Positions 1 through 59,714 of a stretch of DNA of 59,714 nucleotides are shown piece after piece (positions within the stretch are counted from its first letter, which is position 1; each line of letters starts with the position of its first letter). The DNA comes from Corynebacterium phoceense (GTDB taxonomy: Bacteria > Actinomycetota > Actinomycetes > Mycobacteriales > Mycobacteriaceae). The stretch lies in the NCBI RefSeq assembly GCF_900092335.1, contig NZ_LT596208.1:1654877-1714590 (forward strand), in the 5' to 3' direction. Made by a program: the position numbers and the translations under genes. The notes beneath the pieces were generated by a model. That model did not search any database. It was not told the origin of the DNA and saw nothing but the letters and a program-made list of their open reading frames with translations.

Positions 1-198
1 TGGTACCGGCTGGGGCTCCCGCTGGTTCCACAGCAGGACCCCCGCGATGAGCACGAGGCCCGCCACGACGGCGGGGATGAGAGGCACGCGAAGGCGCGGG
101 CGCGGATACTCGACGTTGAGCAGCTCTTCTTCCCCCGTCGGCGCCAGCAAGTCAGCCAGCCTCCCCGCGCCCGAACGCTGCGACGCATTCTGGCCCAT
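1..198 (-). CDS. comEA: ComEA family competence protein, N-terminal part (cut by window edge)
   Basis: Reading down from an ATG at 198 there are 66 open codons to the window edge. The product begins MGQNASQRSG and has one hydrophobic stretch (roughly residues 39-58, PLIPAVVAGLVLIAGVLLWN) after a polar N-terminus, as expected for a membrane-anchored ComEA. The helix-hairpin-helix DNA-binding part would lie outside the window, so the call rests on the topology and on position directly after degV, the usual corynebacterial order degV-comEA-comEC. The in-frame TAG at 214-216 is the degV stop, and no other good start lies between it and 198, so the start is well bounded. Without the C-terminal half the function is an inference. 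Confidence 0.6.
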   Translation of the reverse strand, partial: MGQNASQRSGAGRLADLLAPTGEEELLNVEYPRPRLRVPLIPAVVAGLVLIAGVLLWNQREPQPVP

Positions 199-213
199 GC
201 GGCCCAGAATAAA

Positions 214-1077
214 CTACTTCTGCGGAGGCTTCCACCCGAACGTCGTCTTATGCGCAGGCTTCGGGTCCGGCCCCTGCTCACAGCTAAAGACTACGGACAC
301 GCCCAGCGCGCCGGGGCCCGTGTGGACCGCCATGACGTCGCCTAGCGGCATGACCATAAACGTCGAGTCCGCTGGCAGCATCTGCTCAAGCAGCCCCCGC
401 AGCGTCTCCGCCGCGGCCTCCGCCTCGTTGTGCTGGATGGCCACGAAGCACGGCTCACCCTGCGCGCGTTCCTGGATGAGCTCCGTGAGCTTGGTAAAGG
501 CCTTGGTCTGCGTGCGCGTCTTGCCCACGAGCTCCAGCTTGCCGTTCTGGATCGCGAGAATGGGCTTCGTGGCCAGCAGCGCCGTGGACAGCACCATCGT
601 GGCCGTGGAGATGCGCCCAGACTTGCGCAGCTCCTCCGTGGAGTGGACGTAGACCCACGTGCGCCCGCGGTCGAGCGTGTTCTGGGCCGCGTCGTAGCAG
701 TCGTCGAGGCTCGCGCCGTCTTGCGCTAGGCGCGCCGCGGCCATCGCCGCAGCTCCCAGCACCATGCCTGCGGTCCCCGAGTCGATGACGCGCACGGTAT
801 CTGGGAAGACGCCCGAAGCCGTCACGGCCGCGGACCACGTGGAGGACAGCTCGCGCGACAGGTGCAAAGCCACTACCCCATCGTCGTGGGCGCGCTCCAT
901 CTGGCGGCCAAACGCCGCGGCGAGCTCCAACGCCGAGAGCCCCGAGGTCGAGGTCTCCGTTTGTCCGTCCTTGGCTTCGGACTCCATGACGTGGAGGTCG
1001 AGCACCGTGATATCGAGTTCCTCGCAGATGTCTGCCGGCAGACCCGCGGAGGAGTCAGTGACTACGCGTACGGCCAC
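214..1077 (-). CDS. DegV family fatty-acid-binding protein
   Basis: A 287-residue protein opening with V-A-V-R-V-V-T-D-S-S, the N-terminal beta strand and TDSSAGLP motif of DegV proteins. The DegV family binds a fatty acid and partners fatty acid kinase in some bacteria. The central segment RKSGRIS and the later TKPILAIQNGKL are also typical of the fold. The GTG start at 1077 overlaps the last base of the gpmB stop (TAGTG), which suggests translational coupling. The longer open frame to 1140 runs into gpmB and lacks family similarity. The gene sits between gpmB and comEA on the same strand. Confidence 0.87.
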   Translation of the reverse strand: MAVRVVTDSSAGLPADICEELDITVLDLHVMESEAKDGQTETSTSGLSALELAAAFGRQMERAHDDGVVALHLSRELSSTWSAAVTASGVFPDTVRVIDSGTAGMVLGAAAMAAARLAQDGASLDDCYDAAQNTLDRGRTWVYVHSTEELRKSGRISTATMVLSTALLATKPILAIQNGKLELVGKTRTQTKAFTKLTELIQERAQGEPCFVAIQHNEAEAAAETLRGLLEQMLPADSTFMVMPLGDVMAVHTGPGALGVSVVFSCEQGPDPKPAHKTTFGWKPPQK

Positions 1078-1775
1078 TAGATATCCGCCCCGCCGTCGCC
1101 GGATACGCGCGCGCCCATGTTCCAGCCGTCGAAGTACCACGTCGCCTCAGCGACGTTGGTCTCCGTAAAGCAGGCTGGTGCCAGCGGCGTCTCCGGATTA
1201 AACCGCGGCCGCGCGGTGAGCTGCGACCAGTGCGTATTCTTCAGGCCTGAGAGCATGCCAAACTGCGCGACATCAAGCCCCAGCAACTGGCAGGTGAGCG
1301 CCGAGATCGCGCCGCCGTGCGCCACGATGAGCACGGCATGGTCATTCCACTCGGGATAGGACTCCATGAGCTCGTCGATGACGGGACGTGCGCGGCGCGC
1401 GACGTCGACACGGGACTCGCCGCCCGGCGGTGCCCACGTGGGATCGTGGCGCCATATGGCGCGCGCACCGGGAAACTCCTCATCGATGTCTACAGAACGC
1501 CGGCCTTGCCAGTCGCCTAAGTTGGTCTCGCGCAAGCGGGCATCGGAAAGCACCGGCACGCCCAAGGCCTCGCCGATGACGCGCGCGGTCTCTGCGGCCC
1601 GGCGTAAGTCCGAAGCCAGGATGCGGGTGATGCCTTTGTCTGCGAGCAGACGTGCCGCCGCCTCGGCCTGCGTGTAGCCCAGCTCGGACAGTTCGGTGTC
1701 CAAGTGGCCTTGCATGCGCCCAGTGGCGTTATGGGTGGTCTGACCGTGGCGGATCAGAATGAGGCGGCGGGACAT
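1077..1775 (-). CDS. Histidine phosphatase / phosphoglycerate mutase-like protein
   Basis: A 232-residue member of the histidine phosphatase superfamily. The catalytic R-H-G motif is at residues 8-10 (LILIRHGQTTHN) and the second catalytic histidine is near residue 153 in IVAHGGAISAL. In actinobacteria the gene next to rsfS and nadD is usually annotated as a gpmB-like phosphoglycerate mutase, although many relatives are general phosphatases, for example acting on glucosyl-3-phosphoglycerate. The substrate cannot be read from the sequence. It starts with ATG six bases after the rsfS stop and overlaps degV by one base, so it lies in a tight operon. Confidence 0.85.
   Translation of the reverse strand: MSRRLILIRHGQTTHNATGRMQGHLDTELSELGYTQAEAAARLLADKGITRILASDLRRAAETARVIGEALGVPVLSDARLRETNLGDWQGRRSVDIDEEFPGARAIWRHDPTWAPPGGESRVDVARRARPVIDELMESYPEWNDHAVLIVAHGGAISALTCQLLGLDVAQFGMLSGLKNTHWSQLTARPRFNPETPLAPACFTETNVAEATWYFDGWNMGARVSGDGGADI
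1539..1551. repeat. Iterated 13-mer GGCATCGG(C/A)AAGC (first of 13 copies)
   Basis: Form C (GGCATCGGCAAGC or its complement) starts at 4683, 10367, 11173, 14595, 22760, 27769, 29652, 41962 and 48788. Form A (GGCATCGGAAAGC) starts at 1539, 10686, 44342 and 53856. Six read on the plus strand and seven on the minus strand. All lie in coding sequence, in different reading frames (for example LADA, GIGK, ASAS). Shorter relatives occur at 33128, 38091 and 38161. Confidence 0.9.
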
Positions 1776-1781
1776 GATGGT

Positions 1782-2252
1782 TTAGTACTCTTCCTCGTCT
1801 TCCGGCGCGGGGCCAGCAAGCGGGATGTCCTCGATATCGGAGACTTCGCGGGTGTTAACCTCGTTGCTCCACTCGCCGGGACGCTCGGGCGTTTCAATGC
1901 CCTCGATGTCGATGAGCGGGCAGTCGTGGTAGAGACGGTCCAAGCCATAGTAGTCGCGCTCGCCCTCGCGCTGGACGTGGACCACGATGTGGCCGTAGTC
2001 GAGCAGCACCCAGCGGTTTTCGCGGTTACCCTCGCGGCGCTTGGGCTCAAAGCCTGCGGCGGTGAGTTCGTCTTCAACTTCCTCGACGATGGCGGCGACC
2101 TGGCGCTCCGTCTCCGCAGACGCGATGACAAAGACCTCGGTGATGGCAAGAACGTCAGAGACGTCAATGGCGGCGATGTTCTCGCCGAGCTTTTCATCCG
2201 CGGCCTTCGCAGCGATCTCCGCCATGCGGCGGGCGGTGTCCGTAATAGACAA
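1782..2252 (-). CDS. rsfS: Ribosome silencing factor RsfS
   Basis: A 156-residue protein of the Iojap/RsfS family, which binds ribosomal protein L14 and blocks subunit joining during starvation. Visible family blocks are the DVSDV...TEVFVIASAET segment near residues 30-50, WVLLDYGHIVVHV near 83-95, and a following RDYYGLDRLY. The TTG at 2252 is chosen as start because AGAGGA lies at good spacing before it and because the protein then begins at the first conserved helix. The open frame extends upstream to 2531 but without similarity. The acidic C-terminal tail (APEDEEEY) is extra. It lies between nadD and gpmB, the standard order. Confidence 0.9.
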   Translation of the reverse strand: MSITDTARRMAEIAAKAADEKLGENIAAIDVSDVLAITEVFVIASAETERQVAAIVEEVEDELTAAGFEPKRREGNRENRWVLLDYGHIVVHVQREGERDYYGLDRLYHDCPLIDIEGIETPERPGEWSNEVNTREVSDIEDIPLAGPAPEDEEEY

Positions 2253-2325
2253 TTGTGTTCCTCTAATGGTCGTGAATTGGTTATTTCTAGTTTCCCACGG
2301 CCTGGCCATTTTTCCTAGTTCAGCA

Positions 2326-2937
2326 CTAGTTAAGGCCCAGCACGCGGTTCTGGTTGGGAAGGTAGAGATGGTTCTTGGCCATATACTGCACGACCCCGTC
2401 CGGCACGAGGTACCACACCGGCTGGCCGGCCTTCGCGCGCGTGCGGCAATCCGTGGAGGAAATCGCCATGGCGGGGATATCAATGAGCGTAATTGTGGCG
2501 TCCGCCGGCAGCATGTCTTTCGTGAGCTCATAGCCCGGACGGGTCACGCCCACGAAGTGCGCGAGCTCAAGCATGAGCTCCCAGTCATGCCACGAGGTAA
2601 TGGAGGCCAAGGCGTCCGCGCCCGTGATGAAGTAGAGCTCGGCACCCGGGAAGAGCTTGCCGATGTCCCGAAGCGTATCGAGCGTGTAGGTCTCGCCCTC
2701 CCTATCGATGTCCACGCGGGAGACGCGGAAGCGCGGGTTGGACGCCGTCGCAATGGTCGTCATGATGTAGCGGTGCTCCGCGTCCGTGACGCCGGTCTTT
2801 TGCCACGGCTGGCCGGTGGGCACGAAGATGACCTGCTCGAGATCGAAACGGTGAGCGACCTCGCTGGCCGCGACGAGGTGGCCATTGTGGATGGGATCAA
2901 AAGTGCCACCCATGATGCCAATGCGCTGTGCAGTCAT
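2326..2937 (-). CDS. nadD: Nicotinate-nucleotide adenylyltransferase NadD
   Basis: A 203-residue enzyme that adenylates nicotinate mononucleotide in NAD synthesis. The nucleotidyltransferase signature [12 protein letters not shown] is at about residues 10-21, and the C-terminal ISSTDCRTR block matches the ISSTxIR motif. The ATG at 2937 ([11 protein letters not shown]) agrees with family N-termini. An in-frame ATG at 2946 would add three residues. Neither has a clear ribosome binding site. The gene lies 22 to 31 bases after cutinase-family gene 1 and precedes rsfS. Confidence 0.92.
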
Positions 2938-2968
2938 GGATGGCATTGTAACCGCTGGGGGTAGCCGC

Positions 2969-3889
2969 CTAACGCGCCTGGTCGATCCAACGGCCGACGG
3001 CGTCTGCCACCTGGTTATCCCACTGGGACCACCACTGGAAGTAGCGGCCGTGGTTGCCGCCGTTGCCGCGCGAGGCCATGAGCGTGCCCACGGAGGTATC
3101 ACACACGCCGTCCTGCGGCAGGCAGTAGTTGATGCGGTTCGGCGTGCCGGCCGCGGTCACCGTGTTGAGCGGGGTCCAACCCAGCGGGCCGCCCTCAGTG
3201 GCGGTGTTGCCCACCGTGGTGGGGTCGCCCTTGCGCGTCATGGGGTTGCCCATGTAGACCGCGCCGGCGAGCTGACCGCGAGCGGCGAGCTCCTTCTCGT
3301 GCTCGGCGAGGACCATCGCGCCCTGGGAGAAGCCCGTGAGGATGTACTTCGGGCGGCAGCCGGAGGCGCGCTCGTAGCCGTTGATGGCGTTCATAACACC
3401 CTTGCGGCCAGTCTGCACGGAGTAGTTGAACTGGTTGGCCGCGGAAATCGCTGTGTTCAACACCGGGGAGGCGTACTGCGCAAGGATGGCGATGACGTCT
3501 CCAATGCCCTGCGGCAGTCCCACATCCGGCACCGTGTAGGCCGGGTACGTCGCCGGGTAGTCCTGCGGCGTAAGCCCCAGGACGTAGACCGAATTCATGA
3601 CAGACGCGCCGCCGTGCGTGGCCTGGTAGCGCGACTCCACCGTGCGCAACATGGCGCGGATGGTCTCGCCCTCCCAGCCGTTGGAAGCGTACGGCGCGCC
3701 AGCAGAGTACCACGTGGGGTAAATCTGGCTGTTTTGCCCGGAGCCGCGGGCCGCAACCACAACGACGGCCGGGCATACGTCTGCCTTCGCTTCCGGTACG
3801 TTGAGGGTCGCCGGAGCGGCAATGAGGGCGAGAGCAGCGGCTGCCGATGCCGCCAGAGAGCCAAACTTGGCTGAAATGTGTTTAAACAC
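2969..3889 (-). CDS. Secreted cutinase-family serine esterase (copy 1)
   Basis: A 306-residue secreted alpha/beta hydrolase of the cutinase family. Residues 1-36 are a Sec signal peptide (basic start, Ala-rich core, PEAKA-D cleavage region). The mature enzyme starts [14 protein letters not shown] with the first disulfide Cys. The nucleophile is in GFSQGA (about residue 180), the acid in DGVC, and the histidine in NHGRYF near the C-terminus. The start is GTG at 3889. Mycobacterial and corynebacterial relatives hydrolyse esters and can act on cell-envelope lipids, but the substrate here is unknown. A related copy lies just upstream. Confidence 0.85.
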
Positions 3890-3932
3890 GGCGTGAAAAC
3901 CTTCCCAGTATTTTCTTATTCGCTAGGACACC

Positions 3933-4766
3933 CTACTGGTTTGGAACTCTATGTGCACGTTGGACTTCCTGTGAATTTTTCACCCATCCGGCCAGCCTGT
4001 CAGCAAAGTACGCATCTGTGACGCGTGGGGTTTCAAAGTAACTAGCGTGCACTTCCATTTTGGTCTGCAGCGCGTCCACCGCGTTCGGCACCGTCGGTCG
4101 GCAGATAACGTCCCCGCCCAGACAGTAGTTCACCGACTTCGGCGAATGCCACGGCACCGGATTGCCCATGTACATCGCCCCCTTGACGCGGTCTCCCAGC
4201 TTCTGCTCCAGCGCCGTGCCGATGACGGCGCCCTGCGAGAAGCCGACCACGATATAGTCAGGATGGCACCCTGTCGCGGCCTCCCGGGCATGCAAGAAGC
4301 CCGGCGCGTTCCGCGCACCCCGCACCACCGAGTCAATCGCACCCACCGTCGTGCCATACGCAAGCTCCGGCAGCGGATGCTCCTCGAGCACGCTGCTCAG
4401 CCGCTCCGTGGTCTGGCTCGACGTAAGCCGCTCGCCGTCCTTGGCGAGCGGCGGCAGGTTCATCGCCGCCGGGTACGTGTGCTCGTCGAGCCCCAGCACC
4501 TCCGCGTCGTCGAAGAGTCCCGGGTGGCGCTCCTCCGCCAAGTGCAGCAGGCCCGCGATATTCGGCCCCTCGTAGCCGTTGGACATCCGCTCGCCATAGC
4601 GCGCGGGTCCCAGGAAATCCCCGTGCTCCGGGTCCTGGTCCGAGCCGCGCGCCGCGACAATGGTCACCGCAGGGCACACCTCGCTTGCCGATGCCCCCGG
4701 CACCGCTGCCGCTGCCGCGGCGGCGGAGAGCACGGATACTACCACCGCACAGCGCACGCGTTTCAT
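3933..4766 (-). CDS. Secreted cutinase-family serine esterase (copy 2)
   Basis: A 277-residue secreted esterase related to the neighbour at 2969-3889. It has a signal peptide (MKRVRCAVVVSVLSAAAAA, cleavage after ASA), mature start SEVCPAVTIVAARGS, nucleophile motif VVGFSQGA, acid motif GGDVIC and a histidine in VHASYF. The triad and the two disulfide-type Cys positions are conserved, so it should be active. Its ATG directly follows the proA stop (TAGATG), implying co-transcription and coupling with proA. One copy of the 13-mer GGCATCGGCAAGC falls across the signal-peptide end. Confidence 0.85.
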   Translation of the reverse strand: MKRVRCAVVVSVLSAAAAAAAVPGASASEVCPAVTIVAARGSDQDPEHGDFLGPARYGERMSNGYEGPNIAGLLHLAEERHPGLFDDAEVLGLDEHTYPAAMNLPPLAKDGERLTSSQTTERLSSVLEEHPLPELAYGTTVGAIDSVVRGARNAPGFLHAREAATGCHPDYIVVGFSQGAVIGTALEQKLGDRVKGAMYMGNPVPWHSPKSVNYCLGGDVICRPTVPNAVDALQTKMEVHASYFETPRVTDAYFADRLAGWVKNSQEVQRAHRVPNQ

Positions 4767-6047
4767 CTACGGCCTCGTCTGTCCGGATCCCTGCAGGATC
4801 CACTTTGTCGAGGTGAGCTCCGGCAGCGCCATGGGCCCACGCGCGTGCAGCTTCTGCGTGGAAATACCAATCTCCGCGCCCATGCCGTAGACCTCGCCGT
4901 CCGTGAACGCCGTCGACGCGTTGAGCATAACCGCCGCCGCGTCGACCTCGTTGGCAAACTTCATGAGGACATCGGCGTCCTGCGCAGCGATGGCCTCCGT
5001 GTGGCCTGTCGAGAACCGCGCGATATGGGCAATCGCGCCATCGACGCCCTCGACGACCGCGGCGCAGATATCCAGCGACAGCGACTCGTTCGCCCACTCT
5101 TCCTCGGTCGCCTCGAGCGCATTCTTCACTCCGAAGCCCTCAAGCTCCGCCACGCGCCCGTGAATGGTCACGCCCGCATCTTGCAGCGCCGCGATGACGC
5201 GTAGCTTCTCCGCGTCCGGCAGCGCCGCGTCGAGGAGCACCGTCTCCGTGGAATTACACACGGACGGCCGGCGCGTCTTGCCATTGATGACCATCGCAAT
5301 CGCCTTGTCCACATCCGCGCTCTTATCGACGTAGAAGTGGCAATTACCCGTGCCCGTCTCGATGGCCGGGACCGTCGCGTTCTCCACCACCGCGTTGATC
5401 AGCCGCGCCGAGCCGCGCGGGATGACCACATCGACAAGCCCACGCGCCGTGATGAGGTCGTGGACCGAGTCATGCGATTCGCACGGCAGCAGCTGCACTG
5501 CCTCGCGTGGAAGGTCGAAGTGCTCAAGGGTGTCCTGGAGGATCTCCACGAGCTGCTCGTTGGAGTTGCGTGCGGACTTAGATCCGCGCAGCAGCGGCAC
5601 GTTGCCAGACTTGAGCGCAAGGCCAAAGGCATCCACCGTGACGTTCGGGCGGGCCTCGTAGACCATGCCCATGACGCCGAGCGGCACGCGCACCTGCTTC
5701 ATCTGGATGCCGTTGTCCATGGTGTGGCCCCGCAGTACCTCCCCTACTGGGTCCTGCAGGGCGGCGACCTGGCGCAGGCCGCCGGCGATACCTTCGACGC
5801 GCGTGGCGTCAAGCGAGAGCCTGTCGATTAAAGAATCATTCATCCCGGCCGCGCGGCCAGCGGCGACGTCGCGCTCATTGGCCTCGAGGATCTCAGGGGT
5901 GCGGGCCACCAGGTTTTCAGCGGCGCGCAGAAGAATCTCATTCTTGCGCGGGGTAGAAAGCTGCGCGAACCGCGGCGCAACTTTCTTCGCCTGACGTGCC
6001 AGGTTTAGTACTTGGTCTCGTTCTTCATCGCGAGTGAGTTGGCTCAT
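4767..6047 (-). CDS. proA: Gamma-glutamyl phosphate reductase ProA
   Basis: A 426-residue enzyme of the aldehyde dehydrogenase superfamily that reduces gamma-glutamyl phosphate to glutamate semialdehyde, the second step of proline synthesis. Family blocks are [16 protein letters not shown], the [11 protein letters not shown] motif and [11 protein letters not shown] with the catalytic Cys. The ATG at 6047 gives [12 protein letters not shown], the expected length. The start lies 23 bases inside the end of the ABC ATPase gene, so there is no separate intergenic promoter. ProA may therefore be read from the iron-transport transcript or from a promoter inside the ATPase gene. Confidence 0.95.
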
Positions 6048-6777
6048 GAGGCTCAAGCTTACTGAAGTTAGCCTCGACAGGACAGACCATGGGCACGCCT
6101 TCGTCATCGATGACTCGAGCGCGGATGCCATAGACCTCACCCAACAGCTCGGTGTTCAGCACCTCTGCGGGCGTTCCATGGGCATGCACGCGGCCGCCGT
6201 GGAGAACCACGAGCTCATCGCAATAGCGCGCGGCCAGGTTGAGATCATGGATAGCTACCAACGCCACCGCCCCGCGGGAGACCTCCTTGCGCAAGGTATC
6301 CAGCAGATGCACCTGGTGGCGCAGGTCGAGCGCGGAGGTCGGCTCATCCAACAGCATTAGATCCGGCTCGCGGGCCAGCATCTGCGCCACGGCAACGAGC
6401 TGGCGCTGGCCGCCCGAGAGCTGGTGGACGTAGCGGTGCGCGAGATGCACGATGCCGAGCTTTTCGAGCGCCTCAACCGCCGATTCCAAGGCGTTGGCCG
6501 AGCCGCGCTTAGCGGAGATGACCACCGATTCAAAGGCGGTCAGGGAGGCGCTGGTCAAAAGGTCCTGCGGCACGTAGCCCACGGTGGCATCACCGGTATC
6601 GCACGTACCCGAAGTTAGTTTTTGGATGCCAGCGATGGTTTTGACCAAGGTGGACTTGCCCGCGGCATTCGGACCGATAAGGCCGACGATGGTGCCGGGG
6701 CCTGGTTCTGGGAGGTCAACGCCCTTTAGAACCTCCCGTTTACCAAAGTTCACGCATGCTTGTTCTACTTTCAGCAC
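6025..6777 (-). CDS. Iron-siderophore-type ABC transporter, ATP-binding protein
   Basis: A 250-residue ABC ATPase of the FecE/FhuC type. The Walker A motif is GPNAAGKST (about residues 35-43), the signature is LSGGQRQ, Walker B is [12 protein letters not shown], and the switch histidine is in VAIHDLN. The GTG start at 6777 overlaps the permease stop by seven bases, so the ATPase is coupled to it. It should power the permease at 6771-7859. Its 3' end contains the proA start. Confidence 0.92.
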
Positions 6778-7859
6778 TTGATCCTCCTCTTGGTGAAGAT
6801 GAGCAGCACGAAGAAAGGAACGCCAACAAGAGCGGTGATGATGCCGATGGGCACGGCAACGCCGGGGATGATGGTGATGGATACCGCGTGGGCACCCGCC
6901 AGCAGCATCGCGCCCGCTGCCATGGAGGCCGGAGCGAAGAAACGCTGATCCTCGCCCACCAGAAGGCGCGCCACATGTGGGCCAACCAAGCCGATGAAGC
7001 CAATGATTCCGGCGAAAGCAACGGCACTTGCGGCCAGCAAGGATGCCACCACGAGGGTGGAAACGCGCAGCCGCTGCACGTTGATGCCCAGCGCTGCCGC
7101 GCGCTCATCGCCCAGGCGCAGCGCCGTGAGCTTCCACGCGTTGAAGACGGTGAAGGGCACAGCGATGAGCAAGGTGGCGGCGATGATCAGGTTGGACACC
7201 CAGTTCGCGCGCTGCAGTGAGCCCATGGTCCAAAAGACGATCTGCTGCAGGGCCTCAGTCGAGGCGCTGTATTGCATCAGCGAAAGCAGCGCCTGGAAGA
7301 GGAATACCAGGGCGATGCCAAGCAGAATCATTGACTCCGCACTAGCGCCGCGCCACACCGCCGCACCTGCGACGATGGCCACAGCCACGAGAGCCGACAG
7401 CCAAGCGACGGCCGCGAGATTGAACTGCGGATTTCCCAGCACGGTCCAGCCCAACACGATGGAGGCCGCGCCACCGAAAGCCGCGGCGGCGGAAATACCC
7501 AAGGTGAAAGGCTCGGCCAAAGGGTTATCCAGAATGGTCTGCATGTGCGCGCCGGATAGCGCCAATGCGGCGCCGATGAGCACGGCCATAACCGACGCCG
7601 GTAGACGCAGGTTCCACAGGACCGTGCGGGTGGTTTCATCCACCTGGCCCGGTAAGAAAATGCCACGCAACATCTCCATCGGGGAAAGGTGAATCGGGCC
7701 GACCACCGTGGCGACAACGAAGGCCACGAAGGCCGCCAGCACCAGTCCACCGATGGTGAGTACCTTGCGTAAGTTATTGCTTCGGTACTCGGCGATTACC
7801 TGGTTGGTTTCGGTTTTCTGGTCAGTCTGCGAACGATCAGAAGAGGTCAAAAGTGCCAT
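6771..7859 (-). CDS. Iron-siderophore-type ABC transporter, permease (FecCD family)
   Basis: A 362-residue FecCD-family permease. After a polar N-terminus of about 33 residues there are roughly nine or ten hydrophobic segments. Family-typical stretches include NPLAEPFTLGISAAAAFG near residues 132-149 and FIGLVGPHVARLLVG, the loop that contacts the ATPase. A single permease gene implies a homodimer. The ATG at 7859 lies three bases after the binding-protein stop. The substrate is probably a ferric siderophore or heme-like ligand, which the sequence does not resolve. Confidence 0.92.
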   Translation of the reverse strand: MALLTSSDRSQTDQKTETNQVIAEYRSNNLRKVLTIGGLVLAAFVAFVVATVVGPIHLSPMEMLRGIFLPGQVDETTRTVLWNLRLPASVMAVLIGAALALSGAHMQTILDNPLAEPFTLGISAAAAFGGAASIVLGWTVLGNPQFNLAAVAWLSALVAVAIVAGAAVWRGASAESMILLGIALVFLFQALLSLMQYSASTEALQQIVFWTMGSLQRANWVSNLIIAATLLIAVPFTVFNAWKLTALRLGDERAAALGINVQRLRVSTLVVASLLAASAVAFAGIIGFIGLVGPHVARLLVGEDQRFFAPASMAAGAMLLAGAHAVSITIIPGVAVPIGIITALVGVPFFVLLIFTKRRIKC

Positions 7860-7862
7860 TTT

Positions 7863-9074
7863 CTAGTGCTTGTGTGCGTCTTTGGTGGTGAAGAAAACGC
7901 CGCTGTAGTCGATGGGCAGCCACTTGTCGTGGAAGTCAGCGAAGTCTTTTTCTGGGTCTAAGTCCTTGAAGGTTTCTGGGTGCATCCACACGGCAAACTG
8001 CTCCAGGGCGAAGACGTTGAAAGGCGAATCGTAGAACTGGTGGTAGACAGCATGGAAGTTGCCTTCCTTTGGGGCCTCAAGCTGATCAAAGCCCGGGGTC
8101 TTGAGCAGGCCTTCGAGGGTCTCCTGCGCCTTTTCTTCCTTGGCCGCGTAACCCATCTCCACGTGCGGCAGGACCTCCGGCTTTTCCGGGTTCTTGGCCC
8201 ATGCGCCGCCGGTGGCGATGATGTGCTCTGGCTGCTCAGCAAGCACCTTTTCTGCGGTAAGGTCTCCAGACTCGGTGTCCAGCAGGCTATCGCCCAGGTT
8301 CTCACCGCCGGCGGCATTAACCAGGTCACCTAGGTTAGAGTCCTTGACCGTGGAGCAGCAATCCTTCAGGCCCGCTGCGCGCCAGACCAGGGTGCGCGGC
8401 TTATTGCCCGCCTTTTCCGCGCGAGACTTGATGTCATCTACCTTGCCGGTGTAGAACTTGTTGAACTCTGCGGCCTTGTCCTCGTGACCGAAGAGCTGGC
8501 CGAAGACCTCCATGGACTTCGGGGTGTTTTCCAATGGCTTCTGGCGGAAGTCGGTGAAGACGTATTTCAGGCCGGCCTGATCCATCTTGTCTAGGAAGCC
8601 GGTCTTTTCCGCACCCTTCTTGTGGTCGAGGGTCATGACCACGACGTCCGGCTTTTGCGCGAGCAGGTTTTCGACGGTTACGTCGCCCTTGGCGATGTTG
8701 CCGATAGTCGGCAGATCCTTGTACGCCGCATTGGTTTCGGCGAACTTGGACTCGAAGCTGGGTGCAGCCTCATGCAAGTCCTTGCCGAGTGCAACGACGT
8801 GCTCGAGCGGATCCTCGCGGTTGAGGATCGAGGTAGCAAACACGCCGCGGCCCTCGCCCAGAACGATACGCTCAGGCTGCTTGTCGAAGGTGACCTCGCG
8901 GCCGGCGACGTCAGTGATGGCCAAAGCAGTGTCCCCCGCGGCGCCGGTAGAGCCGGTGGACGCGGAGGTGTCTTCGCTGTTGCTGCACGCGCTCAACGCA
9001 GTCGCGGATGCGAGCATGGCCAGGGTGGCTGCCGCAATGCGGACGGAGTACTTGGGCACGTTGAAATGGGTCAT
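7863..9074 (-). CDS. Iron-siderophore-type ABC transporter, substrate-binding lipoprotein
   Basis: A 403-residue lipoprotein of the periplasmic-binding-protein type 2 family (FepB/FhuD/BtuF-like). The signal peptide ends in a lipobox LSAC, giving a lipid-anchored Cys. The mature protein has AITDVAGREVTFDKQPERIVLGEG, typical of the first lobe, then PDVVVMT and a second lobe. The ATG at 9074 follows AAAGGA. The alternative start at 9101 would add nine residues before a good signal peptide. The promoter region carries a DtxR-like palindrome at 9114-9132, so iron repression is likely. It is the first gene of the transporter operon. Confidence 0.9.
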   Translation of the reverse strand: MTHFNVPKYSVRIAAATLAMLASATALSACSNSEDTSASTGSTGAAGDTALAITDVAGREVTFDKQPERIVLGEGRGVFATSILNREDPLEHVVALGKDLHEAAPSFESKFAETNAAYKDLPTIGNIAKGDVTVENLLAQKPDVVVMTLDHKKGAEKTGFLDKMDQAGLKYVFTDFRQKPLENTPKSMEVFGQLFGHEDKAAEFNKFYTGKVDDIKSRAEKAGNKPRTLVWRAAGLKDCCSTVKDSNLGDLVNAAGGENLGDSLLDTESGDLTAEKVLAEQPEHIIATGGAWAKNPEKPEVLPHVEMGYAAKEEKAQETLEGLLKTPGFDQLEAPKEGNFHAVYHQFYDSPFNVFALEQFAVWMHPETFKDLDPEKDFADFHDKWLPIDYSGVFFTTKDAHKH

Positions 9075-9113
9075 GAAAGAGAATCCTTTGCTCACAGTCA
9101 ATCCATAGATAAG

Positions 9114-9132
9114 TTAACTAAGGCTTAGCTAA
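9114..9132 (-). promoter_or_regulatory. Candidate DtxR (iron repressor) operator
   Basis: The 19-bp sequence TTAACTAAGGCTTAGCTAA is a palindrome with one mismatched pair around a central base. Read on the minus strand it matches the DtxR consensus TTAGGTTAGCCTAACCTAA at 14 of 19 positions. It lies about 40 bases upstream of the binding-protein start, where it would cover the promoter. Operator function is inferred from this match and from the iron-transport genes it precedes. Confidence 0.62.
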
Positions 9133-9332
9133 TTGGAATACGCTTGAGCATACAACCACTCGCATAGACCCGGAAATGGTCCCCCCGAGTTTGATTTAGG
9201 TCACTTTAAAGCTGAATAACATCCTCTTAAAGAAACCCACCCCCAACAGCATGGTTATCCGCGCTGGATGTCACGCGCGGCTATACCTCAAGCGCGCAGC
9301 CACTCCCCCCGCGGCCCCGCGGACCCCGCGGA

Positions 9333-9858
9333 CTACTGCCCCAGCTCCTTGCGGCGCTCGGCTGCCAGACGTAGGCGCTCGGCCCTGTCTTTGTCACCTT
9401 TCTTTCTCAATTCCTTATAAAGTTCTTCGTCGTCGTCGGAGAGCTTGACCGCCTCCCTGACACCCCACGAGGCGAAACCTGCAATCGGTAAGCCAAGCCA
9501 AAAATAGTCCCAGTCGTCAAAGACGAAAAGACCCAGGAAGAAGAGGAACATCATCGCTGACCAAACGACGGCATCGATTCGGTGAACTAACCCTCCGCGG
9601 CGCTGCAGCCGGTCGAGCTCGGCCTGCGCTTCCGATTCCTTGAACCGAACGACCTCTACAATTGGATTGTCAGGAAGGTCATCAAAGAGGGAAGCAATCT
9701 CGCCGCGGGTACGCGCAACAGCCGCCTTTCCTATACGGTCTTCAAACTCGTTGATGTCGATGAGACCGTTAGCGCAGTGGGTGCTGAGGAGGTCTAGGGC
9801 ATTGTGTGCGTAGGGTATTGTGCCGTTCGGCGTCCCCTACACGAATGTCTATGTTCAT
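9333..9858 (-). pseudogene. DUF1707-domain membrane protein, frameshifted by a 16-bp near-duplication
   Basis: An ATG at 9858 starts MNIDIRVGDAER, the start of a DUF1707 domain, but the frame ends after about 29 codons. The rest of the domain (ALDLLSTHCANG, then IDINEFEDRIGKA and TRGEIASLFDDLP) and a two-helix membrane region continue open in another frame down to 9333. At the break the 12-mer TAGGG(C/T)ATTGTG occurs twice, 16 bases apart (plus strand, about 9794-9821). Removing one 16-base unit restores DAERHNALDLLS, a normal domain. The gene is therefore probably broken in this strain, barring a sequencing error. A shorter product from 9554 could still be made. Confidence 0.72.
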
Positions 9859-9869
9859 GCTTTTACACT

Positions 9870-10775
9870 TTAATATCCAGCGTTCGGATCCACACGGGTA
9901 GGAATTTCCTCGCCAGCCTCAAAGGCCGCGGCCACCTTTGCGGTGTGTGCTCCCAAGTGGCGGCGCACCGAGTTACGGGTATTGGCAATGTGCGGTGTAA
10001 TGACCACCCGCGGGTCCTTCCACAACGGGTGATCATCCGGGAGCGGCTCCGGCTCAGTGACATCGAGCGCTGCGCCGGCAATCTCGCCAGAGTCCAGCGC
10101 TGCCAAAAGATCCTCGGTGCTGATGAGTGGGCCACGGCCCACGTTGACCACCACCGCGTGTTTCGGCATCTGGGCAAACACGTCTTTGTCGACCATGTGG
10201 TGGGTCTGCGGGGTAAGCGGCGCGATGAGCACAAAGTAGTCGGCCTCAGGCCAGACCTTGTCCACCTCGGAGATGGGATAGGTCTCATCCGCGCCTGGAA
10301 CCGCGTTGCCGGACCGGTTTACGGCGATGATGCGCGGGCCAAAGCCAGAGAGCATCGTGATGAGCCGCTTGCCGATGCCGCCGGCGCCGATGATCGCCAC
10401 AGTCTTGTCCTCGTGCAGGTAGGACTTGTGATCCTGCACCTCATCGTAGTTGGAGAAGGTGTCGTTGACATAGCGATGGGCATGCAGCTGCGCGAGCAGC
10501 AGCGCGATGGTGGATTCCGCCACGGTGTTATCGAATACGCCAGCGGCGTTGGACCAGGTTACGTCGGTCTCCTTCATGACGTCGAGCAGATGGTCTACGC
10601 CTGCAGACGGAATCTGCACGAAGTTGATGTTCTCCGGCAGTGGCAACGGGAAGTCCGAGCCGTCGCCGTTGTAGATGAGGAAGTCGGCATCGGAAAGCTC
10701 CGCGAGCTCATGGCCAGCTCCCCGCAAGGTCTCGATGGATTCTTCCCATTGTTCCGGCAACATGGCGTATTTCAT
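9870..10775 (-). CDS. D-isomer-specific 2-hydroxyacid dehydrogenase
   Basis: A 301-residue NAD(P)-dependent dehydrogenase. It has the dinucleotide-binding motif GAGGIGKR (about residues 130-137), the NVGRGPLI block and PHIANT containing the catalytic His. The AGG AGA ribosome site before the ATG at 10775 is strong. A gene of this family lies between proB and proA in C. glutamicum (reported as unkdh), and its substrate has not been settled there. Here it still follows proB closely but is separated from proA by the broken DUF1707 gene and the iron transporter. Two copies of the iterated 13-mer occur in it. Confidence 0.88.
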   Translation of the reverse strand: MKYAMLPEQWEESIETLRGAGHELAELSDADFLIYNGDGSDFPLPLPENINFVQIPSAGVDHLLDVMKETDVTWSNAAGVFDNTVAESTIALLLAQLHAHRYVNDTFSNYDEVQDHKSYLHEDKTVAIIGAGGIGKRLITMLSGFGPRIIAVNRSGNAVPGADETYPISEVDKVWPEADYFVLIAPLTPQTHHMVDKDVFAQMPKHAVVVNVGRGPLISTEDLLAALDSGEIAGAALDVTEPEPLPDDHPLWKDPRVVITPHIANTRNSVRRHLGAHTAKVAAAFEAGEEIPTRVDPNAGY

Positions 10776-10809
10776 GGTCTTCTCCTGAGGTTTCTCTGGC
10801 TTCTAGTGC

Positions 10810-12003
10810 CTAGATTCGGGAGGCATAGTTCGACAGGTAGTCGGCGTGGACAACGCTGCGGCGCTGGTATTTCGGCAGCTCCTCCATCTGCTTGCCCAGG
10901 ATGCCCCGCAGCTCCGCGGAATCAAAACGTACTTCGCCGCGGCCGATGACCTCACCTTCCGGACCCATGATGTCGATGATCTCGCCCGCGTGGAACTCGC
11001 CAATGACCTCAGTAATGCCGACGGCGAGCAACGAGTTGCCGCCCGCGGTCACGGCCTTGACCGCGCCGGCGTCGAGACGCACGGCGCCGCCGGTATCGGC
11101 GCAGTAGAGGGCCCAGAACTTCCAAGCGGAGAGCCTGCGTTCCTCGCGGGTATGGAAAACGGTGCCCACCGAGGCATCGGCAAGCGCGGCGTCGATATTG
11201 TCGGCCGAGGTGAGCAGGACGGGAATGCCGCCGCGAGTGGCCAGACGCGCAGCGGAGACCTTCGTGGCCATGCCGCCGGTGCCCACGCGGCCGCCGTCGC
11301 CGGCCGTCACGCCGTTGAGGTCTTTGCCCGTGCGGACCTCCTCGATAAAGCGGGCGCCGGGCTCGGATGGGTTCTTGTCGTAGAGGCCATCGACGTCGGA
11401 GAAGAGAAAGAGCGCATCCGCGCCCACGAGGTTGGCGACGAGCGCGGAGAGGCGATCGTTGTCGCCGAAGTGCATCTCGGAGGTGGCGACGGTGTCGTTC
11501 TCGTTGACGATGGGCACGGTACGCAGTTGGCGCAGGCGCTCGAGGGTGCGCTGGGCGTTGCGGGCACGGTCGCGGGCGCCAATATCGGAGGCAGTGAGCA
11601 AGACCTGCGCGACGGAACGGTTGTAGCGGGCGAAAGACACGCCCCACTCGTAGGCAAGGTGAATCTGGCCGACGGCGGCCGCGGCCTGCTTGGTCGCGAG
11701 ATCGCTGGGGCGCTTCTGCAAGCCCAGCGGCCCCATGCCCGCGGCGACGGCGCCGGAGGAGACCAGAATGATGTCCGAAGTGCCCATGCGCGTCGCGATG
11801 GCGTCGACGATGTGGTTGATCTTCTCCGTCGAGGTGATGAAGCTGTCCTCCTTAGTGAGGGAAGAGCTGCCGATCTTCACCACAATTCGCTTCGCTCGGC
11901 TCAGTTCCTCACGCAGCGGCGACTGCAATGGCCCACGCGGTGCATGGTGCTCCGGCACGATGGGTTCGCCGTCGAAGGGGCTTAAGGGAAGCGGATAGCT
12001 CAT
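10810..12003 (-). CDS. proB: Glutamate 5-kinase ProB
   Basis: A 397-residue kinase for the first step of proline synthesis. The N-terminal amino-acid-kinase domain begins at [12 protein letters not shown] (about residue 38), with the [10 protein letters not shown] block and the NENDTVAT motif. A C-terminal PUA domain follows ([18 protein letters not shown] onward). The first roughly 30 residues precede the usual family start and are Pro-rich, so a later start is possible. ATG at 12003 is the only ATG in that stretch. It follows obg by 60 bases. Confidence 0.95.
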
Positions 12004-12063
12004 GAAGCGAAATCATACCTCTTCCGCTCAGGCGCCCCTATGCTCGGCGGGCAAGAGGGCACG

Positions 12064-13584
12064 TTATCCTTGCCAGCGGTCTTTGTTTGCCTGCTCGCGG
12101 GTGACCTCTGCGTCGTTGCCAAAGTCGTATTCGTCGATAAGACCACGGCGTGCCTGCGAGGCGCGCTTACGCTCTGCGGCGGAGACACGATCGGTGCCCA
12201 GCAGACGGCCGTCGAAGCCGCGGCCGGCATTGGTCGCCTTGCCGCCGGTCATCGGCTCCCACTCGAAGGTAATGCCGCCGATAGTGACGGGGCAGCCTTC
12301 CACCGCACCCTGGTCGCGCAGCTCGTCCTCCACGCCGGCCTTGGCCAGGCGGTCGGCGAGGTAGCCCACGGCCTCGTCGTTTTCGAAGTCGGTCTGAACA
12401 ATCCAGCGGTCGATCTTCTCGCCCTCGACGATGAAGCCGCCATCGATCTCCGGATCCTTGCGCACCGTGAAGTCCGCAAAGCGGCCCTTCTTCGCCGACT
12501 TCGGACGAATGATGGTGTGTTCCTTGTCTACCTTGACTTTGGGCTGAGACTTACGGTGTTGCTGCACCATTTCCAGGAGCTTGTACTTGAGCGGGTCCAG
12601 GCCCGTGTGCGCCACGGCGGAGATGATGAAGACGGGCCAGCCAAATTGCTTCTCAATGTCTTCCTTGAGGAACTCGGCAAGCTCCAGAGCCTCCGGGATA
12701 TCCGCCTTGTTGAGGATGACAATGCGCGGGCGCTCGCGCAGGTCGCCCAGGCCGGTGTCCTGTTCCAGCAGATCCTGGTAGTTGGACAGTTCCTTCTCCA
12801 AGGCCTCGATATCGGAGATGGGGTCGCGGCCCGGCTCCAGCGTCGCGACGTCGACGACGTGCGCGAGCACCGCGGTGCGCTCGATGTGGCGCAGGAAGTC
12901 GAGGCCCAAACCCTTGCCCTCGGCGGCGCCCGGGATAAGGCCCGGAACGTCGGCGATGGTGAAGGACTCGTAGCCCATATCGACCACGCCGAGGTTTGGC
13001 TGCAGCGTGGTAAATGGGTAGTCGCCAATCTTCGGCTTCGCGGCAGAGAGCACGGAAATCAGGGAGGACTTGCCCGCAGACGGGAAGCCCACGAGTCCGA
13101 CGTCGGCCATGGACTTAAGCTCGAGCACGAGGTCGTGCGCCTCGCCCGGCTCGCCCTGCAGCGCGAAGCCCGGGGCCTTGCGCTGCGCGGAGGCCAGCGC
13201 CGCGTTGCCCAGGCCACCAAAGCCGCCCTCGGCCGCGATGAAACGGGTGCCCGGCACCGTGAGGTCGGCGAGCATCTCCCCCTTCTCGTTGTAGACCACC
13301 GTGCCGGCTGGGATTTCCAGGATGAGGTCCTCGCCGCGCGCACCATTGCGCCAGTCGCCCGCGCCATTCGCGCCACGGCCAGCCTTGATGTGGGGACGGT
13401 AGTGGAAGTCCATGAGCGTGTGGATCTGCGAGGAGACCTCGAGCACAATATCGCCGCCGTGGCCACCATTGCCGCCGTCGGGGCCGCCGAGGGGCTTGAA
13501 CTTCTCGCGGTGGACGGACGAACAGCCGTGTCCGCCGTCGCCCGCCTGCAGGTGGAGCACCACGCGGTCAATAAAGCGTGCCAT
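12064..13584 (-). CDS. obg: Obg family GTPase
   Basis: A 506-residue ribosome-associated GTPase. It has the Gly-rich Obg fold at the N-terminus ([13 protein letters not shown] near residues 32-44), the G1 motif [11 protein letters not shown]3 [10 protein letters not shown]4 NKAD and a C-terminal OCT domain ([21 protein letters not shown]). It acts in late 50S assembly and stress responses. The ATG at 13584 follows GGAAGG. It lies after rpmA, separated by a terminator at 13641-13681, in the classical rplU-rpmA-obg order. Confidence 0.96.
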
Positions 13585-13640
13585 GGAAATCCTTCCGGAA
13601 TTAAAAATCGAAGAAAACTAGACGCCAGTCTAGTGGAGAT

Positions 13641-13681
13641 AAACAAAGACCCGAGCCTCCCATTTAAGCGGGAGCCCCGGG
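13641..13681 (-). terminator. Terminator after rpmA
   Basis: On the minus strand a GC-rich stem of about 12 pairs (one mismatch and one GU, arms 13670-13681 and 13650-13661, loop of eight) is followed by TCTTTGTTT. It lies between rpmA and obg, so it would end or attenuate the ribosomal-protein transcript. Confidence 0.7.
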
Positions 13682-13699
13682 CCTTGAAAGCGTGAACGC

Positions 13700-13978
13700 T
13701 TAGGCAGAAGCCTCAGCAGCGGCCTGCTCGGCCGGCACGATGTTCACAATGCGACGGTTGCGCTTGATGCCGAACTGGACGGAGCCAGCCTCGAGAGCGA
13801 ACAGCGTGTCGTCGCCACCGCGGCCGACGTTCTCGCCCGGGTGGAACTTGGTGCCGCGCTGGCGAACGAGGATCTCGCCGGCCTTCACCTGCTGACCACC
13901 GAAGCGCTTAACGCCGAGGTACTGCGGGTTGGAATCGCGACCGTTGCTGGAGCTGGAAGCACCCTTCTTGTGTGCCAT
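13700..13978 (-). CDS. rpmA: 50S ribosomal protein L27
   Basis: A 92-residue protein starting [19 protein letters not shown], the canonical L27 N-terminus that reaches the peptidyl-transferase centre, with [22 protein letters not shown] following. A short Ala-rich tail ([11 protein letters not shown]) is added. The ribosome site GGAGG before the ATG is strong. It is translated with rplU just upstream. Confidence 0.98.
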
Positions 13979-14018
13979 GTGGTTTCCCTCCTTTAAGGGT
14001 ATAAAAGCCGGTTGAGGC

Positions 14019-14324
14019 TTACTTGATACCGGTGATCTTCAGGGTGGTTACCGGCTGGCGGTGACCCTGACGCTTCTTGTATCCGGTCTTGTTCTTGTAC
14101 TTGAGGATGTCGATCTTCGGGCCCTTGCCCTGCTCGACGATCTCTGCAGAGACGGAGACCTTCTCCAGGTCAGCGGCCTTTGCCTTGACGGTTGCGCCAT
14201 CGACGAGCAGAACCGGGGTGAGAGCCACGGACGAACCCGGCTCACCCTCGATCTTCTCGACCTTGACGAGGTCACCTTCAGCAACCTTGTACTGCTTGCC
14301 GCCGGTCTTGACGATCGCGTACAT
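14019..14324 (-). CDS. rplU: 50S ribosomal protein L21
   Basis: A 101-residue L21 protein starting [14 protein letters not shown], with the [15 protein letters not shown] motif near the C-terminus that binds 23S rRNA. The length is normal. It is the first gene of the rplU-rpmA pair and is preceded by a 159-base gap after rne holding a hairpin (14354-14373). Confidence 0.98.
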
Positions 14325-14353
14325 AGAGGGCTACCCCTTATCTAAACTCGGCT

Positions 14354-14373
14354 CAGGACCCGGTCGGGCCCTG
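14354..14373 (-). promoter_or_regulatory. Hairpin in the rplU leader
   Basis: CAGGGCCCGACCGGGTCCTG on the minus strand folds into a short GC-rich stem in the rplU 5' region, about 30 bases before the start codon. An AT-rich TAATTTTAAT just upstream could hold a -10 element. It could be a ribosomal-protein leader or simply a partial terminator of rne. No covariation evidence is available. Confidence 0.3.
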
Positions 14374-14483
14374 AATGGACATTAAAATTACATTGCGTTT
14401 GAGGCTCTCGCGCGCACGGTGATGCAGCGCTTGACTCAAGCCTAAACAGCGACTGTCAAAGACTACCCCGTACACCGCCTAAA

Positions 14484-17400
14484 TTACAAACCGCGGTTGC
14501 GACGCGCCGCACGCCTCCGGCCACGCGAGCCTTCGGCAGCCTGAGGTTCGCTCGTCTTCACGAAGCGCTTCACAGCGCGCCGGCGTCCGCGCGAGCTTGC
14601 CGATGCCCTCTTCTCCTCCGTCGACTGCTTCTCCACCGTCTCCTTACGCTGCGCTTCTGGCTGGGCTTGTGCCTGCCTGCGCGTGGCGCGGCGCACCGCA
14701 CGGCGACGCCCACGCGAGCTCACGGTACGGATCTCGGCCGGGGACTCCTGCTCAGGCTGCTGCAAGGGGACATCGGAAGGCTCCGGCGCACGCTGGAAGT
14801 CCTCGCGGCGGGGCCTGCGGTCCGAACGCGAGTTGCCGCGGGTGCGGCGCTTACGACGCGGTGAGGCCTCGAACTCGGCGACGGCCTCCTCGTAGGTCTT
14901 TTCTGGATTCGTCTCCGCTTTCGCAGAGACGTGTTCTTCGTCCGGGATATGCGACTGGAATTCCTGGACATCGTCGAGCTCCTCGGCATGCTCGGCGGCC
15001 GCGTAGGCGATCTCTGCGGCGTCGACCTCCTGCTTCTGCTCCTCGCGCTTGTCGCGGCCGCGGTTGCTGCCGCGCGAGCCACGGCGACGGCGACGCTGGG
15101 GCTTGCGCTCCTCGTGGTCATCTTCCTGCGCGTCATGGCCGCCCGCAACGACGGAGGCCGCGAGGTCCTCGAGCGAAGGCTTGTCCTCGCGCTTGTTCTC
15201 GTGCTCGTCGTCGCGCTGCTCGTTCTTGTGCTCGACATGCATGGCCTTGGCGGCCGGGTGGTCCGGCTTCGCGGGGCGCTTGCGCTTGCTGCGGCCGTGG
15301 TGGTGCTCCGGCTCGGACTCGTCCACGGGGTATTCGTGGATGATAAGCCCGCGGCCGTGGCAGGCCTCGCACTCGGTGGAGAAGGTCTCGATAAGGCCGG
15401 TCCCCAGGCGCTTGCGCGTCATCTGGACGAGGCCCAGCGAGGTGACCTCAGAGACCTGATGGCGCGTGCGGTCGCGGCCCAGAGCCTCCTTGAGGCGGCG
15501 CAGGACTAAGTCCTGGTTTTCCGGCAGGACCATATCAATGAAGTCGACGACGATCATGCCGCCCATGTCGCGCAGACGCATCTGGCGCACGATTTCCTCG
15601 GCAGCCTCCAGGTTGTTGCGCGTCACTGTCTCCTCAAGGTTGCCGCCCGAGCCGGTGAACTTACCGGTGTTGACGTCGATGACGGTCATGGCCTCGGTGC
15701 GGTCAATGACGAGCGTGCCGCCCGACGGCAGCCAGACTTTGCGGCTGAGCGCCTTGTGGAGCTGCTCGTCGATGCGGAAGGTCTCAAACGCGTCTGCCCC
15801 GCCGTGCTCACGGCGGTCGAAACGCTCCACGCGGTCCGCGAGATCCGGCGCCACGGACTGCACGTAGTGATCCACCGTGTTGTAGGAACGGCGGCCGTCG
15901 ACGACGAGGTGGCTGAAATCTTCGTTGAAGAGGTCGCGCACGACCTTGACGAGCAGGTCCGGCTCCTCGTAGAGCGTGACCGGCTTGGCGCCCTTGGAAT
16001 TCTTTTCTTTATTCGCACGCTCGGTAATGTCCTCCCACAGCGTGTGCAGACGACGCACGTCCGTGCCGATGGCTTCCTCGGAGACATTCTCTGCGGCCGT
16101 GCGGATGATTGCGCCGCCATCATCCGGCACGACGCGGTTCAAGATCTCCTTGAGACGCTTGCGCTCCGGGACTGGCAGTTTGCGGGAGATACCCGCATTG
16201 CGGCCACCCGGCACGTAGACGAGGTAGCGGCCGGCGAGCGAAATCTGCGTGGTCAGTCGCGCGCCCTTCGCGCCGACCGGGTCCTTGGCGACCTGCACCA
16301 GAATCTGGTCACCCGATTTGAGCGCGTGCTCGATCTTGCGTTGGCGGCCGCCCAGGCCCGTGCGGCGCCAATCGACCTCGCCGGCATAAAGCACGCCGTT
16401 GCGGCCCTGTCCGATGTCGACGAACGCAGCTTCCATGGACGGCAGCACGTTCTGCACGCGGCCCAAGTAGATATTGCCGATCATCGACGCCTGCGACTCC
16501 GAGGTCACAAAGTGCTCGACGAGCAGGCCGTCTTCAAGCACGCCCACCTGGGTCACGGTGCCGTGGCCGTCCGTACGCTCCTTGTCGCGCACGACCATGG
16601 TGCGCTCCACCGACTCGCGGCGCGCGAGGAACTCCGCCTGGCTCACGATGTGCTTACGCTCGCGGCCCTTCTCACGCATCTCACGGCGGCGACGCTTCTG
16701 CGCCTCGATACGCGTCGAACCGCGAATGGCGCGCGGCTCTTCGATGCGCTCAGGCTCGTCGTGGTGGTCCTGCTTGTCGTGCTGCTTCGAGCTGTGCTCA
16801 TTCTCGTGTGGCTGCTGCTCGTGCTGCTGGCGCTCCTGCTGCGGGTCCTGCTTCTGGGACGTGCGCTTCACAGCGCGACGGCGCCCGCGGCGCGGGGTGG
16901 GTGCCATGAAGACCGGCGCATAGTCGACCGACGTGTCCGTCTCAGGCTTCGGGGTGATAGGCGCGAAGTCCTCGTCGAAGTCTTCGCCGGCTTCCACCAG
17001 CGCCTCGTGCAGCTGCTCGACGTCTGGCTCGTGGGACTGGTCGTGCTCCTGCTCTGCGGCGTCCTCGGTGGTGTTTTCAGCGGCGTCGTCGAGCCCTTCT
17101 TCCAGCTCGGCCTCAACCTTCTCCTCAATCTGGGAGATCTCGTTCGCCACGTTCTTGCGCACGCGCTCGCGCAGCATGGCGTCTTCAGCGTTCTCTGCGC
17201 CCTCGGCGCTCTCCTGCTTCGGCTCCTCGTGAGCCTGGGCCTGATCAGACTTCTTCGTGCGCTTCGTAGCGCGGCGACGCGACTTCTTCGGCTTCTCCTC
17301 CGGAGTCTCGACCTGCACCGTGGCGAGTTCGGCCTTCTCTTCCTCGAGCTCTGCCTCGACCTTGGTCTCAATCTGGGAGATCTCATTCTCGACGTTCTTC

Positions 17401-18005
17401 CGCACGTGCTCGCGCAGCTTCTCGTCTTCGGCGTCCGCCGGCTGCTCGGTCTCGGCTGCCTCGGCAGCAGGCTGCGCTTCGGTCTTCTTCGTGGCAGCTT
17501 TGCGCGTTGCCTTACGGGAGGACTTCTTCGTCGCGCGCTTCTTCGGCTTCTCTTCGGCTGCCGGTGCGACGGTCTCATCGACGGCGGGCTCAGCAGTCTC
17601 CGGCTCGGCCTTCTCTGCCTTCTTAGCGGCCTTCTTCTGGGTCTTCTTCGGCGCCTTCTCGGCGGAGGTCTTGGCAGCCTTCTTCGCAGCCTTCTTCTTG
17701 GGCCTGTCTTCAGCCTTCTCCTCGGCCTTCTTTTCGGCGGCGGGAGCGCCTGCCTGAGCGACAATCGCATCGAGAGCCGCGGCAACCTCATCCGGGCTCA
17801 GCGAGGACTGGGCGGCCTTCTTCACGCCCTGCTCGGCGAAGACGCTCACGAGGGCGCTGGACGGCAGAGCAATCTGCTTGGCCAAAGCATAAAGGCGGGT
17901 CTTCGGACCGAACTGCGTGCGGTCGAGCTTCGCGATGAGCTTCGCCGCGGCGCTAAGCGAGCCGGTGTCTTGTGTAGTTGTCTTAGAGTTCTTCGGTGCA
18001 GCCAC
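14484..18005 (-). CDS. rne: Ribonuclease E/G with long low-complexity arms
   Basis: A 1173-residue RNase E/G. The catalytic core lies at about residues 460-900: S1 RNA-binding region (GNIYLGRVQNVLPSMEAAFVD), catalytic Asp motifs in VIDVNTGKFTG and VVDFIDM, and the zinc-link C-E-A-C. N-terminal to it, residues about 36-80 (KTRLYALAKQIALPSSALV...) resemble the IF2_N fold, followed by Lys/Ala/Glu-rich sequence with a 33-residue motif occurring twice (about 191-224 and 273-304). RGRRRA basic motifs occur near residue 380 and three times at the C-terminus. The start is GTG at 18005. It processes and degrades RNA. The low-complexity arms probably bind RNA and partners. Confidence 0.95.
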   Translation of the reverse strand: MAAPKNSKTTTQDTGSLSAAAKLIAKLDRTQFGPKTRLYALAKQIALPSSALVSVFAEQGVKKAAQSSLSPDEVAAALDAIVAQAGAPAAEKKAEEKAEDRPKKKAAKKAAKTSAEKAPKKTQKKAAKKAEKAEPETAEPAVDETVAPAAEEKPKKRATKKSSRKATRKAATKKTEAQPAAEAAETEQPADAEDEKLREHVRKNVENEISQIETKVEAELEEEKAELATVQVETPEEKPKKSRRRATKRTKKSDQAQAHEEPKQESAEGAENAEDAMLRERVRKNVANEISQIEEKVEAELEEGLDDAAENTTEDAAEQEHDQSHEPDVEQLHEALVEAGEDFDEDFAPITPKPETDTSVDYAPVFMAPTPRRGRRRAVKRTSQKQDPQQERQQHEQQPHENEHSSKQHDKQDHHDEPERIEEPRAIRGSTRIEAQKRRRREMREKGRERKHIVSQAEFLARRESVERTMVVRDKERTDGHGTVTQVGVLEDGLLVEHFVTSESQASMIGNIYLGRVQNVLPSMEAAFVDIGQGRNGVLYAGEVDWRRTGLGGRQRKIEHALKSGDQILVQVAKDPVGAKGARLTTQISLAGRYLVYVPGGRNAGISRKLPVPERKRLKEILNRVVPDDGGAIIRTAAENVSEEAIGTDVRRLHTLWEDITERANKEKNSKGAKPVTLYEEPDLLVKVVRDLFNEDFSHLVVDGRRSYNTVDHYVQSVAPDLADRVERFDRREHGGADAFETFRIDEQLHKALSRKVWLPSGGTLVIDRTEAMTVIDVNTGKFTGSGGNLEETVTRNNLEAAEEIVRQMRLRDMGGMIVVDFIDMVLPENQDLVLRRLKEALGRDRTRHQVSEVTSLGLVQMTRKRLGTGLIETFSTECEACHGRGLIIHEYPVDESEPEHHHGRSKRKRPAKPDHPAAKAMHVEHKNEQRDDEHENKREDKPSLEDLAASVVAGGHDAQEDDHEERKPQRRRRRGSRGSNRGRDKREEQKQEVDAAEIAYAAAEHAEELDDVQEFQSHIPDEEHVSAKAETNPEKTYEEAVAEFEASPRRKRRTRGNSRSDRRPRREDFQRAPEPSDVPLQQPEQESPAEIRTVSSRGRRRAVRRATRRQAQAQPEAQRKETVEKQSTEEKRASASSRGRRRAVKRFVKTSEPQAAEGSRGRRRAARRNRGL

Positions 18006-18186
18006 GTCTGCTACTCACTTACCTTTTCTCTTGTCGCTCCCCGGGCGCGCACTTAACGGTGCAGCAGCCACACGAGGCAGCGGTGTGTATGAAAGCTTGT
18101 CGACGCTTCTCATTCTGTGAGAAGTATCGTGCCTCCCATTCTGGCACACCCGGCGCACCCTCGTCCGCGCGCGGACACGAAAACGC

Positions 18187-18213
18187 CAAAAGCCCAGGCA
18201 CATGGCCTGGGCT
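18187..18213 (-). terminator. Terminator after ndk
   Basis: On the minus strand AGCCCAGGC and GCCTGGGCT form a nine-pair stem with a five-base loop, followed by TTTGGCGTTTT. It separates ndk from rne. Confidence 0.7.
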
Positions 18214-18240
18214 GTGTACTTCGGTGTAGTGGAGTACGGC

Positions 18241-18651
18241 TTAGAGGTTCGGGAACCAGATAGCGATCTCGCGCTCTGCGGACTCCGGGGAGTCAGAACC
18301 GTGGACGACGTTCTCGCCAACGGTGAGGGCGAAGTCGCCGCGGATGGTGCCCGGGGTGGCCTTGGAGACCGGGTCGGTGCCGCCAGCCAGCTGACGCCAT
18401 GCCTCGATGGCACGCTCGCCCTCGACAACGCCAGCAACCAGCGGAGCAGAGGTGATGAACTCGACCAGCTCGCCGAAGAACGGCTTGTCTGCGTGCTCGG
18501 CGTAGTGCTTCTCCGCGGTCTCGCGGTCAGCAACGCGCAGGTCCATAGCGGTGAGCTTGAGCCCCTTGCGCTCGATGCGGGAGATGATCTCGCCGATGTG
18601 GCCGTTGGCAACGCCGTCCGGCTTGATAAGAATGAGGGTACGTTCAGTCAT
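18241..18651 (-). CDS. ndk: Nucleoside diphosphate kinase
   Basis: A 136-residue NDP kinase that balances nucleoside triphosphates. It starts [14 protein letters not shown] at 18651, the family length and start, rather than at 18660. The signature around the phosphorylated His reads [17 protein letters not shown]. It is upstream of rne on the same strand, with its own terminator. Confidence 0.97.
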
Positions 18652-18690
18652 GCGGAACATAGTACATGACGCCCCGCTTCCGCGCGCACG

Positions 18691-19020
18691 TTATCGGCCT
18701 TGCGCGAGCGAGTGCACAACCGCCTCCGCTTCTTCTTCGCTGGTGCCCCGGAACCACAGGCGTACCTGCCCCACTGCGACGCCGAATTGACCGTTGTCGA
18801 GCAGCCGCTCCAGCTCGGCCGTTTGCTCCTCGTTGAGGACCTTCTCCTGGCTCTCGATGACCCTCCCCTGGTACACGAGCCCGATGACGAGCGCGAGGGC
18901 AGCGAGGACCATGCACACCACGGCGACGAGGCGCGGCGCACCAAAAAGTTGGCTGCCTATCGCCGCAAGGCAAAAGAATGCAGAGAAAGCGAAGAGAACG
19001 TAGCGCATGCGCACCAGCAT
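18691..19020 (-). CDS. Small two-helix membrane protein of unknown function
   Basis: A protein of about 109 residues with two adjacent hydrophobic helices (VLFAFSAFFCLAAIGSQLF and LVAVVCMVLAALALVIGLVY), then a soluble, charged C-terminal part (QEKVLNEEQTAELERLLDNGQ). No enzyme motif is visible. The start is uncertain: ATG 19020, ATG 19008 or TTG 19056 are all possible and none has a strong ribosome site. It lies upstream of ndk on the same strand and diverges from the HtaA-domain gene. Confidence 0.6.
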   Translation of the reverse strand: MLVRMRYVLFAFSAFFCLAAIGSQLFGAPRLVAVVCMVLAALALVIGLVYQGRVIESQEKVLNEEQTAELERLLDNGQFGVAVGQVRLWFRGTSEEEAEAVVHSLAQGR

Positions 19021-19132
19021 AACGAGGCCGCGCAGCGCATTCCGGTTTACCCCCAAAAGTATAGATATTTAATAATCTACCCTGCCCACGTACCCTTCGG
19101 CACAAACTTAGCACCCCCTTACTTCTCGAAGG

Positions 19133-19151
19133 TTAGGTTACCCTTTGTTAA
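19133..19151 (+). promoter_or_regulatory. Candidate DtxR operator upstream of the HtaA-domain gene
   Basis: TTAGGTTACCCTTTGTTAA matches the DtxR consensus TTAGGTTAGCCTAACCTAA at 14 of 19 positions, with a perfect eight-base left half-site. It lies about 72 bases before the GTG start of a heme-binding-type gene, with AT-rich promoter-like sequence after it. Iron repression is the likely role. Confidence 0.6.
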
Positions 19152-19222
19152 TTGTGCTTTATTGAGTGCGCGCGCTACTCAGCCGCCTTTGTTTCATCTC
19201 ATTGACCAAGGAGAACCCCATC

Positions 19223-21544
19223 GTGGCATCTCGTTTCCGACGCGGCACATTCATTGCCGCCCTCACCACCACCGCCCTCATCCCTCTCACTGTGCCTGCC
19301 TCCGCCGCAACGGCGGACGGTCACCTGCACTGGGGCATCCGCGCCAGCTTCAACAGCTACACCAACGGGGCGACCTACGTGGGCGACGGGGCAACGCGCA
19401 CGGACAATGGCTTTGATTTCGAGCTCACCGACGTCACCTTTGACAAGGAGTCGAAGCGAACCGAGGCCCAGTTCAACGGCACTATCCTCTACCGCAAGTA
19501 CTGCCAGGATGCCTCGCAACCGATGACGAGCGTGTGCGATCTCGACTTGCGATTCGAAGACCCGAAGGTCGTGCTCTCCCCCGCCGAGTCCTACCTTGAG
19601 GCTCACGTGAGCTCCAAGCAGTACCTTAAGAACGAGATCTACGCGCCCAAAGAGGCCGTCAAGATAGCTACCCTCAAGCCCAGCTCCGCCACGTTCACCA
19701 ACGAGGGCGGACGCGTCTCGTGGGAGAATATCGCTTCTACCCTGACCGAAGAAGGCAACCGCATGTTCTCCGAGTTCTACTCCGTGGGCGAGGGACTCGA
19801 TCCCGTGGCGCTGAACTATGTCGGTGAGGGCGCCACCTTCGTCGAGTCGGACATCACGCTGCGCACGCAGACCTGGAACTCCCACGCTGACTATGACGAC
19901 GGCGTGCACCAGCTCTTCGATACTGGCACCGGCGTACTCGTCGGCATGCCCGATGGACAGGGCTACGCGCTCATTGACAACAACCTAAAGGAAATCGCGG
20001 CCTTGCCCGCCCAGACCGGCAACCGTGGCCTCGCGGCCTACGATTCGAATCACAAGGTGCTCTACTACGTCGACGAGACCGACCGCGCCGAGCTCAAGGC
20101 AGTCGACATCACCGATTCCGGCTTCGGCACCCCGCGTGTAGCCGCCACCGCCTCCCACGACATCTACGCGGTGGGCTACCACCCGGGCACCGACGTCATT
20201 GCTGCTATCGTCCCGGAGGATTTTAGCGCCCGCACCGCAACGCTGCTTTCAGGGTCGAACGGAACCTTCACCGAGGCGCCGCTGCCCACCGGAGAACAGC
20301 TCTTCGGAGACACTCGCCTGGACGCGGAGCCGGGCACTATTTGGGCTAACGACTTCGCGTGGAAGAACCAGGCGGAGCTTTTGCCCATGAAAGACGGCAC
20401 GTTCCTCTACAACGGCTCGCCGGAGCCTTACTTCGAGGGCGAGGAACTCCCCACGAAGTCGCTGCTTTACTCCATCAAGCCCGACGCCACCGAGGTCACT
20501 GAGCGCGCCACCTTCATGAAGGGCTCGCGCTACACTTCCCAGAGCACCTACCTCGACGGGCTGTCCACCGATGGCGTGCACATCTACCGCTTTAACTCGA
20601 ATCCCAATCCGTCGGCCGCCGCCGCGCAGTCGCTCATTTACGATCCGGATACCCGCGACGTCAAGGCCGAGAGCGAGCCGACCTTTGGCGTGCTTCCGGG
20701 TTGGGCGGCTGTCGGCTTCGACGCAGACGGCACGCCCATTCAGCTTAATGGCTCGACCGGCGATCTCAACTGGCTCCAGCAGGGCAGCTTCACCGTGACG
20801 AAGTCCTTCCCGCTGCCCAACGGGCGCGAGACGACCAATGTCACGAACAACACGTTCCTGGTTCGCAAGGACGGCACCATGTTCGTGCCCACTCTCGACG
20901 AGTCGCGTGGAGACTGGAAGGAGCACTACGTCCTGCGCCGCATCGATGTCGCGTCCGAAGATACGCCCGCAATCAGCGAGGAAGACAACCTGGCTAAGCT
21001 GCGCAAGCGTGCGCTTGCTATTCCCCAGAAGAAGCTTGACGATGCCACCTCGGCACTGGCCGCAGATCCCACCAACGCTGAGCTGCAGCGTGATGTCGCT
21101 ATCGCTCAAGCAGAGCTCGACATCGCCACCGCCAAGCTCGACAATGACGCAGACAAACTCGCTGCCGCGCAACAGGCTCTCGCTAAGGCCCAAGCTGGCC
21201 AGCCGGAGTCGGGCAAGCCCAAGCCTGAAAACCCGAAGCCGGAAAACACCCAGCCAAACAAACCCAAACCTGAAAACCCAAAGCCGGAAAACACCCAGCC
21301 AAACAAGCCCAAACCTGAAAACCCAAAGCCGGAAAACACCCAGCCAAACAAGCCCAAACCTGAAAACCCGAAGCCGGAAAAGCCCGAGTCGGAGAAGTCA
21401 AGCAAGCCGGAGTCGATGAGTGCCTCGGCGACGGTGGCCTGGATCGTGCCGATCCTTACGCTCCTCGCGGCTCTAGGCAGCGTCGGCTACGCCGTTATCC
21501 ACGGCATGATCCCCGGTCTCAAGCTGCCGAAGCTCCCCTTCTAG
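19223..21544 (+). CDS. HtaA-domain heme-binding surface protein (ChtA/ChtC-like)
   Basis: A 773-residue surface protein. The GTG start follows AAGGAG. Residues 1-30 are a Sec signal peptide (cleavage near ASA-ATA). Residues about 33-200 form one HtaA (CR) domain, opening LHWGIRASFNSYTNG, the family that binds heme or hemoglobin in corynebacteria. The middle region (about 215-600) has repeating strand-like segments that could be a beta-propeller. A predicted coiled coil (about 600-660) leads into three 15-residue PKPEN repeats, then one C-terminal transmembrane helix and a short basic tail, with no LPxTG motif. This layout resembles C. diphtheriae ChtA/ChtC. It lies on the plus strand among minus-strand genes behind a DtxR-like site. 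Confidence 0.82.
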   Translation: MASRFRRGTFIAALTTTALIPLTVPASAATADGHLHWGIRASFNSYTNGATYVGDGATRTDNGFDFELTDVTFDKESKRTEAQFNGTILYRKYCQDASQPMTSVCDLDLRFEDPKVVLSPAESYLEAHVSSKQYLKNEIYAPKEAVKIATLKPSSATFTNEGGRVSWENIASTLTEEGNRMFSEFYSVGEGLDPVALNYVGEGATFVESDITLRTQTWNSHADYDDGVHQLFDTGTGVLVGMPDGQGYALIDNNLKEIAALPAQTGNRGLAAYDSNHKVLYYVDETDRAELKAVDITDSGFGTPRVAATASHDIYAVGYHPGTDVIAAIVPEDFSARTATLLSGSNGTFTEAPLPTGEQLFGDTRLDAEPGTIWANDFAWKNQAELLPMKDGTFLYNGSPEPYFEGEELPTKSLLYSIKPDATEVTERATFMKGSRYTSQSTYLDGLSTDGVHIYRFNSNPNPSAAAAQSLIYDPDTRDVKAESEPTFGVLPGWAAVGFDADGTPIQLNGSTGDLNWLQQGSFTVTKSFPLPNGRETTNVTNNTFLVRKDGTMFVPTLDESRGDWKEHYVLRRIDVASEDTPAISEEDNLAKLRKRALAIPQKKLDDATSALAADPTNAELQRDVAIAQAELDIATAKLDNDADKLAAAQQALAKAQAGQPESGKPKPENPKPENTQPNKPKPENPKPENTQPNKPKPENPKPENTQPNKPKPENPKPEKPESEKSSKPESMSASATVAWIVPILTLLAALGSVGYAVIHGMIPGLKLPKLPF
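21215..21382 (+). repeat. 45-bp coding tandem repeat (15-residue PKPEN unit)
   Basis: Three complete 45-base units (21215-21349) and a partial fourth encode K-P-K-P-E-N-P-K-P-E-N-T-Q-P-N. Units 2 and 3 are nearly identical in DNA, which suggests recent copy-number change. The segment is a Pro/Glu spacer between the coiled coil and the membrane anchor of the HtaA-domain protein and would span cell wall. Confidence 0.9.
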
Positions 21545-21547
21545 CGA

Positions 21548-22024
21548 TTAATTCGGAGCGTCGAGGTGTTGCGTCGTGAGGTAACCGCGGCGCATGCGCT
21601 CGACAATGATGGAGCGCAGATACAACGCCAGTCCCCATAGCATCGCAAAGATGATGGCAACGGCGAGCACAGACCAGTGGATGAAGATGCCCATCGCAGC
21701 GCCCACGATTTGGCCGGCGAAGATGACGGCGAGCGCCCACGGCTTCTTAATGAAAGCGAACATGATGACGTGGAACGCGAGCCACGCGCCCACCAGCGCG
21801 ATAGTGGTGGTCGTCCACAGCTCGCCGTTGTAGAGCATGCGCAACGCCAGCAGGGCAAGGACCAGCGTGATGACCTCCATGGTGAGGCCATTGGCCAGGA
21901 CCATGCCAGTGAACTGCTTGAGCGGGTCCTTGGCCGGAGCGTGGCCCATACCCAGCGGGCCTACCTCTGACTCAACGCGGGGCTTTCCCCGCAGATCGTC
22001 ACGGTTGTTGTTGCGCGAAGTCAT
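21548..22024 (-). CDS. DUF4233 membrane protein
   Basis: A 158-residue protein with a polar N-terminus of about 35 residues, then four hydrophobic helices (LANGLTMEVITLVLALLAL onward) and a short polar tail. It fits the DUF4233 family commonly found beside folC in actinobacteria. Function is unknown. Its end is only three bases from the end of the convergent HtaA-domain gene. It follows the ATP-grasp gene by 33 bases. Confidence 0.75.
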   Translation of the reverse strand: MTSRNNNRDDLRGKPRVESEVGPLGMGHAPAKDPLKQFTGMVLANGLTMEVITLVLALLALRMLYNGELWTTTTIALVGAWLAFHVIMFAFIKKPWALAVIFAGQIVGAAMGIFIHWSVLAVAIIFAMLWGLALYLRSIIVERMRRGYLTTQHLDAPN

Positions 22025-22057
22025 GCAAGTGAGTGTGCCAAAACCAGTGAGCCAAGT

Positions 22058-22897
22058 CTAATTAATCTGGGCCGCCACGTGGTCCAGAATTGCCCCCGCA
22101 ACGTCGACGCCGGTGATTTCCGTGAGCGCCACGAATTGAGCGTTGGAATTGACCTCGCAGATAAGCGGTGCGCCGTCCGCATCAAAGAGCACGTCGATGC
22201 CGCCGAAGTCGAGGCCGGTCGCGCCCATAGCGCCCCGCGCAGCCGCGATGGTGGCGGCATCGGGAGCAAAGGCCTCGGCCGTGCCGCCGGCTGCGATATT
22301 CGCACGGAAGTCGCCGGAGCTGCGGCGGATCATGGCAGCGACGAGGTCATCGCCCACGAAGTAGAGGCGGGCGTCCGTGCCTGCGGCCGCAGCGATGAAG
22401 CGCTGGAGGACGGCGTCCTCCGTGCCCAGGCCGCGCAGGAAATCCAAAAGTCCGGCGCGGGACTCGACTAATTCCACGCCCGCGCCCCAGGAGCTGCGGG
22501 CACGCTTGGCCACGAGCGGGAGCCCGAGAGTGTCGATGGCGGCGTCGGCGTACTTGCCCCAGGCGGTCTGCGGGGCAAAGCGCAGCGGCACGAGCAACGT
22601 GTCCGGCTGAGGCACGCCTGCGGCGAGCAGGGCCGGGTACGTGAGCGCCTTGGAATCGCAAGTCTCGACGGCCGCGGCGGAGTTGAATACGCGCGTGCCC
22701 CGGGCCTCGAGGAGCCGGAGGAGTGCGACGTCCTTGTCGAAGGCCAGGGCGAAGGAGGGGGCATCGGCAAGCTGGGCATGGGCATTGGTGACGCGGTCCA
22801 GCGTGAGCCCGCGGGCGCGGGCGGCGTCCTCAAGCAGGCCGAACTGGCGGTCAAAGACCGGCCAGTTGAGCCACGCGTTGTGGACGAGCCAGCCCAT
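22058..22897 (-). CDS. ATP-grasp ligase, RimK-like
   Basis: A 279-residue ATP-grasp protein. Residues about 75-125 form the first subdomain (CDSKALTYPALLAAGVPQPDTLL). The ATP-binding LPLVAKRARSSWGAGVELV loop and the Mg-binding GIDVLFDADGAPLICEVNSNAQF follow, with E and N in the usual RimK positions. RimK-type enzymes add amino acids, often glutamate, to proteins or cofactors. The ATG directly follows the folC stop (TAGATG), so it is coupled to folylpolyglutamate synthase. A role in a folate- or glutamate-ligation step is possible but not shown by the sequence. Confidence 0.75.
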   Translation of the reverse strand: MGWLVHNAWLNWPVFDRQFGLLEDAARARGLTLDRVTNAHAQLADAPSFALAFDKDVALLRLLEARGTRVFNSAAAVETCDSKALTYPALLAAGVPQPDTLLVPLRFAPQTAWGKYADAAIDTLGLPLVAKRARSSWGAGVELVESRAGLLDFLRGLGTEDAVLQRFIAAAAGTDARLYFVGDDLVAAMIRRSSGDFRANIAAGGTAEAFAPDAATIAAARGAMGATGLDFGGIDVLFDADGAPLICEVNSNAQFVALTEITGVDVAGAILDHVAAQIN

Positions 22898-24442
22898 CTA
22901 CGCTCCCAGGAGGGTGCGGGCCTCGCCGGCCGTGGCGACGGAGCCGGTGATGATGATGCCCTTGCCCGCGAAGGCCTGGGCGCCGTCTTCGTCGGCGAGC
23001 TCGATAGCCTGGTCCACCGCGTCGAGGATGGTATGCGCGGTGTAGACGCGCTCGTCGCCGAAGACGTCGGCGGCGAGTTCCGCGAGCTCCTCCATCTCCA
23101 TCGCGCGGGGGTTGGAATTCTGCGTGATGACCACGCGATTGACAGCGGGCTCGAGCGTCTTCAAGATGTCGAGGACGTCCTTGTCACCGAAGATGGACAC
23201 GACGGCGGTGACGTCTGCGAAGTCGAAGTCGCGGTCGAGCGCGGCGACGAGCGAACGCATGCCGTGCGCGTTATGCGCGGAGTCAACGAAGACCGCCGGG
23301 TTGGCACGCAAGCGCTCGAAGCGGCCCGGGACCGTGGCTTGGGCGAAGCCGTTGCGGACACTTGCGATGTCGAGGGCGTGGCCAGCGTGGGCGCCGAAGA
23401 AGGCCTCCACAGCGGCGAGAGCGGTGGCCGCGTTGTGGGCCTGGTGCTCGCCGAAGAGCGGAATGAAGATGCCCTCGTAGGTGCCGCCCAGGCCGCGCAG
23501 AATGAGCTGCTGGCCGCCCACGGCGACAGCAGACTCGGCGACGGCGAACTCGGAGCCCTCGCGCGCGACACCAGAGTCAGTGTCTACGGCGCGCTGGAGG
23601 AGGACCTTCATGGCGTCGGGCTCCTGCACGCCAATGATCGCGATGTTCTCGTCCGGGCCGGCGTCGAAGCCCTCGTCGTGCGGGCGCGGCTTGATAATAC
23701 CGGCCTTCTGCTCAGCGATCTCCGGGAGGGTCTCCCCCAGCCAGTTCATGTGGTCCATGCCGATAGGCGTGATGACGGAGACGTCCGCGTTGATGACGTT
23801 CGTGGCGTCCCAGGTGCCGCCCATGCCGACCTCGACGACGGCGACGTCGACGGGAGCGTCCGCGAAGGCCGCGAAGGCCAGCGCCACGAGGACTTCGAAC
23901 TTGCTCATCGGGGCTTGCCCGGCGAACTTGTCGTCGACCATCGCCACGTAAGGGGCGATCTCCTCCCAGATGCGTACGAGGTCGCGCGCGGGAATGGGAT
24001 TGCCGTCGATGACGATGCACTCGGTCATCCTGCTCAGTGCTGGCGTGGTGAACAGGCCGGTGCGGCGGTGGAAGGCGCGCAGGAGCGAATCCGTAAGACG
24101 AGCGGTTGAGGTCTTTCCATTCGTGCCGGCGATGTGGATGGCCGGGAAAGTCTTCTCCGGGTTGCCCAAGATGTCGAGGAGCATCTCCACGCGGTCGAGC
24201 GAGGGATTCGGATCCGTCTCGCGCGGGCGCGCGTTGAGCTCCGCCTCGAGTGCTGCCAGCTGAGCCAGCTCTTCAGGGGTGTCCTCCGCGGGCGCGGGCT
24301 CCTCGTACTCGTCCTCGGAACCCATGCCGAGGTTGAGCGTGAGCCCGGAGTCGGTGATCTCCACCGGGCTGTCCGCGGTGCCCTCGGCAAGTGCGTCGAC
24401 GATCTCGAACTCGTCGTCCTTGCTGTCCTTCTTGTCTGCCAC
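22898..24442 (-). CDS. folC: Folylpolyglutamate synthase / dihydrofolate synthase FolC
   Basis: A 514-residue Mur-ligase-family enzyme that adds glutamate to dihydropteroate and folates. The ATP-binding motif is HIAGTNGKTSTARL at about residues 102-115, followed by TGLFTTPALSRM and ITPIGMDHMNWLG. The first 70 residues are acidic and precede the usual family start. The GTG at 24442 overlaps the valS stop by one base (TAGTG), so expression is coupled to valS. A start further inside cannot be excluded. Confidence 0.93.
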   Translation of the reverse strand: MADKKDSKDDEFEIVDALAEGTADSPVEITDSGLTLNLGMGSEDEYEEPAPAEDTPEELAQLAALEAELNARPRETDPNPSLDRVEMLLDILGNPEKTFPAIHIAGTNGKTSTARLTDSLLRAFHRRTGLFTTPALSRMTECIVIDGNPIPARDLVRIWEEIAPYVAMVDDKFAGQAPMSKFEVLVALAFAAFADAPVDVAVVEVGMGGTWDATNVINADVSVITPIGMDHMNWLGETLPEIAEQKAGIIKPRPHDEGFDAGPDENIAIIGVQEPDAMKVLLQRAVDTDSGVAREGSEFAVAESAVAVGGQQLILRGLGGTYEGIFIPLFGEHQAHNAATALAAVEAFFGAHAGHALDIASVRNGFAQATVPGRFERLRANPAVFVDSAHNAHGMRSLVAALDRDFDFADVTAVVSIFGDKDVLDILKTLEPAVNRVVITQNSNPRAMEMEELAELAADVFGDERVYTAHTILDAVDQAIELADEDGAQAFAGKGIIITGSVATAGEARTLLGA

Positions 24443-27171
24443 TACTTGAGTGCCTCCAGGCGTGCGGTAATGCGCTCGACCTCTTCTTGTGCAACCTGCT
24501 GGCGGGTGCGGATCTTCTCCACGACGGTATCGGGAGCCTTGGAAAGGAAGGCCTCATTGGCGAGCTTCTTGCCGGTCTGCTCAAGTTCCTTCTCCGCCTT
24601 GCCCAGGTCCTTGGTCAGGCGCTTGCGCTCGGCCTCGACGTCGACGGTGCCGGAGGTATCCAGTGCGACCTCGACGGTGGCCTGGGTGAGGCGCACCTCG
24701 ATGGACGCGGACGGCGCGAAGCCGTCTTCCGGCTCGGTTGTGTTGGCGAGGTTGCGGATCATAGCCTCGAGCGGCACTAGATCGCAGGCGGCGAAATCGA
24801 GGCGGCCCGGGACCTTCTGCGAAGGCTTGACGCCTTGGTCGGAGCGGAAGCGGCGCAGCTCGGTGATGAGCTTGTCCGCGTCCGCGATGCGGCGCGCGGC
24901 AACCTCGTCCTTCTCGGCGCCACCGTTGGTGTCCTCCTGCGTCGGCCACGGGGCGACGACGATGGTCTCGCCGCCGGTGAGAGCCTTCCACAGGACCTCG
25001 GTGACAAACGGCATGGTCGGGTGGAGCAGGCGCAGGACCACGTCGAGGACGCGGCCCAGAACGAGCTGCGTATTGTGGCCGGTCAGCCGCTCCGCGTCTG
25101 ACGTTTCTGCCGAATCGAAGTCGCGCGGGATCTGCGTCTTGGCAATCTCGACGTACCAGTCGCACAGCTCGTCCCACGCGAAGTGGTAGAGCAGCTCGTT
25201 GGCCTTGGCGAACTGGTAGTCGTCCAGGTACTTATCCACCTGAACGCGGACCTCTTCGGCGCGGTCGAGGATCCAGCGGTCGGCATCCGAGAGCGCGTCG
25301 CGAGCGGGCAGCTCGCCCACGCCCGCGCCGTTCATGAGCGCGAACTTGGTGGCATTAAAGAGCTTGGTCGCGAAGTTTCGGGAGGCCGCGGCGGCGTCCT
25401 GGCCCAGCGGCAGGTCAACGCCCGGGTTGGCGCCGCGTGCCAGCGTGAAGCGCAGGGCGTCCGCACCGTAGTCTCGGACCCAGTCCATGGGGTCGATGCC
25501 GTTGCCGAGCGACTTGGACATCTTGCGGCCCTGCTCGTCGCGGACGAGGCCGTGCAGATAGATGTCGTGGAACGGAATCTGCGGACGGCCGTCCTTGCCT
25601 TCGCCGAGGAGCTCCGGGGTATGAGCCCCCGCGAAGGTGCCGAACATCATCATGCGAGCGACCCAGAAGAAGAGGATGTCGTACGCGGTGACGAGCACGT
25701 TCGTGGGATAGAACTTCTCCAGATCCGGGGTCTTCTCCGGCCAGCCGAGCGTGGAGAAGGGCCACAACGCCGAGGAGAACCAGGTGTCGAGGACGTCGGG
25801 GTCCTGGACGTAGCCGGCCGGCGGCTCCTCGTCGGGGCCGACGCAGACGATATCGCCGTCCGGGCCGTACCAGATCGGGATACGGTGGCCCCACCACAGC
25901 TGGCGCGAAATGCACCAGTCGTGCATGTCATCGACCCAGTCGAAGTAACGCGGCTCCAGGGAGGTCGGGTGGATGACGGTATCGCCCTCGCGGACGGCGT
26001 CGCCGGAGTACTTGGCGAGCTTCTCCACGGCGACGAACCACTGCAGGGACAGGCGCGGCTCGACGGGCTCGCCGGAACGCTCCGAGTGGCCCACGGAGTG
26101 GACGTAGGGGCGGATTTCCTTGACAATGCGCCCCTGCTCGGCGAGCGCCTCGCGGATCTGCACGCGGGCCTCTTCGCGGGTCAAACCATCGAACTGGGTG
26201 CCCGTGTTTGCGATATGGCCGGTTGTGTCCATGATGTTCGGCATGTCCAGGTTGTGGCGCAGGCCCATCTGGTAGTCGTTCGGGTCGTGGGCCGGAGTGA
26301 TCTTCACGGCGCCGGTGCCGAATTCCATGTCCACGTAGTCGTCGGCGATGACCTTGAGCGTGAGGTCGTCGCGGAATGGGTGCGGGAACTCCTGGCCGAC
26401 GAGGTCCTTGTAGCGCTCGTCGTCCGGGTGGACGGCAATCGCGACGTCGCCGAGCATTGTCTCCACACGGGTCGTGGCCACGATGAGGTGCGGCTCGTCG
26501 TCATTGAGGGAGCCGTAGCGAATGGAGACGAGCTCACCCTCGACGTCTTTGTAGACGACCTCGATGTCGGAGACGGCGGTCTCGAGCACCGGCGACCAGT
26601 TGACCAGGCGGTTGGCTTGATAGATCAGGCCTTCGTCGTAGAGCTGCTTGAAGATAGTCTGGACGGCGCGAGAGAGACCATCATCAAGCGTAAAGCGCTC
26701 GCGGGACCAGTCCACGGAGTCGCCGATGGCGCGCATCTGATTCTGAATAGTTCCGCCGTACTCGCGCTTCCACTCCCAGACCTTCTCAATGAATTCCTCG
26801 CGGTCGTAGTCCCAGCGGGACTTGCCCTCGGTCTCCTTCAGCTTGGCCTCGACCTTGGTCTGGGTCGCGATACCCGCGTGGTCCGCGCCCGGCAGCCACA
26901 GCGTAGCGAAGCCCTGCATGCGCTTGCGGCGGATAATCGAGTCGATGAGCGTGTGGTCCAAGGCGTGGCCCATGTGCAGCTGACCGGTGACGTTCGGCGG
27001 CGGCAACACGATGGAATACGGCTCGGCCTCGGACTCGGCCGACGGTGTGAAGTAGCCCGCCTTCACCCAGCCTTCGTAGAGGTCAGATTCGACCGACTGC
27101 GGATCCCAGGACTTGGGCAGCGCGTCGGCGCGGTTGGTACCAACTAAATTCTTGTCATTTCGCTCAGTCAC
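24442..27171 (-). CDS. valS: Valyl-tRNA synthetase
   Basis: A 909-residue class I synthetase. The HIGH-type motif HMGH is at residues 66-69 within [18 protein letters not shown]. The editing domain follows, and the KMSKS motif (KMSKSLGN) is near residue 550. The C-terminal coiled-coil arm is present ([20 protein letters not shown]). The length is normal. The start is GTG at 27171, 94 bases from the divergent panB start. Confidence 0.97.
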
Positions 27172-27265
27172 CCGGCCAAGTCTACCCTGTGCGTCAACGG
27201 CGAATTCTTACCCCCTTTTCGTCATTTTCCCCCGCCCGCGCGCGCCCGGCGTTACATTGCTTTCC

Positions 27266-28074
27266 ATGTCTTCACACGTAACCCGCCTGCGCACGCGCCA
27301 CTTCCTCGACGCGCATGCACAAGGAACCAAGTTTTCCTGCTTGACCAGCTACGATGCCCTCACCGCCGGCATTTTTGACGAGGCTGGCATCGATCTCCTC
27401 CTCGTCGGTGACTCCGCCGCGAACGTCGTCTACGGCCGCGAGACCACACTCTCCCTTACCCTCGACGAAACCATCACCATGGCCAAGGCCGTCGTCGCCG
27501 CCACACAACGCGCCTTCGTCGTCGTCGATCTTCCCTTCGGTTCCTACGAGGCCTCGCCGTCTCAGGCGCTCGCATCCGCCGTCCGCGTCATGAAGGAGAC
27601 CGGGGCGCACGCCGTGAAGTTCGAGGGCGGCGCAGAGCTCGCCCCCACCGTCGAGAAGTTGGTCGCCGCAGGCATCCCCGTCTGCGCGCACATCGGGTTC
27701 ACGCCCCAGTCCGTCCACGCCTTGGGCGGCTTCCGCGTCCAAGGCCGCGGGGACCACGCCGACCGCTTGCTTGCCGATGCCTCCTCCCTCGCCGCCGCCG
27801 GCGCCTTCGCCGTCGTCCTCGAGATGGTCCCGGCCCCCGTTGCCGCGCGCGTCACGAAGGCCATCGACATCCCGACAATCGGCATCGGCGCCGGGGCCGA
27901 CACCGACGGCCAGATCCTCGTATGGACCGACATGGCCGGCCTGTCCACCGTCGCCCCGCGCTTCTCCCGCACGTACGCAGACCTGCGCGCCACGCTCGCC
28001 GAGGCCGTCTCCTCCTACATCGCGGACATCAACTCCGGCTCCTTCCCCTCCGAGGCAGAAAGCTTTCAGGACTA

Positions 28075-28075
<1 letters not shown>
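27266..28075 (+). CDS. panB: 3-methyl-2-oxobutanoate hydroxymethyltransferase PanB
   Basis: A 269-residue enzyme for the first committed step of pantothenate synthesis, making ketopantoate from ketoisovalerate. Motifs are [24 protein letters not shown], the metal-site region [15 protein letters not shown], and [10 protein letters not shown]. The ATG at 27266 gives [15 protein letters not shown], and the open frame upstream is not conserved. Its stop overlaps the panC start (TAATG). It lies divergent from valS. Confidence 0.95.
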
Positions 28076-30802
<2,727 letters not shown>

Positions 30803-30804
30803 TC

Positions 30805-30888
30805 CCCCGTTCCTTGCGAAAATCGTCGCGAGAGTTCAACGCACATGACGATTTTCGGCAGCAACTCGCCCCGTTCCTTGCGAAAATC
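30805..30888. repeat. 20-bp direct repeat between tetR and clpX
   Basis: CCCCGTTCCTTGCGAAAATC occurs at 30805-30824 and again, identical, at 30869-30888, 64 bases apart. Each copy feeds one arm of a hairpin: CGAAAATCGTC (30817-30827) pairs with GACGATTTTCG (30848-30858), and the second copy leads into the terminator at 30885-30918. There are only two units, so it is not a CRISPR array. Confidence 0.9.
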
Positions 30889-30918
30889 CTCCCGCGCCAG
30901 CACGGCTGCGGGAGGATT
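30885..30918. terminator. Bidirectional terminator between tetR and clpX
   Basis: AATCCTCCCGC (30885-30895) pairs with GCGGGAGGATT (30908-30918) across a 12-base loop. On the plus strand CTTTT follows and on the minus strand TTTCGC follows, so it can serve both the TetR gene and clpX. Confidence 0.75.
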
Positions 30919-30921
30919 CTT

Positions 30922-32220
30922 TTAGGCGGACTGTTCGGCCGGAGCGTAGAGGTACTCGGGCTCGGCCTCGCCGCGGACGGTGGCGGCCGTGATGCGCACG
31001 CCGGAGATGTCTTCGCGGTCCGGGAGGTCGTACATGATGGGCACGAGCAGCTCCTCAAGGATGGCACGCAGGCCGCGGGCGCCGGTCTTGCGCTCCATGG
31101 CGAGCTCGGCGATTTCCTCGAGGGCGTCCTTATCGAACTCGAGGGCGGCACCGTCCATCTCGAATAGAGCCTGGTACTGGCGCACGAGCGAGTTCTTCGG
31201 CTCGGTGAGCACGCGGACGAGGGACTCCGTGTCGAGGTTGTCCACGGTCGCGACGACGGGCAGGCGGCCAATGAACTCGGGGATGAGGCCGAACTTCACG
31301 AGGTCCTCCGGACGCACCTGGTCGAAGAGGTCGTGGCGCTCGCGCTCGGCGGCGGTGTCGAGCTTGGCGCCGAAGCCCACTCCCTTCTTGCCCACGCGGT
31401 CCGCGATGACCTTCTCCAATCCGGCAAAGGCGCCGGCAACGATGAACAGGATATTCGAGGTATCGAGCTGGATGAACTCCTGGTTCGGGTGTTTGCGGCC
31501 GCCCTGCGGCGGGATAGCAGCGACGGTGCCCTCGAGGATCTTGAGAAGCGCCTGCTGCACGCCTTCGCCGGAGACGTCGCGGGTAATCGACGGGTTTTCC
31601 GACTTGCGGGAGATCTTGTCAATCTCGTCAACGTAGATGATGCCGCGCTGCGCGCGCTCGACGTCAAAGTCCGCGGCCTGCAACAGCTTGAGCAGAATAT
31701 TTTCCACATCCTCGCCCACATAGCCGGCCTCGGTGAGCGAGGTGGCATCGGCGATAGCGAACGGGACGTCGAGCATGCGCGCGAGCGTCTGCGCGAGGTA
31801 GGTCTTGCCGGAGCCGGTCGGGCCGAGCATCAAGATGTTGGATTTTGCGATTTCTACAGCGTCTTCGGGTGCGGCGTGGCGCCTACGGGAGGCATCGGCA
31901 GCCTGGGCCTCGTCCGACTTCATGCGCTTGTAATGGTTGTAGACCGCCACCGACAGCGCGCGCTTGGCGCGATCCTGGCCAATGACGTACTTGTCGAGGA
32001 ACGCCGAAATCTCCGAGGGGCGCGGCAGGCGCGTCTCCGCCTTCTCCTCCGCGGCCTCAGCGTTCTTCCCCAGCTCCTCTTCGATGATCTCGTTGCACAG
32101 CTCAATGCACTCATCGCAGATGTAGACGCCGCCGCCGGCGATAAGCTTCTTCACTTGCTTCTGGCTCTTCCCACAGAATGAGCATTTCAGCAGGTCAGCG
32201 CTTTCTTGCATGCGTGCCAA
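30922..32220 (-). CDS. clpX: ATP-dependent Clp protease ATP-binding subunit ClpX
   Basis: A 432-residue AAA+ unfoldase that feeds ClpP. The zinc finger is CSFCGKSQ...CDECIELC near residues 14-40. Walker A is GPTGSGKT, Walker B is [10 protein letters not shown], the ClpP-binding loop region is VGFGAK, and arginine finger and sensor motifs follow. The TTG at 32220 is chosen because GGAAGG lies six bases upstream and the product then begins with the conserved [13 protein letters not shown]. ATG at 32211 is the alternative. It is separate from the clpP pair at 34.9-36.2 kb. Confidence 0.95.
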
Positions 32221-32377
32221 TTCAGGCCTTCCGTCTCGATTGCGTCTAGGGAGTCGCGCGCTGGGCGCGCCGTAACTTCCCACTCTAGTAAATCAACGCG
32301 CCGCCGCCCCGATTTCTTCCCGCGCGGCGACACATGAAGATGAATATTATTGCCGGTCCGCTAGACATAGACCAAGC

Positions 32378-32388
32378 GGTACAGTACC
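32378..32388. promoter_or_regulatory. Palindrome upstream of the MFS transporter
   Basis: GGTACAGTACC is a perfect 11-bp palindrome 69 bases before the transporter start, with partly symmetrical flanks. It could be an operator. No regulator gene lies next to it and the binding protein is unknown. Confidence 0.3.
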
Positions 32389-32456
32389 TTTCCTTCAACC
32401 CTGCACAGGGGCAGAAAAATGACTTTGGTAATACATTAACTGGAAAGGCCCTGACC

Positions 32457-33758
32457 ATGGACATTCGGTCGCGCATCGACTCTCACCGCATGGGAACGTA
32501 TCAATGGACCATCATCGCCATTGCGCTCTTTATCAACTCCTTGGACGGCTATGACATGGTCGCCATGGCCTTCGCCGCCTCGGCCGTCACGGACGACTTT
32601 GGGTTGAGCGGTTCAGCGCTGGGCTGGCTGCTTGCCGCGGCGGGCATCGGCATCGCGCTCGGCTCTCTCATCCTAGCCCCGCGCGCGGACCGCTGGGGCC
32701 GCCGCACAGTCATCCTCTTAGGCCTCGCCATCGATCTTGTGGGTCTCGTCGCGACGGCGCTCGCGCCGAACTTCGCGCTCCTGCTCGCCGCGCGCATCCT
32801 CACCGGCGTGGGCGTGGGCGCCATCCTCACGTGCGTCACGGTGCTCGTGAGCGAGTTTTCCAACCTGCGCCACCGCGGTCTCGCCGTGGCCATCTATGCC
32901 TCGGGCTACGGCCTAGGCGCCGCCGCGTGCGGCTGGGTGGCCAAGTCTTTCGGCGCCTGGGAGATTATCTTCTGGGTCGGCGCCGCACTCACTCTCGTCG
33001 CGCTTGCTCTCGCGTGGTCTATCCCTGAGTCCCCCGACTTCCTCGCGGCCCGCGGCGACTCCGCCGGTGTGCGTCGCCTTGCCCTGCGCTTGGGCCTCGG
33101 CTCCGACATCATTGTGGCGCCCGCTCAGCCTTCCGATGCCGCCCTCCGCGACGTCCTCTCCCCCGCTTGGCGCCCCATCTCGCTGCGCCTATGGGCAGCC
33201 TTCGCCCTCGGCTCGTCCGCGTTCGGTTTCGCGTCGCAGTGGACACCCAAGCTTCTCGATACCGCCGGGCTCAGCGCCGAGCAGGGCATCCTGGGCGGCA
33301 TCATGCTCTCTGTGGGCGGCACGCTGGGCTCGCTTGCCTTCGGGACGCTCACGACGCGCATTCGCGCTCAGCGCCTACTCATCGGTTGCTGCCTCGCGGC
33401 GGCGGTCGTGCTCGTGGCCTTCATCTCTTTGTCGGGCGCGCCGCTGGCGATGCTCGTCCTCGGCGTCGTGGCGGGCATGTTTTTAAACGGCTGCATCACG
33501 GGCTTCTACACCGTGGTCCCGGCGGCCTATCCCGGCGCGCTGCGTGCCTCGGCGATGGGAGCGGCCATTGGCGTCGTGCGCGTGGCCACGACGGCCTCGC
33601 CCATCCTCGTGGGCTACCTCGTCGACGCAGGGTGGACGCCGTTTGCGCTCTACGTTCTCTTCGCGGTACTCACCGTTGCGGGCGGTGTGTGCCTGCGCGG
33701 AATTCGGGAGTACCGTAAGGTTCACACGACTCCTGCGCGCGAGCGCGTTCTGGTTTAG
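32457..33758 (+). CDS. MFS transporter, aromatic acid:H+ symporter-like
   Basis: A 433-residue transporter with 12 hydrophobic segments. The first helix carries NSLDGYDMVAMAFAA, a D-G-Y/F-D motif typical of the aromatic acid:H+ symporter (AAHS) family, and the first cytoplasmic loop is RADRWGRR. The ATG at 32457 follows AAAGG. The open frame upstream to 32334 shows no conserved sequence. The substrate is uncertain. Family members carry benzoates, protocatechuate, vanillate or gentisate. The following SDR gene, nine bases downstream, suggests a small catabolic unit. Confidence 0.85.
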   Translation: MDIRSRIDSHRMGTYQWTIIAIALFINSLDGYDMVAMAFAASAVTDDFGLSGSALGWLLAAAGIGIALGSLILAPRADRWGRRTVILLGLAIDLVGLVATALAPNFALLLAARILTGVGVGAILTCVTVLVSEFSNLRHRGLAVAIYASGYGLGAAACGWVAKSFGAWEIIFWVGAALTLVALALAWSIPESPDFLAARGDSAGVRRLALRLGLGSDIIVAPAQPSDAALRDVLSPAWRPISLRLWAAFALGSSAFGFASQWTPKLLDTAGLSAEQGILGGIMLSVGGTLGSLAFGTLTTRIRAQRLLIGCCLAAAVVLVAFISLSGAPLAMLVLGVVAGMFLNGCITGFYTVVPAAYPGALRASAMGAAIGVVRVATTASPILVGYLVDAGWTPFALYVLFAVLTVAGGVCLRGIREYRKVHTTPARERVLV

Positions 33759-33767
33759 CCTGAAGGC

Positions 33768-34538
33768 ATGTTCTCCCTTAATAATCAGATTGCAGTCGTC
33801 ACCGGTGCCGCGACGGGCATTGGTAAGGGCATCGCCTCCGCATTGTGCGAGGCTGGTGCCACCGTCGTCATCGCTGATCTCAACGAGTCGGCCGCGGCTG
33901 ACACCGCCGCATCACTGGGTGCGCACTCGCGCTTCGTCGACGTGACCAAGCGTGAGACGGTCCGCGCGCTCTATGACTCCGTCGTCGAGGAATTCGGCCG
34001 CCTCGACATCGTGTGCTCCAACGCGGGTGTCTTCCCCAACGCGCCACTGGAGACCATGACGGATGAGCAGTGGGACGCGATGTTCGCCATCAATACGCAT
34101 GGCACGTTCACCGTGGTGCAGGAGGCGCTGCCGCATATGAAAGCACAGCGCTACGGCCGCATTGTCATCACGACCTCGATCACCGGCTCCCACACGGGCT
34201 TCCCCGGCTGGGCACACTATGGCGCATCCAAGGCCGCGCAGCAGGGCTTCATGCGTTCCGCCGCGCTCGAGGTCGCCCGCGACGGCATCACCATCAACGG
34301 CGTGCTGCCGGGCAACATCCTGACGGAGGGCCTCGAAGGCCAGGGCGAGGAGTACCTCGCCGAGATGACCCGCGCCATCCCCATGCACCGCCTGGGCGAC
34401 CCGCGCGATATCGGCAATGCCGCCGCGTTCCTCGCCTCCCGCGAAGCCGGCTACATCACGGGCCAAACCCTCATCATCGACGGCGGCCAGGTGCTGCCGG
34501 AGACCCCCGAAGCGATTCTGCCGCCATACGAGGCTTAG
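33768..34538 (+). CDS. Short-chain dehydrogenase/reductase
   Basis: A 256-residue classical SDR. It has the NAD(P) motif VVTGAATGIGKG (about residues 10-21), NAG (CSNAG), the catalytic Ser in ITTSITGS, and YGASK. The D in VIADLN after the second strand favours NAD(H). C-terminal IDGGQVLPE is FabG-like. It starts nine bases after the MFS transporter stop. The substrate is unknown. Confidence 0.9.
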   Translation: MFSLNNQIAVVTGAATGIGKGIASALCEAGATVVIADLNESAAADTAASLGAHSRFVDVTKRETVRALYDSVVEEFGRLDIVCSNAGVFPNAPLETMTDEQWDAMFAINTHGTFTVVQEALPHMKAQRYGRIVITTSITGSHTGFPGWAHYGASKAAQQGFMRSAALEVARDGITINGVLPGNILTEGLEGQGEEYLAEMTRAIPMHRLGDPRDIGNAAAFLASREAGYITGQTLIIDGGQVLPETPEAILPPYEA

Positions 34539-34584
34539 ACTTCCCTCCCGTTCTTATGCGATAGCACACAAGGAGTCGTGTGCC

Positions 34585-34920
34585 ATGTTCGGTGTGCCCT
34601 GGGCAACCGCTATGACGCACAGCTCGTGCACCGCGTTCACGCCGTCCTATATCTGTGCGGTGTGGTGGCCCAAGGCGAATAAGGCGGGCGCGCTCGCCTC
34701 CATGCTCACTGGTGCTGTGGTGTCCGTGGGGTGGAATGCCCTGGGCCTCGACGCTGCGACGGGCTGGGACGCGATGGTTGCGGGCATCGGCAGCTCCACG
34801 CTGGCCATGGTTGTGGGGAACGCTGGCGACGCAGCGGCGCTACCCAGTGCCAGCTCGCATTCAGGCAGCACTGCGGGAGATCTAAAAAAGGGCGGCCCGA
34901 AGGCCGCCCTTGTGTCTTAG
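34585..34920 (+). pseudogene. C-terminal remnant of a sodium:solute symporter
   Basis: An open frame of 111 codons with a good AAGGAG site. Residues 1-80 (GVPWATAMTHSSC..., TPSYICAVWWPKANKAGALASMLTG...) resemble the last helices of SSS-family symporters, which normally have 450 or more residues, and the N-terminal helices are missing. The frame then runs through the clpP2 terminator before stopping. It is most likely a deletion remnant. A short expressed membrane peptide is possible. Confidence 0.5.
34884..34911 (-). terminator. Terminator of the clpP1-clpP2 operon
   Basis: On the minus strand AAGGGCGGCC, loop TTCG, GGCCGCCCTT and a run of T form a textbook intrinsic terminator a few bases after the clpP2 stop. 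Confidence 0.92.
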
Positions 34921-34923
34921 CGC

Positions 34924-35547
34924 TTAAGCGTTGAGCTTACGGTAATCAAACACCGTATCAATGAGACCGTACTCGACGGCTTCCTGCGCGGTGAGGATCT
35001 TGTCGCGGTCGGTGTCCTGGCGGACCTGCTCGGAGGTACGGCCGGTGTGGCGGGCCAGCGTGTCCTCCATGAGGCGACGCATACGCTCGATCTCGGCAGC
35101 CTCGATGGCGAGGTCAGAGACCTGGCCCTGGGTGCCTTGCGTGCGCGGCTGGTGGATGAGGATGCGGGAGTTCGGCAGGGCTGCGCGCTTGCCCGGGGCA
35201 CCGGCGGCCAGCAGCACTGCGGCAGCGGACGCGGCCTGGCCCAGGCAGACGGTCTGCACGTCGGGGCGAACGTACTGCATGGTGTCGTAGATGGCCATCA
35301 GCGAGGTGAACGAGCCACCTGGGGAGTTGATGTACATCGTGATGTCGCGGTCCGGGTCCTGGGACTCGAGGACGAGCAGCTGCGCCATGATGTCGTTGGC
35401 GGAGGTGTCATCGACCTGGGTGCCCAGGAAGATAATGCGCTCCTCGAAGAGCTTGGAGTACGGGTTGGTCTCCTTGGTGCCCTGGGCGGACTGCTCGATA
35501 AAGGACGGCAGCACGTAGCGGGAGTTCGGCATCTGGAAATTAGACAT
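34924..35547 (-). CDS. clpP2: ATP-dependent Clp protease proteolytic subunit ClpP2
   Basis: A 207-residue ClpP subunit. It has [12 protein letters not shown], the YINSPGGS motif, the catalytic Ser in [12 protein letters not shown] (about residue 113), His in ILIHQP and an Asp in the following region. The ATG at 35547 follows AGAAGGAG. The N-terminal 25 residues ([19 protein letters not shown]...) match the longer ClpP2 form of actinobacteria. ClpP1 lies 34 bases upstream, and the two normally form a mixed tetradecamer. Confidence 0.95.
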
Positions 35548-35581
35548 AAAAGATTCTCCTTCTAAAAGAATGCGTGCCGGT

Positions 35582-36181
35582 TTAGAGATTGGACAGCGGG
35601 CCCTGAGCGGACTCGATGACGTGGTCGACGATGCCGTAGTCCTTGGCTTCCTGCGCGGTGAACCAGCGGTCGCGGTCGGAGTCCTTGGTGATCTGCTCGA
35701 AGGTCTGGCCGGTGTGTTCAGCGATGAGCTCGGCCATCTCGCACTTGGTGGCGGCGAACTGCTCGGCCTGGATGGCGATATCGGCAGCGGTGCCACCCAC
35801 GCCAGCAGACGGCTGGTGCATCATAATGCGTGCGTGTGGCAGAGCGTAGCGCTTGCCCTTCGTGCCGCCGGAGAGCAGGAACTGGCCCATGGAGGCAGCC
35901 AGGCCCATGCCGTAGGTGGCGATATCGCACGGCGAGTACTTCATCGTGTCGTAGATGGCCATGCCGGCCGTGACGGAACCGCCCGGGGAGTTAATGTAGA
36001 GCGAAATGTCGCGAGTGGGATCCTCAGCCGACAGAAGCAGGATCTGTGCGCACAGCTTATTCGCAATCTCGTCGTCCACCTGGGTGCCCAGGAAGATAAT
36101 GCGCTCGCGCAGCAGGCGCTCGTAGACGCTATCGCCCAGGTTCATGCCTGCGCCCGGTGCCGTCATAGTGATGTCAGACAC
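35582..36181 (-). CDS. clpP1: ATP-dependent Clp protease proteolytic subunit ClpP1
   Basis: A 199-residue ClpP subunit with [25 protein letters not shown], the catalytic Ser in [13 protein letters not shown] (about residue 98) and His in [10 protein letters not shown]. The GTG at 36181 follows GGAG. A later ATG would give MTAPGAG and remove five residues. It is the first gene of the clpP1-clpP2 operon, and an inverted repeat lies in its promoter region (36209-36237). Confidence 0.95.
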
Positions 36182-36208
36182 TTCTAATCAGTCTCCTTCG
36201 TACGTGTT

Positions 36209-36237
36209 CTTTTCCGCTTTGCCGCCGCAGCGAAAAC
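36209..36237 (-). promoter_or_regulatory. Inverted repeat in the clpP1 promoter region
   Basis: On the minus strand TTTTCGCT and AAGCGGAAAA face each other across nine GC-rich bases, about 30 bases upstream of clpP1. The clp genes of corynebacteria are controlled by ClgR, whose sites contain CGC and GCG half-sites, but the spacing here does not fit the published motif well. Confidence 0.28.
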
Positions 36238-36343
36238 CACGACGCGAAAAGCCAATGGCACCACCCTACCGCGCTTTGGTCGCCAAGAACCCCTCGAAAG
36301 GGCCTTGTTCGCTATGAGCGTTACGCCAGCCGCGTAGGCATGC

Positions 36344-36371
36344 AAAAAGCCCGGGCTGCAGCCCGGGCTTT
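36344..36371 (-). terminator. Terminator after tig
   Basis: AAAGCCCGGGCT and its exact complement form a perfect palindrome, followed on the minus strand by TT and GC. It lies just after the trigger factor stop. Confidence 0.88.
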
Positions 36372-36383
36372 CAGCGTGAAAGA

Positions 36384-37742
36384 TTAATCCTCAGCGTTCG
36401 CTGCGGTCTCCTCGTCTTCTTCGATCTCGCCGAAGTACTGCTCGACGTCGACCTTGGTGCCGTCCTCGTCCTTAGCATCAACGCGGCAGATGGAGGCCGC
36501 GAGTGCCTTGCCACGGCGGACGTCGGCAAACAGGTTGCCGATCTGGCCGTTGGACTGGATCTGCTGGATGAACTGGTTCGGGTCCATGCCGTAGGACTGT
36601 GCGGTGAACAGGATGTGATCGGTGAGCTCCTGCTGGGAGACCTCCGGCTCTTCCTTGTCAGCGACGGCGTCCAGGAACAGCTGGGTGCGCACGGACTCTT
36701 CAGCCTGCTCGCGGGACTCCTTGTCGAACTCCTCGCGGGTGGTGCCCTGTGCCTCGAGCAGCTGGGCGAGAGCCTTCTCGTCGTGTGCGAGCTGGCCCAG
36801 GACTTGGTGCAGCTGAGCGTGAACCTGCTCGTCCACGATGGACTGCGGCAGCTCGAAGGACACCTGCTCCATGGCAGCCTTGAGGACCTCGTCGCGGATG
36901 GCAGCAGCCTGCTCGGACTTCTTGGACTCCTCGACCTGGCCCTTGGTGGCCTCGCGCAGCTCCTCGATGGTGTCGAACTCAGACGCCATCTGAGCGAACT
37001 CGTCGTCGAGGTTCGGCAGCTTGCGCTCCTTGGACTGAACGACGTGGACCTTGATGGTGGCCTCTTCGCCCTTGTGCTCGCCGGAGTTGATCTCAGCGGT
37101 GAACTCGTTGTCCTCGTCGGTCTTCATGCCGCGCAGTGCGGTGTCGAGGCCCTTGATGAGGTCGTCGTCGCCGATGCGGTAGGACAGGCCCTCGGTGGAC
37201 GCGTCCTCAATCTTCTTGCCGTCGATCTCGGCGGTGATGTCGATGATGGCGTAGTCGCCGGTCTTCATCTTGCGCTTGGTGTCCTTGAGCTCACCGAAGC
37301 GCTCGGCGAGGTTCTCCAGAGCCTCGTCCACGGCGGCATCGTCAGCAACGATGGCCGGAACGGTGACGGCGATCTTGGAGAAGTCCGGAACCTCGATCTC
37401 CGGGCGGACGTCGACCTCAGCGGTGAACTCGACAACGTCGTTGTCCTCGATCTTGGTGATGTCGATCTCCGGCTGGCCGATGACCTTGAGGTCGTTTTCA
37501 ACGACGGCCTGCTCGTAGCGGGTAGGCAGCATGTCGTTGACGACCTGCTCGAGGATGGGGCCGCGGCCGATGCGCGCATCGATAAGCTGGCGCGGCGCCT
37601 TGCCCTTACGGAAGCCCGGGATCGAGACCTGCTGCGCGATGGCAGCGTAAGCCTGCGCGATCTCCTTGTCCAGCTCCGAGAACGGAACGTTAACGGTCAG
37701 CTTGACGCGAGTATCGCTCAGCTTGTCGACGGTGGTCTTCAC
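36384..37742 (-). CDS. tig: Trigger factor
   Basis: A 452-residue ribosome-bound chaperone. The ribosome-binding GFRKGKAP motif is at about residues 43-50. The FKBP-type isomerase domain (about 165-250) and the C-terminal arm domain follow, ending in an acidic tail ([14 protein letters not shown]). The start is GTG at 37742 after AGGAG. It lies upstream of clpP1-clpP2, as in many bacteria. Confidence 0.96.
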
Positions 37743-37796
37743 GGAAAACTCTCCTGCGGGTAGTTAGTAGAATGTACGGCTCACAAGTGTACTAAA

Positions 37797-37825
37797 GGGG
37801 TCCAAGACTCTTCGTCTTGGACCCC
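37797..37825. terminator. Hairpin terminator between tRNA-Pro and tig
   Basis: GGGGTCCAAGAC pairs with GTCTTGGACCCC across a five-base loop. On the minus strand it follows tRNA-Pro and is trailed by CTTTAGT. On the plus strand TTCTTTT follows, so it may act in both directions. Confidence 0.8.
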
Positions 37826-37835
37826 TTCTTTTACG

Positions 37836-37909
37836 TCGGGACGACAGGATTTGAACCTGCGACCCCCTGCTCCCAAAGCAGGTGCGCTACCAAACTGCGC
37901 CACGTCCCG
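37836..37909 (-). tRNA. tRNA-Pro (anticodon TGG)
   Basis: A 74-base cloverleaf on the minus strand with acceptor CGGGACG/CGTCCCG, D arm GGCGCAGTTTGGTAGCGC, anticodon arm CCTGC-TTTGGGA-GCAGG (anticodon TGG) and T arm GGTTCGAATCC. The CCA is not encoded. Confidence 0.97.
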
Positions 37910-37989
37910 CGACCCGCCGAAACGGGTTCATCGCGCAAGTCTACTGGGTGTAGCGCCGTTTGCGGAAACCGGCAGCTAGTCTGGCAAAC

Positions 37990-39622
<1,633 letters not shown>

Positions 39623-39721
39623 TTAACGCATGGCACGTGGAATTGAGAAAACGGGAACTCAGGAACCCAGCTAATCGTTATAGTGGGCAGGAAGAACATA
39701 CTTTTAAGTACATGGGAGTGA

Positions 39722-40522
39722 GTGGTCTACAACATGACGGGCCTCATTATTATCCTCGCGGCCGTCGGAGGCGCAGTGTGGTTTGTCTCGAGCCGTTCGA
39801 AGAAGAACACCGCGGCCATCGAGCAGCAGAGCTTTGAAGACGCAATCGCAGACGCGCGCCGCTGGACCGAGCGCCTCGGCGGCCAAGTGATGAACCTCTC
39901 CGGCACGGACACCGCATCTCAGCAGGCGATGGCTGATGCTTCGGAGCGTTTCACCGCGGCGAACTCCGCACTCGCCAGCGCCACGACGACCAAGCAGGCG
40001 AACCTCGCGCGCGAATCCGCGCTCGAGGGCCTGCACTACGTCAATGCCGCCCGCGAGATCATGGGAATGCCTTCCGGCCCGCAGCTCCCGCCGCTCGAGG
40101 GTCAGCGTCAGGCTGGCCGCGTCACGGAGGAGCGCACGGTCGAGCTCCAGGACGGCCAGACGATTACCGCCTCGCCGTACGCCTCGGCGAATACCCCGAA
40201 CTACTACCCCGGCGGCACCGTCGCTGGCCGTCCGGTCCCCGCTGGCTGGTACTCGCGTCCATGGTGGGCCGATGCTCTGAGCACCGGTGTGTGGATGATG
40301 GGTTACTCCATGATGTTTAACGCTATGTTCGCGGGCATGTCCGGTATTGGCTACTCGGCCGCAGCCGCAGAGTCCGGCGCCTGGGACGGCGGCGGCGACA
40401 TGGGAGACATGGGCGGCGGAGACATGGGCGGCGGCGAAGATGGCGGCGGCTTCTTCGACGGTCTCTTTGGTGGCGGCGACGGAGACGGCGGCGGCCTGTT
40501 CGACATGGACTTCGACTTCTAA
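39722..40522 (+). CDS. Membrane-anchored protein with Gly/Asp-rich tail, unknown function
   Basis: A 266-residue protein. One N-terminal helix (GLIIILAAVGGAVWFVS) is followed by a helical region (about residues 30-115, rich in Ala, Ser and Gln), a Pro/Tyr-rich linker with PWWADALSTGVWMMGYSMM, and a Gly/Asp-rich C-terminus ending DGGGLFDMDFDF. No catalytic motif is seen. The GTG at 39722 follows GGGAG at short spacing. ATG at 39734 is an alternative. It resembles conserved corynebacterial proteins sometimes labelled DUF1542, but I cannot confirm the family. Confidence 0.7.
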   Translation: MVYNMTGLIIILAAVGGAVWFVSSRSKKNTAAIEQQSFEDAIADARRWTERLGGQVMNLSGTDTASQQAMADASERFTAANSALASATTTKQANLARESALEGLHYVNAAREIMGMPSGPQLPPLEGQRQAGRVTEERTVELQDGQTITASPYASANTPNYYPGGTVAGRPVPAGWYSRPWWADALSTGVWMMGYSMMFNAMFAGMSGIGYSAAAAESGAWDGGGDMGDMGGGDMGGGEDGGGFFDGLFGGGDGDGGGLFDMDFDF

Positions 40523-40570
40523 GCCCCGTCCCCCAAGTCAACACAAGCGCCAGGGTTCTTGGAGGCCCCC

Positions 40571-40637
40571 TTAGCTTTGGGTTTATGGCGCTTCAGGCCG
40601 ACTCAGACCCCTCGAAACGCAACAAACCCAAAGCTAA
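40571..40637. repeat. 14-bp perfect inverted repeat between two convergent genes
   Basis: TTAGCTTTGGGTTT (40571-40584) and AAACCCAAAGCTAA (40624-40637) are exact complements 39 bases apart, in the 219-base gap between the Gly-rich gene and rpiB. A separate terminator lies further on. A long-looped hairpin or a binding-site pair are both possible. Confidence 0.8.
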
Positions 40638-40699
40638 GCCTCGTGCCGTTTGGGGACGTCGAAATGATAAAACCCACTGCCACGCACGGAAAACGACGA

Positions 40700-40723
40700 A
40701 AGCGCCAGCGAAAGCTGGCGCTT
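40700..40723 (-). terminator. Terminator after rpiB
   Basis: AAGCGCCAGC, TTTC and GCTGGCGCTT form a ten-pair stem on the minus strand, followed by TCGTCGTTTT. Confidence 0.85.
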
Positions 40724-40741
40724 GAGTCATATTCGGGGCGA

Positions 40742-41215
40742 TTAGGCCTCCGGAAGCTCCGGGGCGATGCCGGTGCGCTCGTACTCGGCGAGGATGTCAA
40801 TGCGGCGCTGGTGGCGCTCGGCGCGGGACCATTCCTGATCGAGGAAAGCGTCGACGATGGCGAGTGCCTCTTCCTCGGAGTGCATGCGGCCACCGATGCC
40901 AATGAGCTGAGCGTTGTTGTGCTCGCGTGCAAGGCGGGCGGTCTCCGGGGACCACGCGAGGGCACAACGAGCACCCTTCACCTTGTTCGCAGCGATCTGC
41001 TCGCCGTTGCCGGAGCCACCGAGCACGATGCCGAGCGAACCCGGATCGTTGACGGTGCGCTGGGCGGCGTCGATGCAGTATGCCGGGTAGTCATCCTCGG
41101 CATCATAAGCGTGGGCGCCACAGTCAATAACTTCGTGGCCTTGGTTCTTCAGGTGTTCAGCAATGACATTCTTCGTCTCGAACCCTGCGTGGTCTGCTCC
41201 TAGATATACGCGCAT
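40742..41215 (-). CDS. rpiB: Ribose-5-phosphate isomerase B
   Basis: A 157-residue enzyme that interconverts ribose 5-phosphate and ribulose 5-phosphate. It has MRVYLGADHAGFE, DCGAHAYD, GSGNGEQIAANKVKG (the anion-hole loop) and a C-terminal RRIDILAEYE. ATG at 41215 gives the family N-terminus. A GTG at 41221 is the alternative. It lies near the nitroreductase relative and pepN, as in M. tuberculosis. Confidence 0.95.
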   Translation of the reverse strand: MRVYLGADHAGFETKNVIAEHLKNQGHEVIDCGAHAYDAEDDYPAYCIDAAQRTVNDPGSLGIVLGGSGNGEQIAANKVKGARCALAWSPETARLAREHNNAQLIGIGGRMHSEEEALAIVDAFLDQEWSRAERHQRRIDILAEYERTGIAPELPEA

Positions 41216-41284
41216 GACCACGATGGTACCGCACCCGCTCAGTTCCGCTGCGCAAACTCAAACATTGCGGTAAACGTAAGTGTC

Positions 41285-41686
41285 ATGACGCGCTACCTCA
41301 CGACCACGCTCATCCTCTTCGCCGTGTGCTTCGCTGCGGGGATCGGGACGCTCATCGTCACGAGCCTGCCCAACTATCGGGGATTTCTCATCGGCTGGGT
41401 CCTCGCCACGCTCGCCAACCTAGGCCTCGTGGTCGCCGTAGGCTACGCACTGTTCAGCAAGCGCTTTGACAAGGGCGCACGCACCCACGCCCAGCTCTTG
41501 GTCGCCTTCATCGTGGGACTCATCGGCACCGCGTCCTGGGCGAGCTGGGTGCTGGCCGCGTGGGAGGAATACCAGGCGCAGCAGACCCTGCCGATTATCA
41601 ACATCGCGGGCCTGCCCTCGCTACCCTGCACGGTCATCGTGGTGGTCATCCTCGCCACCGCAGCATGTCGAGCGCGTAAGCGCTAG
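41285..41686 (+). CDS. Four-helix membrane protein of unknown function
   Basis: A 133-residue protein with four hydrophobic segments (about residues 5-25, 36-56, 70-90 and 105-128), and little outside them. No family motif is visible. It starts at ATG 41285, and its end overlaps the end of the convergent nitroreductase-like gene by four bases. It diverges from rpiB. Confidence 0.75.
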   Translation: MTRYLTTTLILFAVCFAAGIGTLIVTSLPNYRGFLIGWVLATLANLGLVVAVGYALFSKRFDKGARTHAQLLVAFIVGLIGTASWASWVLAAWEEYQAQQTLPIINIAGLPSLPCTVIVVVILATAACRARKR

Positions 41687-42303
41687 TTGTCGCGCACCTG
41701 CGGCATTTCGGTGCGGGTGCGCTTGATCTCGAAGAAGTACGGGTACTGCGCGAGACGCACGGCGGCATCGAAAATCTCGCCGGCCTCCTCGCCGGTCGGA
41801 ATGCGGGTAATGACGGGGCCGAAGAAGGCCGTATCGCCCAGCTTGACCACCGGGGTGCCGACGTCGTCGCCGACCTCGGAAATACCTTCATGGTGGAACG
41901 TGCGAAGGTCCTCGTCGACCTCCTCCGTATTGGCGACGGAAGCAAACTCTGCGGGAAGGGCGGCATCGGCAAGCGCGGCTGTGATGATGTCGTCGTAGGC
42001 GCCGTAGCCCTTCTTGCCGCCCTCGCCGGCGCCGTGGATGCGGGTGCCCATGGCGGTGTAGTAGGCGTCGATCTTCTCCGGGGCTTCGAGCATGATCTTC
42101 GCGGCGACGCGGGCCGGGCCCCAATTCGCCTTCATCATCTCCATGTAGTCCGGGTCCAGGTCGCGGCCGTCGTTGAGGACGGAGAGCGACATGGGCTTGA
42201 ACTCGACGCTAATATCGCGGACCTTCTCCACTTCCTTCATCCAGCGGGACGTGGCCCACGCGAACGGGCAGGTGCAATCGAACCAGAAGGTAACGGTCTG
42301 CAT
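41683..42303 (-). CDS. DsbA-fold protein, mycothiol-dependent nitroreductase (Rv2466c) relative
   Basis: A 206-residue thioredoxin/DsbA-fold protein. The N-terminal motif FWFDCTCPFAW takes the place of the C-P-W-C active site of M. tuberculosis Rv2466c as I recall it: the resolving Cys is replaced by Ala, and an extra Cys lies two residues before the catalytic one. The TSRW, SLSVLN, YTAMGTRIH and DVGTP blocks are conserved. Rv2466c reduces nitro compounds with mycothiol, which corynebacteria make. It lies between rpiB and pepN as in mycobacteria and is divergent from pepN. Confidence 0.85.
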   Translation of the reverse strand: MQTVTFWFDCTCPFAWATSRWMKEVEKVRDISVEFKPMSLSVLNDGRDLDPDYMEMMKANWGPARVAAKIMLEAPEKIDAYYTAMGTRIHGAGEGGKKGYGAYDDIITAALADAALPAEFASVANTEEVDEDLRTFHHEGISEVGDDVGTPVVKLGDTAFFGPVITRIPTGEEAGEIFDAAVRLAQYPYFFEIKRTRTEMPQVRDN

Positions 42304-42392
42304 TATTTCTCCTAAAAAATGGTGTGCGTTATCGTTCCCCCAGACTAATGTGGGTAGCGTTACTTTTCACACAAAATTTCGGAGGAACCCCA

Positions 42393-44882
42393 ATGACCTC
42401 GGTTAATCTCACCCGCTCGGAGGCGCAGGCCCGCGCAGCCCTCGTCACAGTTGAGCACTACGACGTAGACCTTGATATCACCGGCGAGAAGCAGTTCCGC
42501 TCCCGCACCACCGTATCGTTTACGGCGAAGGAGGACGGCTCCACGTTCATCGATCTGCGTGGGGATTCTGCCACCGCAACCTTGGATGGCGAGGCCATCG
42601 ACTTCGAGTACGACCCCACCTACGGCATTCCGCTGGAGCTGAAGAAGGGCGCGCACGTCCTCGAGGTCGATGCACTCATCACCTACTCGCGCACCGGCGA
42701 GGGCCTGCACCGCTTCGTGGACCCGGCCGATAACCAGCCGTACCTCTACACCCAGTTCGAAACGGCCGATGCCAAGCGCGTCTTCGCCTGCTTCGACCAG
42801 CCGAACCTCAAGGCGACGTACTCGCTGTCCTTTACGGCCCCGAGCGACTGGACGATCATCACCAATGGCCCCGTTGAATTTGATGGAACTCGCTGGCGCT
42901 GCGAGATCGACTACCCGCTCTCCACGTACCTCGTTGCCGTGTGCGCGGGTCCCTACTACCGCGTCTCGGATGTGTGGGAGGGCACGCTTACGGAGCACCC
43001 GGAGGGCCAGCCCGCGCAGGAACTCACGGTGCCGCTGGGCATCTACTGCCGCCAGTCCCTCAAGGACTCCCTCGACGCCGAGCGCCTGTTCACGGAGACC
43101 AAGCAGGGCTTCGACTTCTACCACCGCAACTTCGGTTACGCCTACCCGTTTGGCAAGTACGACCAGATCTTCGTGCCGGAATTCAATGCGGGTGCGATGG
43201 AGAACGCCGGCTGCGTGACCATTCGCGACGAGTACGTCTTCACCTCGCCGGCGACGCACTACAAGTACGAGCGCCGCGCGGACACCATCCTCCACGAGCT
43301 CGCCCACATGTGGTTCGGCGACCTCGTGACCATGGAGTGGTGGGACGACCTGTGGCTCAACGAGTCGTTTGCCACCTGGTCCGCGGCCATCTCCCAGGCG
43401 GAGGAAACCCAGTACGACACCGCCTGGGTCACCTTCGCCAACGTGGAGAAGTCCTGGGCCTACCAGCAGGATCAGCTGCCCACCACGCACCCCATCTCCA
43501 CGGATGCGTCTGATATCGAAACCGTCGAGCAGAACTTTGACGGCATCACCTACGCCAAGGGCGCCTCGACGTTGAAGCAGCTGCAGTCCTACGTCGGCCG
43601 CGAGAATTTCCTGGCAGGCGTACGCCGTCACTTCGCCGCGCATGCGTTCAGCAACGCGACCTTCTCCGATTTGCTGCAGCACCTCGAGGAGGCCTCTGGT
43701 CGCGACCTGTCCTTCTGGGCGCAGCAGTGGCTCAAGACCACGGGCGTCAACACGGTGAAGCCTGCCTTTACCGTGGAGGACGGCAAGTATGCTTCATTCT
43801 CTGTTGAACAGTCCGGCGACACGCTGCGCACGCACCGCCTCGCGGTCGGCCTCTACAACGTGGTCGACGGGGCTGTCACCCGTGTCCGCCGCGAAGAACT
43901 CGATATCGATGGTGCCTCCACGTCGGTGGACGCCCTCATTGGCGCCGAGAAGGCAGACTTCGTCCTCGTCAACGATGACGACCTCACGTACGCACTTATC
44001 GAGTTTGATGAGGACTCGCTCGCGTTCGCTATCGAGAACATCGACAAGTTCGTCGATCCCATGGCCCGCACGCTGTGCTGGTCCGCGGCGTGGGAGATGA
44101 CCCGCGGCGGCACCATGCGCGCCCGCGACTTCGTGGCGCTCGTCGCCCGCGGTGCGTCCGCAGAGACGGAGCTCGCCGTCCTCGAACGCATCCTTATCCA
44201 GGCGGTATCCGCCCAGCGGCAATACGCCGATCCCGCCTGGGCAGCGAGCGATGAGACCCTTGCATCTGCCCTGCTTGGCGGCGCACAGAACCCGGACGCG
44301 CAGCGCTCCCTCATCTTCGCTCAGGCGCTCACCTCGCTCGAGCTTTCCGATGCCGCCCGTTCCTACCTGCAGGGCCTCCTCGCAGACTCCGAGGACCAGG
44401 GCTTGCGGTGGAAGGCACTCGCAGCGTTGGCGGCGGCTGGCGAGGACATGGAGGACGCGGTGACTTCGGAGCTTAAGCGCGATAACTCGGCACTCGGCGT
44501 CCAGGGCGCCATCCGTGCCCGCGCTGCCGTCAACACGCCAGAGAATAAGCGCGCGGTCTACGACGAGATCGTCGCCGGCGACCTGGGCAACCGCGAGCTC
44601 GAGTCCAAGCTGGCGGGTCTCACGTCACCGGGCTCGGAGGCGCTCCTGCCCACCGCGGAGTTCTACGACGTCGCGGAGAAGATCTGGGGCGCACAGTCCT
44701 CCGAGGTCGCACAGACCACCGTCTCCGGCTTGTTCCCTCGCTGGGACGTCACAGAGGAAGGCCTCAAGCGTGCCGATGAGTTCCTCGCGCGCGAACTGCC
44801 CGGTGGCCTGCGTCGCAGCGTCACCGAGGACCGCGACCGCGTCGCCCGCGCACTGCGCAACCGCAGGTTTGACGCGTCCTGA
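42393..44882 (+). CDS. pepN: Aminopeptidase N
   Basis: An 829-residue M1 metallo-aminopeptidase. The substrate-binding motif GAMENAG is at about residue 268, and the zinc motif HELAHMW with the downstream Glu (LNESFA) is near residues 300-330. A long C-terminal helical domain follows. The ATG at 42393 follows GGAGGAA. The frame open upstream is not conserved. It is the largest enzyme of the rpiB-pepN block. Confidence 0.96.
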   Translation: MTSVNLTRSEAQARAALVTVEHYDVDLDITGEKQFRSRTTVSFTAKEDGSTFIDLRGDSATATLDGEAIDFEYDPTYGIPLELKKGAHVLEVDALITYSRTGEGLHRFVDPADNQPYLYTQFETADAKRVFACFDQPNLKATYSLSFTAPSDWTIITNGPVEFDGTRWRCEIDYPLSTYLVAVCAGPYYRVSDVWEGTLTEHPEGQPAQELTVPLGIYCRQSLKDSLDAERLFTETKQGFDFYHRNFGYAYPFGKYDQIFVPEFNAGAMENAGCVTIRDEYVFTSPATHYKYERRADTILHELAHMWFGDLVTMEWWDDLWLNESFATWSAAISQAEETQYDTAWVTFANVEKSWAYQQDQLPTTHPISTDASDIETVEQNFDGITYAKGASTLKQLQSYVGRENFLAGVRRHFAAHAFSNATFSDLLQHLEEASGRDLSFWAQQWLKTTGVNTVKPAFTVEDGKYASFSVEQSGDTLRTHRLAVGLYNVVDGAVTRVRREELDIDGASTSVDALIGAEKADFVLVNDDDLTYALIEFDEDSLAFAIENIDKFVDPMARTLCWSAAWEMTRGGTMRARDFVALVARGASAETELAVLERILIQAVSAQRQYADPAWAASDETLASALLGGAQNPDAQRSLIFAQALTSLELSDAARSYLQGLLADSEDQGLRWKALAALAAAGEDMEDAVTSELKRDNSALGVQGAIRARAAVNTPENKRAVYDEIVAGDLGNRELESKLAGLTSPGSEALLPTAEFYDVAEKIWGAQSSEVAQTTVSGLFPRWDVTEEGLKRADEFLARELPGGLRRSVTEDRDRVARALRNRRFDAS

Positions 44883-44960
44883 TGTACTGGGGGCCGCGTG
44901 GGATCATCGACTCCCCTCTCGCCGGCCGCTGCGGCGCTCGTCGGCGGGACTGCTGCCGTT

Positions 44961-45692
44961 CTAGACAGACTCGAGCGTTGCGGCGGGCCTGTCGCCGACG
45001 ACGACGGCGACCGTGACGGCATCGGAACGCAAGGTCTCTTCTGAATGCTCGACGACGCGCCCTTCGCTGCCCCACACCGTACGGGAAAGGCGCAGCACCG
45101 GCTGTGTCCGGCCGATGAGCAGGTGCGACTGCTCGTCCTCGGTGGGCAACGCCGGGGTGACGAGCTCGCGCTTGAGCACGCCCAGACTGTTTATCATGCC
45201 TTCCAGATCGCTGCTTGCGAGGTCCGGGAAGAACTCCACCGGCAGGTAGTGCATGGCAAGGCTCACGGGAGACAGCTCCGTGGAGCGCAGGCGCCACAGC
45301 GCCCACACTTCGTCGTTGTCGTCGATCTCCAGCTGCGCCGCGATATGGCGCGGAGCAGTGGTGCGTTGGAAATCGAGAACGCGCGTCTGCAGCGCGGTTC
45401 CGCGGCTGCTGAGCTGCGGGTAGATGTCGTCGAGCGTCGTGAGCTCGGCGACCGGCGGAATGGACCGTACGAAGGTTCCACCTGTGCGACCGCGGCGACG
45501 ATCAATGAGTCCCTCAATTTGAAGGATGTCCAAGGCATGACGAACTGTCATGCGGGCCACGCCGAACTCCTGAACCAGCTCTCGCTCAGTGGGTAAGCGG
45601 TCTCCGGGGCGCAGCTGGCCTGTCTCAATCTTCTCGCGCAATGCGTCAGAGATGAGCAAGTATGCGGGCTTGCGTCGTTGGATAGCAGTCAC
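44961..45692 (-). CDS. GntR family regulator with UTRA domain (HutC type)
   Basis: A 243-residue regulator. The winged helix is at about residues 10-75, with RPGDRLPTERELVQEFGVARMTVRHALD. The UTRA ligand domain (about 90-235) contains VWALWRLRST and LLIGRTQPVLRLSRT. Such proteins sense sugars, phosphosugars or amino acids. The start is GTG at 45692. It lies between pepN and metB, with no obvious partner operon. Confidence 0.92.
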   Translation of the reverse strand: MTAIQRRKPAYLLISDALREKIETGQLRPGDRLPTERELVQEFGVARMTVRHALDILQIEGLIDRRRGRTGGTFVRSIPPVAELTTLDDIYPQLSSRGTALQTRVLDFQRTTAPRHIAAQLEIDDNDEVWALWRLRSTELSPVSLAMHYLPVEFFPDLASSDLEGMINSLGVLKRELVTPALPTEDEQSHLLIGRTQPVLRLSRTVWGSEGRVVEHSEETLRSDAVTVAVVVGDRPAATLESV

Positions 45693-45859
45693 GCATTAAG
45701 AATAGCCAATAAAAAATGATCCCCCTAACTAAGGCCCGCTTAAAACTGCCTTAAGTTCAAGATTTAAAGGCTTAGAAATCTCTACGCAATCCACTCGGTG
45801 AGATATAGACCGGCCAGGTGTCATGCCAGCCATCCGAGCGAGATTAAGAGACATTTAAT

Positions 45860-47035
45860 CTAGTCTAAAGCGTCGAGCGCCTGGCGCAGATCCTCGAGCA
45901 AGTCCTCACTATCCTCGATGCCGATCGACAGACGCACAAGGTCCGCCGGCGGCACGAGTTCGGAGCCCTCCGCCGACACATGCGTCATGCGCTGCGGATG
46001 CTCCACGAGCGACTCGACACCGCCCAGCGATTCTGCGAGAGCAATGATCCGCGTGTTGAGACAGAACTGCGTCGCATGCTCGGGCTTGTGGAAGCGCACC
46101 GACATCATGCCGCCGAATCCGCGCATCTGCTTCGCCGCCAGCTCGTGGCCCGGGTGCGACGCCAGCCCCGGATAGAGCACCTGCTTCACCTCCGCGCGCG
46201 CCGCAAGGAACTCGGCCACCGCCTGAGCGTTCTGACAGTGGCGGTCCATGCGCACCGCAAGCGTCTTGATACCCCGTGCAGTGAGGTACGCATCAAACGG
46301 CGAGGCCACCGCGCCCGTATTGCCCTGGAAGTAAAGCAGGCGCTCGTCCATCTCCGGATCATTGGTCACGACCGCGCCGCCGAGGACGTCCGAGTGCCCA
46401 CCCAGATACTTCGTGGTGGAGTGGAGCACGTGGTCCGCACCGAGCGCCAACGGGTTCTGGAGGTACGGGGTCGCAAAGGTGTTATCCACAACAACAGCAG
46501 CGTTGCCCTTCACCGCCGCGACGGCCGCGATATCCGTAATGTTCGTCGCCGGGTTCGTAGGCGTTTCCAGCCAGATGAGCTTCGTGTTGTCCTTGATGGC
46601 CGCGCGCACCGCCTGCACGTCGGTAGTGTCGACGATGCTGAGCTCGACGCCCCAATCGCCGTAGTCATTGTGGAGCAGGCGGTACATGCCGCCATAAGCG
46701 TCGTTGCCGAGGATGACGTGCGCGCCCGGGCGCAGGATGATGCGCAGAAGCGTATCCACGGCCGCCATGCCAGAGGAGAACACGCGCGCGTACTGCGCGT
46801 CCTCGAGCGCGGCGAGCGTCTTCTCCAGAGCACGCACGGTCGGGTTAGCCACGCGTCCATACTCGAAGCCGCCACGCAGTTGCGCCAAGCCGTCTTGTTC
46901 GAACGTCGTGGACGCGTAGATGGGCACGTTGATAGAACCCATATGGCTATCCGGCTGGTATCCGGCGTGGATGGCACGGGAATGGAAGCCGCGCGCGAGT
47001 TGTGCGCGGCGCTCGTGGTTGCTCGGCTCAGTCAT
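45860..47035 (-). CDS. metB: Cystathionine gamma-synthase / Cys-Met metabolism PLP enzyme
   Basis: A 391-residue PLP enzyme. The PLP Lys is in LHSTTKYLGGHSD, and VFSSGMAAVDTLLR and YGRVANPTVRALE are conserved. It resembles C. glutamicum MetB in length and sequence, making cystathionine from O-acetylhomoserine. Cystathionine gamma-lyase or a homocysteine-forming sulfhydrylase is the main alternative, since the family is hard to split by eye. ATG at 47035 gives MTEPSNHERRAQLARG. It diverges from mscS with an 82-base gap. Confidence 0.88.
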   Translation of the reverse strand: MTEPSNHERRAQLARGFHSRAIHAGYQPDSHMGSINVPIYASTTFEQDGLAQLRGGFEYGRVANPTVRALEKTLAALEDAQYARVFSSGMAAVDTLLRIILRPGAHVILGNDAYGGMYRLLHNDYGDWGVELSIVDTTDVQAVRAAIKDNTKLIWLETPTNPATNITDIAAVAAVKGNAAVVVDNTFATPYLQNPLALGADHVLHSTTKYLGGHSDVLGGAVVTNDPEMDERLLYFQGNTGAVASPFDAYLTARGIKTLAVRMDRHCQNAQAVAEFLAARAEVKQVLYPGLASHPGHELAAKQMRGFGGMMSVRFHKPEHATQFCLNTRIIALAESLGGVESLVEHPQRMTHVSAEGSELVPPADLVRLSIGIEDSEDLLEDLRQALDALD

Positions 47036-47117
47036 GGACGCAAGCCTAGACCAAGCTGTCCATTTTTCGCGTACCTTTCCGCCTTTTATATTCACCCTGG
47101 CGTACACTAGGCGGACG

Positions 47118-48095
47118 ATGATTCTCGCTAAAAACACTGCAACCGACACCGTCACCGCGGTTAACTCGTGGTGGTCCAATCCCGATACCCGTGCCTGGCT
47201 CGTGGAAAAGCCTCTGAAGATCCTGCTCATCATTCTCATTGCGCTCGTTCTGCATTGGCTCTCGCGCCGGCTCATCGACAAGCTCGCACGCAAAGCGCAG
47301 AGCTCGAACGGTTCGCGCCCGCCGCTGCTACGCAACGTACGCAAGCCCAAGTCCAAGCAACAGGCCCAACTGCGCTCCCTCGACGAGACGCACGAGAAAC
47401 GCCGTATCTCCCGCATTAAGACGCTCGCTGGCGTCGCCCGCTCCGCCGTCGCCATCGTCATCTGGGTCTGGGCCGCCATGACCATCCTCGCCGAAATCGG
47501 CGTCAACGTCGCCCCACTCATCGCCTCGGCCGGCGTCGTGGGCGTCGCCATCGGCTTCGGCGCCCAGTCGCTTATCAAGGACTTCCTCTCCGGCATCTTC
47601 ATGCTCCTCGAGGACCAGTACGGCATCGGCGACACCATCGATCTCGGCAACGGCGTCTTCGGCGACGTCGAGGACATCACGTTGCGCATCACCACCGTCC
47701 GCGACATGGACGGCGCGCTGTGGTACGTCCGCAACGGCGAGATTCTCCACGTCGCCAACCACTCTGATGGCTACGCCATTGCCCGCATCGAGGTACCCAT
47801 CAGCCTGTCCAACGACATCGATGATGCCCAAGCTGTCATCGCGGCATCGGCAGCACGCGCGGCGGACGAGGAAGCCGTCTCCGGGCTCATCCTCGAGGCC
47901 CCAAACATGCTCGGCGTCTCGAGCGTCGAGCCTGACTATGCCACCGTGCGCATCGTGACCAAGACCCTCCCCGGCGCCCAATGGCAGGTTCAGCGCTTCA
48001 TCCAGGGCGAGATCTGGGAAGATATGCAGAAGAACGACATCAATACCCCCTACCCCCACGGCAAAGGAATCCCCAATTATGACGACGCCGAATAG
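47118..48095 (+). CDS. Mechanosensitive ion channel, MscS family
   Basis: A 325-residue channel. The first hydrophobic helix is at residues 33-50, and a second at about 108-130. The pore-lining helix is VAPLIASAGVVGVAIGFGAQSLIKDFLSGIFML, with the beta domain EDQYGIGDTIDLG after it. The C-terminus overlaps the glbO start by 17 bases. It protects against osmotic downshock and may export solutes. Glutamate export is known for C. glutamicum MscS. That use is not shown here. Confidence 0.92.
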   Translation: MILAKNTATDTVTAVNSWWSNPDTRAWLVEKPLKILLIILIALVLHWLSRRLIDKLARKAQSSNGSRPPLLRNVRKPKSKQQAQLRSLDETHEKRRISRIKTLAGVARSAVAIVIWVWAAMTILAEIGVNVAPLIASAGVVGVAIGFGAQSLIKDFLSGIFMLLEDQYGIGDTIDLGNGVFGDVEDITLRITTVRDMDGALWYVRNGEILHVANHSDGYAIARIEVPISLSNDIDDAQAVIAASAARAADEEAVSGLILEAPNMLGVSSVEPDYATVRIVTKTLPGAQWQVQRFIQGEIWEDMQKNDINTPYPHGKGIPNYDDAE

Positions 48096-48480
48096 CGCCG
48101 AGTCCGTCTACGACGCCATCGGCGGCGACGCCACCTTCGACAAGCTCGTCGCGGGCTTCTACGCGCAGGTGCCCGACGACGACATCCTCGCGCCCATGTA
48201 TCCCGAAGACGATATGGAGGGCGCACACAACCGTCTCAAGTGGTTCCTCGCGCAGTACTGGGGCGGGCCCCAGGAGTTCAGCGAAAACCGCGGCCGCCCA
48301 GCTCTGCGCATGCGGCACGCCCACTTCCACGTGGACCGCGCCGCCGCCCTGCGCTGGCTCGAGCTCATGAATAACTCGCTCGCCCAGATCGACGAGGAGA
48401 CCATTCCCCCGGCCTACCGTCACATGCTCACCGACCACTTCGAACGCGTCGCTGGCATGCTCGTCAACCAGCCGGACTAA
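48079..48480 (+). CDS. glbO: Truncated hemoglobin, GlbO (group II)
   Basis: A 133-residue group II truncated globin. It has the B10 Tyr in LVAGFYAQV, the proximal His in MRHAHFHV, Trp G8 in LRWLELM, and YWGGP. The start overlaps the mscS end, so it is probably translated with it. It likely handles NO or oxygen. The pepN-mscS-glbO order matches mycobacteria. Confidence 0.94.
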   Translation: MTTPNSAESVYDAIGGDATFDKLVAGFYAQVPDDDILAPMYPEDDMEGAHNRLKWFLAQYWGGPQEFSENRGRPALRMRHAHFHVDRAAALRWLELMNNSLAQIDEETIPPAYRHMLTDHFERVAGMLVNQPD

Positions 48481-48485
48481 CCCAC

Positions 48486-49619
48486 ATGTCCGCAGACATC
48501 CGGCGCTCCTTCTTCCCGCTGGGCTGGACGTCTTTCGGCGGCCCCGCGGCACACCTCGGCTATTTCCGGACCGAGTTCATCAGCCGGCGCGGCTGGCTCA
48601 CCGAGTCTTCCTATGCGGACCTCGTCGCGCTCTCGCAGTTCCTGCCCGGCCCCGGCAGCTCCAAGGTCGGCATGGCGCTCGGCTACCATCGCGGCGGCTG
48701 GGCCGGGTTTATTGCCGCCTGGTTCTGGTTCACGCTGCCCTCGGCCCTCATCATGGCCGTCTGTGGCCTCGCCTTCCGCGACGCCCAGCTTGCCGATGCC
48801 CACTTCCTCACCGGTCTGCTCGCCGCCGCAGCCGGCGTCGTCGCCCACGCCGTCTATGGCATGGCCCGCAAGCTGCTCTATACCCCACTCACGTGGGCGC
48901 TTGCGATTGCCACTTTCGTTGCGCTGTTCTGGCTTCCCCAGATAGTCCCGCTCCTCCTCGCAGCGGGTCTCGGAGCCGCGTTCCTCCGCCGGCCACAACT
49001 TACTGGCGCACCCGAGCTGCGCCCCGTCACCGCCCGCGCCGGTTGGAGCGCGCTCTTTGCCTTCTTCGCACTGCTCGGTGGGCTGGCCGCCGGCGCGCTC
49101 ACCGGGAACTGGTGGGCGACACGGCTGAACGCCTTCTACCAAGCCGGCGCCCTCGTCTTCGGCGGCGGACACGTCATCCTGCCGCTGCTCGAGGATCGCT
49201 TCGTCGCCACCGGATGGATGAACCCCGCTGAGTTCTTCGCCGGCTACTCCATCGCCCAAGGTTTACCCGGGCCGCTCTTCACATTTGCGACCTACGTCGG
49301 CGCCGTCGATCGCGGAATCCTCGGTGCAATCGTCGGCACCGTGATGATCTTCCTTCCTGGCGCCCTCCTCATGGTCGCGGGACTCTACTTCTGGTCGCGC
49401 TGGCGCACGCTTCCGCGCATGCGCGGCGCCTTCGCTGGCGTCAATGCCGCCGTCGTCGGGCTGCTCACCCACGCGCTCTGGGATCCCATCATCACCCACG
49501 GCGTGACAGGCTGGGCCACCGCTCTCATCGCTGTGGCCGCCTTCGCAGCACTCTGGTTCAAGGCCCCGGCGTGGTCCGTCGCGGTCGGCGCGGCTCTTGC
49601 CGGCTGGGTTCTTCTTTAG
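48486..49619 (+). CDS. chrA: Chromate transporter ChrA
   Basis: A 377-residue CHR-family transporter with two homologous halves. The first carries FGGPAAHLGYFRTEF and QFLPGPGSSKVGMALGY, and the second FGGGHVILPLLED and YSIAQGLPGPLFTFATYVG. About ten hydrophobic segments are seen. ATG at 48486 lies five bases after the glbO stop, so it belongs to the same run. Its stop overlaps the end of the HNH gene. Confidence 0.92.
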   Translation: MSADIRRSFFPLGWTSFGGPAAHLGYFRTEFISRRGWLTESSYADLVALSQFLPGPGSSKVGMALGYHRGGWAGFIAAWFWFTLPSALIMAVCGLAFRDAQLADAHFLTGLLAAAAGVVAHAVYGMARKLLYTPLTWALAIATFVALFWLPQIVPLLLAAGLGAAFLRRPQLTGAPELRPVTARAGWSALFAFFALLGGLAAGALTGNWWATRLNAFYQAGALVFGGGHVILPLLEDRFVATGWMNPAEFFAGYSIAQGLPGPLFTFATYVGAVDRGILGAIVGTVMIFLPGALLMVAGLYFWSRWRTLPRMRGAFAGVNAAVVGLLTHALWDPIITHGVTGWATALIAVAAFAALWFKAPAWSVAVGAALAGWVLL

Positions 49620-50818
49620 TCTGCGAAACTGGTCTCCTGGGGTTCGGGCAGCGGGATGAGGTTGCGCTCGGTGGCGAGCTGTTCGGTGCGCTGGGCAATG
49701 GTCTGGCGCCACCGCTGGGCCATAATCCCCTGCGGCTCGGTCGACTCCCACGTGCCGTCTTCAAACAACCAGTACACAAACCCGGTGACGGGGTCGAAGA
49801 GATAATCACACCGGCGGTCCGTCTTGGCGTTGTGATGATGCTGGCATACAGCAATCAAATTATCCGTCGACGTTTCACCACCATCCCCGTACTCCACGCG
49901 GTGGTCGAGCTGCGCGTACTTCGCCGGCACCGTACAGTGCGCGCGGCGACACGTCCCATCACGCGCCTCAATAAACGCCCGCTGTGCCGCACTAGGCACA
50001 TAGCCTTCCACCCTGTCAGGCCCGAGCTGGCGCTCAATAATCTCCAAGTCCGTGTTATCCAACGTGACCACACCGTGTTCGGGAAGATACGCCATGGATT
50101 CACCTTCCGGCTTGAACACGTTGACCACCACGGTTGTCTTCGAGCCGTTCAGGATGAGGTCGACCATGGCCTTGGTAAACGAGCAATTATTGGCGTTGGC
50201 GTACTTGCGGATGTGCTCATGGATGGCCTCGGCATCGACCCCATCCATCCGCACGTTAAGGAATGAGTTCTGGCCGCGGTGGTCCATGCGGTAGCGCGTG
50301 CCGTCGTCCTCACAGTCCTCCGGGGTATCGCGCGTGAGGTCGTAGTACTGGTACAAGATTTCGCGGATGACCTTGCGCACACGTGCAGTATCCGGCAACA
50401 CTTGATTCTTCCGGGTTGGGGTAAACAACCGCACGAGTGCGTCATCGATGAGATGAAACAGATGGTCGTCGACGCCGATGAGCATCTGGCCAATCACCAC
50501 GAGACGGTTGTCATCGAGATACCAGCCGCGCTCATGATGGGCGGCGAGCTTGGGCAGTGAGGCCATGCGGGCCACCCCGTGGTAGAGCTTCTCAGCGCGG
50601 TCGCGTGAGACATCGAGATTGCGGGCAAGGGTGGAAAAGGCGATGTCGACATCGTCGCCGGGGGTGGGAAGGACGCGGTGGATGGCCTTCCAGAAGAATT
50701 CGTTGCGGATGGCGACGTATTCTCCCAAGGGGCCAGCGGGATTCAAGGGGGCGAAGTAGGGGCCGGTGGGTTCGGTTGGTGGTGGTGGGTTGGTGGTGTT
50801 ATCGGGAGGAGTGGTCAT
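49616..50818 (-). CDS. DUF222-type HNH endonuclease-domain protein (13E12 family)
   Basis: A 400-residue protein. The N-terminal DUF222 part is helical, and the C-terminal HNH site reads EARDGTCRRAHC...LDHRVEYGDGG...CQHHHNAK, with the two Cys and the His of the H-N-H core. The 13E12 family is multi-copy and sometimes mobile in actinobacteria, and its biological role is unclear. ATG at 50818 is preceded by AGGGG. It lies between chrA and the conserved 50980 gene, in an otherwise syntenic block. Confidence 0.88.
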   Translation of the reverse strand: MTTPPDNTTNPPPPTEPTGPYFAPLNPAGPLGEYVAIRNEFFWKAIHRVLPTPGDDVDIAFSTLARNLDVSRDRAEKLYHGVARMASLPKLAAHHERGWYLDDNRLVVIGQMLIGVDDHLFHLIDDALVRLFTPTRKNQVLPDTARVRKVIREILYQYYDLTRDTPEDCEDDGTRYRMDHRGQNSFLNVRMDGVDAEAIHEHIRKYANANNCSFTKAMVDLILNGSKTTVVVNVFKPEGESMAYLPEHGVVTLDNTDLEIIERQLGPDRVEGYVPSAAQRAFIEARDGTCRRAHCTVPAKYAQLDHRVEYGDGGETSTDNLIAVCQHHHNAKTDRRCDYLFDPVTGFVYWLFEDGTWESTEPQGIMAQRWRQTIAQRTEQLATERNLIPLPEPQETSFAD

Positions 50819-50948
50819 GTGGGCTACCCCTGTCGGTGAGTGAGAGTGTGAAGTAATGGTTTAGATAGAGTGTTCTAATTCTTACGTTCACAAGCTTACC
50901 TACCCCCAGATGCGTTCGTCAATAGTTTCGAATACTCAAATAGGCAAA

Positions 50949-50975
50949 CAAAAAAGCCCACCCAAGGGGTGGGCT
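50949..50975 (-). terminator. Terminator after the conserved hypothetical at 50980
   Basis: AGCCCACCC pairs with GGGTGGGCT and is followed on the minus strand by TTTTTT. It ends the ettA-thioesterase-hypothetical run. Confidence 0.9.
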
Positions 50976-50979
50976 CGCG

Positions 50980-51606
50980 TTAGAACAGCGAGAGGCGCGA
51001 GGAGTGGTAGACGCTGCCAAAGGGGGCATCGACACGCACCCAGCGACCGAGGGCGGCCACACGCAAGTGGCGCGGGATGTTCATCGGCGCGCTAAAGCCC
51101 GGGATAAGCCCTAGGTTCGTGCACGCGAAAATGAGACGCATGGGAATGTCGACGCTCGTCCCGTCAGCTTCGACGGTGAGCACGGTCTGCTTCATGAGCG
51201 AGCTCGGCGGACCGGCAGGGCCTGAGAACTGCCGGGCCAAGGCTTGACCTTTGTCGGCGAGGTCGCGGACAACGTGGACCGGGAGGGTATCGAGAAGCTG
51301 GAAGCCCAACGCCGGCGGCAGGGCGCCTGGCCACGAGGCATCGCGCGGAGGGCCAATCTCGTCGCGGCCGTCCTTGACCGCATCAAGGAGGTCTTTCGCG
51401 GAGACGGACGCACCGTCCCGGCCCACGGTGCCAGCAACGCGGCGTGCGGCGACGACCTCAAAGGGCGTCGTGACGAAGACCTCGACGGCCTCTGGGGCGT
51501 ATTGACGCAGGCGTGCGATGGCCTGGGCATCGAGACCCACCGCACGCGCCAAGAGGGCCTGCAGTCCTTGTGCGCCACTTTCAATGTGCAGCGTTTCTGT
51601 GGACAT
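50980..51606 (-). CDS. Conserved actinobacterial hypothetical (Rv2474c-like context)
   Basis: A 208-residue soluble protein with no motif that I recognise. It has a helical N-terminus (GLQALLARAVGLDAQAIARLRQ) and a mixed C-terminal part. Position next to a thioesterase and ettA matches the M. tuberculosis Rv2474c-Rv2475c-Rv2477c order. ATG at 51606. The function is unknown. Confidence 0.75.
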   Translation of the reverse strand: MSTETLHIESGAQGLQALLARAVGLDAQAIARLRQYAPEAVEVFVTTPFEVVAARRVAGTVGRDGASVSAKDLLDAVKDGRDEIGPPRDASWPGALPPALGFQLLDTLPVHVVRDLADKGQALARQFSGPAGPPSSLMKQTVLTVEADGTSVDIPMRLIFACTNLGLIPGFSAPMNIPRHLRVAALGRWVRVDAPFGSVYHSSRLSLF

Positions 51607-51645
51607 GCAGGCCCTCCTGTGCTCGACGGTGTAGTGGCGTCGAGT

Positions 51646-52059
51646 CTACTCGGCAAGAGCTCCGATGACTTCCTTCTCATGCTCGGTGAGCGGGCGCGGC
51701 AATCCGGTATGCAGATCAACGGCAACCTGGACGCAGTCAATCTCACATGCCACCGGGCCGTCTGGCACGCGGATGTTCTGGCGCGTGGTGAACGAGGTAT
51801 TGCCGATACGGGTCACCCACGACTCAACCTCGACGGAGGAAAGGCCCTGCGGCTGGATGGGATTCTTGTAATCCAGCTCAAGGTGGCGCACGAAGGCCGC
51901 GAACTCCGGAACGTCCGGGAAAATGCGTTCCTGGGCGTAGATAAGGCGGGCCTCCTGCGCGATTTCCACGTAGTTGGCGTTCATCATGTGGCCGTAGCGG
52001 TCAAAGTCTGACCAGCGCACGGCCACACGATGGATGTGGTGCTTGTTTTCTTCAGTCAC
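51646..52059 (-). CDS. Acyl-CoA thioesterase, hotdog fold (4HBT)
   Basis: A 137-residue hotdog-fold protein with RWSDFDRYGHMMNANYVEI, the D-x-x-G-H-x-N motif of 4-hydroxybenzoyl-CoA thioesterase relatives. It hydrolyses acyl-CoA, but the chain length is unknown. The start is GTG at 52059, eight bases after the ettA stop, suggesting co-transcription. Confidence 0.88.
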   Translation of the reverse strand: MTEENKHHIHRVAVRWSDFDRYGHMMNANYVEIAQEARLIYAQERIFPDVPEFAAFVRHLELDYKNPIQPQGLSSVEVESWVTRIGNTSFTTRQNIRVPDGPVACEIDCVQVAVDLHTGLPRPLTEHEKEVIGALAE

Positions 52060-52067
52060 CGTATCTC

Positions 52068-53738
52068 CTATCGCGTGAGCTTACGGTGGGTCACGCGCGA
52101 CGGACGTGCCGCATCCTCACCAAGACGCTCGATCTTGTTCTTCTCGTAATCGCCGAAGTTGCCTTCGAACCAGAACCACTGGCCTTCTGCCACGTTGCCT
52201 TCCCAGGCAAGGATGTGGGTGCAGGTGCGGTCGAGGAACCAGCGGTCGTGCGAGATGACCACGGCGCAGCCCGGGAATTTCTCGAGGGCGTTCTCAAGGG
52301 AACCGAGGGTCTCGACGTCAAGGTCGTTGGTCGGCTCGTCGAGGAGGATGAGGTTGCCGCCCTCCTTGAGCGTGAGCGCCAGGTTGAGGCGGTTGCGCTC
52401 ACCACCGGAAAGCACCTTAGACGGCTTCTGCTGGTCCGGGCCCTTAAAGCCGAACGCGGACAGGTAGGCACGCGAGGGCATTTCATTCTGGCCCACATGG
52501 ATGTAGTCGAGGCCGTCGGAGACGACCTCCCACACCGTGGACTCCGGGTCGATGTTCTCACGGCCCTGGTCGACGTAGGACAGCTTGACGGTATCGCCCA
52601 CCTCGACGGAGCCGGAGTCCGGCTGCTCGAGGCCCACAATCGTCTTAAACAGCGTGGACTTACCCACACCGTTCGGGCCAATAACGCCCACGATGCCGTT
52701 GCGCGGCAGCGTGAAGGAGAGGTCCTTGATGAGCACGCGGCCATCGAAGCCCTTGGTGAGGTTCTTCACCTCGACCACCTTATTGCCCAGGCGCGGCGGG
52801 GTCGGGATCTGGATTTCCTCGAAGTCGAGCTTCTTATACTGCTCGGCCTCCGCAGCCATCTCCTCGTAGCGAGCCAGACGGGCCTTGTTCTTGGCCTGGC
52901 GAGCCTTGGCGCCGGAGCGGACCCAGGCGAGCTCTTGCTTCAGGCGCTTCTGCAGCTTCTTGTCCTTCTGGCCGGCGACCTCGAGACGCTCCGCCTTCTT
53001 CTCCAGGTACGTGGAATAGTTGCCCTCGTACGGGTAAAGCTTGCCGCGGTCGACCTCACAGATCCAACCGGCGACGTGGTCGAGGAAGTAGCGGTCGTGG
53101 GTCACGGCGAGGACGGCACCCGGGTAGGACTCGAGGTGCTTCTCCAGCCACTGCACGGACTCGGCGTCGAGGTGGTTGGTCGGCTCGTCGAGGAGGAGCA
53201 GGTCCGGCTCGGAAAGCAGCAGCTTCGCCAGGGCGACGCGGCGGCGCTCACCACCGGAGAGGTTGGTGACGGGCTCGTCAGACGGCGGGCAGCGCAGGGC
53301 GTCCATGGCCTGCTCGATCTTGGAGTCGACCTCCCACGCATCCGCGTGGTCGAGCTCCTCCTGGAGCTTGCCCATCTCTTCCATGAGCTCGTCCGTGTAG
53401 TTGGTGGCCATCTCTTCCGCGATTTCCTCGAAGCGCTGCTTCTTCTGGAAGATATCGCCCAGGCCCTCTTCCACGTTCTCGCGGACGGTCTTCTCTTCGT
53501 CGAGCGGCGGCTCCTGGAGCAGGATGCCCACGGTCTTGCCCGGATCGATGAAAGCCTCGCCGTTGGACGGCTGATCAAGGCCCGCCATGATCTTGAGGAT
53601 CGACGACTTGCCGGCACCGTTCGGGCCGACCACGCCGATCTTGGCGCCCGGGTAGAAGGCCATGGTGACATTGTCCAGAATGACCTTGTCGCCGATGGCC
53701 TTGCGCACATTCTTCATCGTGTAGATGAACTCGCCCAT
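52068..53738 (-). CDS. ettA: Energy-dependent translational throttle protein EttA
   Basis: A 556-residue ABC-F protein with two ATPase domains (GPNGAGKSS/LSGGERRR/LLLLDEPTNHLD and GPNGVGKST/LSGGERNR/LILLDEPTNDLD) and a linker (about residues 245-320) rich in Lys, Arg and Glu. It binds the ribosomal E site and tunes translation with ATP level. The start MGEFIYTMKNVRKAIGDK is typical. It heads the minus-strand run. Confidence 0.93.
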   Translation of the reverse strand: MGEFIYTMKNVRKAIGDKVILDNVTMAFYPGAKIGVVGPNGAGKSSILKIMAGLDQPSNGEAFIDPGKTVGILLQEPPLDEEKTVRENVEEGLGDIFQKKQRFEEIAEEMATNYTDELMEEMGKLQEELDHADAWEVDSKIEQAMDALRCPPSDEPVTNLSGGERRRVALAKLLLSEPDLLLLDEPTNHLDAESVQWLEKHLESYPGAVLAVTHDRYFLDHVAGWICEVDRGKLYPYEGNYSTYLEKKAERLEVAGQKDKKLQKRLKQELAWVRSGAKARQAKNKARLARYEEMAAEAEQYKKLDFEEIQIPTPPRLGNKVVEVKNLTKGFDGRVLIKDLSFTLPRNGIVGVIGPNGVGKSTLFKTIVGLEQPDSGSVEVGDTVKLSYVDQGRENIDPESTVWEVVSDGLDYIHVGQNEMPSRAYLSAFGFKGPDQQKPSKVLSGGERNRLNLALTLKEGGNLILLDEPTNDLDVETLGSLENALEKFPGCAVVISHDRWFLDRTCTHILAWEGNVAEGQWFWFEGNFGDYEKNKIERLGEDAARPSRVTHRKLTR

Positions 53739-53831
53739 TGTTCCCCTTTACGTCGGTTGGGTGAGTGTGCCCGCAGCCCGGGCACACACGTCAAACAACA
53801 CAAAGAGTACATCATCCCCCGGGGCTGGGAG

Positions 53832-54389
53832 CTAGAACGGTGCGGCAGGCTCCCGGCTTTCCGATGCCGCCGCCTGGGCGTCCGCCGCCGTGTCCACCGA
53901 GGTATCGGCGCCGGCGTCCCCCGAGTTCTCCGTGTTCCCGGTATTGTCGTCCCGGCTCAGGATCTTGTCCGGACCCGTGTGCTCGAAGTTAGGGACAGGA
54001 ATGCCGGTGACCGTGGCATCGGCGCCGATCTTGAGGCCGGTGGCGACGTAGTGGGACAGCTCGAGGGAGACCTGGTTGGCACGCATCTCAATCTTGGCGC
54101 GGTTCCGTCCTTCCTCGTCCTTCCATCCAATGGTGTTGAGCGAGCCGAGGACGATGACGGCCATGCCCTTGCGCAGCGTCGTGCGGACGTTCTGGGCGAG
54201 CGCACCCCACATCTCGACGTCGATGAAGAGGTTGTCCGTATCGATCCACTCGGGGCCCTCCGGATCCGGGTTGCGGCGGCGGCGCGAGGACGCCACGCGC
54301 ATGGTGGTCTTGAGGTTGCCGTTGTAGACCTGCGTCATGTGCGGATCTGCAACGAGGTGGCCGGTGATGGTGACAGGTAGTTGAGACAT
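53832..54389 (-). CDS. ssb: Single-stranded DNA-binding protein (second, non-essential type)
   Basis: A 185-residue OB-fold protein with MSQLPVTITGHLVADPHMTQV at the start, then WIDTDNLFIDVEMWGALAQNVRTTLRKGM. The C-terminus is an Ala/Asp-rich tail ending EPAAPF. The D-D-I-P-F tip of a replication SSB is not present, which fits a paralogue. ATG at 54389 follows GAAGGAA. It lies between ettA and the CopD-CtaG gene. Confidence 0.88.
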   Translation of the reverse strand: MSQLPVTITGHLVADPHMTQVYNGNLKTTMRVASSRRRRNPDPEGPEWIDTDNLFIDVEMWGALAQNVRTTLRKGMAVIVLGSLNTIGWKDEEGRNRAKIEMRANQVSLELSHYVATGLKIGADATVTGIPVPNFEHTGPDKILSRDDNTGNTENSGDAGADTSVDTAADAQAAASESREPAAPF

Positions 54390-54609
54390 AAGGTTTATTC
54401 CTTCTATTCGGTAGTCGACACGGGGAAGAATTTTCCCTCGCAGCACCATCGTGAACCACCGAATGCGCCGCGCCAACCCCCAAAACCGCAGCTGTGGATA
54501 ACTCCCCGCGGTTGCCCAATAGAGTGGGCAAAAAGGGACGAGTTATCCACAGAAATTGGGCTTTCTCACCGGTATCTCAGTTTCACCGGTGCGTTCGTGC
54601 CGGTTCTGG

Positions 54610-56658
54610 CTACCGGTAATCCTCGTCGTTGAGGCGCGCGAGCATCGCATTGTAGTCCTCCAAATCCTGGTCGCCGTCGAGGTCCGCCTTCTGGTCGTGG
54701 CGTCGCGCCGCGGAGCGGTCCTCGCGCAGCCACTCGAGGAAGAGCGTGCCAAAGACGATAACGAGCGGGAACTGGCCGAAGCCCCAGGCGATACCGCCGC
54801 CCACCTTCTGGTCGTAGGCGAAGTCCGGGTTCCACGGCAGGTCGAGGGAAAGGTAGAAGTTCTCGCCCAGGATCTGGCCCAGCTGCATGAGATAGACGCC
54901 CGCGTAGAGGTGGATGGGCATGGAGATAAACAGCAAAAGCAGGCGCAGACCGGTGGGCCGGCGGTGCGGGATCGGGTCGGGGCCCACGAGCTCCCAGAAG
55001 TAGAAGTAGCCGGAGACGAGGAAGCACGCGTTCATGATGACGTGCCCGGCGTGCTCGGAGACCGCGTACTCGTACAGGTCAAAGGACAGGTAGAGAATGT
55101 AGAAGAAGAACAGGAACTGCACGAGGTTGACCGCCGGGTGCGTGATAAATCCGACGATCCGCGAGCGCGTCGCCGCCAGCGCCCACTCGTGCGGCCCAAA
55201 TCCAGGTTCCCAGGCCTCCATCATGAGGGTGAGCGGCGCGCCCAGCGCGAGCAGGAGTGGAACGACCATGGACAGCACCATGTGGCCCAGCATGTGCATG
55301 GAGTAGAGCGCGGGAATGTACATGCCCAGCTCCGAGCTCATAAACAGCGTCATGCCCAGGGAGCCGGCCATCCACCACGCTGTACGAGTCCACGTCCACG
55401 TCAGGCCGCGCCGACGTACACGCCAGACCCCGTACGCATAGAAACCAGCGAGCAACAGGCCCAGGGTTCCCCACAAGATATCGAAGCGGAAGTGAGTGAA
55501 GAGACCGGCGACAGAGGGGGCTTCGGAAAGCTCGTAGCCCAACAGAATCTGCATGGAGTTGAGGTTGGGATCGCGCGGCGGCGGGGGCGGCGTGCGGCCC
55601 ATGGTGCCAGCCACGCCGACCGTGAGCGCCATGACCAACAGTTCGACAAAGGCGACGCGGCGGAAGCGCTCCGGACGCGACTTCAGCTGCGGCATGGTGA
55701 GCTGGCGGTGCGCGAAGCCGAAGAGCGCGAGCACGAGCGTGAGCACTGACTTCGCCACGATAATGAGGCCATAGCGGGTGGTAAACCAGTCCGACCATTC
55801 GATGCGGATGGCGGCATTGATAAGGCCCGAGCACACCATGACGATGACGGAGAAGAGCGCCAGATTGGAGTACCGGCGCACGGCCATCGTGAGATCCGGT
55901 CCCAGGCGACGGCCATGCGCAAGCAGAGCGAGCAGCCCACCTACCCACAGCACCATGAAGATGAGGTGCCAGAGGAAGGAGTTCGTCCCGTAGTCATGGT
56001 CGCCGCCCGAGGCCGAGTGACCCTCCATGCCCAGCGGCACGACCATGAGGACCGAAAGAACCAGCAGGACCGGCTGCGAGCCCCAGCGCGAAGCGATAAG
56101 CCCGCCGATGCCCACCACAGCCGCGAGGCCCGCAGTAAGCAGCCACACCTGCGCGGTCGAGATATTGGGGAACGCGTAGGTAAACAGCTGGGGGTCGAGA
56201 ACCTCAAGGAAGGACGAGCCGGTGGTATCGGAAAGCACGAGTGGGACTTCCAGCACTGCGAGGACCGCGGTGACCAGAGCTGCAAGCGCGCCAACCCGTT
56301 TCGCGACGTGTCCATCCACGGTGAGAGGCGCTGTGTTGAGTGTCTCAGCGTCGTGTTCTCGCGGGGAGATGAAGAAGGAGGACGCCAGGAAGGAGCCCAC
56401 GGAGGTGGCCATGGCAATCCATGCGGCGGCACGAACGAAGGGTAAACCCACCGTCGTCACACGACCGGGATCCGGGATGCCGAGCGCCTTAAGCGAGTCC
56501 GCGAGGAAGAAGGACGCGATGCCGCCGGCTGCGATACCTGCGACGATGGCAATACAGACGTAGATCCATGCGGAGCCACGGGCGCGGCGCCGCGCGGCGG
56601 GGACAGACGCGACTGCGAAACCGTCCCCCTCCTGGGAGGACAACTGCTCTTCAGACAT
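54610..56658 (-). CDS. CopD - CtaG fusion, copper and cytochrome c oxidase assembly
   Basis: A 682-residue membrane protein with about 16 hydrophobic segments. The first half (about residues 1-360) is CopD-like (FLWHLIFMVLWVGGLLALLAH), and the second half (about 370-650) is caa3_CtaG-like, with HMLGHMVLSMVVPLLLALG and MNACFLVSGYFYFW. Such fusions are common in actinobacteria and probably handle copper for oxidase assembly. ATG at 56658 gives MSEEQLSSQEG. A LysR regulator is divergent. Confidence 0.9.
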   Translation of the reverse strand: MSEEQLSSQEGDGFAVASVPAARRRARGSAWIYVCIAIVAGIAAGGIASFFLADSLKALGIPDPGRVTTVGLPFVRAAAWIAMATSVGSFLASSFFISPREHDAETLNTAPLTVDGHVAKRVGALAALVTAVLAVLEVPLVLSDTTGSSFLEVLDPQLFTYAFPNISTAQVWLLTAGLAAVVGIGGLIASRWGSQPVLLVLSVLMVVPLGMEGHSASGGDHDYGTNSFLWHLIFMVLWVGGLLALLAHGRRLGPDLTMAVRRYSNLALFSVIVMVCSGLINAAIRIEWSDWFTTRYGLIIVAKSVLTLVLALFGFAHRQLTMPQLKSRPERFRRVAFVELLVMALTVGVAGTMGRTPPPPPRDPNLNSMQILLGYELSEAPSVAGLFTHFRFDILWGTLGLLLAGFYAYGVWRVRRRGLTWTWTRTAWWMAGSLGMTLFMSSELGMYIPALYSMHMLGHMVLSMVVPLLLALGAPLTLMMEAWEPGFGPHEWALAATRSRIVGFITHPAVNLVQFLFFFYILYLSFDLYEYAVSEHAGHVIMNACFLVSGYFYFWELVGPDPIPHRRPTGLRLLLLFISMPIHLYAGVYLMQLGQILGENFYLSLDLPWNPDFAYDQKVGGGIAWGFGQFPLVIVFGTLFLEWLREDRSAARRHDQKADLDGDQDLEDYNAMLARLNDEDYR

Positions 56659-56733
56659 GTGTCGCATTCTACGACGTGAGCGTTATACCACGAAAAGTGA
56701 CTATTACTTCCAATCATGGCATTATATTTGTCT

Positions 56734-57657
56734 ATGGACTCGCGACAATTATCGTACTTCCGGTCCGTGGTCGACCACAGGTCGTTTACCCACGCCGCTG
56801 CGGCGCTCGACATGACGCAGCCGTCGCTGTCTCTGTCGATCCGCAAGCTGGAAAAAGAGCTCGACGTGCAGCTGCTCACCCGCGGCCGCGCCGGCGTCTC
56901 CACGACCGAGGCGGGCGACTACCTCTACACGATCGCCATCAAGATGGAAACCCTCATGACGGAGGCCGACCAGCGCATCCGCGAGATCGCCGGCGGCCTC
57001 GCTGGCTCCATCTCCATCAACGCCGCCCCGGAGTTCAACTGGGCCTTTATGCCCGAGATCCTCTCCCGCATGTTTGAGGTCGCCCCTGACGTCAAGCTCT
57101 TCCTCGAAGACCCCGAGCCCATCATCACGCTGGAGCGCGTCCTCGACGGCTCCATCGACCTAGGCCTCATGCCGTCCATAGACCCGCGCGCCTTCGCGCA
57201 GCAGCACCAGGACCAGCTCGTCGTCCACGTCGTCACCGAGTTCCCCATGCTGCTCGCCGTACCGGAGCGCCTTAAGGATCTCCCGGACGAGGTCTCGCTC
57301 GCCGATATCGCGCATGAGACGTGGATCCTCCCTAAGCACCATGACGAGTTCCCCGGCCTGCCAGACCTCCTGCGCACCGCCTGGTTCCAGAACCCCGAGT
57401 CCAAGCCCACCCACATCCAGGAAGTCTCCACCCTGCAGACCGCCATGCCGCTCGTCGCGGGCGGCATCGGCGTGGCCCTGCTTCCGGACTCCGCCCAGCG
57501 CCACGCTGGCGACCACGTCTTCTTCAAAAAGATCAAGGGCGATTTCCCGAGCATGCAGCCCATCCTCATCTACCGCAAGGACAAAGACCTCTCCCCCGCC
57601 GCCAACCAGCTCGTGGACATCATCCTCGAGGTCGGCGCCGAGGGTAGGTACCACTAG
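56734..57657 (+). CDS. LysR family transcriptional regulator
   Basis: A 307-residue LysR regulator. The winged helix is at the N-terminus (QLSYFRSVVDHRSFTHAAAALDMTQPSLSLSI). The effector domain contains SIDLGLMPS and VAGGIGVALLPDSAQ. The ATG at 56734 is chosen for the classical M-x-x-R-Q-L start. TATATT lies only five bases before it, and no ribosome site is seen, so the transcript may be leaderless. ATG 56716 would add six residues. It diverges from the CopD-CtaG gene. Confidence 0.9.
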   Translation: MDSRQLSYFRSVVDHRSFTHAAAALDMTQPSLSLSIRKLEKELDVQLLTRGRAGVSTTEAGDYLYTIAIKMETLMTEADQRIREIAGGLAGSISINAAPEFNWAFMPEILSRMFEVAPDVKLFLEDPEPIITLERVLDGSIDLGLMPSIDPRAFAQQHQDQLVVHVVTEFPMLLAVPERLKDLPDEVSLADIAHETWILPKHHDEFPGLPDLLRTAWFQNPESKPTHIQEVSTLQTAMPLVAGGIGVALLPDSAQRHAGDHVFFKKIKGDFPSMQPILIYRKDKDLSPAANQLVDIILEVGAEGRYH

Positions 57658-57711
57658 TCGCCACCCATCACAGAGTTCATTTCCTGCTGGTGTAATATAT
57701 GACCGCGCTGC

Positions 57712-57788
57712 GCCCCCATAGCTCAGCGGATTAGAGCAGAGGGTTTCTACCCCTTGTGTCGCGGGTTCGATTCCTGCTGGGGGCACCA
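57712..57788 (+). tRNA. tRNA-Arg (anticodon TCT)
   Basis: A 77-base cloverleaf with acceptor GCCCCCA/TGGGGGC, anticodon loop TTTCTAC (anticodon TCT, codon AGA) and T arm GGGTTCGATTCCT. The CCA is encoded, unlike in the other two tRNA genes of the window. Confidence 0.96.
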
Positions 57789-57810
57789 ATTTTCATAGTT
57801 TAATATCCAT

Positions 57811-57836
57811 AAAGGCTCGGTACCTCCCGAGCCTTT
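57811..57836 (+). terminator. Hairpin after tRNA-Arg
   Basis: AAAGGCTCGG pairs with CCGAGCCTTT across six bases, directly after the tRNA. It is followed by GCGCTTTGCG, a weak tail. Confidence 0.7.
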
Positions 57837-57843
57837 GCGCTTT

Positions 57844-58210
57844 GCGATGCCGCCGAGCTCTACTGCCGCAACGGCCGGCGTCGACCCAGGCCTGGTGCGC
57901 CACTACTTCGGTACCAAGGAGACGAAGGTGAAGCTCCTCATGGCCCTGGGCACCGAACGCCTCACCCAGGAAGACGCCCTCTTCGTCGAACTACAAAAAT
58001 CGTGGGCAGCCCGGCCGAACGTCTCGTGCGCCGTTACTTCTTCATGTGGGAACACCCACCTCGCGGCCCATTATTCTGGCATTCCCGCGCGCCCTCACGT
58101 CCTTTACGACGTTACTCGCTCCCACCCCAGCCCCACTGCCGTACGGGACTCAAGTCCTCGAAAGCGGTCTCCTAATCCGCCACCGCCGCACCGTCTACGA
58201 GCGCGCCTGA
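57844..58210 (+). pseudogene. Decayed TetR family regulator
   Basis: Pieces of one TetR protein are read in three frames. AGVDPGLVRHYFGTKE, the end of a TetR DNA-binding domain, lies in frame at 57877-57924. ERLVRRYFFMWEHPPRGP, typical of the ligand domain, starts in another frame at 58017. ILAFPRALTSF starts in a third at 58073 and runs to TGA at 58210. At least two frameshifts and a missing N-terminus make it non-functional. It sits just after tRNA-Arg, a common place for insertion and decay. Confidence 0.7.
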
Positions 58211-59343
58211 CCGCGAATCTCCTTACCTAGCCCCTCCAGTTCTCTCACAGCGGCGGACTGCGCCACCGCCGAATCCGTCGCGCGCGGCGGCGCCTGAATA
58301 ACGCGCTCCGACTCAAGCCCTCGCTCTAACTCGATCGCGCGCGTAATCTCCGCGTCGATCTTCACGCCGAGGATAAACAGCGTGTTCATGATCCACAACG
58401 CAAACAGCGCGATGATGACGGTTCCCAGCGCGCCGTACGCGCTGCGCGCACCCACCACCGTGAAATAGACCCGCACCAGTCCCCACGCCACGACAGCGCC
58501 CAGCAACGCGATGGTTGAGCCCACCGTGAGCCACTGGAATTTCTGCGTCCGCACATTCGGCGCGAAGCGATACAGCAACGCCAACAGCGTCACGCTCATC
58601 ACCGCCACGACCGGCCAGCGCAGCCATCGCCACACCGGCAGGAAGGAATCGACGAGGAAAGAACGCACCGAAGAAACACCCGGGACCCCGCCAAAAGGCC
58701 GCAACAGTCCCACCACGATGTCACGCTGCAGCATGAGCGCCACAAAGATCACCACGAGGCCCAGTACCACAGCGATGGTGAGCAGCCACATCACTGTCCA
58801 CGTGCGCACGAGCCCGCGGCCTTCCACTCGCCCATACATCGCATTGGCACTGCGCGCGAACGCCCGCACATACGCCGAGGACGAAAACAGTGCGAGGACC
58901 ACCGATAACACCAGCATGAGCGTCGACTGTTGCGTCGAGCCCACCACCGCATCCACGACCCGCTGTGCGGCATTCTCCCATTCCGGCGGCAGGTACGTCC
59001 CGATGAAATCGGCCGTGAGCTTCTGCACCTGTTCCTCATTGCGCGCGAGCACCAGCGTCGCAATGGAGTACACGCCCAACACCATGGGCAGCGCCGTGAG
59101 CACCGTAAAGAACGTGAGCGTCGCCGCGCGGTCCATCATCGCGTTCATGAAGAGCTCATGGCGCACCCGGCGCGCAACTAACCCCCACGCACGGCGCGAC
59201 AAGTGCCACGCACTCTCCCCCGCCGAGCCATACGCCCGGGGCACCTCCGTGCGCACGAGCTCCCCACTATTGGGCGCAGCGACGGCAGGGCTTGGCCGTG
59301 CCCCCTTCTTCTCACCGTCGCCCGGCGTGGCGTTTTGTGTCAT
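58195..59343 (-). CDS. YihY/BrkB family membrane protein
   Basis: A 382-residue protein with a polar N-terminus of about 55 residues, then six hydrophobic helices. It matches the BrkB family, with AATLTFFTVLTALPMVLG, FSSSAYVRAFARSANAMYG and YGALGTVIIALFALWIMNTLFILG. The function is unknown, and a transport role is suspected. Its 3' end overlaps the decayed TetR gene by 16 bases. Confidence 0.9.
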   Translation of the reverse strand: MTQNATPGDGEKKGARPSPAVAAPNSGELVRTEVPRAYGSAGESAWHLSRRAWGLVARRVRHELFMNAMMDRAATLTFFTVLTALPMVLGVYSIATLVLARNEEQVQKLTADFIGTYLPPEWENAAQRVVDAVVGSTQQSTLMLVLSVVLALFSSSAYVRAFARSANAMYGRVEGRGLVRTWTVMWLLTIAVVLGLVVIFVALMLQRDIVVGLLRPFGGVPGVSSVRSFLVDSFLPVWRWLRWPVVAVMSVTLLALLYRFAPNVRTQKFQWLTVGSTIALLGAVVAWGLVRVYFTVVGARSAYGALGTVIIALFALWIMNTLFILGVKIDAEITRAIELERGLESERVIQAPPRATDSAVAQSAAVRELEGLGKEIRGQARS

Positions 59344-59445
59344 ACCTGCAGCTTACCGGGCGTACTCAGCGCGGGCCGACACATCTAGGAAGCTAATTCG
59401 AGTCTCTCGACTCATAGCACGTCAGTACCCGCCATAATAGAGACT

Positions 59446-59714
59446 ATGTCTACCTTCTCCGACGTCCTCGACCAGTTGCGCAAGAACCAGCCGCAAGGCA
59501 AGTACGGCATCGCCTTTGAGAAGCTCATGGTCAATTACTTCCGTAATGACCCGACGTTGAGCGAAGAGTACGAAGACGTCGGACGCTTCATCGACTGGAA
59601 ATACTACGACGGACAATCCGATACCGGCATTGACCTTGTAGCCCGCCGCCGCGAGGACGGCCGTTGGGTCGCCATCCAGTGCAAGTTCTATGAGCCGACC
59701 GCTTACCTCCAGAA
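59446..59714 (+). CDS. N-terminal part of a type ISP-like restriction enzyme or helicase (cut by window edge)
   Basis: The first 89 codons of a gene running out of the window. The sequence reads MSTFSDVLDQLRKNQPQGKY, then FEKLMVNYFRNDP and, at about residues 60-80, GIDLVARRREDGRWVAIQCKFYEP. The D...Q-x-K pattern (GIDLVA, then AIQCKFY) is that of an Mrr-type PD-(D/E)XK nuclease, and this spacing is found at the N-terminus of type ISP enzymes such as LlaGI. CATAAT lies seven bases before the ATG and no ribosome site is seen, so it may be leaderless. The helicase and methylase parts cannot be seen. Confidence 0.6.
   Translation, partial: MSTFSDVLDQLRKNQPQGKYGIAFEKLMVNYFRNDPTLSEEYEDVGRFIDWKYYDGQSDTGIDLVARRREDGRWVAIQCKFYEPTAYLQ

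Follow-up and report, generated by a model that had tools for sequence, protein, structure and literature searches.

The closest solved relatives of the gene described here are LlaGI (PDB 5ffj) and LlaBIII (PDB 4xqk), Type ISP restriction-modification (RM) enzymes of Lactococcus, whose genes lie on plasmids. In two studies, Type ISP enzymes translocate along DNA, collide head-to-head and cleave (PMC4666363, PMC4872093), and their genes are described as highly conserved in the first half and variable in the specificity domain (PMC4872093). Type ISP genes of Helicobacter pylori (HP0667–HP0669, JHP0612–0613) also occur in frame-broken versions, with frameshifts described as 'not due to sequence repeats' in strain 26695 and as 'authentic' in J99-R3 (PMC3936762). 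Among the papers listed on Type ISP enzymes that touch on Corynebacterium, the relevant one is on CglI. We analysed a window of 59,714 nucleotides of the Corynebacterium phoceense genome (G000:C2:1654877–1714590). At the very end of this window a gene opens that has the same domain set and order as LlaGI and LlaBIII. It aligns with LlaBIII in the D...QxK residues of the nuclease and with both enzymes in the motor, methylase and specificity parts, and differs from the lactococcal genes in being chromosomal, actinobacterial and part of an exchanged island. The best explanation, which we hold to be almost certain, is a single-chain Type ISP RM enzyme beside a tRNA-Arg gene, in a small defence island that is partly shared between species.

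The last 269 bases of the window (59446..59714, forward strand) carry the 5' end of this gene, an open frame of 89 codons with an ATG start (59446–59712) that stays open up to the window end. The encoded peptide matches Pfam Mrr_cat_2 (E = 6.4e-18; 65.3 bits, cut-off 22) and the nuclease domain of LlaBIII (E = 3.2e-9), its DTGIDLVA...AIQCKF aligning with DTGVDLVA...AIQAKF of LlaBIII so that the D...QxK residues are paired; both matches agree with the original prediction of a nuclease-like N-terminus with this pattern. Directly after the window's last base, at a position inside the nuclease domain, 165 N begin, and the 59 bases preceding them reappear right behind them with four mismatches (55/59 identical). 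Given this overlap of the two flanks, the N stretch looks like an assembly gap at which the scaffolder left overlapping contig ends unmerged, and the DNA lost at the join is probably none. The post-gap copy of the overlap reads LxK and the window-side copy QxK, the former of which we take as a low-quality contig end. Mapped to an uninterrupted homologue of 1645 aa with the same domains in one chain, from C. kefirresidentii (L003), the gene covers residues 1–89 before the gap and 71–1642 after it, with no stretch absent. A truly broken gene, in which the N stretch conceals inserted or duplicated DNA and what remains is a restriction pseudogene such as several relatives have, is unlikely: the frames before and after the gap do differ in the assembly as written (f0 versus f2; the upstream frame closes at 242 codons), Type ISP genes were broken repeatedly within the genus and the adjoining GmrSD gene carries an in-frame stop, but the shared overlap is what unmerged contig ends without loss would leave, the homologue is covered with nothing left out, and 1603 codons are open beyond the gap. 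We thus read the gene as spanning L035:3322–8567 (post-gap part L035:3756–8567) of the extracted locus, in which the window position equals the L035 position + 56124; its reading as one chain rests on the gap being an assembly join.

The 1603-codon frame after the gap encodes the remainder of the Mrr_cat_2 nuclease, ResIII (E = 2.5e-29), DEAD, Helicase_C (7.9e-9), ISP_coupler (3.8e-51), N6_Mtase (8.8e-6) and Type_ISP_C (7.5e-90). Reading beyond the edge, as had been proposed, hence yields helicase, methylase and target-recognition domains alike, and in place of a short gene devoid of helicase and methylase parts there is a frame carrying both. The domain order, Mrr nuclease–ResIII/Helicase_C–ISP_coupler–N6_Mtase–Type_ISP_C, is the Type ISP layout, and the best solved relatives of the frame (both E = 0) align with it over residues 30–1598 (LlaBIII) and, in three pieces, 101–1598 (LlaGI), which bears out the class originally assigned to the gene. 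Motor motifs (DEAH, TAT and QSVGRVMR, with GTGKT visible in the LlaGI/LlaBIII alignment) and the adenine methylase motifs I and IV (DPFTGTGTF, NPPY) are present. A Type IIG/IIL restriction-methylase or a Type I HsdR instead of a Type ISP enzyme is highly improbable, even though the best PADLOC family (PDLC03597; 2111 bits, residues 4–1597 of 1603) is labelled Type IIG and the helicase part resembles an EcoAI-type HsdR, under the cut-off. An NCBIfam profile search of the frame gave helicase/HsdR-type matches alone, all far under their cut-offs, and no match to a Type ISP model. Type IIG/IIL, however, is a class without a motor domain, which the frame has in ResIII, DEAD and Helicase_C, and Type I systems have separate R, M and S subunits, whereas motor, methylase and specificity domain here form one chain; moreover, Type_ISP_C and ISP_coupler lie far above their cut-offs, and LlaGI and LlaBIII cover nearly the whole frame. 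As a Type ISP enzyme, and by analogy with LlaGI and LlaBIII, it would bind a short asymmetric site through its methylase and specificity domain and methylate an adenine; on foreign DNA that lacks the modification, its motor would translocate until two enzymes converge head-to-head and collide, upon which their nuclease domains would break the DNA. A search of the own genome with the C. kefirresidentii relative as query returned a single gene, that of the window.

Downstream, the Type ISP gene is followed by a small ORF (L035:8797–9048) with no match in four libraries, a toxin-type PIN gene (L035:9045–10034; TIGR00305, 9.4e-17), an ISL3 transposase on the reverse strand (L035:10190–11512) and a GmrSD restriction gene split by one in-frame stop (L035:11697–14138). 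Further downstream of GmrSD stand a LacI-type regulator and sugar ABC genes, labels that come from reading the ORFs and not from a profile. The PIN gene and the broken GmrSD beside the Type ISP gene constitute a small defence island past the window edge, so the suggestion that the edge gene opens a restriction or defence locus lying beyond the window holds. The ISL3-family element can be read as L035:10177–11638, with 29-base ends and an 8-base duplicated flank (CATATATT) on both sides; it is missing from the corresponding place in L110 and L114, and L114, from another species, holds an uninterrupted GmrSD copy of 813 aa. On the window side, a BrkB/YihY-type membrane protein gene (58195..59343, reverse strand; L035:2071–3219) is divergent from the Type ISP gene and uninterrupted (382 aa; Pfam PF03631, E = 5e-37), and the tRNA-Arg (tct) (57712..57788, forward strand) is the left neighbour of the variable site. 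Of the setting described earlier, consisting of tRNA-Arg, a decayed TetR gene and BrkB, the tRNA and BrkB stand, while for the TetR-like remnant between them (57835..58230, forward strand) the evidence is weak, a TetR_N match at E = 0.089 that stays under the cut-off. Left of the tRNA and outside the island are a LysR-type regulator (56716..57657, forward strand) and a CopD/CtaG fusion gene of the chromosomal backbone (54610..56667, reverse strand). In 50 other Type ISP loci with 4 kb on each side, McrBC was found in 3, GmrSD matches in 4, PIN in 3 and Fic in 2, these counts covering only McrBC, GmrSD, PIN, Fic and BrkB query genes. A fixed partnership of BrkB and Type ISP genes was considered and rejected, as BrkB occurs within 4 kb in 1/50 other loci (at least 4 kb on both sides) and the C. 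striatum BrkB, 94.7% identical, is located on another scaffold near tmRNA. In two of the related loci (L110:14219–15790, L114:13061–14632) an ORF of 523 aa stands ahead of the Type ISP gene, with a relative of this ORF beside L112; the L114 copy has no Pfam match.

The site next to the tRNA was compared in 23 loci, the own locus and 22 picked among the best CtaG matches, which are not a random sample. While tRNA-Arg (tct) adjoins CtaG in 23/23, a Type ISP gene starts at most 1.7 kb past the tRNA in 3/23 (own, G194, G127), and those of G194 and G127 belong to a different lineage (66–67% to the C. kefirresidentii gene) with a Fic gene ahead. Gene content after the tRNA-Arg differs across the other genomes compared, and the region is variable as initially proposed. 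The Fic genes between tRNA-Arg and Type ISP gene are at L117:6214–6873 (PF02661) and L145:4750–5391 (by similarity). A tRNA-His lies 1.6–13.5 kb beyond the tRNA-Arg in 17/23 loci; in five (L117, L145, L150, L155, L156) it is outside the piece examined, the contigs of L150 and L156 ending at or near the tRNA-Arg, so that the downstream content of these two is not covered. The own genome has about 107 kb from tRNA-Arg to tRNA-His, compared with the 1.6–13.5 kb of the 17 others. Insertion by a tRNA-targeting integrase was set aside as a supported reading, because a copy of the tRNA-Arg 3' end (22 bases, at most 4 mismatches) is absent from the 38 kb downstream (L035, L036), although the far end of the island may be more distant than that.

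Parts of the island recur in other species. In C. striatum (L110/L021) and L114 (G052), the DNA that begins at the 3' end of the Type ISP gene and extends across PIN and GmrSD is 92–97% identical to the own locus, with one extra piece of 278 bases at 90.6%, and is without the ISL3 element. In L109 (G194) the stretch from BrkB to the nuclease is 96.1% identical over 1501 bases, and McrB and McrC stand downstream in place of PIN and GmrSD. Although island parts are 92–97% identical, the CtaG genes of the same genomes (G067, G052 and G194) are only 69–70% identical to the own CtaG, from which we infer that parts of the defence island move between Corynebacterium species. The locus illustrates gene mobility, in that several species have a near-identical motor and methylase in common, around which the specificity core, a portion of the nuclease and the adjacent genes (McrBC, or PIN and GmrSD) vary. 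The window gene itself is, by its sequence, an ordinary Type ISP member in a small exchanged defence island.

Conservation along the protein was assessed in 61 relatives, those among 88 gene segments with an uninterrupted protein of more than 1400 aa, and is numbered in the post-gap frame. The six closest relatives share 92–96% identity in the motor, 96–98% in the coupler and 92–96% in the methylase; their nuclease part is 100% and 92% identical in two and 74–77% in the other four. Residues 1331–1600 are 82–91% identical, and the 166 residues 1165–1330, which by position are the first part of the specificity domain, only 23–57%. The median of all 61 relatives is 35% for residues 1165–1330 versus 67–75% elsewhere, and DNA alignment at ≥84% identity fails to bridge this stretch. 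The core of the specificity domain is swapped among close relatives, and the target of the window enzyme probably differs from those of its nearest relatives because of this swap. With a core that varies even between close relatives, the sequence does not reveal the target, and the gene adds another Type ISP enzyme of unread specificity.

Of 201 Corynebacterium genomes, 122 match the post-gap protein at E ≤ 1e-3, a count that takes in weak matches to other helicases and methylases, and 71, own included, do so at E ≤ 1e-100. In a draw of 199 other genomes of the order, 13 match Pfam Type_ISP_C; queries and thresholds were unlike, which makes this a rough contrast. Both collections hold one genome per species.

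Runs of 8–14 G or C bases occur in 14 of 88 distinct Type ISP gene segments, none of which is from the own genome. Some of the 88 are pieces of one gene and one is the own gene; left out were L031, L033 and L034 (outside the genus), pieces of <40% identity, and L032 and L111 (no match). The runs are located at about residues 223, 320, 557, 700, 983 and 1546 of the C. kefirresidentii protein. Several relatives have broken frames, and a G or C run is located at many of the breaks. Four of the 14 run-bearing segments are open to full length (L014, L141, L145, L183; 1644–1672 aa), and in eight (L007, L016, L017, L030, L131, L132, L133, L200) the frame stops within about 75 codons past the run; of the remaining two, L203 is a fragment and L011 stays in frame across its run with a stop at codon 47. 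Among the eight, L007 has an assembly gap within its run, and L017 and L030 were counted as broken on account of frames that stop at 574 and 711 aa, two frames each. L132 (C9, stop at 1050 aa) and L183 (C10, open for 1651 aa) align over 4952 bases at 92.9% identity, and no indel in the gene changes the frame other than the single base by which their runs differ. L014 (G8, 1644 aa) and L016 (G9, 225 aa) likewise differ by one base at the run; in the specificity region their alignment has seven further gaps that change the frame. No run of ≥8 was present in 74/88 segments, own included, and none in about 2–4 kb of each of 15 Type_ISP_C loci outside the genus, these being part-gene stretches. Repeat units of 2–9 bases did not reach the script thresholds in any of the 88 segments. 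Near residue 924, L018/L135 lose their frame at a place free of long runs, apparently through an ordinary frameshift.

The runs are enriched in the Type ISP genes. Type ISP sequence totalling 405 kb, in which L007 is counted twice, has 13 runs of ≥9, versus 3 in 779 kb of flanks from 58 loci (Fisher P = 1.6e-4); the corresponding counts are 10 versus 0 at ≥10, 15 versus 6 at ≥8, and 16 versus 11 at ≥7. The genomic background amounts to 1224 runs of ≥9 in 201 genomes, or 0.235 per 100 kb. A run of ≥9 lies inside the gene in 12 of 71 gene-bearing genomes, where 0.79 are expected from each genome's own count and one 5-kb gene; the 12 are a lower bound, as the count covers no gene sequence from G007 and G135 and only pieces from some others. 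The Poisson probability of 12 is 6e-11 at one gene per genome and 1.2e-7 at two genes each, values that ignore kinship: in five of the twelve the run is at one common site with similar flanks, so that independent origins would number about eight. Sequencing error in homopolymers could shift the length of a single run, and would hardly create runs of 9–14.

In several Corynebacterium relatives the runs probably switch the Type ISP enzyme on and off by phase variation, to which the L132/L183 pair points, in that a single C decides between 1651 and 1050 residues. Across the genus, we consider it likely that poly-G/poly-C tracts were gained repeatedly at about six gene positions and make phase-variable Type ISP switches, in which restriction and methylation would switch together because both reside in one chain. 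Counting against this are the absence of a run of ≥8 from most segments (74/88) and the ability of sequencing error to alter run length. Breaks at G/C runs in several relatives set the corynebacterial genes apart from the H. pylori Type ISP genes, whose frameshifts are without repeats or authentic. The proposed switching resembles that of the H. pylori Type IIG genes JHP1272/HP1353–1354, in which homopolymer runs turn a restriction-methylase gene on and off (PMC3936762), although these belong to another RM type and a different phylum, and the window's own gene is without a run. Among the titles and abstract openings listed in literature searches, none was on phase-variable Type ISP enzymes or on phase-variable restriction in Corynebacterium. 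If true, an actinobacterial genus would have phase-variable Type ISP enzymes that possibly control methylation-dependent gene sets. A single-chain, motor-driven restriction enzyme switched by homopolymers in Corynebacterium would be relevant to phage resistance, to the difficulty of transforming some strains and to methylation-driven cell-to-cell differences in skin and airway commensals; this lead in the relatives matters more than the window gene itself. The window's gene is a member of this Type ISP family that is currently without a run, and phase variation of this gene was rejected, its longest run being just 5 bases. Elsewhere in the own genome there are two C runs of ≥9, a C12 (G000:C1:264443–264454) and a C10 (G000:C2:25708–25717).
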